DNA of 33,275 bases from an uncultured Synechococcaceae cyanobacterium. GTDB taxonomy: Bacteria > Cyanobacteriota > Cyanobacteriia > PCC-6307 > Cyanobiaceae. The position numbers and the translations under genes are program-made. The stretch spans positions 1-33,275 of the forward strand of contig CAIZNP010000050.1 in NCBI GenBank assembly GCA_903934375.1, given 5' to 3'. Under the pieces are notes generated by a model. It was not told where the DNA came from. It made no database searches and saw only the letters and a list, made by a program, of their open reading frames with translations. Below, piece by piece: positions 1-33,275 of this stretch; within the stretch, counting starts at the first letter, position 1, and every line of letters starts with the position of its first letter.

Positions 1-2018
1 AGCATCGCCACCTGCTTGCCGGCGGTGACCGCCTTGAAGATGGCTCGGATGGCCACCTCGGTCTTGCCGAAGCCCACATCGCCGCACACCAGCCGGTCCA
101 TCGGCTGGGGCTTCTCCATATCGCGCTTCACGTCCGTGATCGCTTTGACCTGATCGGGCGTGGGCTCGTAGGGGAAGGAGTCCTCCAGTTCGTTCTGCCA
201 GGGGCCATCGCCGGGGAAGGCGAAGCCGGCCGCCTGATGGCGCTCGGCGTAGAGCTTCACCAGATCGAGCGCCACCTTGCGCACGGCCTTGCGGGCTCGC
301 TCCTTGGCCTTGCTCCAGGCGGTGCCGCCCATGCGGTTGAGCTCGGGGGCCTGCTCGGTGGTGGCGCGGTAGCGGCCGAGGCTGCCCAGCTGGTCGGCGG
401 CGACCCGCAGCAGGCCATCGGCGTACTGCACCACCAGGTAGTCGCGCGATTCGCCGCCGATCGCCAGCTTCTCGAGCTTGAGGAAGCGGCCGATGCCGTG
501 GTTGCGGTGCACCACGAAGTCGCCCGGGCGCATCTTGTTGGGGTCCACCGTGCGGCTGGCGGCCTTGCGGCGGCGGCGCACGTAGCCCGTTGCGGCCAGG
601 GCATGCTGGCCGAAGAATTCGCGGTCGGTGATCAGCGCCAGCTTCCAGGCCGGCAGCTGCAGGCCCTCCAGCTCGGCGGTTCCCTTGGTCTTGAGGGCCA
701 CCGGCGTGTTCTGCTCGATCAGGCGCCCGATCGTGGCCGTGTCGGCTGGGTTGGCCACGAAGCGGGTGATGCAGTCGTGCTCCTCCAGCAAGGCCACGGC
801 GCGACTGGGCTGGGCCGACAGCAGCCACACCCGGGCGCCGTCGCGCTTCAGCTCCTTCACCAGCCCGGCCAGCTTGCCGAAGGCGTTCGGGTAGGCCGGC
901 ACCGGTCGGCTGGAAAGATCAAACCCGTTGGGGTGGTTGTCGCTCTCGTGCAGCTCCGCCAGATCGAAGCCACGGAAGCGGCTCCCCGCCTGCTCCAGCG
1001 CTGCGGCCGGGTCATGGTGCAGGCCCGCAGGCAGCTCGCCGCTGAGCTCGGCACACACCTCGCTGTGGTGCTCCGTGGCGTGTTCGAACCACTGCTGGCC
1101 GTGGGAGAGGCAGTGGCGCCGCTCGTCTACGGCGATCAGGGTGGCCGCCGGCAGGTAGTCGAGCAGGTTGGCCGGTTCGCCCCAGGCCAGGCCCATCAGC
1201 CGGCGCATGCCCTCCGGTGTGCCCCCCTCCAGCAGCTGCTCGAGGGCTTCGGGGCTCAGCAGCTGCTCCAGTCCAGAGGGCATCGCCTCACGCAAGGCTT
1301 CGGCCACCAGTGGGCCGTAGCCGCTCGGGGTGAGCCGCACCACCTCGAGCGGATCGAGGGAGCGCTGGCTGGCGGGGTCGAACTCCCGCAGCTTCTCCAG
1401 CTCTTCGCCGAAGAACTCCAGCCGTACCGGCAGCTCGGCGCTGACCGGGTACACATCGATGATGTCGCCGCGGCGGCTCCAGCTGCCCTCCTGCTCGATG
1501 CTGGCCACCCGCTCGTAGCCGAGGCGCGTCAGCGTCTCGCCCAGCTGCTCGAGATCGATGCTGTCGCCCTTGCGCAGGCTGAGGCACTGGGCCTGCAGGG
1601 CGGCCGGTGGCGGCAGGTGCGGCTGCAGGGCGCGCTCGGTGGCCACGATCGCCAGCCGTGCGCCGCCGGGGTTGGCAGGCAGATCCAGCAGTTCGCTGAG
1701 CACCTGCAGCTGCCCCCAGGTGATCTCATCGGTGGGATCGAAGGGCTCGTAGGGGCTGCCCTCGCTGGTGGGATAGAGCTGGCAGCTGCGCCAGCCCATC
1801 AGCTCCAGCAGCGCCGCCCAGCGGCCTGCCTCCTCCAGGGTGGGCACCAGCACCAGCAGTGGCGCCTCGGCGCAGCCTGCCAGGGCACTGCTGATCAGGG
1901 CACGGGCGCCACGCCCGGCACCGCTCAGCCGCAGCCGCTCCGGCCGATCCAAGCGGGCCAGCACCTCCCCAGTGAGCGGCACCTGCTGCAGCTGGCGCAC
2001 CAGGGGAGTGAGCGGCAT
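1..2018 (-). CDS. mfd: Transcription-repair coupling factor Mfd (3' end beyond window)
   Basis: Mfd is an ATP-driven DNA translocase that removes RNA polymerase stalled at lesions and recruits UvrA. About 672 codons are present out of the roughly 1150-1200 usual for the family; the C-terminal translocase part lies left of position 1. Reading from the ATG at 2018, the protein starts MPLTPLVRQLQQ and has a UvrB-like N-terminal region. An RNAP-interacting segment containing VVHRNHGIGRF follows near residue 500. The helicase Walker A, GDVGFGKTEV, begins near residue 646 (complement of about 57-83) and is diagnostic of Mfd/RecG. The frame is open throughout. The gene is divergent from the PAS gene across about 160 bp. 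The long plus-strand reading frame opposite it is a GC-driven shadow. Confidence 0.95.
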   Translation of the reverse strand, partial: MPLTPLVRQLQQVPLTGEVLARLDRPERLRLSGAGRGARALISSALAGCAEAPLLVLVPTLEEAGRWAALLELMGWRSCQLYPTSEGSPYEPFDPTDEITWGQLQVLSELLDLPANPGGARLAIVATERALQPHLPPPAALQAQCLSLRKGDSIDLEQLGETLTRLGYERVASIEQEGSWSRRGDIIDVYPVSAELPVRLEFFGEELEKLREFDPASQRSLDPLEVVRLTPSGYGPLVAEALREAMPSGLEQLLSPEALEQLLEGGTPEGMRRLMGLAWGEPANLLDYLPAATLIAVDERRHCLSHGQQWFEHATEHHSEVCAELSGELPAGLHHDPAAALEQAGSRFRGFDLAELHESDNHPNGFDLSSRPVPAYPNAFGKLAGLVKELKRDGARVWLLSAQPSRAVALLEEHDCITRFVANPADTATIGRLIEQNTPVALKTKGTAELEGLQLPAWKLALITDREFFGQHALAATGYVRRRRKAASRTVDPNKMRPGDFVVHRNHGIGRFLKLEKLAIGGESRDYLVVQYADGLLRVAADQLGSLGRYRATTEQAPELNRMGGTAWSKAKERARKAVRKVALDLVKLYAERHQAAGFAFPGDGPWQNELEDSFPYEPTPDQVKAITDVKRDMEKPQPMDRLVCGDVGFGKTEVAIRAIFKAVTAGKQVAM

Positions 2019-2099
2019 GGGGTACGGCACAGATGGCGGGTCATCCTCGCAACCGAGGCCTGCCGCGGTGGCCTGGGTTGGGGGGAGGCCAATTGGCGG

Positions 2100-2105
2100 A
2101 TTATG
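2100..2105 (-). promoter_or_regulatory. Candidate -10 box for mfd
   Basis: On the minus strand this reads CATAAT, close to the TATAAT consensus, in an AT-richer patch. It lies about 80 bp upstream of the mfd ATG. No convincing -35 hexamer is visible. Prediction by eye only. Confidence 0.3.
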
Positions 2106-2143
2106 CGCTTACATGGACGTTGCAGGGATAGCAACCTGTCGTC

Positions 2144-2157
2144 CTGACCCAGGTCAG
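2144..2157. promoter_or_regulatory. Short perfect dyad upstream of PAS gene
   Basis: CTGACC-CA-GGTCAG is a perfect 6-bp inverted repeat with a 2-bp spacer. It lies 22 bp before the preferred GTG start of the PAS gene in the divergent mfd/PAS spacer. It could be an operator. If translation instead starts at ATG 2113, the dyad would be coding. Confidence 0.25.
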
Positions 2158-2178
2158 CAGCGTTGCCAGGTCGAACTC

Positions 2179-2574
2179 GTGAGCGACATCGATCCAACCG
2201 CGTTGCCCCCTTCGCTCGATTCGCTTGCGTCGGGTGATCGCCCCTTCGTCTTGGCTGATGACCGTGGCATTGTCATCGGCATGAACGAGTCCTTTCGCCG
2301 CTTCTACGGCTGGGACGACGCTGGCCTGATCGGTGAGCCGATCGGCCTGATCCTGCCGGAAGCTTTCCGCATGGCCCATCAGCTCGGCTTCTCCCGCTTC
2401 ACGGCAACCGAACACTCCACGATCCTTGGCCATCCGCTGCGCCTGAAGACCCTCTGCGCCGATGGACGCGTGATCGTGTCCGAGCATTTCATCGTTGCCG
2501 AGAAACGCACGCAGGGCTGGGTGTTCGGAGCCACGCTCACGCCCTTACCCGAGGGCAGCGAGCCAGACCAGTGA
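2179..2574 (+). CDS. Single PAS-domain protein
   Basis: This is a small protein of about 131 aa that is essentially one PAS sensory domain. The core runs from FVLADDRGIVIGMNESF through GEPIGLILPEAFR to the DGRVIVSEHF strand. It has no output domain. The chosen GTG start at 2179 has a weak AGG eight bases upstream and places the PAS core near residue 22. An in-frame ATG at 2113 would add 22 residues but has no well-placed ribosome site. The stop overlaps the GTG start of the next gene (GTGA), so the PAS protein and the downstream PAS-GGDEF-EAL protein are probably translationally coupled. It may act as a separate sensor for that enzyme (inference). Ligand or cofactor is unknown. Confidence 0.75.
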   Translation: MSDIDPTALPPSLDSLASGDRPFVLADDRGIVIGMNESFRRFYGWDDAGLIGEPIGLILPEAFRMAHQLGFSRFTATEHSTILGHPLRLKTLCADGRVIVSEHFIVAEKRTQGWVFGATLTPLPEGSEPDQ

Positions 2575-4340
2575 ACGAGCAGGCCCTGTCCCAGGATTCA
2601 TCCCTGGTGCGGGAACTTCGACGCACCATGGCCCGCATGGAACTGGCGCTTGGCCAAATCTCCGATGGCCTGGTGATCTGTGACGCTGCCGGCCAGATTC
2701 TCTGGTGCAACACCACCTTTGAGCGGTTTGCCGGTCAGCCGCGCCTGCTCTTGATGGGGCACAGGCTGATCAGCCTGATGGGCGCAATGCTGCCGGCCGA
2801 GGCCCGCCTGAATCTTGATGCTCTGCTGATCCAACGGCCCGAGGGCGGGACCATAACTTCCGTGGCGCGCCGAGAGCCGCTGCAGGTGATCGAGATCGAG
2901 TGGCGGCCTGTGCTCTCCGAGCAACCCGTGCCTTATGTGTTTCGCTTTCAGGACGTCAGCGCCCGGGCATCTCTTGAGGAGTTGAGGTTGCGCTCCCAGC
3001 AGCTGCTTGAACAGCAACTGACGCTGGCTGCCCAGGTGGTCACCTGTCCAGTGACGGGTCTGCCCAACCGACGTGGGCTGCTGCAGGCCCTCGATGCAGC
3101 CCTGGATGAACTGGAGCATCAGTCCGGCTGGCTGGCGGTTCTGTTCTGCGACCTCAATCGCTTCAAGCAGGTCAATGACATCTATGGGCATGCCGTGGGT
3201 GACCAGCTGCTGGTTTCCCTGGCCCAGCGCATGCAGCAGGCTCTCAGGCCGGACGACCTGGTGGCGCGCCTCGGTGGTGACGAGTTTGTGGTGCTCTGCA
3301 GCACCCTCACCCATCCCGATGAAGCTTTGTTCATCGCCAAGCGACTGCTGGGCATGGTTGCTTTGCCCTGGACTCCGGAGGACGTCAGCGGCTCGGTCGA
3401 GATCCTGCCGGAGATGAGTGTGGGAATCGTTCTCTGCAATAACGGCAAGCGTTCCGCTGCCCAGGTTCTACATGACGCTGATCTCGCCATGTACGAGGCA
3501 AAGCGATCCCACAGCCGTGAACCGGTGATTTTCGATGCCGTGATGGATGCGCGAATGATCCGCCGGCAGGAAATGCAGAACAACCTGCGCCAGGCAATCA
3601 CGGATCAGAGGCTTGGCCTGCATCTGCAGCCTGTGGTGCGCTTGTCCGATGGGGTTCTGGTAGCGGTGGAGGCGTTCTGCCGTCCTGTTGATGGGCAGGG
3701 TCGGCCGATCTCACCGCGCGAGTTCATCGCTGAAGCTGAGTTCACGGGCCTGATCGGGTCGCTGGGGCAGCTGATGCTGCAGCGCTGCTTCATGGCCGCT
3801 CGTGAGCTGCACTTGAGGGAGCGAGGCCTGCGGCTGGCTGTGAATTTCAGCACCCATGAGCTGGCTCGTGCCGGTTTTGCCGACGATGTGATCGCCATGG
3901 CCAGGGTCCATGGGTTTCCACCTGAGCTCCTGACGATCGAGGTCACTGAAACCGCACTGATCAATCAGCTCCAGCGCACTCGCAGTGGGCTGGAGCGGTT
4001 GCGCCATGCTGGGTTCCGGCTGGTGCTCGATGATTTCGGCATCGGTAGCTCCAGTTTCAATTCACTGGTGGATCTGCCGATCGATGGTTTGAAGATAGAC
4101 CACAGTTTCACCGCCTCCATGCTGACCGATCCGCGCCGCTGCGTTGTGGTCGGCTCGATCCTGAATCTGGCACGCTCCCTCGATGTGGATGTGGTGGCCG
4201 AAGGTGTTGAGACCTGTGCGCAGCATCAGCTGCTGCTCGACTTGGGCTGTCTGTTCGGCCAGGGTTATCTCTACAGCCGTCCGCAACCGCTGGATCAGGC
4301 CCAAATCTGGCCGGTCCATCTCCAGCCGCTCCACTGCTGA
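2571..4340 (+). CDS. PAS-GGDEF-EAL cyclic-di-GMP synthase/phosphodiesterase
   Basis: A 589-aa cytoplasmic signalling protein predicted to make and/or break cyclic di-GMP. A PAS-like domain covers about residues 30-130 and is followed by a short helical linker. The GGDEF domain (about 160-320) has an intact GGDEF at 235-239 and a product-inhibition RxxD (R226-D229) five residues before it. The EAL domain (about 335-585) has EAF in place of EAL at 367-369. It keeps N425, E457, the DD pair 487-488, K508, AEGVE (E544, E547) and Q564. Cyclase activity is therefore likely and phosphodiesterase activity plausible. There are no membrane segments. The GTG start overlaps the stop of the upstream PAS gene, indicating an operon. 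Confidence 0.93.
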   Translation: MNEQALSQDSSLVRELRRTMARMELALGQISDGLVICDAAGQILWCNTTFERFAGQPRLLLMGHRLISLMGAMLPAEARLNLDALLIQRPEGGTITSVARREPLQVIEIEWRPVLSEQPVPYVFRFQDVSARASLEELRLRSQQLLEQQLTLAAQVVTCPVTGLPNRRGLLQALDAALDELEHQSGWLAVLFCDLNRFKQVNDIYGHAVGDQLLVSLAQRMQQALRPDDLVARLGGDEFVVLCSTLTHPDEALFIAKRLLGMVALPWTPEDVSGSVEILPEMSVGIVLCNNGKRSAAQVLHDADLAMYEAKRSHSREPVIFDAVMDARMIRRQEMQNNLRQAITDQRLGLHLQPVVRLSDGVLVAVEAFCRPVDGQGRPISPREFIAEAEFTGLIGSLGQLMLQRCFMAARELHLRERGLRLAVNFSTHELARAGFADDVIAMARVHGFPPELLTIEVTETALINQLQRTRSGLERLRHAGFRLVLDDFGIGSSSFNSLVDLPIDGLKIDHSFTASMLTDPRRCVVVGSILNLARSLDVDVVAEGVETCAQHQLLLDLGCLFGQGYLYSRPQPLDQAQIWPVHLQPLHC

Positions 4341-4351
4341 GCATCTTCGGC

Positions 4352-5110
4352 ATGTCTTGCACCCGGCGGTGTCCCCGTAGTTCTCTGCCACTGTTTCTTG
4401 TGCTTGTGCTGGCCGGCATCGGGGCTGCCGTGCACATTGGGCCGGCCCAAGGGCCAGAACTTCTGCAGGCGGCACTGCCGGCACCACAGCCGCAGCTACA
4501 GCCCAAGGACTTTCCCCTTGACCCGGGCCGTGAAGGCGTGCTGTTCAGCCAGCTCGATGCCGCCGATCGCCACTGGCAGCCCCGGGCCGAACCGATTCCC
4601 GGCGGCGGCACCCGCTACATCTACAAGCGCCGTGCCGGTGATCCAGCACTGAGCATTGCCCAGATCAAAGCGCTGATGCTCATACCCCCCAGCTTCGCGG
4701 AGGAACGCCGCGCCATCGATCTTCTGTTGCAGCAACTGCGGCGTGTGGGAGCCAGGGTGGTGTTGGGCCCTCCCCGTAAGCACGGTGCCGCCGGCGAGTG
4801 GGAACCGCGACGCAGCGTGTTGCGCATTCGCCCCGATGTGCCTGCCAAGGGCAGCCGTGAGTTCGTGCGGGTGCTGAATCATGAGGCGATCCATGTGGCT
4901 CAGAGCTGTCGTCGCGGCGGCCTGAATGCCCGGCCGATGACGCTGGGCCTCTCCCGCGCTGTCGATGCCCGCGCGAAGCGAAATCTGGCGTCGCCTGTGT
5001 ATGCCAATGTCACCTCCCTCGAGCGGGGGCTGGAGGAGGAGGCCTACGCTAATCAGGACAATCTCAGCCTGGGCTGGCAGCTCCTGAAAGCGCACTGCCG
5101 AAGCCGATGA
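4352..5110 (+). CDS. Exported/membrane-anchored HExxH protein of unknown function
   Basis: 252 aa, no named family recognised. The N-terminus has basic residues followed by a hydrophobic stretch (about residues 11-28), consistent with a signal peptide or anchor. A proline-rich linker (about 40-60) follows. The sequence NHEAIHVAQSC contains HExxH (H177, E178, H181), the zinc-peptidase signature. A downstream acidic cluster, LEEEAYANQD (about 227-236), could supply a third metal ligand. The family resembles uncharacterised cyanobacterial proteins, and protease activity is only inferred from the motif. It starts 11 bp after the GGDEF-EAL gene and may be co-transcribed. Its last 47 bp overlap the 3' end of the convergent gene. 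Confidence 0.8.
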   Translation: MSCTRRCPRSSLPLFLVLVLAGIGAAVHIGPAQGPELLQAALPAPQPQLQPKDFPLDPGREGVLFSQLDAADRHWQPRAEPIPGGGTRYIYKRRAGDPALSIAQIKALMLIPPSFAEERRAIDLLLQQLRRVGARVVLGPPRKHGAAGEWEPRRSVLRIRPDVPAKGSREFVRVLNHEAIHVAQSCRRGGLNARPMTLGLSRAVDARAKRNLASPVYANVTSLERGLEEEAYANQDNLSLGWQLLKAHCRSR

Positions 5111-5888
5111 GTTGCTCCTCCAGCAGCATGTTGAACTGCAGCAGCTGCTCATCACCGAGCTGCTGACGGCTCGCCAGCTGAAAGTGCTGTTCCAGGAACT
5201 GTCGGCCACGGCCGGCATCCCAGCCGAGGCTGGCGAGCAGCTGTTCGCTCTGGCTGAGCAGCTCGCTGCGGCGCAGAGGGATCGCCGCACGTTCGGGGCT
5301 GCTGCCAGGGTTCAGCCCCCGCAGGGCCCGCAAGTAGGACGCCAGGTCGGCGAAGGCGGTGAGGCGGTTGCGGCTGGGGTGGCCGAAGGCCCGCTGCAGG
5401 TAAATGGATTCCTGGCTGCGGTCCCAGCCGAGGCGCTGCAGCTGCACATCAAGTTCGGCCAGTTCCTCGCTCCAGTCGTCCGGGTCGGCGGCTGGTTCAA
5501 CGGGCAGCGGCGGCAGCTGTGGCTGCTGAGGAAGCGCCGCTGGTGCTGGTGGAGCTTGCGGTGCCGCTGCTGGGGCTTGCGGTGCCGGCTTCTGCTGGTT
5601 TGTCTGCTCGGTGGCCGACACGGCCGCTTCCTCTTCCTCACCGTGGCGGATCAGGGCCTGGCGCGGCTGGCTCGCCGGTCTCTCGGTGGTGTCCTGCAGC
5701 CCAGCCAGCCGCTGGCTGAGGCGGGCGATGGCGCGGTCTTCGGCGGTTTCGGCATCCTCGGATTCCCCCAGGCAGCGTCCCAGGCATTGGCCACCGCGCC
5801 AGCCGCTCACTTCCACCACCCGCCGGCCGGGCTCGCCATGCACCAGGTGGGCCTCCCACACCACGCTCTGCTGAGCTGGGGACTGCAT
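5064..5888 (-). CDS. Conserved cyanobacterial hypothetical protein, proline-rich linker
   Basis: About 274 aa from the ATG at 5888 (MQSPAQQSVVWEAHL). I do not recognise a named domain. The N-terminal block (VVWEAHLVHGEPGRRVVEVS, then GRCLGESEDAETAEDRAI) looks like a small alpha/beta domain. A low-complexity Pro/Ala/Gln linker (about residues 90-145) follows. The C-terminal half is helical and Leu/Gln-rich, with two similar blocks containing LGWDRSQESIYLQRAFG and LGWDAGRGRQFLEQHFQ, which suggests an internal duplication. An upstream in-frame ATG at 5933 is possible, but a TAGGGA -10-like box lies between the two starts and favours 5888. Its 3' end overlaps the opposing HExxH gene by 47 bp. Confidence 0.75.
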   Translation of the reverse strand: MQSPAQQSVVWEAHLVHGEPGRRVVEVSGWRGGQCLGRCLGESEDAETAEDRAIARLSQRLAGLQDTTERPASQPRQALIRHGEEEEAAVSATEQTNQQKPAPQAPAAAPQAPPAPAALPQQPQLPPLPVEPAADPDDWSEELAELDVQLQRLGWDRSQESIYLQRAFGHPSRNRLTAFADLASYLRALRGLNPGSSPERAAIPLRRSELLSQSEQLLASLGWDAGRGRQFLEQHFQLASRQQLGDEQLLQFNMLLEEQLIGFGSALSGAASPG

Positions 5889-5913
5889 GGCGAACTCTGG
5901 GGCGGCGGGGGCC

Positions 5914-5919
5914 TCCCTA
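5914..5919 (-). promoter_or_regulatory. Candidate -10 box (TAGGGA) for the 5064-5888 gene
   Basis: Minus-strand TAGGGA lies about 26 bp upstream of the ATG at 5888. Similar TAGGGT boxes occur before the helicase gene and the cupin gene in this window. No -35 element is apparent. Confidence 0.25.
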
Positions 5920-5953
5920 GGGTGCATGTTCAACGCCGCCTCTGAGGGATTGC

Positions 5954-6760
5954 ATGGAAGCGGAGTCCATTCCTTCGCTGTCGCCGCTGATCGAATCGGC
6001 GGATCAGTGGGGTGAATGGCTGCTGCTGCTGCCCCTGCTGGTGGCGTTGGAAGCGGTGCTCTCGGCTGACAACGCCATCGCCCTGGCGGCGATCTCGCGC
6101 CAGGTGCGCGATCCCGCTCTGCAGGGAAAGGCGCTCAATTTCGGCCTCGGGCTGGCGCTGGTGTTCCGCCTGGCCCTGATCGGACTGGCCCGCTGGGTGC
6201 TGGATTTCTGGCCCCTGCAGCTGCTGGCTGCCGGCTATCTGCTCTGGCTCTGCTTGAGCAACCTGGCGCCTCTGCTGCGCGCCGCCATGAGCGGGGCCGA
6301 CGGGCGCATTACCGAGGCCGAGGCTGTTGGCGGCGCTGCCCATCCCCCGCACGATCGCGGCCTGATGGCCGTGGTGACCACCCTGGCCCTCACCGATCTG
6401 GCCTTCTCGCTCGACAGCGTCGCCGCTGCCGTGGCAGTGAGCGACAACCTGCTGCTGGTGATGACCGGCGGGTTCATCGGTGTGGTCGCCTTGCGGCTCA
6501 CGTCTGGGCTGTTCATCCGCTGGCTGGCGGAATACAACCATCTCGAAAGCGCCGGCTATCTGGCTGTGGGTCTGGTGGGTATCCGCCTGCTGCTGCGGCT
6601 GGCGCTGCCGCAGCTGGTGCCGCCGGAATGGGTGTTGCTGGCGATCGTGGCCCTGCTGTTCGCCTGGGGCTTCTCCAAGCGGACCCTGTCCGCTGAGCCC
6701 GACTCCGAGTCCGGTTCCGACTCCGAGTCCGGGTCCCAGCCAGCTGAGGTGGTTCCCTGA
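5954..6760 (+). CDS. TerC-family integral membrane protein (putative metal exporter)
   Basis: 268-aa polytopic membrane protein of the TerC/Alx/YjbE family. Several characterised members export manganese. The two diagnostic acidic membrane motifs are present: ALEAVLSADNAIALAAI near residues 31-47 and ALTDLAFSLDSVAAAVAVSDN near 145-165. About seven hydrophobic segments are visible. The C-terminal tail is a soluble Ser/Asp/Glu stretch encoded by a perfect-frame 18-bp duplication. The ATG is 20 bp past the divergent spacer, and the DUF6464-like gene follows after only 4 bp. Substrate specificity cannot be read from sequence. Confidence 0.9.
   Translation: MEAESIPSLSPLIESADQWGEWLLLLPLLVALEAVLSADNAIALAAISRQVRDPALQGKALNFGLGLALVFRLALIGLARWVLDFWPLQLLAAGYLLWLCLSNLAPLLRAAMSGADGRITEAEAVGGAAHPPHDRGLMAVVTTLALTDLAFSLDSVAAAVAVSDNLLLVMTGGFIGVVALRLTSGLFIRWLAEYNHLESAGYLAVGLVGIRLLLRLALPQLVPPEWVLLAIVALLFAWGFSKRTLSAEPDSESGSDSESGSQPAEVVP
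6701..6736 (+). repeat. 18-bp in-frame tandem duplication in TerC gene tail
   Basis: GACTCCGAGTCCGGTTCC is followed by a second copy with one change (GGGTCC at the end). It encodes DSESGS twice in the cytosolic or periplasmic tail. In-frame repeats of this sort are prone to slippage and length variation. Confidence 0.85.
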
Positions 6761-6764
6761 AGCG

Positions 6765-7109
6765 ATGCAGGTGGAACTACGCCAGGCCGGCAGCGATCGT
6801 CTGTTGCAGCGTCTCGAACTGGAGGACGTGCCCCATCCCGGCCGCTGGCTGGTGGTGGAGGACCGCAGCTTTCTTGTGCTGCAGCGCCACCATCGCTACC
6901 AGCTGCGCGGCGGACGCTACGAACTCAGCAGCATCGCCCTGCAGGTGAAGCCCCAGCGGCAGCCTGCCGATGCCCGCCACTGGCAGGGGCGCTGGGTGAT
7001 CGGTGATCCCAGCTGCCGCTTCAACGCCCGCACACCGCTGCTGCGCTGTGCCGTGCTGCCGGAGGGGCCCTGCGAGCGCTGTGCCCACTACAGCCCAGCT
7101 GTTCCATGA
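6765..7109 (+). CDS. Small conserved cyanobacterial protein, probably DUF6464-like
   Basis: 114 aa starting MQVELRQAGSDRLLQRLELE. The N-terminal two thirds look like a beta-rich domain (GRWLVVEDRSFLVLQRHHRY). The C-terminus has a conserved cysteine pattern: CRFNARTPLLRCAVLP, then GPCERCAHYS. This spacing resembles the cyanobacterial family I know as DUF6464; the name is from memory and should be verified. Four cysteines could bind zinc or form disulfides. The gene lies 4 bp after the TerC stop and overlaps the next gene by ATGA, so all three are likely one operon. No function can be assigned. Confidence 0.75.
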   Translation: MQVELRQAGSDRLLQRLELEDVPHPGRWLVVEDRSFLVLQRHHRYQLRGGRYELSSIALQVKPQRQPADARHWQGRWVIGDPSCRFNARTPLLRCAVLPEGPCERCAHYSPAVP

Positions 7110-7810
7110 GCGTTGCGTTCCGCTCGGAATCGGCACCGCTCTGGATCGAGGGCCGGCTGGTGGCAGGTCATGGCGTGGCATCCGGCCGCGCGGCCCACAG
7201 CCCCTACCCCGCCGGCACGATCGCCCTGCAGGCGCCCCTGTTCGCCGCCCACGGACTCGATCTCGCGCCGTATCTGGCTGCCACCCTCAACCTCTCATTC
7301 GCTCCGGGGGAATGGCGCCTGTGCGCGCCCGACCACCACGTCCCTGAGCTGCTCTGGACGGACCGTCATCCCCCGGAAACCTTCTCGTTCTGGCACTGCC
7401 GCCTGCGGCGGCTGAGCGATCCGGCAGCGGTGGATTCTCCGGCTCTGATCTATCACCCACACCCGGAAACCAAGCGGACCCACCACCACAGCCTCTCGCT
7501 GCTGGAGGTGCTGGCACCACCTCTGCCGGCGGTGATGACGGGTGAGCGTTTTGCCCTCGCGCTGGATCCTCGGCGCTGCCGGCTGATCCAGCCGGCCCGC
7601 CTGCGGGCACGTCTGCTGGAGTTCCTGAAGTTCCGGGTGCTGGCAGCTCAGGAGGCGTTCTTCAGCCCAGAGCCTGATGCCACGGCGCTACGCCGCTGGC
7701 TGGCCGGGCTGTGGCCGGAGGCCTGTGACCTCAGCGATGCTGATCTGCTGCGCTGCCTGGAGCAGGCGCGTCAGCTCTACACCGAGGAGCCGCGCAGGGG
7801 CGGACCCTAG
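7106..7810 (+). CDS. Conserved hypothetical protein, His-rich central segment
   Basis: 234 aa, no named family recognised. It starts at an ATG overlapping the previous stop (ATGA). The first half contains GRLVAGHGVASGRAAHSPYP and looks like a beta-structured domain. A His-rich stretch, YHPHPETKRTHHHS (about 116-129), suggests metal binding or an active site. The C-terminal third is helical (RLRARLLEFLKFRVLAAQEAFF). There are no membrane segments or signal peptide. Coupling to the TerC and DUF6464-like genes suggests a shared role, which is unproven. Confidence 0.75.
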   Translation: MSVAFRSESAPLWIEGRLVAGHGVASGRAAHSPYPAGTIALQAPLFAAHGLDLAPYLAATLNLSFAPGEWRLCAPDHHVPELLWTDRHPPETFSFWHCRLRRLSDPAAVDSPALIYHPHPETKRTHHHSLSLLEVLAPPLPAVMTGERFALALDPRRCRLIQPARLRARLLEFLKFRVLAAQEAFFSPEPDATALRRWLAGLWPEACDLSDADLLRCLEQARQLYTEEPRRGGP

Positions 7811-7813
7811 GGT
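7808..7813 (+). promoter_or_regulatory. Candidate -10 box (TAGGGT) for the DEAD-box helicase gene
   Basis: TAGGGT overlaps the TAG stop of the preceding gene. Initiation here would give a 5' leader of about 90-130 nt before the helicase. Nothing else recognisable lies in the 7811-7951 gap. Confidence 0.25.
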
Positions 7814-7951
7814 GAAGGCATCTGCGGGGCCGCTGCCATTTCGCCGTCATCCAACCCCGCATCCAGTGTCCGGCGCCGTCGCAGCAGTGCCCGGCCCGGG
7901 GCAGCCCTCCCCGTGGCGGCCAGCGCCGGGGAGGCCGGCCAGCCTCAGCCT

Positions 7952-9316
7952 GTGAGTGATCCCGGTCTGCGCACGCCGCAGCCGGTCCGCCAGCTGCCGG
8001 TTCCCAGTGAGGAGGCTCTCAGCAGTTCACCCTTCACTGCCCTCGGCCTGGGCCGGCCGATCGTGCAGGCGGTGCTGGAGAAGGGCTACACCATGCCCTC
8101 GCCGATTCAGCAGCAGTGCATTCCGGCAGTGCTGGAGGGCCGTGATGTGATGGCCGCCGCCCAGACCGGCACGGGCAAGACCGCCGGGTTCACGCTGCCG
8201 ATGTTGGAGCGGCTGCGCCATGGGCCCCATGCCCGCAACAACGTCGTGCGAGCGCTGGTGCTCACACCCACCCGCGAACTGGCGGCCCAGGTGGGTGAGA
8301 ACGTGGCGGCTTATTCGCGCCACCTTGATCTGCGCTCCGACGTGGTGTTCGGCGGTGTGAAGGTCAACCCGCAGATGATGCGCCTGCGCCGCGGCGCCGA
8401 TGTGCTGGTGGCCACGCCTGGCCGGCTGATGGATCTGGCCCAGCAGAACGCCGTCAAGCTCGATCGCGTCGAGATCCTGGTGCTCGATGAAGCCGATCGC
8501 ATGCTCGACATGGGCTTCATCCGTGACATCCAGAAGATCCTGTCGCTGCTGCCGGCGAAGCGGCAGAACCTGCTGTTTTCGGCCACCTTCGAGGCCTCGA
8601 TCAAGAAACTGGCCACTGGCCTGCTGCACAACCCCGTGCAGCTGCAGGCCACGCCGGAGAACCGCACGGCCGCAACGGTGGAGCACGTGCTCCATCCCTG
8701 CGACATGGACCGCAAGCCCGAGCTGCTTGGTCACCTGATCCGCAGCAACGACTGGCAGCAGGTGCTGGTGTTCTCCCGCACCAAGCACGGCGCCAACCGC
8801 ATTGCCGAGCGGCTCACGAAGGAGGGCATTGAGGCCGCCGCCATCCACGGCAACAAGAGCCAGGGGGCTCGCACGCGCGCCCTGGCGGGCTTCAAGGGCG
8901 GTGAGGTGCGCGTGCTGGTGGCCACCGACATCGCTGCCCGCGGCATCGACATCCACCAGCTGCCGCATGTGGTGAACCTCGATCTGCCCAACCAGGCGGA
9001 GGACTACGTCCACCGCATCGGCCGCACCGGCCGCGCCGGCCACAGCGGCCATGCCATCTCGCTGGTGGCGGCCGAGGAGCACGAGCTGCTGCGCGCGATC
9101 GAGCGGATGATCGGCAACCCGCTGCCCCGTCAGGCGGTGCCCGGCTTCGAGCCCACGGTGCTTTCGGCTCCGCCGCTTGATCTCAGTGGCGGTCGCGGTC
9201 GTGGTGGCAGTCGGTCGGGTGGTGGTCGTTCCGCTGGCGGCGGCCGATCCGCTGCTGGAGCGGTGGCTGGCGGGGCCTCCCGCGGCCGCTCCCAGGCGCG
9301 GCCCCGCAGCCGCTGA
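7952..9316 (+). CDS. DEAD-box ATP-dependent RNA helicase (RhlE-like)
   Basis: About 454-aa RNA helicase. All core motifs are present in order: Q motif ([11 protein letters not shown]), Walker [32 protein letters not shown] and [10 protein letters not shown]. The C-terminal tail of about 45 residues is low-complexity Gly/Arg/Ser (an RGG-like sequence), typical of RNA-binding tails. Such helicases unwind structured mRNA or rRNA, often in the cold. The family resembles RhlE and the cyanobacterial Crh proteins. The start is uncertain: GTG 7952 ([10 protein letters not shown]) is preferred, while GTG 7913 would add 13 residues. Neither has a strong ribosome-binding site, and conservation begins near [10 protein letters not shown]. 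Confidence 0.92.
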
Positions 9317-9336
9317 GCTGAGGCCCGCCATCGCCC

Positions 9337-10182
9337 ATGGGGTTTGATCCACGTCGCTGGTCCTCCCCGCCGCGGCAGCCCCGGCCGGTAACCAGCAATC
9401 TCGAGGGCCTGCTCGCCGAAAACCAGGCCCTGCGCCAGGAGGTGCAGCAGCTGCGCCGGCGCCTCGCCCAGCTGGAGCGGCTGGATCGATATCCCCGATC
9501 CGCTGGCCCGACTGGTGCTGAATCCCAGGCCCCGCCGCGCGTCACCGTCGTGCAGGTGCGCCGCTGGGGTGAACGGCTGGCTCGCCAGAGCGGCTGGACG
9601 GAGCTGCGCTCCGGTGGCGACGACAGCGGCCTGCGCGGACTGATCGAGGCGCTGAACCGCGGCAGCTTTCATCCCCACCTCACGCTCGAGCAGCGGCTGG
9701 ATCGCCTGGCTCCGGGTCTTGGCGCGGATCTTCAGCAGGCTCTGGCCGGGCCGCTCACCAAGAAGCGCCTGGCGGTGCTGGCGGCGTTCGGGCTCTACGG
9801 CATCAGTGCCAGCGAATGGTTGGAGGACGATCCCGCCCGGGTGGTGGCGGACCTGCGCCAGCGACAGCAGCGTCTTGAGGGGCCTGGATCGCAGCATCGC
9901 CAGGGCCGCCGCACCCGCAGCGATCAGCGCGCGACCGATCGCCAGACCCGCGGCCAGACCCACGGCCAGAGCCACCACCAGGCGGCTGCCGAGCAGGCAC
10001 CCCCTGATGCCGATCCCCGCCGGCTGGAGGCGTTGCAAGTGCTGGGACTGCGCTGGGGAGCCTCACGCGAGGCGATCAAGGCGGCCCATCGCCGACTGGT
10101 GAAACGCCACCACCCCGACATGGGGGGTCAGGCGGCAGATTTTCACCGCATCAACGCGGCGTATCAGCTTCTGCTCGCCTGA
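9337..10182 (+). CDS. DnaJ-like protein with N-terminal coiled coil and C-terminal J domain
   Basis: 281 aa. The C-terminal ~55 residues form a J domain: ALQVLGLRWGASREAIKAAH, then a KRHHPDMGG loop carrying the essential HPD, then FHRINAAYQLLL. J domains stimulate Hsp70 ATPase. The N-terminus has a short coiled coil (LLAENQALRQEVQQLRRRL). A middle domain (about 65-165) contains GLRGLIEALNRGSFHPHLTL. A low-complexity Arg/Gln/His linker (about 185-220) follows. It lacks the Gly/Phe region, zinc centre and substrate domains of full DnaJ, so it is a specialised co-chaperone. It follows the helicase by 20 bp and is convergent with fmt. Confidence 0.85.
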   Translation: MGFDPRRWSSPPRQPRPVTSNLEGLLAENQALRQEVQQLRRRLAQLERLDRYPRSAGPTGAESQAPPRVTVVQVRRWGERLARQSGWTELRSGGDDSGLRGLIEALNRGSFHPHLTLEQRLDRLAPGLGADLQQALAGPLTKKRLAVLAAFGLYGISASEWLEDDPARVVADLRQRQQRLEGPGSQHRQGRRTRSDQRATDRQTRGQTHGQSHHQAAAEQAPPDADPRRLEALQVLGLRWGASREAIKAAHRRLVKRHHPDMGGQAADFHRINAAYQLLLA

Positions 10183-10218
10183 GGGATTGCTGATCGCAAC
10201 GCCGCCCTCTGCCTGCAT

Positions 10219-11274
10219 TCAGCCCAGGCGATCGCCAGGCTGCACCTGCAGTTGCTGCAGCAGCTGGGTGCCTGCAGCGGCGGCCTTGCCCTCCAGCTGC
10301 GCCTCTCGCACCAGCAGCGGACAGCCGCTGCTGGCCACCACCAAGCCGACCTCCGGCACCACCTCCAGCACGGTGCCGGGATGCACGGTGCCAGGACGCA
10401 AGGAGCCCGCAGCGGTGGGGTCGGCCTCGGGCTGTGTCGCCAGGGGGCGCACCAGGGTGGAGGCCTCGGGGCTGAGTTGATCCTTCAGCCGCTCCACCAG
10501 CGGTTCGGTGGCCAGCAGCTTCAGTCGCTTGCCGTTCCAGCTGGCCGTGGCTCCGGGGTAGAGGCCCATCACGCGGCGATGGATCGCCAGCGCCGACTGA
10601 CTCCAGTCGATCTGAAAGTCCTGTTTGGTGAGCATGCGGGCGTAGGTGAGGCCCTCCCCCGTCTGGCTGCGCACCCCGAGGCGTGCCAGCCGTTCCGCTT
10701 CCGTTCCCGGCCCCGCTGCTTCGATGCGTGGCATCGCCTCCACCAGCAGCGCGGCGGTGAGCTCCGCCAGGCGCTCACCCAGTTGCCGGGCGTTCTCCAG
10801 CAGGCCGATGGGAATGGCCCGCTCCAGCAGCACCGGCCCGGTGTCCAGCCCCTCCTCCATCGCCATGATCCCCACGCCGGTGCTGGGATCGCCCTCCAGC
10901 AGGCACCACTGGATCGGCCCGGCGCCGCGCCAGCGCGGTAGCAGGGAACCGTGGCCGTTCCAGCATCCCAGGGGCGGCTGTCGCAGCACCTCGGGTGGCA
11001 GGATCTGGCCGAAGGCCACCACCACGTACGCATCAGCGCCAAGAGCGGCGAGCTCCTGCTGGCACTGCGGCTCCCGGAGGATCCGCTCCGGGGTGAACAC
11101 GGGCAGCCCGAGGTCCAGGGCATGCCCCTTCACTGGTGAGGGCATCAACTCGCGGCCGCGGCCGCGGCGCCGGTCCGGCTGGGTCACCACCCCCACTAGC
11201 TCATGGCCAGCGGCCACCAGCGCATCCAGGCTCGGCACGGCGTAGGCGGGCGTGCCCCAGAACAGGATCTTCAT
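10219..11274 (-). CDS. fmt: Methionyl-tRNA formyltransferase
   Basis: 351-aa enzyme that formylates Met-tRNAfMet using 10-formyl-tetrahydrofolate. The N-terminus MKILFWGTPAYAVPSLDAL is typical. The catalytic region reads CWNGHGSLLPRWRGAGPIQ, containing the conserved N and H of the family's NxH motif and the SLLPRWRGA signature. GLDTGPVL supplies the catalytic Asp. The C-terminal tRNA-binding domain contains a low-complexity insert (about residues 285-310) that makes it longer than the ~315-aa E. coli protein. ATG at 11274. It is 9 bp downstream of tldE on the same strand, so the two may be co-transcribed. Confidence 0.96.
   Translation of the reverse strand: MKILFWGTPAYAVPSLDALVAAGHELVGVVTQPDRRRGRGRELMPSPVKGHALDLGLPVFTPERILREPQCQQELAALGADAYVVVAFGQILPPEVLRQPPLGCWNGHGSLLPRWRGAGPIQWCLLEGDPSTGVGIMAMEEGLDTGPVLLERAIPIGLLENARQLGERLAELTAALLVEAMPRIEAAGPGTEAERLARLGVRSQTGEGLTYARMLTKQDFQIDWSQSALAIHRRVMGLYPGATASWNGKRLKLLATEPLVERLKDQLSPEASTLVRPLATQPEADPTAAGSLRPGTVHPGTVLEVVPEVGLVVASSGCPLLVREAQLEGKAAAAGTQLLQQLQVQPGDRLG
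10220..10242. repeat. Extended dyad centred on a HIP1 (GCGATCGC) site at fmt 3' end
   Basis: The cyanobacterial HIP1 octamer is flanked by near-symmetric arms, CAGCC...GGCTG, with one extra base. It overlaps the last codons of fmt and ends the convergent spacer with the J-domain gene. It could act as a terminator hairpin for the plus-strand transcript, or simply be a HIP1 site. Confidence 0.3.
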
Positions 11275-11283
11275 CCGATGCGT

Positions 11284-12687
11284 TCAGGCCTCGCCGGTGA
11301 TTGAGAGCCCCTCCACCCACACCAACGGGCAGAGGCCATCCGGTGTGACCTTCGCCTCACCTTCGAAACCCACGATCGCCTTCAGCAGGTTGCGGATGTC
11401 GCCTGCCACGGTGGCGGCCTCGATCGAGCGCGCTTCACCGCCGCGCACCAGCCAGCCGTCGAACGGCAGCGAGAAGGAGCCCTGGCTGGCCTTCACGCCG
11501 GCGTGCAGGGCTGAGAGTGAATCGATCCAAACGATCGGTTCACCGGCGTTGAAGCGATCAAGACCCGCCTGGCCGCCGCCGCTGCCGGGGGTTGCCGAGA
11601 TCTCGAACCAGTCTGGACCCACAGACACTTTCGCCCCCAGACCGGCGTGCCCGGTGGGCGCAACGCCGAAGGCGCGGCCCGTGGCTTCGGAGTGGAGGAA
11701 ACTGCGCAGCACGCCGCCCTCCAGCAGGGCTAGTGGGCTGGTTGGTGTGCCTTCGCCGTCGAAGGCGGCGGCGCCGATGTTGCCCGGGTGCAGGCCGTTG
11801 TCGTGGATCGACAGGAACGGCACCGCCAGTTGCTGACCGATCGACTCGCGGTTGCTGAGGCTGACGCCGTCGAGCACGGCGCGGGCATTGAACAGGCTGC
11901 TGAAGGCGCCGATCAGATCAAGGAAGGCCTCGGGGCTGAATACACAGGTGTAGCGGCCGGTCTCGATCGGGGCGTAGTCGAGGTGGGCGATGGTGCGCTC
12001 GGCGGCTTCGTCGATACAGCCGGCGATGTCGAGCTCACTTGCGCCGTAGCCCAGCCGTACGGCTCCGGCGCTACGGGGTTTGCGGCCCGTCTCCTCGGCG
12101 CGGGCGTAGAGGTAGAGGCTGGCGGTGGTGAGGCGCTGCTGGCGGCAGGCACCGGCGCTGTTGAGATAAATGCGTTCGCTGCTGCGTTCCGCCAGGCCGT
12201 TGTAGGGAACCGTGCCGATAGCGCTGTGGCGGCCGAGCAGCTGCCGTTCGGCGTCTTTCAGCGTGTCGAGCAGCTGCAGGATGCCGCGGGGTTCATGCAG
12301 CGGCTGATCCAGGTGCGCCAGGGGCGCTGTGGCCAGGGGTGAGAAGGCGGGGGTGTCGTCGGGGTTGCCGTAGGCGCTGGCATCGCGCGCCCCGGAGAGG
12401 GCACGGGCCAGACCGGAGTCGGACAGATCGGAGGTGCTGGTGACGCCCACCAGGCCGTCGTCGTTCCAGACGCGCACGGTGATCGAGCTGCGCTGGGCGC
12501 CCTTGAGCTGTTTGGCCTCACCGCGATCCACTTGCACGGAGGTGTCGGTGCTACAGGCGGCGCCGAGATCCCACTGGCGGATGCCGGCGGAGCTGGCGAG
12601 CTGCTCGAGGCGCTGGCGCAGGTGCTCGGCGTTGAGGCTGCTGGTCAGGCTGTCTGTGCTGTTGCCTGCAGCGGTGGAGATGGTCAT
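11284..12687 (-). CDS. pmbA: TldE/PmbA-family protein (partner of TldD)
   Basis: 467 aa from ATG 12687 (MTISTAAGNSTDS). TldE pairs with TldD to form a heteromeric metalloprotease known to process peptides such as microcins and to unfold substrates. Family features include GVTSTSDLSDSGLARAL, the segment RIYLNSAGACRQQR, and the C-terminal GNIGAAAFDGEGTPTSPLAL and GWLVRGGEARSIEAATVAG regions. It lacks the HExxxH zinc motif seen in its partner, as expected. It starts 2 bp after the tldD stop, so the two are surely co-transcribed. The reading frame is open further upstream, but that part overlaps tldD. Confidence 0.92.
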   Translation of the reverse strand: MTISTAAGNSTDSLTSSLNAEHLRQRLEQLASSAGIRQWDLGAACSTDTSVQVDRGEAKQLKGAQRSSITVRVWNDDGLVGVTSTSDLSDSGLARALSGARDASAYGNPDDTPAFSPLATAPLAHLDQPLHEPRGILQLLDTLKDAERQLLGRHSAIGTVPYNGLAERSSERIYLNSAGACRQQRLTTASLYLYARAEETGRKPRSAGAVRLGYGASELDIAGCIDEAAERTIAHLDYAPIETGRYTCVFSPEAFLDLIGAFSSLFNARAVLDGVSLSNRESIGQQLAVPFLSIHDNGLHPGNIGAAAFDGEGTPTSPLALLEGGVLRSFLHSEATGRAFGVAPTGHAGLGAKVSVGPDWFEISATPGSGGGQAGLDRFNAGEPIVWIDSLSALHAGVKASQGSFSLPFDGWLVRGGEARSIEAATVAGDIRNLLKAIVGFEGEAKVTPDGLCPLVWVEGLSITGEA

Positions 12688-12689
12688 GG

Positions 12690-14144
12690 TCAGCGGCCTC
12701 CCACGGTGATCGAATCGACCTTGATGTGCGGCTGGCCGACGGTGACGAAGATGCTGCCACTCACCGAGCCGCAGAAGCCGGCGGCCAGTTCGAGATCGTT
12801 GGCGCACATTGAGATACGCGGCATCACCTCCTTGGCCTCGCCGATCAGGGTGGCGCCCTTCACGGGTTTGGTGAGCTTGCCGTTCTCGATCAGGTAGCCC
12901 TCCTCCACGGCGAAGTTGAACTGGCCGGTGGGGCCGACGCTGCCGCCACCCATCGATTTGCAGTACAGCCCCTTGTCCACCGAGGCGATCAGGTCGTCCG
13001 GGGTGTGCGGGCCGGCGGCGATGTAGGTGTTGCGCATGCGGCTGGCGGCCGCGAAGGTGTGGCTCTGGCGGCGGCCGCTGCCTGTGCGGGCGTGGCCCGT
13101 GCGCAGCTCGCCGGCGCGGTCGCTGATGAAACGCTGCAGCACGCCGTTCTCGATCAGCACCGTGCGCTGCGGCTCCATGCCCTCGTCGTCCATCGACAAC
13201 GAGCCGAAGGCGCCGCCTGTGAGGCCCTCATCGATGGCGGTGACGGCGGCATGGGCGATCGGCTCGCCCACCTTCTCGGCGAAGGGGGTGGTGCCGCGCT
13301 CCACTTGGGTGGTTTCCAGCAGGTGGCCGCAGGCCTCGTGGAAGATCACGCCGCCGAAGCGGTTGGCCAGTACCACCGGAAGCTGTCCCGCTTCCACATA
13401 GTCGGCATAGAGCATCGTGCCGGCGCTTTCGCACACCTCGGCTGCCGAGGTTTCCGGATCCCACTGGCGCAGATCGTCCGGCCGGCCTTCGGTGCCGTAG
13501 CGGCGGCCGACGCCGGCGCGGTGCTCCCCATCGGCTGCCAGAACATTCAGACCGACCGACTGATGCAGGCGCACGTCGCGGCCGAAAGTGCCGTCGCTGG
13601 CGGCCACTAGCACCTCTTGCCAGTCGCGGGCATAACTGCCGCGGCGGGCCTGCAGGTGACGGCCGAGTCGCTGCAAGGCGGCGGTGCCGTCGAGCAGCCG
13701 CAGGGTGGCCTCCTGCAGCAGTGGGCAGCGCTGCAGCCAGTCGGCCTTGGTGGCAGCGAAATCGCGCAGCGGCGTCAGACCGTCGAACAGGGAGGCCGCC
13801 TGACTGTTGCGCTGCAGGCCGAGCATGCCGAGCGCCTGCTCGAGTGCCCGCTGCAGCCCTGCTTCGCTGAGGTCGTTGGTACTGACGAAGCCATCGCGGT
13901 GGCCCAGGAACACGCGGATGCCGGCGCCCATGCCGAACGCCGGAGTCACGCTGGTGATCCGCTCCTGTTCCGCCAGCAGGCCGAGGTGGTCGGTGCGCTC
14001 CAGAAAGACCTCCACCAGATCGGCACCGGCGGCCCGTCCATCGGCCAGAAGGGTCTCCAGCCGGGGGCGCCAGTGATCGCTGAAGGCGTCAGCCAGGCTG
14101 GCGTTCGCTGCGGTGGATGGGCTGGCGGAGGGGGTGGCGATCAC
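12690..14144 (-). CDS. tldD: TldD metalloprotease subunit
   Basis: About 484 aa. Catalytic subunit of the TldD/TldE zinc protease. The zinc motif HEACGH (HExxxH) is visible in [20 protein letters not shown]. Other family signatures are [19 protein letters not shown] near the N-terminus and [18 protein letters not shown]. The C-terminus contains [19 protein letters not shown] and ends two bases before tldE. The start is probably GTG 14144 ([10 protein letters not shown]), with AGAG about eight bases upstream; an in-frame GTG at 14213 is an alternative. About 183 bp of spacer separates it from the acsF terminator, so it likely has its own promoter. Confidence 0.93.
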
Positions 14145-14273
14145 GCGAGGTCTCTGGCGATCAGGGCTTGGATGGGCTGGTGTTGGGCTGTTGGCCTGCA
14201 GGCCTTGAAGCACAGCATGCGCGAGAGCAGAGCTTGAGAGGCCTGGTTCGGAGGCCTGCTGGAGGGCCCTGCA

Positions 14274-14326
14274 AGAAAGCCCCGGCCGCAGCGGCCAGGG
14301 CCAGGGGGGGCTGCGGCGTTCGCCGC
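14274..14326 (-). terminator. acsF: acsF terminator: two hairpins with short U tract
   Basis: Directly after the acsF stop, the minus strand folds a small GCGGC-GAAC-GCCGC hairpin (14313-14326). A larger stem follows with AGCCCC/GGGGCT arms (14307-14312 and 14278-14283) enclosing a GGCCGC-A-GCGGCC dyad overlapping the arms. Minus-strand TTTCTT follows. This fits an intrinsic terminator. Confidence 0.65.
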
Positions 14327-14327
14327 T

Positions 14328-15428
14328 TCAGCGCACGGCGGGCTGGAACTGCTCGCTGCGGATCGGGTTGGTCAGGAACAACTTGGCCATCACGGCGGCG
14401 TTGGCGATCCAGAAGGGGAGCTTGCGCAGTGCCTTGATCGGCGCCGGTGCCTGGCCTTCGTCGGCCTTGCTGAGCTGGGCGTTGTTCTGAACCAGCTGCT
14501 CCAGCCGCTCGTAGAACTTCGGATGGTCGACGTTCAGCACCACCGGGAAGACCCGCGCCGTGGTCTCGTTGGTCTTGGCGATCACGTACTTGTCGTACTC
14601 GCGCGCATCGAGGCCGAGGGCTTCGTAGAACTCCTTGCGGGCCACGTCGCGCACGTACATGGTGGCGAACACAGCCAGCAGGAAGAAGCGGCACCAGAGG
14701 CGGGCCTTGAGACCGGTGACCGTGCTGGGCTGAGCCTTCATCAGGGCGTCGAAGAAGTCGCCGTGGCGGTTCTCGTCCTGGCACCAGTTCTCGAAGAAGT
14801 TGAAGATCGGGAAGATCTTGCTGTCGGGATTCTTCTCGAGGTGGCGGTAGATGGCGATATAGCGCCAATAGCCGATCTTCTCGCTCAGATAGGTGGCGTA
14901 GAAAATGTAGGCAGGCTTGAAGTAGGTGTAGGCCTTGTTGGCGGTCAGGAAGCCGAGGTCGAGCTGCAGGCCGAAGTCGCTCATCGACTTGTTGAGGAAG
15001 CCTGCATGGCGGGCTTCATCACGGGCCATGTGGGCGAAGCACTCGGCCAGCAGGGGATTCTTCTCCTTGATGCGGCGGCTCAGCTCCTTGTAGAGCAGGA
15101 AGCCGGAGAACTCGGAGGTGCAGCTCTGCTCGAGGAACTCGACGAACACCCGGCGGGTGTCGGGATCGAGCTTGTCGGCCGCGCCTTCGAACTCCTCGTT
15201 GCGGACGAAGTGGTGGCGGTTGTAGTCCTTGCGGAACTCCTCGCAGATGGCCTCGAGCTCCACCTCGTTCGGGCGAAGGTCCATGGCGGCCATGGCCTCG
15301 AAATCGGTCGTGTAGAAGCGCGGGGTGAGGATGGTGTCCTTCACCGGATCCTTGACGGCCGGCGCGTCAGGAGTGCCGATGGCGGCTGTCGCGGCGTCGG
15401 GCAAGGCAACGGCGGAGGGAGGCACCAT
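14328..15428 (-). CDS. acsF: Mg-protoporphyrin IX monomethyl ester oxidative cyclase
   Basis: 366-aa diiron enzyme that forms the fifth (E) ring of chlorophyll using oxygen, producing divinyl protochlorophyllide. After a low-complexity Ala/Pro leader, the family sequence begins at [18 protein letters not shown]. Diiron ligands sit in [23 protein letters not shown] (E..H) and [10 protein letters not shown] (E..H). Length and sequence match the cyanobacterial/plant AcsF (CHL27) type. ATG at 15428. It is terminated by its own hairpins. A tandem operator-like repeat array lies 65-140 bp upstream, suggesting dedicated control, for example by oxygen, light or iron (inference). The chlorophyll pathway acts at thylakoid or plasma membranes. 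Confidence 0.97.
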
Positions 15429-15455
15429 TGGAACGGCGGCAGTGGACGGGCTTGC

Positions 15456-15461
15456 ATCGTA
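15456..15461 (-). promoter_or_regulatory. acsF: Candidate -10 box (TACGAT) for acsF
   Basis: Minus-strand TACGAT lies 28 bp upstream of the acsF ATG. The 15-bp repeat array begins 32 bp further upstream, where an activator or repressor could bind. No clear -35 is visible. Confidence 0.35.
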
Positions 15462-15492
15462 GGAGCCGCCAGGGTCTTGGCGGCGCCACGTT

Positions 15493-15567
15493 CATGTGTT
15501 GGCAAGCCATGTGTTGGCAAGCCATGTGATGGCAGACCAGGTGTTGGCAGGCCATCTGTTGGCAAGC
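15493..15567. repeat. Five 15-bp tandem repeats with internal dyads upstream of acsF
   Basis: The unit is CATGTGTTGGCAAGC, repeated exactly every 15 bp. Units begin at 15493, 15508, 15523, 15538 and 15553; the first two are identical and the other three diverge by a few bases. The junctions create the dyad TGGC-N2-GCCA at 15500-15509, 15515-15524 and 15545-15554, with degenerate forms at 15530 and 15560. The array fills half of the spacer between acsF and the DUF2996 gene. Repeated dyads at fixed phase resemble a transcription-factor operator array. Slippage-generated satellite DNA is the alternative. Confidence 0.85.
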
Positions 15568-15585
15568 GGGCCGGGCCCGGAGTCC

Positions 15586-16053
15586 TCAGTTGGCGCCCAA
15601 CCACTTCTGGCCGTTGAGCCGCTGCACCAGGCGCGACACGATCAGCGCCAGCGTCATCTTCTTCTCGTCGATCAGGAAGGACTCCAGCAGGCTCGGCTCG
15701 GCGCCGGCCTCCGCCACGGCGATGGTCTTGCTGGAGCTGATCGAGTCCGCCGTGAAGCAGAGCCAGAACCGGCGTCCGCCCGGCAGTTCACCCTTCACCA
15801 TCCAGGCGGTGCTGCCCACCACGGGCATCGGTCCCTGCTCGAAGCTGAGGGTCGTGTCGGGGCCCCCGTAGGCCTTGATCTCGCTGGCGATCGCCGGGAT
15901 CAGCAGATCCGGTACGAACTCGCCGAAGGGTTTGTCCTCCGGTGCCGGTGGCTTGGAGGGCTTGGCTGTGGTCGCAGCCGTGGTGGTGGTGGCAGCTGTG
16001 GCCGTGGCGGCTGCCGTGACGGCGGCGGGAGCTGGCTGGGCGGAGTCGGTCAC
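15586..16053 (-). CDS. DUF2996 cyanobacterial protein
   Basis: About 155 aa. The C-terminal ~115 residues match the DUF2996 family of cyanobacteria and plastids: PEDKPFGEFVPDLLIPAI, then WMVKGELPGGRRFWLCF, then ESFLIDEKKMTL and LVQRLNGQKWL. In plants the homologue (LPA3-like) is linked to photosystem II assembly; that transfer is inference. The N-terminal ~40 residues are low-complexity Ala/Thr/Pro. The start is uncertain: GTG 16053 (VTDSAQPAPAA) has GAGG nine bases upstream, while GTG 16149 would overlap the upstream stop as GTGA and add 32 residues. It sits upstream of acsF on the same strand. Confidence 0.85.
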   Translation of the reverse strand: MTDSAQPAPAAVTAAATATAATTTTAATTAKPSKPPAPEDKPFGEFVPDLLIPAIASEIKAYGGPDTTLSFEQGPMPVVGSTAWMVKGELPGGRRFWLCFTADSISSSKTIAVAEAGAEPSLLESFLIDEKKMTLALIVSRLVQRLNGQKWLGAN

Positions 16054-16145
16054 CGTCGCGGGCCTCGGGCGGAACGCTGGTGGAACTTTAGGGAGGGTGG
16101 CGGGCTGGATTGTGCCGCTGCCATGCAGCGCGACACACGGTGCGA

Positions 16146-16712
16146 TCACCAGTCGTCGGAGGCGGGAGTTGTCCAGTCGTCAGCGCTGGATCCGCCCGGG
16201 TTCTGGCTGGTGGTTCCTGGGCTGGCTGCTGAGGCGCTGGTGGCGACACCGGCGCTGGACTGGGGGCGCCCCTTTCGGATCACCCGGAACGGCACAGACA
16301 CGGTGGGTGCCGGCTCCGCGGCCGCTCGGGTGGGACCTGCCCAGCCGCTCCAGCCGCCCCAGGCGGGCGATTCTGAGGTTTGGGCGCTCTGCCGCTGCCG
16401 TGGGGGGGCTGAACGGGTCTGCGGTTCGTTCGCCTCAGCCGACGCCGACCAGTCGTCAGCGGGCCGACGCCTCACCTGCCTGCGCTCGAGCGTCTGGGCA
16501 GCCCCCTGCAGCGCCAGACCCGTAGCAGCGGCGCTGAGGCCGGCCCCTGCTGCAGCGGCAGCGCCGATCCAGGCTCCCAGGGGCCAGGCGGGTGAGGTCC
16601 AGGTGAGCAGGCGCAGAGCCACCCAGGGTCGGGGGTTGACCGCAGCCAGCAGCAGCATCGCCAGCAGTGGGCTCAGCAGCGGCAGCAGCAGCAGGCGTTG
16701 CAACGGGCTCAC
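16146..16712 (-). CDS. Small membrane protein with Ser/Pro/Trp-rich tail
   Basis: About 188 aa, no named family recognised. Two hydrophobic segments near the N-terminus (LLLLPLLSPLLAMLLLAAV and PLGAWIGAAAAAGAGLSAAA) make a likely two-pass membrane protein. The remaining ~120 residues are polar and low-complexity. They contain repeated (A/S)DDW motifs (PADDWSAS, SADDWTT, ASDDW at the very end) and Gly-Trp repeats. The GTG start at 16712 is chosen because it clears the ubiX stop by 28 bp; a longer frame to 16820 would overlap ubiX. It lies between ubiX and the DUF2996 gene on the same strand. Confidence 0.65.
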   Translation of the reverse strand: MSPLQRLLLLPLLSPLLAMLLLAAVNPRPWVALRLLTWTSPAWPLGAWIGAAAAAGAGLSAAATGLALQGAAQTLERRQVRRRPADDWSASAEANEPQTRSAPPRQRQSAQTSESPAWGGWSGWAGPTRAAAEPAPTVSVPFRVIRKGRPQSSAGVATSASAASPGTTSQNPGGSSADDWTTPASDDW

Positions 16713-16740
16713 GGGGCTCAGGCAGGCGTTGGGCGCTTGA

Positions 16741-17388
16741 TCAGCAGGGCGGTGAGGAACTCTGCGGCTGGACGGGTCCGTTCCAGCGGTGCAGGGGGCC
16801 GAGGTCGTAACCGAGGCCATCGAACACGCGAATCACCAGAAAATCCACCATCTCCTCGATCGTGGTGGGGCGGTGATACCAGGCCGGCACCGGTGGGGCG
16901 ATGCGGGCACCGGCCTCGGCCAGGGTGGTGAGGTTGCGCAGATGCACCAGGTTCCAGGGAGTCTCCCGCGGGCAGATCACAAGCGGCCGGCTCTCCTTGA
17001 GGTGCACATCCGCAGCCCGCTCCAGCAGGTCGGTGGCCACGCCGGCGGCGATGCGGCCAACGGCTCCCATCGAGCAGGGCAGGATCACCATGCCGCGGGT
17101 GCGGTGACTGCCGCTGGCGATGGCGGCCGCCTGATCGTTCCAGCGGTGGCAGTGCAGCGTGCCTGCCTCACAGTCGGTGCGTTCACGCCAGAACAGGGCC
17201 TGGCTCTCCGGCTCCGAGGGCACGCGGATGCCGAGTTCGGCCTGCCAGACGCCAATCGCTCCGCGGCTGACCACCAGCTCCACGGTCTCTCCCGCCTGCA
17301 GCAGCAGCTGCAGGGCCCGTTCCGCCAGGGGCTGGGCACTGGCGCCGGACACCGCCAGCACAATCGGCTCGCGGCCTGAGGTGGTCAT
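16741..17388 (-). CDS. ubiX: Flavin prenyltransferase UbiX
   Basis: 215 aa. UbiX attaches a dimethylallyl group to FMN to make prenylated FMN, the cofactor of UbiD decarboxylases. In cyanobacteria it probably serves plastoquinone-related quinone synthesis. Family features are the flavin-binding N-terminus (PIVLAVSGASAQPLAERAL), the LPCSMGAVGRIAAGV segment, CPRETPWNLVHLRNLTTLAEAGA, and the C-terminal PPVPAWYHRPTTIEEMVDF. No ubiD is in this window. The ATG at 17388 is 3 bp after the stop of the upstream RNB-family gene, so the two are probably co-transcribed. Confidence 0.94.
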   Translation of the reverse strand: MTTSGREPIVLAVSGASAQPLAERALQLLLQAGETVELVVSRGAIGVWQAELGIRVPSEPESQALFWRERTDCEAGTLHCHRWNDQAAAIASGSHRTRGMVILPCSMGAVGRIAAGVATDLLERAADVHLKESRPLVICPRETPWNLVHLRNLTTLAEAGARIAPPVPAWYHRPTTIEEMVDFLVIRVFDGLGYDLGPLHRWNGPVQPQSSSPPC

Positions 17389-17391
17389 GGC

Positions 17392-19713
17392 TCAGTCCTC
17401 GCCGTCCTGGCCGTTGTCCTCGTGGTCGCCGCTGGTATCTGGGTCGTCGGAGCGGTGTCCGCCCTGATCGCCATCCAGCTCCTCGTAGCCCTCCGGCAGC
17501 ACCACGGCCAGATCGATCTGGTGACGCAGCACATCCACCTTGTGGATGATCACCTCGACCGCGTCGCCGAGCATGTAGGTGCGGCGGTTCTTGCGACCGA
17601 CCAGACGGTTCTGGCGCGAGCGGTACTCGTACCAGTCGTCCTTGAGGGAACTCACGTGCACCAGACCCTCCACCTGGGAAGGCGGCACCTCCACGAAGAA
17701 GCCATAGCTCTGCACGCCGCTGATCACACCGGTGAGGGTCTGCCCCACTAGCGGTTCCGCCTGGCGTGCCTGGGCCATTGCCAGGGCATCGGCCTGCAGC
17801 TCGGCGGCGAAGCGGGAGCGGCCGTTGAGGCGGTGCAACAGACCAACGCTGCGGCCCTCCTCAGCCGGGTTGATCTGGCTGGGGGCCAGCAGCGGCCAGT
17901 CGATCACGCCGTGGCTGCTGTCGCCGGCGATGTCGACCCTGGTCTTGTGGCGCACCGAGGGACGGTCCTTGCCTTCGCCGAGCAGCAGCGCCAGGACGTG
18001 CTGATTCCAGATATCGGCGTAGTGCAGCGACGGGCAGCACCAGGGGGCGTAGGCCAGCTGTTCGCCGGCCAGCATGTTCGCTCCCGGCTCGCAGCTGAGG
18101 GTCACCGGCCGCAGCGGTTCGCGCAGCTGCTGCTGCAGCACACGGCAGCGATCGCTGGCGGCGAACGCCATCGCCAGCTCCTGGGCGCTGGCGTTGCCGT
18201 CGGCGGAGAGCTCCAGCGGGATCTCCAGGGCAAGGGCCGCCTTGGCCACGTCGTTCACGGCCTCGGGTTCCGGAGGCGGGTTCTGGGCGTAGATGGCCGG
18301 CAGCTCGAGGGCGGCCATGTGGCGACCGAAGGCGCGGTGGGCCGGCAGCACCAGCTCACGCAGCAGCCCGGCGGCGCTGAGGGCCGGATCCAACTGCACC
18401 AGCCATCCCTGGCGGCTTTCATCGGGTTCCGGAATGGCCAGATCGCCGAGGCCGTCGATGGCGGGCATCGCCAGATCGAGATCGATCGAGCCGTTGCTCA
18501 GGCGCTGCTGGCGCAGCTGCTCGGCCAGAGCAATCAGCTGCTCCAGGAGGGGCAGCTGATCCTTGAGCGCCTTGAGGGCGGCAGGTGTGGTGCGGGCCTT
18601 GGGCTTGCGCTCGGCGAAGGCCTGCAGTGCCGCCTGGTTGACCACGCCGTCGGGGCGGATGGTGCTGCGGGTGAAGCGGTAGTGCTCCAGAACTCCATCG
18701 GCGCTGAAGTCCAGGGCCACGGAGAGGGCAGCGGCGCTGCTGCCCAGCGCGAAGGCCGCCGCCTTGCTCAGGCTGGGCGGCAGCAGCGGCAGCCAGGTGC
18801 TGCCCACACAGAAGGCCTCGCCCTGCTCCCGCAGGTGCTGATCGAGGGCGCTGCCGAAGCCGACCCGTTCGGCCACGGCCGGGGCGTGTACCCACAGGCG
18901 CAGGCCGTTGTCGAGGCTTTCCAGCGAGACCGCGGGCAGGATCGGTGCCTCGGTGCCATCCCAGCCCTGCAGCAGCAAGGTCGGCAGGGCGGTGAGATCG
19001 TCGCGGTTCTTGCTGTCCAGCGCTTTGGCAATGGCCTTGGGCGCTGCCGGCCGGTCGCGCAGGTCGTGCTTGGTGAGCAGCAGATCAAGATCGGCCTCCG
19101 GACCCGCATTCACCGCCAGACTGCGCGCCACATGGCCCTGGGGGGGCAGCTGTCCCACGGGGAAGCGATCCACCTTCACCTCCACCACGGCCTCCTCGGC
19201 GGGCTTCAGGTGCTCGGCATCGCCGGCGGGGAGCTCCACCGCCGTGAGCAGCCGGTCGTCGAGGGGCACGGCCACCAGCCGTTCGTTCTGCTGCTCCACA
19301 TGGGCCAGCAGGCTGGTGGTGCTGCGCTCGAGGATGCACTGCACGCCGCCTTCGGGTGAGCGGCGTCGGCCACCCTCACGGGTGACGCGCACCAGCACCC
19401 TGTCGCCGTTCCAGGCGTGGTTGAGCTGGTGATCGCGGATGTAGATGTCCTCGCCGCCATCGTCGCGCAGGGCGAAACAGAAACCCTTGCTGCTGCAGCG
19501 CAGTCGGGCCTCAATCAGGCCCTCGTCCTGCACCCGGCTGATGCCGGCCTCCGCTTCCTCCAGAACGCCCACCTTCACCAGGGCGGTGAGGGCGATGCGC
19601 AGCTGTTCGCGATCGGTCTTGGTGCTGAGGCCAAGGGCCTTCTCCAGCTTCGCCACGCTGAGCGCGTCGAGGGCGGGGAGCTGGTCGATCAGATCGGCGA
19701 CCGTGAACTTCAT
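17392..19713 (-). CDS. RNase II/R-family (RNB) protein with degenerate active site
   Basis: 773 aa with RNase II/R architecture: N-terminal helical/cold-shock-like region, central RNB domain (about 235-585), C-terminal S1 domain (about 658-738: GVISGVQSYGFFVEVPPSQV), then an acidic tail. The RNB catalytic residues look lost. Active enzymes carry four Asp in a DGEDARDFDDA-type motif after LTxLP. Here the aligned segment after LTALPTLLLQ reads GWDGTEAPILPAV. The later SPIRRYxD arginine motif is replaced by CCPSLHYAD (about 559-567). It may correspond to the cyanobacterial Zam (acetazolamide resistance) type. The ATG at 19713 follows a 216-bp spacer containing 14-bp repeats, and ubiX follows in the same operon. 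A role in binding rather than cutting RNA is inferred. Confidence 0.88.
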   Translation of the reverse strand: MKFTVADLIDQLPALDALSVAKLEKALGLSTKTDREQLRIALTALVKVGVLEEAEAGISRVQDEGLIEARLRCSSKGFCFALRDDGGEDIYIRDHQLNHAWNGDRVLVRVTREGGRRRSPEGGVQCILERSTTSLLAHVEQQNERLVAVPLDDRLLTAVELPAGDAEHLKPAEEAVVEVKVDRFPVGQLPPQGHVARSLAVNAGPEADLDLLLTKHDLRDRPAAPKAIAKALDSKNRDDLTALPTLLLQGWDGTEAPILPAVSLESLDNGLRLWVHAPAVAERVGFGSALDQHLREQGEAFCVGSTWLPLLPPSLSKAAAFALGSSAAALSVALDFSADGVLEHYRFTRSTIRPDGVVNQAALQAFAERKPKARTTPAALKALKDQLPLLEQLIALAEQLRQQRLSNGSIDLDLAMPAIDGLGDLAIPEPDESRQGWLVQLDPALSAAGLLRELVLPAHRAFGRHMAALELPAIYAQNPPPEPEAVNDVAKAALALEIPLELSADGNASAQELAMAFAASDRCRVLQQQLREPLRPVTLSCEPGANMLAGEQLAYAPWCCPSLHYADIWNQHVLALLLGEGKDRPSVRHKTRVDIAGDSSHGVIDWPLLAPSQINPAEEGRSVGLLHRLNGRSRFAAELQADALAMAQARQAEPLVGQTLTGVISGVQSYGFFVEVPPSQVEGLVHVSSLKDDWYEYRSRQNRLVGRKNRRTYMLGDAVEVIIHKVDVLRHQIDLAVVLPEGYEELDGDQGGHRSDDPDTSGDHEDNGQDGED

Positions 19714-19757
19714 GGGGATGGCGAAACGTTCTCTCGTGCGGGCCGGTCAGCTGGGGT

Positions 19758-19806
19758 GGTTCACCTGGTTTGGTTCACCTGGTTTGGTTCACCTGTTTGG
19801 TTCACC
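19758..19806. repeat. 14-bp tandem repeats upstream of the RNB-family gene
   Basis: GGTTCACCTGGTTT occurs at 19758 and 19772, a 13-bp variant at 19786, and a partial GGTTCACC at 19799. Each contains the small dyad GGT-TC-ACC. The array lies 45-93 bp upstream of the RNB-family ATG. The rest of the 19714-19929 gap shows no gene or clear promoter. Confidence 0.8.
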
Positions 19807-19929
19807 AGGGTGTTGAGCAGCAGAGTCCGGCACCGGCGTGTTGCTCGCACCAACCCAGGACGGCCAACGCCCTGAACTGGTGGATCAATGCCACCAATCT
19901 AGACAGAGGCTGTGCCGCTGTCCGCTGCC

Positions 19930-20247
19930 TCACGCGTTGCCGCTCTCTTCAGCGTTCTCTTCCGCGTCCTGATTGCGGCCGGCCAGCAGCAGCAGCCGTC
20001 CGCCGATCACCAGGAACCCCACCGATGCCGCTAGCTGGAGGACATCAGGCGAAATCACACTGGCCAGGGAGCCGCCGGCACCGGCCCCCAGCAGGCTGGC
20101 CAGCACCAGGGCCGCTGCACTACCGGCAAACACCGCGCCACTGCGGCTGGAGGTGCCGCTGATGGTCACGATCGCCAGCTGGGTCTTGTCGCCCAGCTCC
20201 GCCAGGAACACGGTCACGAACGTGGAGGCCAGCAGGGGGAGTTGCAT
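19930..20247 (-). CDS. Half-size GDT1/UPF0016 cation transporter, subunit 2
   Basis: 105-aa membrane protein of the UPF0016/GDT1/TMEM165 family, which moves Mn2+ or Ca2+ against H+. The signature FLAELGDKTQLAIV lies at about residues 14-27. Three hydrophobic helices follow. The usual family member has two such halves in one chain; here each half is a separate gene. This gene begins 12 bp after the stop of the other half. A C-terminal acidic tail (DAEENAEESG) is present. The two chains probably form a heterodimer. Manganese export, as shown for cyanobacterial Mnx, is the likeliest role, inferred from family. Confidence 0.88.
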   Translation of the reverse strand: MQLPLLASTFVTVFLAELGDKTQLAIVTISGTSSRSGAVFAGSAAALVLASLLGAGAGGSLASVISPDVLQLAASVGFLVIGGRLLLLAGRNQDAEENAEESGNA

Positions 20248-20259
20248 CGCGGTGGTGGT

Positions 20260-20676
20260 TCAGGCCAGGGGGAGCATGGTCATGGCGGCCTGACGGCCCA
20301 GCCAGAGCCCCAGGCCGATCATCAGGATCCCGGCCAGGCGCTCGAGCTGCTGGGGGGGCAGAACGCGTGACAGCCAGCGGCCGAGCACCACCCCAACCAG
20401 GCTGGAGCTGATCAGCGCCAGGGAGGCACCGATGAACACGATCACCGGGCGGCCGGATTCGGCGGAGAGCAGCAGGGCCGCCAGCTGCGTCTTGTCGCCC
20501 AGTTCCGCCAGAAACACCGTGGTGAAGGTGGTGAGGAACATCGCGCCGAAGCTGCCGGCACGGTCGGTACCGCCTGCTGTCGGCTGTGGCGATGGCGACG
20601 CCGGCGACGAGATCTGGGCCTCGGTCGAGGCCTGACCGTCTGCGGGCTCGGGTGTGGGGGGTGGCAGCTCGGACAT
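20260..20676 (-). CDS. Half-size GDT1/UPF0016 cation transporter, subunit 1
   Basis: 138 aa. An extra N-terminal polar Pro/Glu/Ser segment of about 40 residues precedes the UPF0016 repeat (FLAELGDKTQLAALLLSAES, about 56-75) and three membrane helices. With the following gene it makes the complete inverted-repeat transporter. Its ATG overlaps the stop of the upstream YkgJ-like gene by one base (TGATG), so the three genes form one translationally coupled operon. Mn2+ (or Ca2+) efflux is inferred from the family. Confidence 0.88.
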   Translation of the reverse strand: MSELPPPTPEPADGQASTEAQISSPASPSPQPTAGGTDRAGSFGAMFLTTFTTVFLAELGDKTQLAALLLSAESGRPVIVFIGASLALISSSLVGVVLGRWLSRVLPPQQLERLAGILMIGLGLWLGRQAAMTMLPLA

Positions 20677-21077
20677 CAGCGGTGGTGGCCGGTCTCTGGG
20701 GCCTCGTCAGGGAGCGGCTCCGCAGGTTGGCGGATCGCCTGCTCAAACCGCTTCATCACCATGCCACGACCCCCGTGTTCGCTGCGGATCTGCTGGCGGC
20801 AACAGGCGATGGCGAAATCGTTGGCCTCCTGCTGTGGAACGTGGAACAGGCGTGCCAGGTTCTCGACGCGGCAGAACATCGGCCGCTCCTCGTAGATCCG
20901 ACAGGTGCTCGAGCCCGTGTCGAAGTTGATGCACCAGCCGTCAGGCCCCACCATGGACAGGTACTGCTCCTGCTGCTCCGGCGTGAGCGCTTCGAGGGCT
21001 TCGTTGCGCTCCCCCGGATCCAGGCGGCAGCAGGAGCCGCACCCGCTGATGCAGCGCCAGTGCAGTTCCTCATTCAT
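20676..21077 (-). CDS. YkgJ-family cysteine-cluster protein
   Basis: 133 aa. The N-terminus has CISGCGSCCRLDPGE, followed by WCINFDTGSSTCRIYEERPMFCR, the conserved YkgJ (CxxxCxxCC ... C ... C) pattern. Such proteins are thought to bind zinc or an iron-sulfur cluster; biochemical function is not established. It is the first gene of an operon with the split GDT1 transporter. It is divergent from psb30 across about 117 bp. Confidence 0.85.
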   Translation of the reverse strand: MNEELHWRCISGCGSCCRLDPGERNEALEALTPEQQEQYLSMVGPDGWCINFDTGSSTCRIYEERPMFCRVENLARLFHVPQQEANDFAIACCRQQIRSEHGGRGMVMKRFEQAIRQPAEPLPDEAPETGHHR

Positions 21078-21130
21078 GGCAGCCCTCCGCTCTGCTGTGA
21101 CAACCCGTCACAGTGGCGGTGCTGCAGGAC

Positions 21131-21158
21131 TTTGCGCCCACCGATCGCCCCGTAGTCT
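21131..21158 (+). promoter_or_regulatory. psb30: Candidate psb30 promoter
   Basis: TTTGCG (21131-21136), a 16-bp spacer and TAGTCT (21153-21158) form a plausible sigma-70-type promoter. It would start about 30 nt before the psb30 ATG. The call is by eye. Confidence 0.35.
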
Positions 21159-21194
21159 GAACCTCGATTTGTGCAGCCGCTGCGCCGTTCTCCC

Positions 21195-21302
21195 ATGGGA
21201 ATCGACTTCCATCTGATCGCCAACTTCGCGGCCCTGTTCCTGATCACCATCGCCGGCCCGGCCGTGATCTTCATCCTCTTCTATCGCCGCGGCGCCCTCT
21301 GA
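21195..21302 (+). CDS. psb30: Photosystem II protein Psb30 (Ycf12)
   Basis: A 35-aa single-helix thylakoid protein: it begins [17 protein letters not shown] and ends [14 protein letters not shown]. Psb30/Ycf12 is a small core subunit of photosystem II near cytochrome b559. The one membrane helix (about residues 8-29), the internal GP, and the basic RR before the end match the family. A clean ATG and TGA frame it. It is divergent from the YkgJ/GDT1 operon and convergent with recJ. Confidence 0.9.
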
Positions 21303-21356
21303 AGACCCTGAGGTCGGCCCAGGCGAGCGGGCGTCTGCCTCTCCAGGCTTCGAGCT

Positions 21357-21376
21357 GCGCAGGTTTTCATCTGCGC
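21357..21376 (+). terminator. Possible hairpin downstream of psb30
   Basis: GCGCAG - 8-nt loop - CTGCGC makes a GC-rich stem about 55 bp after the psb30 stop. No U tract follows, so a terminator role is tentative. Confidence 0.3.
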
Positions 21377-21381
21377 GGCCC

Positions 21382-21442
21382 TTCAGTTCAGCAGCCTTTA
21401 GGTTCGGGAATCATTCAGTTCAGGAACCGTTCAGTTCAGCAG
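21382..21442. repeat. Degenerate ~16-bp repeats between psb30 and recJ
   Basis: TTCAGTTCAGCAG occurs at 21382 and 21430. A variant, TTCAGTTCAGGAA, is at 21414, and a more degenerate copy lies between (about 21398). Spacing is about 16 bp or a multiple of it. The array lies in the 171-bp convergent spacer after both genes. Confidence 0.6.
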
Positions 21443-21473
21443 TCATAGCCCGCTGCTGGTCCCGGTCCGTTGC

Positions 21474-23375
21474 TCAGGCGGCCAGCCCCAAGGCCATGGC
21501 GGCCTCAAGGAAAAGGGCTCGCACATAGGGATGGTCCGCCTGGGGATGCTCCAGGGCCAGCTCGCCAGCCTGAGAGCCGCTCCCCGCCCCGGTGATGCCC
21601 CTCAACTCTTCTCCGGCGGCATTGCGAATCACCAGCGCTGCACCGTCACGCCGCACCCAGTAGCGGCGCTCCTGGCGCAGCAGCAGCACCGTTTCGCTCG
21701 TGCTGGCCCTTAATCCCTTCAGCTCCAGCTGCAGCTGCTCCTGACCCTGCCAGCGGTTGAGCCGCAGGTGGAAGGCCACGTCCAGCTCGTTCGGCAGGGT
21801 CCACTCCCCCGCCCAGCGCCAGGCGATTGCTCGGGCCGTGGCCCCCTCCTGCTCCAGGGTGAGCTGCAGATGGCCGCCCCGCAGCTGGCGCTGCTGCACC
21901 ACCCGGCAGCGGCTGCTCCAGAACAGCGGCGTGGCGTGGCCGATCCCGAAGGGCTCGAGCCGTTGCAGCTGTCGCCAGAACTCCGGGGTCAGCTCCGCCA
22001 GGTCGACCCGTACCTCCGGTTCCAGTGGCTGGTTGCCGCCGTGCGCATCCCGCCAGTGCTCGGCCAACACATTCAGGCGCTCGTGCAGTTCGCTGAGCTT
22101 TTCGGCCCGCACGGTGAAGCCGCCGGCGGCTGGATGGCCCCCATGGCGTTCGAGCAACTCTGTACAGGCCTGCAGGGCCGCATCCACGGCAAACCCCTTT
22201 GGAGCGCGCACGGAAGCCCGCAGCCGGCCATCTCCCTCGCTGGCCAGCAGGGCCACCGGCAAGCCGAAATGATCCACCAGTCGCGCGGCCACGATGCCGA
22301 TCACACCGTGGTGCCAGTGGCTCTGTGCCAGCAGCAGGAACGTGCTGCGCTGCTCCCCATCAGCCTCCACCAGGGCCCTGGCCTCCGCCTCGACGGCATC
22401 GCAGAGCTCACGGCGCTGGCGGTTCAGGCTCTCGCACTGGCGGGCCAGCTCCAGGGCGCGCTCTTGATCCGTGGTGGTCAGCAGATCCACCACCAGTTGT
22501 GGATCCCCCAGCCGGCCCACGGCGTTGATGCGAGGAGCGATCTGGAAGCCCACGGCCGTGGCGTCGATCGGTACGTCATCAAGCCCAGCCACCTGCTGCA
22601 GGGCCTGCAGACCCACCAGGGTGCTCCCTTGGAGCCGGGGTAGGCCGTCCATCAGCCAGCGCCGGTTCACCCCCAGCAGTGGGGCCATGTCGGCGATGGT
22701 GCCGATGCAGAACAGATCCAGTGCCAGGGCCAGGCCTTCGCGGGAGCGGCAGGCACGGGCCAGAGCCTGGGCCAGCACCGTCGCCAGACCGACCCCCGCC
22801 AGCCCGCGGTACGGCGATTCCTCCGGGGTGCAGGCCGGATGCAGCAGGGCCAGACAGGGTGGTAATTCGGCCGGCAGGGTGTGGTGGTCGGTGATGACCA
22901 CATCCAGTTCCAGCTCGCGGGCCCGCTCCAGGGCTGCACGGGCGGTGACGCCGTTATCGACCGTGACCAGCAGGCGGATACCGTCGGCCGCCAGCCGCTC
23001 CACCATGGCGCTGTTGAGCCCATAGCCGTCGTCCATCCGGCTTGGGATCGCCGCCACCGCGGCCGCACCGAGGCGCTGCAGCAGACCCACCAGCAGGGCC
23101 GTGCTGGTCATGCCGTCGGCGTCGTAGTCGCCGCAGATTGCCACCCCTTCGCCAGCTCTGCAGGCCTGGCGCAGGCGCTGCACGGCACGCCGCAGCTCGG
23201 GGAAATGGCGGCTGGGATCCGGTGCCTCGGGCGGATCCAGCAAGGCCTTGATCGCCTCCAGGTTGGTGTGACCACGACGCAGCAGCAGCGTCAGCAGGGC
23301 ATCGGGCAGCCCCAGCTGGCGCAGATCTGGTGTGACGCTCACCGCGGGCGGCAGCTGCCAGCGTTGCTCAGGCAT
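21474..23375 (-). CDS. recJ: Single-stranded-DNA exonuclease RecJ
   Basis: 633 aa from ATG 23375 (MPEQRWQLPP). RecJ degrades ssDNA 5' to 3' in recombination and mismatch/base-excision repair. DHH-family motifs appear in order: GDYDADGM at 82-89, VTVDNGVTA, DHH at 163-165 (VITDHHTLPAELPP), GLAGVGLA, and the DHHA1 motif GGHPAAGGF. The metal-binding Asp/His residues are intact. The frame is open to 23513, but starting there would overlap the divergent HAD gene, and family homology starts near the chosen ATG. A C-terminal OB-like region follows the DHHA1 domain. The gene is convergent with psb30. Confidence 0.95.
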   Translation of the reverse strand: MPEQRWQLPPAVSVTPDLRQLGLPDALLTLLLRRGHTNLEAIKALLDPPEAPDPSRHFPELRRAVQRLRQACRAGEGVAICGDYDADGMTSTALLVGLLQRLGAAAVAAIPSRMDDGYGLNSAMVERLAADGIRLLVTVDNGVTARAALERARELELDVVITDHHTLPAELPPCLALLHPACTPEESPYRGLAGVGLATVLAQALARACRSREGLALALDLFCIGTIADMAPLLGVNRRWLMDGLPRLQGSTLVGLQALQQVAGLDDVPIDATAVGFQIAPRINAVGRLGDPQLVVDLLTTTDQERALELARQCESLNRQRRELCDAVEAEARALVEADGEQRSTFLLLAQSHWHHGVIGIVAARLVDHFGLPVALLASEGDGRLRASVRAPKGFAVDAALQACTELLERHGGHPAAGGFTVRAEKLSELHERLNVLAEHWRDAHGGNQPLEPEVRVDLAELTPEFWRQLQRLEPFGIGHATPLFWSSRCRVVQQRQLRGGHLQLTLEQEGATARAIAWRWAGEWTLPNELDVAFHLRLNRWQGQEQLQLELKGLRASTSETVLLLRQERRYWVRRDGAALVIRNAAGEELRGITGAGSGSQAGELALEHPQADHPYVRALFLEAAMALGLAA

Positions 23376-23476
23376 GGAGATGAGCAACGGCACCAATCGG
23401 CAGTGTTCCCATTGTGCGGGGTGCTCCGGCCGGTAGCCAGAGATCGGCGGCGCTGTCCTCCCTGAGGGTTCCCGCC

Positions 23477-23482
23477 TAACCT
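23477..23482 (+). promoter_or_regulatory. Candidate -10 box (TAACCT) for HAD-ycf20-glyK operon
   Basis: TAACCT lies about 21 bp upstream of the HAD phosphatase ATG in the 128-bp spacer divergent from recJ. On the opposite strand, CACAAT (23411-23416) could serve recJ. Confidence 0.3.
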
Positions 23483-23503
23483 CCACACGGAAGAACGGGT
23501 CCG

Positions 23504-24265
23504 ATGGCAGCACTTCCGGCGGCCCTGCTCTGGGATGTGGATGGCACCCTCGCGGAGACGGAGCTGGATGGCCATCGCCGCGCCTTCAACCGCGCCTTCC
23601 AGGAGGCCGGCCTGCCCTGGGTGTGGGATCGGCAGCGCTACCTCGAGCTGCTGCGGATCAGCGGTGGCCGGGAACGACTGAGCCATTTCCTGGCGGAGGT
23701 GGATGGCCGGCCTGCAGCCCCGGAGCGGCTGGAGGCCCTGCAGGCCGCCAAGCAGCGTCACTACGGGCGGCTGGTGGCCGCCGGTGAGCTGAGGCTCAGG
23801 CCAGGCGTGGCGCGGCTGATGGCGGCAGCGGCCGAAGCCGGGATGGCCCAGGTGATCGTGACCACCAGCGGCCGGACGGCGGTGGCAGCCCTGCTGGAGC
23901 AGCTGTTGCCCCAGCAGCAGCGGCAGCTGCAGCTGTGGGTGTGCGGGGAGGATGTGGCAGCCAAGAAGCCCGACCCCGAGGCCTACCGTCTCGCCATTCG
24001 CGAGTTGAAGCTGGCTCCGGGACAGGTGCTTGCGATCGAGGATTCCGCCAACGGCCTGGCGGCGGCCCATGGCGCCGGCCTGGCGGTGCTGGTGACCCGC
24101 AGCGCCGCCAGCGCCTCGGAGCCAGCGGAGGCCTTCATGCGGGCCAGCGCCCAGGTGACGCACCTCGGAGATCGGGATCAGCCCTGTGCCGTGCTGCACG
24201 GTCCCGCTTGCCCTGAGGGCTGCATCACGCTCTCCTACCTGCAGCAGCTGCTGCCGAGAGGATGA
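23504..24265 (+). CDS. CbbY-like HAD-superfamily phosphatase
   Basis: 253-aa HAD subfamily IA hydrolase. Catalytic motif I is DVDGTLAETE (11-20, nucleophile D11 and acid/base D13). Motif II Thr is in VIVTTSGRT, the Lys is in AAKKPDPEAY, and the acidic motif IV is AIEDSANGLAAA. The cap-domain sequence after the first motif (RAFNRAFQEAGLPWVWDRQRY) resembles CbbY, which removes the Rubisco inhibitor xylulose-1,5-bisphosphate. A sugar-phosphate phosphatase role tied to the Calvin cycle is the best inference. Its stop overlaps the next gene by ATGA. Confidence 0.85.
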   Translation: MAALPAALLWDVDGTLAETELDGHRRAFNRAFQEAGLPWVWDRQRYLELLRISGGRERLSHFLAEVDGRPAAPERLEALQAAKQRHYGRLVAAGELRLRPGVARLMAAAAEAGMAQVIVTTSGRTAVAALLEQLLPQQQRQLQLWVCGEDVAAKKPDPEAYRLAIRELKLAPGQVLAIEDSANGLAAAHGAGLAVLVTRSAASASEPAEAFMRASAQVTHLGDRDQPCAVLHGPACPEGCITLSYLQQLLPRG

Positions 24266-24606
24266 GTCCGCCCTCCTTTCAGATCACCCGCTTCGATCGC
24301 TTGCAGCGTCGGTTTGGGGATCTGCTGCTGTCAGGGTTGCGCGGCAGCTGGCGGCGCCGCAGCCTTGTGGTGCTGGCCCTGCTGCTGGGCTTCTACGGGG
24401 GCCAGAACATCACGGCTCTCTGGTTGGAGGAGATCGGCAGCCGCCCTCAGGTGGCTCTGCTGCTGGTGCTGGCGATTGAGCTCATGGTGCGGTTGCGCAC
24501 CCGGATGGTGGCTGAGCGCACCCCTCTGGGCTGGCTGCTGCTCGACAACCTGCGCATCGGTCTGGTGTATGCCTTGGTGCTGGAGGCCTTCAAGCTCGGC
24601 TCATGA
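24262..24606 (+). CDS. ycf20: Ycf20-like DUF565 membrane protein
   Basis: 114 aa, related to the cyanobacterial/plastid Ycf20 (DUF565) family. Recognisable pieces are ITRFDRLQRRFGDLLL, SWRRRSLVVLALLLGFYGGQ, a second hydrophobic helix (VALLLVLAIELMVRL), and the C-terminal [19 protein letters not shown]. About three hydrophobic segments are present. In algae and plants Ycf20-type proteins affect non-photochemical quenching; a cyanobacterial role is not established. It overlaps the genes on both sides by ATGA, so it is translated within the HAD-glycerate kinase operon. Confidence 0.85.
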   Translation: MSPPSFQITRFDRLQRRFGDLLLSGLRGSWRRRSLVVLALLLGFYGGQNITALWLEEIGSRPQVALLLVLAIELMVRLRTRMVAERTPLGWLLLDNLRIGLVYALVLEAFKLGS

Positions 24607-25505
24607 GCGAGGCGATCCAGCCAGCGCCAGGACCAGGGGCGCTGACGCTGCTGCTCCTGCAGGACTGCCGCCGGATGATCGACGCCGGCCATCGGCCTGT
24701 GTTGGGGCTCAACGGGCCTGTGGGGTCCGGCAAGAGCACCCTCTCGCGCCAGCTGCGCCAGGACTTCGCCCGGGCTGGGCTGCAGCTGGCGGTGGCCTCG
24801 ATCGACGATGCCTACCTGCCCTGGGCCGAGCGCCGGCAGCGCATGGCCGGGAATCCCTTCGGCGTCAGCCGTGTGCCGCCCGGCAGCCATGATCCGGCTG
24901 CCCTGGCGGAGCCGATCCGGTGCTGGCGGCAGCAGCCCTGGAAGGGGGATGGCCGGGCCACCGCAGCGCTGGAGCTGCCCCGGTTCGACAAGACCCTCTG
25001 CGGCGGGGAGGGAGATCGCACCCCGAACTGGCATGGCCAGGCCGATGCCGTGCTGCTTGAGGGGTGGTTGCTGGGCTGCCGGCCCGTGCCGGAGCAGGAG
25101 CTGGTGGCCTGGTCAGCTGCCGCAGGGCTTGCTGCGCCGGCGCAGGCCTGGCTGCAGCGCAGCAATCAGGCTCTGCAGGCCTATCTGGGGCTCTGGGACA
25201 ACATCGATCAACTCGTGCTCTTGTGGCCATCCAGCTGGAGCTTGCCGCGCCGTTGGCGCTTTCAGGCGGAGGCCCGCCAGCGGCGCAGCGGTGGCGGCTG
25301 GCTCAGGCCGGAGCAGCTGGATCAGCTGGTGCAGGCCACGCTGCAGTCGCTACCAGCACCGCTCTACCAGCATCCCCTGCTGCAACGGGCGTGCTGGGTG
25401 CGTGAACTCGATGCCCGCCGCCGCTGCCGTTGGCAGGGACCTGGCGGCGAGCTGCTGAAGCGGCTGGATCAGTCCTCGTCGGCCTGCTCTTCAGCCACGG
25501 GGTAG
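24603..25505 (+). CDS. glyK: D-glycerate 3-kinase (plant/cyanobacterial type)
   Basis: 300-aa P-loop kinase. Walker A is GPVGSGKST (38-46). [20 protein letters not shown] is followed by [12 protein letters not shown], the typical segment of GLYK-type glycerate kinases and related uridine-kinase-like enzymes. [17 protein letters not shown] and [17 protein letters not shown] (Walker B-like) follow. GLYK makes 3-phosphoglycerate from glycerate in the last step of photorespiration. Coupling with a CbbY-like phosphatase supports a carbon-fixation context. The last 37 bp overlap the convergent rpmF gene. A related P-loop kinase of other substrate is possible. Confidence 0.87.
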
Positions 25506-25645
25506 ACGAAGCCCTGAGCGCGACCGCTGAGCACGGCCTTGCCGATCGAGAGCGCTTTCTGAGCAGCCACTGCAGCTTTGGCCTTCCAGGTGGCGTGGCG
25601 CTGGTTCCGCTTGCCCTTGGAGGTTTTCTTCTTGGGAACAGCCAT
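25469..25645 (-). CDS. rpmF: 50S ribosomal protein L32
   Basis: 58 aa starting [20 protein letters not shown], the invariant L32 N-terminus. It is very basic, with the ending adjusted to a short acidic tail (EEQADED), a common variation. The ATG at 25645 is preferred over an upstream in-frame start, because L32 proteins begin exactly at MAVPKKK. It is convergent with glyK and overlaps its end by 37 bp. It is divergent from ftsH across 86 bp. Confidence 0.96.
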
Positions 25646-25705
25646 CCCGCTCTCGTTTTGCCAAACCACGATCTTCCGCTGCCGTCCTCCCTTTCGTCAA
25701 ATCGC

Positions 25706-25711
25706 TAAGCT
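25706..25711 (+). promoter_or_regulatory. ftsH: Candidate -10 box (TAAGCT) for ftsH
   Basis: TAAGCT lies 20 bp before the ftsH GTG start in the rpmF/ftsH divergent spacer. It would give a very short leader. No -35 is clear. Confidence 0.3.
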
Positions 25712-25731
25712 CCATCCAGCGGCAGACCCCT

Positions 25732-27655
<1,924 letters not shown>

Positions 27656-27660
<5 letters not shown>

Positions 27661-27677
27661 GGGTTCGGCTGCTCAGG
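27656..27677. terminator. Possible shared hairpin between ftsH and cupin gene
   Basis: CCTGAG - 10-nt loop - CTCAGG overlaps both convergent stop codons. Five A residues follow on the plus strand, so there is no plus-strand U tract. Terminator function is tentative. Confidence 0.35.
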
Positions 27678-28656
27678 AAAAACGGATGTCGAGGCTGCGC
27701 AGGTAGGTCTTGAGGCCGGCGTCCTGGATCGGCAGCAGGTAGGCCGTGCGCCCGCTCTCGTTGACATGGGCATGCCAGTGACCCGGCGGGGTGATGAAGG
27801 CGCCACCGGCCTGCCAGTCGATCCGCTTCGGATCGCGGATCGTGCCGTCTGCGGCCAGCTCGGTGCCGACGAGGGTGTAGCAGCCGGGATCACAGTCGAT
27901 GATCAGATCGAGGGCGACCGACTGATGGCGGTGCGGGGCCTGGGTGGCGCCGGACGGCACCATGCCGAACATCGCCCAGAGCACGTGGGTCACCGTGCGG
28001 GTATTGGGAAGGTCGCGATTGGCCAGCAGCAGGCTGAGGCGGTTGCTGCGGGCACTGCTCGGATCCGCTGCCAGCTGGGCAAGTTCGGCCCTAAGCCACG
28101 AGCCCGGATAGTGGGTGGTCTCAAAGCGGGGGGCACTGGGCACCACGCCCAGGTAATCGAGCAGGGGAGCGTCGTGCACCCAGTAGAGAACGCTGCGGCT
28201 GTCGGCCTGCAGCAGCGGCGCCGGGCCGGCGGGCAGGACGAACAGGTCGCCGGTCTGCCAGTTGTGTGTGATGCCAGCGCTGTGGCCATCGCCGGCCCGC
28301 TCGCAGCGGCCGCTGCCGGACATCACATAGAACAGCGAGCTGGTGGCATTGGCCGCCGCCTTCACCCCTTCGCCGGGCTCAATCCGGATGAAGTGGGCCG
28401 CCAGGCCGGGGCTGGTGGCGGGCCCGATGGCCCCCAGCTCTTCGCTGAGATCAAGCGGCAGCACGGCGCTGGGTCCGGAGGCATGCAGCTCCGGTCCCCA
28501 GCAGCGGTAGGGGATCGGGTCGCTCAGACCGCGACGCACCGGGTTGGCGGCCTGGCGGTAGTCGAACAGGAGCGCCTTGCTGTCCCCCTCGGGGTGCACG
28601 GCTGCCGAACAGACCATCGGCTGCTCAACACTGATCCGTTCCGGGGTCTGAGTCAT
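27673..28656 (-). CDS. Bicupin protein (gentisate-dioxygenase-like fold)
   Basis: 327 aa with two cupin barrels. The N-terminal barrel shows ATSSLFYVMSGSGRCERAG and WQTGDLFVLPAGPAPLLQA. The C-terminal barrel has PHRHQSVALDLIIDC and GGAFITPPGHWHAHVNESG, giving a His-x-His and a later His/Glu set suitable for Fe or Mn. Overall arrangement resembles gentisate/1-hydroxy-2-naphthoate dioxygenase-like cupins, but the true substrate is unknown. There is no signal peptide. ATG at 28656. The gene has its own promoter-like element between inverted repeats and is likely separate from the thiS-like gene upstream. Confidence 0.82.
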   Translation of the reverse strand: MTQTPERISVEQPMVCSAAVHPEGDSKALLFDYRQAANPVRRGLSDPIPYRCWGPELHASGPSAVLPLDLSEELGAIGPATSPGLAAHFIRIEPGEGVKAAANATSSLFYVMSGSGRCERAGDGHSAGITHNWQTGDLFVLPAGPAPLLQADSRSVLYWVHDAPLLDYLGVVPSAPRFETTHYPGSWLRAELAQLAADPSSARSNRLSLLLANRDLPNTRTVTHVLWAMFGMVPSGATQAPHRHQSVALDLIIDCDPGCYTLVGTELAADGTIRDPKRIDWQAGGAFITPPGHWHAHVNESGRTAYLLPIQDAGLKTYLRSLDIRFS

Positions 28657-28668
28657 GGCACGCGTCCC

Positions 28669-28720
28669 CTGGCAGTGGAATCACCCTATTGAGCAGCTTG
28701 TTGGCGCTGACGACTGCCAG
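28669..28720 (-). promoter_or_regulatory. Cupin promoter region flanked by 8-bp inverted repeats
   Basis: On the minus strand a TAGGGT -10-like box (28683-28688) sits between perfect arms CTGGCAGT (28669-28676) and ACTGCCAG (28713-28720). The arms are 36 bp apart. One arm would overlap the start point and the other the -35 area, a plausible repressor arrangement. Confidence 0.35.
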
Positions 28721-28732
28721 CCTCGTTACCGA

Positions 28733-29008
28733 TCAGCCTCCGGCCACGGCGGGCACGATCGAGACCTCGTCGCCATCGCTGAGGGCGGTGGCCTGGTTGT
28801 CGAGGAAGCGGATGTCCTCGCTGTTGACGTAGACGTTGAGGAAGCGACGCAGCTTGCCGGCTTCATCACAGAGGCGCCCCTTGAGGCCGGGGTAGCGGCC
28901 GTCGAGGGCATCGATCAGGGCTTCCACGCTGCCGGCGTCCAGGCTGACGCTGGCCTCGTCGTTGGTGAACTTCTGCAGGGGGGTTGGGATCAGAACCTGA
29001 ACGGGCAT
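28733..29008 (-). CDS. ThiS/MoaD-like sulfur-carrier protein
   Basis: 91 aa with a beta-grasp fold and the hallmark C-terminal Gly-Gly immediately before the stop. The segment [15 protein letters not shown] matches the MoaD/ThiS end (DGDEV..IPAVAGG), which is adenylated and thiocarboxylated to deliver sulfur. The N-terminal part reads [20 protein letters not shown]. The ATG at 29008 lies 53 bp after the thrC stop, on the same strand. Pairing with a threonine-synthase-like gene resembles CysO-type systems, in which a ThiS-like protein serves amino-acid sulfur transfer; that link is inference. It could instead serve molybdopterin or thiamin synthesis. Confidence 0.85.
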
Positions 29009-29061
29009 GGATCGAGTCGGATGGGGCGAGTCGGATGGAGGGGTGGTGACGGGATATCGGC

Positions 29062-30330
29062 TCAGCCGATGCCGTGGGAGGCCTGGGCCTGCTTCCAGGC
29101 GGCGTTGAAGCTGTCGAGCTGGGCCTCGATTGTGTAGGGCTTGCCGATGGCATCCACCACGGCTTCCGTCGTCTTGAGGCCGTTGCCGGTGATGTAGGCC
29201 ACCGTGCGCTCTTCGGGGTTGATCTTCCCCTGCTCCACCAGCTTTTTCAGCACGGCGATGGTGGTGCCGCCGGCGGTTTCCGTGAACACGCCCTCTGTTT
29301 CGGCGAGCAGCTTGATGCCGTCGATGATCTCGCTGTCGCTCACGGCGGCGATGGTGCCGCCGGTGCGGTTGGCGATATCGATGGCGTAGGGTCCGTCGGC
29401 CGGGTTGCCAATGGCGATCGACTTGGCGATGGTGTTGGGCTTCACCGGCGTGATGAAGTCGCGCCCCTCGGCGAAGGCCTGGGCGATCGGGCTGCAACCC
29501 TCAGCCTGGGCACCGCTGAAGCGCACCGCCTTCTCCTCCACAAGGCCGCACTTGATGAACTCGTCGAAGCCCTTGCGGATCTTGGTGAACAGGGAGCCGG
29601 AGGCCAGCGGCGCCACGATGTGATCGGGCAGTTCCCAGCCCAGCTGCTCGATCACCTCGTAGCCGAGGGTCTTGGACCCTTCCGAGTAGTAGGGGCGCAG
29701 GTTGATGTTCACGAAGCCCCAGCCGTAGGTGTTGGCCACCTCCGAGCACAGGCGGTTCACCTGGTCGTAGTTGCCGTGCACCGCCATCAGGGTGGGGTTG
29801 TAGATCAGGGTGCCAAGCACCTTGCCCAGCTCCAGATCGCTGGGGATGAACACGCAGCACTCCAGGCCGGCGTGGGCGGCGATGGCGGCGGTGGAGTTGG
29901 CCAGGTTGCCGGTCGAGGCGCAGCTCACGGTCTTGAAGCCGAGCTCGCGGGCCCGGGTCAGGGCCACGGAAACGACGCGGTCCTTGAAGGAGAGCGTCGG
30001 CATGTTGACGCCGTCGTTCTTGATGTAGAGGGACTTCAGGCCCAGGCGCCGGGCCAGGTTGTCGGCCTTGAGCAGTGGCGTGAAGCCGGTGCCCACATCG
30101 ATCGGATCCCCCTCGATCGGCAGGAATTCGCGGTAGCGCCAGATCGAGGCGGGGCCGGCCTCGATCGTGGCGCGGCTGACACGGCTGCGGATCGCGTCGT
30201 AGTCGTAGACCACCTCCAGCGGACCGAAGCAGACGTCCTCACAGACGTGGCGTGCTCCGGCCTCGTAGGCATGGCCGCACTCCTTGCAGCGCAGGCCGGT
30301 GAAGGTGGAGCGGGAGAGCGTGACGGTCAC
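29062..30330 (-). CDS. thrC: Threonine synthase
   Basis: 422-aa PLP enzyme converting O-phosphohomoserine to threonine. The N-terminal zinc-ribbon-like cysteines (C15, C18, C30, C34) and [19 protein letters not shown] are typical of this type. The PLP lysine is K116 in TLSFKDRVV, and the PLP-phosphate binding region is [17 protein letters not shown]. Later conserved stretches include [18 protein letters not shown] and [17 protein letters not shown] at 30330. It leads the thiS-like gene. Divergent from the UPF0182 gene across 122 bp that holds an AT-rich dyad. Sequence-related sulfhydrylase activity cannot be excluded. Confidence 0.94.
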
Positions 30331-30380
30331 GGACGGCCCGACAGTGGAGTTGAGGCTATCAGCGCCGGCCGTTGCCGCGA

Positions 30381-30411
30381 ATTAAATCCGATTCCTGAGA
30401 TCGGGATTAAT
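30381..30411. promoter_or_regulatory. AT-rich imperfect 12-bp dyad in thrC / UPF0182 divergent spacer
   Basis: ATTAAATCCGAT (30381-30392), a 7-bp spacer, and ATCGGGATTAAT (30400-30411). The arms match at 10 of 12 positions. It is an AT-rich island in GC-rich sequence, centred between two divergent genes, and looks like an operator for one or both. Confidence 0.45.
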
Positions 30412-30452
30412 CCTGCTCTTGTCACCTCGGGTGTCCTGCCTACGCTCCGGGC

Positions 30453-33275
30453 GTGCGATCCGCCTCTTCCATCCCGTCACAAAGCCTGCGTCGCGTTGCC
30501 GTCGTCGGCGTCGCGATGTTTGCCGCTGCCCTGCTCGCCTGGCTGATGGCCCGGCTCTGGATTGAGTGGCAGTGGTTCGGCCAGTTCAATCTCACCGGGC
30601 CGCTCGCCCGCCGCTGGGCCCTCCAGGTGCTGGGTGCGGGGGTTGGCCTTGGTCTCTGCTGGGCGATGGAGGCCTGGCTCACTCGCCTCTGGCGCCTCCC
30701 CCGCGATGGCCGCCGCCGCATGCCATTGGCGCCGCTCCCCTATGCCGGCTCGCTGGTGGTGCTCGCCCTTGGGCAGATCCTGCCGGGACTCTTGCTGTTG
30801 CGGCTAGCGCGGCGTCTTGTGGTCGACCCCTTCGTCTCGACTCCCCTGCTGGGCAGCCTGTCGCTGCCCAGCGAACCGCTGCCGTTGCTGCTGGGCCTGG
30901 GCCTGGTGTGCGCTGCAGGCCTGTTGCTGCGTCCTCTGACCACCGCCCGCCTGCTGGCGGCACTTGCCGCTGTGGCGGCATCGGCCTGCCTGGCCAGGGG
31001 CTGGGGGGTGTGGAGCCTGGCCCTGTTCGCCCCGAACGCCGGGGTGCGCGAGCCCGTGCTCGGGGCCGACATCAGCTTCGGCCTTGTGCGCTTCCCCGCC
31101 CTGGCGCTCGCCCTGGCCTTGCTGGCCGGGCTGCTGATCACGGCCTTGGCTGCGGGCCTCTGGGGGCTGATGGCCCGCTCGCCCCAGCTCAGTGATGGCC
31201 GCTTCGGAGGCTTCTCATCGGCGCAGCTCAGGGCCCTGCGCCGGCCGCTCGGCGTGCTGGCGCTGACGACGGCCGCTGCCTTCTGGCTGGGGCGGCATCA
31301 ACTGCTGCTCAGCACCCAGGGGAGCGTGCCCGGTGCCGGCTGGCTCGACATCCATGTGTCCCTGCCCCTGCGCACCCTCGCCGCCCTGCTGGCTCTGGTG
31401 CTCGCCGTGGCGGTGACCCTCAGGCTGCCGCGTCCGGGTCTGCGTGCCCCAGCCGTGCTGATCAGTGGTGGTGTGTTGCTGCTGGTGCCTCTGCTGGAGG
31501 CCGTGTTGCTGCCGGTGCTGCAGCTGATCGTCGTCAAGCCGAGGGAGCTGGAACGCGAGGCCCCTTACCTGGCCCGCTCGATCCGCGCCACCCGCGAGGC
31601 CTTTCAGCTGAACCGGATGGTGAGCCGCAACGTCAACCCGAAAACCCGCCTCACCCGTGCGGATGTCGAGGCGAGCCGCGCCACCCTGCGCAACATTCGC
31701 CTGTGGGACAGCCAGCCGTTGCTGGCCACCAACAAGCAGCTGCAGAAGCTGAGGGTCTACTACCGCTTCTCCGAGCCGGCCGTCGACCGCTACGACCTGG
31801 GCCAGCCCCGCGCTGATGGCCGTCAGCTGGTGATGATCACCGCCCGGGAGATGGACCCCTCAGCCCTGCCGGTTTCTGCCCGCACCTGGCTGAACCGTCA
31901 CCTCGTGTTCACGCACGGCATGGGATTCACCGTGTCGCCTGTGAATACCAGTGGTCCGGACGGCCTGCCCGAATACTTCATCAGTGATCTGGGCAATCCC
32001 CCCCGCATCCTCGGCAGTCCCCAGATCGGCATCACCCGCGACCAGGTGAAGGCGGCAATCCCGATCGGCCGCCCCAGCCTCTATTTCGGAGCCCTGCCCA
32101 GCCCCTATGCGATTGCGCCCACACGGGTGCAGGAGTTCGATTTCCCTCAGGGAGAGCAGAACATCTACACCCACTACACCGGCAACCTCGGTGTGCCGGT
32201 GGGTGCGCCGCTGCAGCGCCTGGCGGCGGCGCTCTACCTCGGCGAGCCGAAGCTGCTCAGCCGTGGTGCCCTGACCTCCAGGAGTCGTCTGCTGTTGCGC
32301 CGCGAGGTGCGCCAGCGGCTGCGCACGCTGGCGCCGTTCGTGCGCTTCACCGCCGAGCCCTACCTGGTGTCGGCCAAGATCGGTGCGGGCGCGCCGTTCC
32401 CGGCAAAGCAGCACCAGTACTGGATCGTGGACGGGTTCACCATCAGCCAGAGCTATCCCTACAGCGCACCGGTGCCGGGCCATCCGGAGATCCGCTACCT
32501 GCGCAATTCCGTCAAGGCGGTGGTGGATGCCTACAACGGCAGCGTGCGGCTGTATGTGAGTGAACCGCGTGATCCGATCATCGCCGGCTGGTGGCGCCTC
32601 TTCCCGGAACTGTTCGAGCCGCTGCGGGCGATGCCGCCGGCCCTGAAGGCGCACATGCGCTATCCGATCCGCCAATTCGAGCTGCAGACCGCCCAGATGC
32701 TGCGCTACCACGTCACTGATCCGCGCGTCTTCTATAGCGGAGACGATGTCTGGCAGGTCCCCAAGGAGGTCTACGGCCAGCGCCAGGTGCCCGTGCGGCC
32801 TTATCACATCAGCGCCCAGCTCAGCCCGCAGCTGCCTCCGGAATTTCTGCTCCTGCAGCCGCTCACCCCCCTGGCCCGGCCCAACCTGGTGGCCTGGCTG
32901 GCCGCCCGCAGCGACGATCCCCACTACGGCCAGCTGGTGCTGCTGCGTTTCCCCAGCCAGACGACCATCTTCGGCCCCGAGCAGATCACCGCTCTGATCA
33001 ACCAGGATCCGGCAATCAGCCAGCAGTTCGGCCTCTGGAATCGTTCCGGTGCCGAAGTGATCGAAGGCAACCTGCTGGTGGTGCCGGTGGGAGAGGCCTT
33101 GCTGTATGTCGAACCGATCTACCTGCGGGCCCGGCAGGGGGGCTTGCCGACCCTGGCCCGGGTGGTGGTCAGCGACGGCACGCGCATCGTGATGGAGCGC
33201 AGCCTCGATGCGGCCATCACTGCTCTGCTGGCGGCAGGCGAACGGGGCACCAAGCCGGCTGTCGCCAAGCCCCAG
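30453..33275 (+). CDS. UPF0182 membrane protein (3' end beyond window)
   Basis: 941 codons are present, still open at the right edge. The N-terminal ~350 residues contain about seven hydrophobic segments, including WLMARLWIEWQWFGQFNLTG. A long extracytoplasmic-looking region follows: NRMVSRNVNPKTRLTRADVE, MGFTVSPVNTSGPDGLPEYF, GNLGVPVGAPLQRLAAALY, RYLRNSVKAVVDAYNGSVRL and EGNLLVVPVGEALLYVEPI. These are characteristic UPF0182 sequences, widespread in cyanobacteria and actinobacteria. Function is unknown. The GTG start at 30453 (VRSASSIPSQ) lies only a few bases after a TACGCT -10-like box (30441-30446), so the mRNA may be nearly leaderless. Confidence 0.9.
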   Translation, partial: MRSASSIPSQSLRRVAVVGVAMFAAALLAWLMARLWIEWQWFGQFNLTGPLARRWALQVLGAGVGLGLCWAMEAWLTRLWRLPRDGRRRMPLAPLPYAGSLVVLALGQILPGLLLLRLARRLVVDPFVSTPLLGSLSLPSEPLPLLLGLGLVCAAGLLLRPLTTARLLAALAAVAASACLARGWGVWSLALFAPNAGVREPVLGADISFGLVRFPALALALALLAGLLITALAAGLWGLMARSPQLSDGRFGGFSSAQLRALRRPLGVLALTTAAAFWLGRHQLLLSTQGSVPGAGWLDIHVSLPLRTLAALLALVLAVAVTLRLPRPGLRAPAVLISGGVLLLVPLLEAVLLPVLQLIVVKPRELEREAPYLARSIRATREAFQLNRMVSRNVNPKTRLTRADVEASRATLRNIRLWDSQPLLATNKQLQKLRVYYRFSEPAVDRYDLGQPRADGRQLVMITAREMDPSALPVSARTWLNRHLVFTHGMGFTVSPVNTSGPDGLPEYFISDLGNPPRILGSPQIGITRDQVKAAIPIGRPSLYFGALPSPYAIAPTRVQEFDFPQGEQNIYTHYTGNLGVPVGAPLQRLAAALYLGEPKLLSRGALTSRSRLLLRREVRQRLRTLAPFVRFTAEPYLVSAKIGAGAPFPAKQHQYWIVDGFTISQSYPYSAPVPGHPEIRYLRNSVKAVVDAYNGSVRLYVSEPRDPIIAGWWRLFPELFEPLRAMPPALKAHMRYPIRQFELQTAQMLRYHVTDPRVFYSGDDVWQVPKEVYGQRQVPVRPYHISAQLSPQLPPEFLLLQPLTPLARPNLVAWLAARSDDPHYGQLVLLRFPSQTTIFGPEQITALINQDPAISQQFGLWNRSGAEVIEGNLLVVPVGEALLYVEPIYLRARQGGLPTLARVVVSDGTRIVMERSLDAAITALLAAGERGTKPAVAKPQ

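Follow-up and report, generated by a model that had tools for sequence, protein, structure and literature searches.

The window, a stretch of 33,275 nucleotides from an uncultured Synechococcaceae cyanobacterium, carries a zam gene (acetazolamide-resistance protein). Its product is an ordinary member of a family whose dead active site was described in 2022 (PMC9145284). We consider it very likely that this protein is an RNase-R-like pseudo-nuclease which senses redox state and regulates RNA metabolism without catalysis, through either RNA or RNase E. Thomas et al. 2022 (PMC9145284) describe Zam as a cyanobacteria-wide RNB clade with an RNase R-like architecture and a degenerate active site, probably a pseudo-nuclease. 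Two cysteines of its first cold-shock domain (CSD1), C73 and C79, are described there as invariant in the family and are redox-active in vitro in the PCC 7002 protein. In PCC 7002, deletion of zam leads to less phycocyanin and an altered PSI:PSII ratio, and the Cys mutants phenocopy the deletion. The purified PCC 7002 protein showed neither nuclease activity nor RNA binding, with aggregation as a caveat (PMC9145284).

The zam ORF of the window starts with ATG and is uninterrupted by any stop or frameshift. Its features are collected in Table 1. Pfam places an OB_RNB/CSD domain at residues 70-125, followed by CSD2, the RNB domain at 237-578 (E 6e-45) and S1 at 655-736, that is, the architecture of the RNB family. 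Like Zam of Synechococcus PCC 7002 and Synechocystis PCC 6803 (sll1910), the protein combines CSD, RNB and S1 domains with lost catalytic acids, and its two cysteines carry precisely the residue numbers they have in PCC 7002, 73 and 79. A preliminary description of the locus had rightly assigned the protein to the RNB family but had missed both the named family, Zam, and the redox cysteines.

Table 1. Features of the zam locus (positions in the window; residues of the zam product).
Feature	Position	Strand	Basis
zam, RNB-family probable pseudo-nuclease, 773 aa	17392..19713	-	ORF, Pfam, Zam clade in tree, same-genus orthologues 80% identical
N-terminal helical region, residues 1-66 (putative winged-helix-like fold)	19516..19713	-	predicted secondary structure
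CSD1/OB domain, residues 67-128, with C73, C79 and clade-specific C126; highest conservation	19330..19515	-	Pfam, alignment, dN/dS; redox role from PMC9145284
RNB domain, residues 237-578, catalytically degenerate	17980..19005	-	Pfam PF00773, alignment
Former four-Asp site, residues 249-260	18934..18969	-	alignment
Former TSPIRRYxD motif, residues 559-567, CCPSLHYAD	18013..18039	-	alignment
S1 domain, residues 654-737, strongly conserved	17503..17754	-	Pfam, column identity, dN/dS
ubiX family flavin prenyltransferase, 3 bp 3' of zam	16741..17388	-	TIGR00421 above cut-off; conserved adjacency

In an unrooted tree from a quick search, a branch with SH-aLRT 98 has 59 Zam sequences on one side, apart from Rnb and Rnr, and the window protein falls among them. 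It finds a match in 73 of 81 genomes of its family, the weakest matches being only Rnb-like, and in all 194 genomes of its class, where some matches are only of the Rnb type. Of the family genomes, 51 reach a completeness of 90% or more, and all of these except one (G349) have a Zam-type match. Zam is thus near-universal in the family. There are exceptions. With the Zam profile, four genomes (G415, G423, G388 and G356) give Rnb-type matches only. One of them, G415 (loci L104 and L160), is a single contig of 4,187,797 bases from which zam appears to be absent, contrary to a published claim that the gene is present in every cyanobacterial genome searched. In G241 (L097, L115, L161) the zam region is broken up, possibly by a frameshift, into one open frame of 281 aa and another of 475 aa. 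A genome of the same genus (G085, locus L096) encodes a Zam shortened to 699 aa, from which both redox cysteines are absent.

The active site was examined with a MAFFT alignment that used E. coli RNase II and RNase R (sequences from NC_000913) and intact paralogues as anchors, after verification of the RNase II reference residues D201, D207, D209, D210 and R500. In the window protein, the four aspartates are replaced by Q249, P257, L259 and P260. The arginine is replaced by L563, within a CCPSLHYAD sequence that stands in place of TSPIR(K/R)YxD. Thus, where active enzymes have four metal-binding aspartates and the SPIRRYxD arginine (DDDDR, complete in both E. coli RNase II and RNase R), the window protein has QPLPL. 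This agrees with the preliminary description, which had seen the catalytic residues as lost around residues 249-262 and in CCPSLHYAD. Intact aspartates elsewhere, which that description had wanted checked against E. coli RNase II, were not found in the alignment, and the anchoring on the two E. coli enzymes and the intact paralogues rules out that misalignment masks them. Chance or a sequencing fault is ruled out as well, by the absence of all five residues in 44/44 picocyanobacterial orthologues together with purifying selection on the gene. The score of the protein against the NCBIfam RNase R equivalog TIGR02063, 220.9 bits for a cut-off of 597.85, is as expected for a diverged RNase R relative.

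The host genome also has a second RNB gene, on contig 198 of the same assembly, with DDDDR intact and the motif TSPIRRYGD; the search for such a gene had been proposed at the outset. Its product, which shares the RNB domain with Zam, is likely a 3'-5' exonuclease. In contrast to Zam, cyanobacterial Rnb keeps DDDDR, and that of Synechocystis has RNase II activity (PMC3293843). A second, intact Rnb also accompanies Zam in PCC 7002 and PCC 6803 (PMC9145284).

Despite these losses, the fold of RNase R is predicted to be kept. An AlphaFold2 model of the window protein, computed with 61 Zam sequences, has a mean pLDDT of 92 and a pTM of 0.90. Search with Foldseek gives RNase R structures as top matches (8cdu, E 9.6e-44, and 5xgu). 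Superimposition with VIA-align yields Z 35.2 and rmsd 3.1 over 597 residues with E. coli RNase R (5xgu) and Z 36.7 and rmsd 4.4 over 612 residues with 8cdu, and the match of the model to RNase R extends over residues 65-740. RNase R (E. coli Rnr 5xgu, B. subtilis 8cdu) therefore represents the nearest solved structures, with the same fold and domain order, whereas all five of its catalytic residues are replaced in Zam. These matches, taken with the residue losses, point to a predicted fold retained without its catalytic residues. The earlier impression that fold and S1 domain are preserved is borne out by the model and by an S1 column identity of 0.88.

The yeast pseudo-nuclease Ssd1 (7am1) also superimposes on the model, with Z 31.0 and rmsd 4.2 over 606 residues. 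As a dead RNB protein with conserved cold-shock domains that regulates without catalysis, through RNA binding by these domains, Ssd1 provides a precedent for Zam (PMC8934651). It nevertheless belongs to a separate, Dis3L2-related lineage and has channel-blocking insertions in CSD1 and S1. Sequence-specific RNA binding has been demonstrated for Ssd1 (PMC8934651) but not so far for Zam.

Selection on zam is uneven along the gene. Compared with the two nearest relatives, whole-gene dN/dS is about 0.16, indicating purifying selection. Mean column identity in a closer group of 35 proteins (at least 50% identity) is 0.95 for CSD1, 0.88 for S1 and 0.66 for RNB. In comparisons with five relatives, dN/dS is 0.01-0.04 for CSD1, 0.02-0.13 for S1 and 0.15-0.41 for RNB; the zam values were obtained by NG86 at moderately high dS. 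Since CSD1 and S1 are more constrained than RNB by both measures, the pattern points to the OB domains as the functional part of Zam, with an RNB shell that would be retained but freer to vary.

Loss of the catalytic residues is graded across the family. None of 107 distinct Zam proteins keeps all five. The 44 picocyanobacterial proteins, that of the window among them, keep none, while the 63 others keep four (9 proteins), three (10), two (9), one (22) or none (13); these counts cover related sequences, not independent events. The equivalent of Arg500 is kept in 46/63 of the other proteins and in 0/44 of the picocyanobacterial ones. In some lineages outside this clade four residues remain and D207 alone is lost (DVDDR or DADDR, the latter for instance in L007). 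The redox cysteines C73 and C79 occur together in 103/107 proteins.

Picocyanobacterial Zam thus differs from other Zam in also lacking the TSPIRRYxD arginine, in having mostly P-x-L-P at the old metal site and in an extra invariant cysteine. Among its 44 sequences, position 207 is P in 42, position 209 is L in 42 and position 210 is P in 39. Such frequencies indicate a site largely fixed to a new motif, more than random decay. The third CSD1 cysteine, C126 (window 19336-19338, minus strand), is found in 44/44 picocyanobacterial and 0/63 other proteins. In the tree, a long stem branch leads to the group (1.27 changes per column, SH-aLRT 100). It is conceivable, though doubtful, that the dead pocket of this clade was rebuilt as a specific P-x-L-P site (257-260) that together with C126 would serve a different redox or ligand mechanism, and that, elsewhere in the family, Zam proteins with a single Asp loss may be weakly active, so that calling all Zam dead would be over-general.

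How would a protein of this kind act? From the experiments on PCC 7002 Zam, C73 and C79 may be linked by a reversible disulfide within the CSD1 loop that contacts RNA; Zam, without catalysis, would regulate RNA metabolism by sensing redox state. It could do so by binding RNA through its CSD and S1 domains, or by binding and modulating RNase E. Redox switching is probably the means by which Zam tunes RNA metabolism. Without the protein, one would expect less pigment synthesis and an altered photosystem balance. The preliminary description had proposed a conserved pseudo-nuclease acting as an RNA-binding regulator. Alignment, phylogeny, the intact second RNB gene and published work (PMC9145284) uphold the first part; the second is a plausible reading, to be set against the purified protein that bound no RNA, possibly on account of aggregation.

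That Zam is an accessory subunit of the degradosome, binding RNase E via CSD and S1 with no need for RNA binding of its own, is a sub-case of the regulator reading and a serious possibility, though we would not put it ahead. Redox control of a Zam-RNase E interaction is the mechanism favoured in PMC9145284, where the purified protein bound no RNA, and the concentration of conservation in CSD1 and S1 is in line with it. The interaction itself was reported for an Anabaena protein, a putative Zam, so that this evidence comes from outside picocyanobacteria; the RNase E link depends on PMC9145284 naming that protein as Zam. According to a review (PMC10989914), Alr1240 of Anabaena interacts with RNase E and breaks down unstructured RNA.

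This activity sits badly with a dead-enzyme reading of Zam. Should Alr1240 be a Zam, as PMC9145284 says, then the family has at least one active member, and this would be in keeping with the lineages in which four of the five residues persist. Both Alr1240, a cyanobacterial RNB protein and candidate Zam, and these D207-only losses could be invoked for a window Zam that is still a nuclease, relying on alternative residues or on another metal site within the RNB channel. We judge this very unlikely for the window protein: P-x-L-P replaces the pocket acids in its clade, whose 44 members all have 0 of 5 residues, and RNB is under less constraint than the OB domains. Hardly credible is a decaying pseudogene or functionless relic. 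The degenerate active site, and the apparent loss or breakage of zam in some lineages (G415, G241), would suit such a reading, but conservation and dN/dS contradict it: zam has an intact ORF and a low whole-gene dN/dS, CSD1 and S1 are near-invariant, and a relative from which the gene was deleted shows a phenotype (PMC9145284).

As a non-catalytic regulator, Zam would tie RNA metabolism and photosynthesis in cyanobacteria to the redox state of the cell. The window protein is of use mainly because picocyanobacteria, small-genome types included, keep zam with the most degraded active site of the family, which sets the non-catalytic function apart from any residual nuclease activity.

The coupling of zam to ubiX, already pointed out in the preliminary description, is real, widespread and old. 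In the window, ubiX, which scores above the TIGR00421 cut-off, starts 3 bp past the zam stop on the same strand and is followed by DUF2996, acsF and tldD. The same arrangement, with ubiX just 3' of zam on the same strand, is observed in 14/17 picocyanobacterial and 11/23 other cyanobacterial loci, and it is this recurrence that shows the coupling to be real and old. Three small-genome (1.6-1.7 Mb) picocyanobacteria (L132-L134) keep zam, and no ubiX match was found beside it.

The ribosomal-protein genes rpsR and rpmG, expected as conserved neighbours of zam, were not found upstream of the gene in a rough pattern search. No Rfam match was obtained around the locus. Between the GDT1-like upstream gene and the zam start, at 19757-19806, lies a 14-bp tandem repeat, TGGTTCACCTGGTT (plus strand, 3.6 copies); the sequences upstream of zam in two same-genus relatives (L118, L119) did not show it. 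A second element upstream of zam, GGCGTTGGCCG, is shared by the window and two same-genus loci only, among 45 loci.
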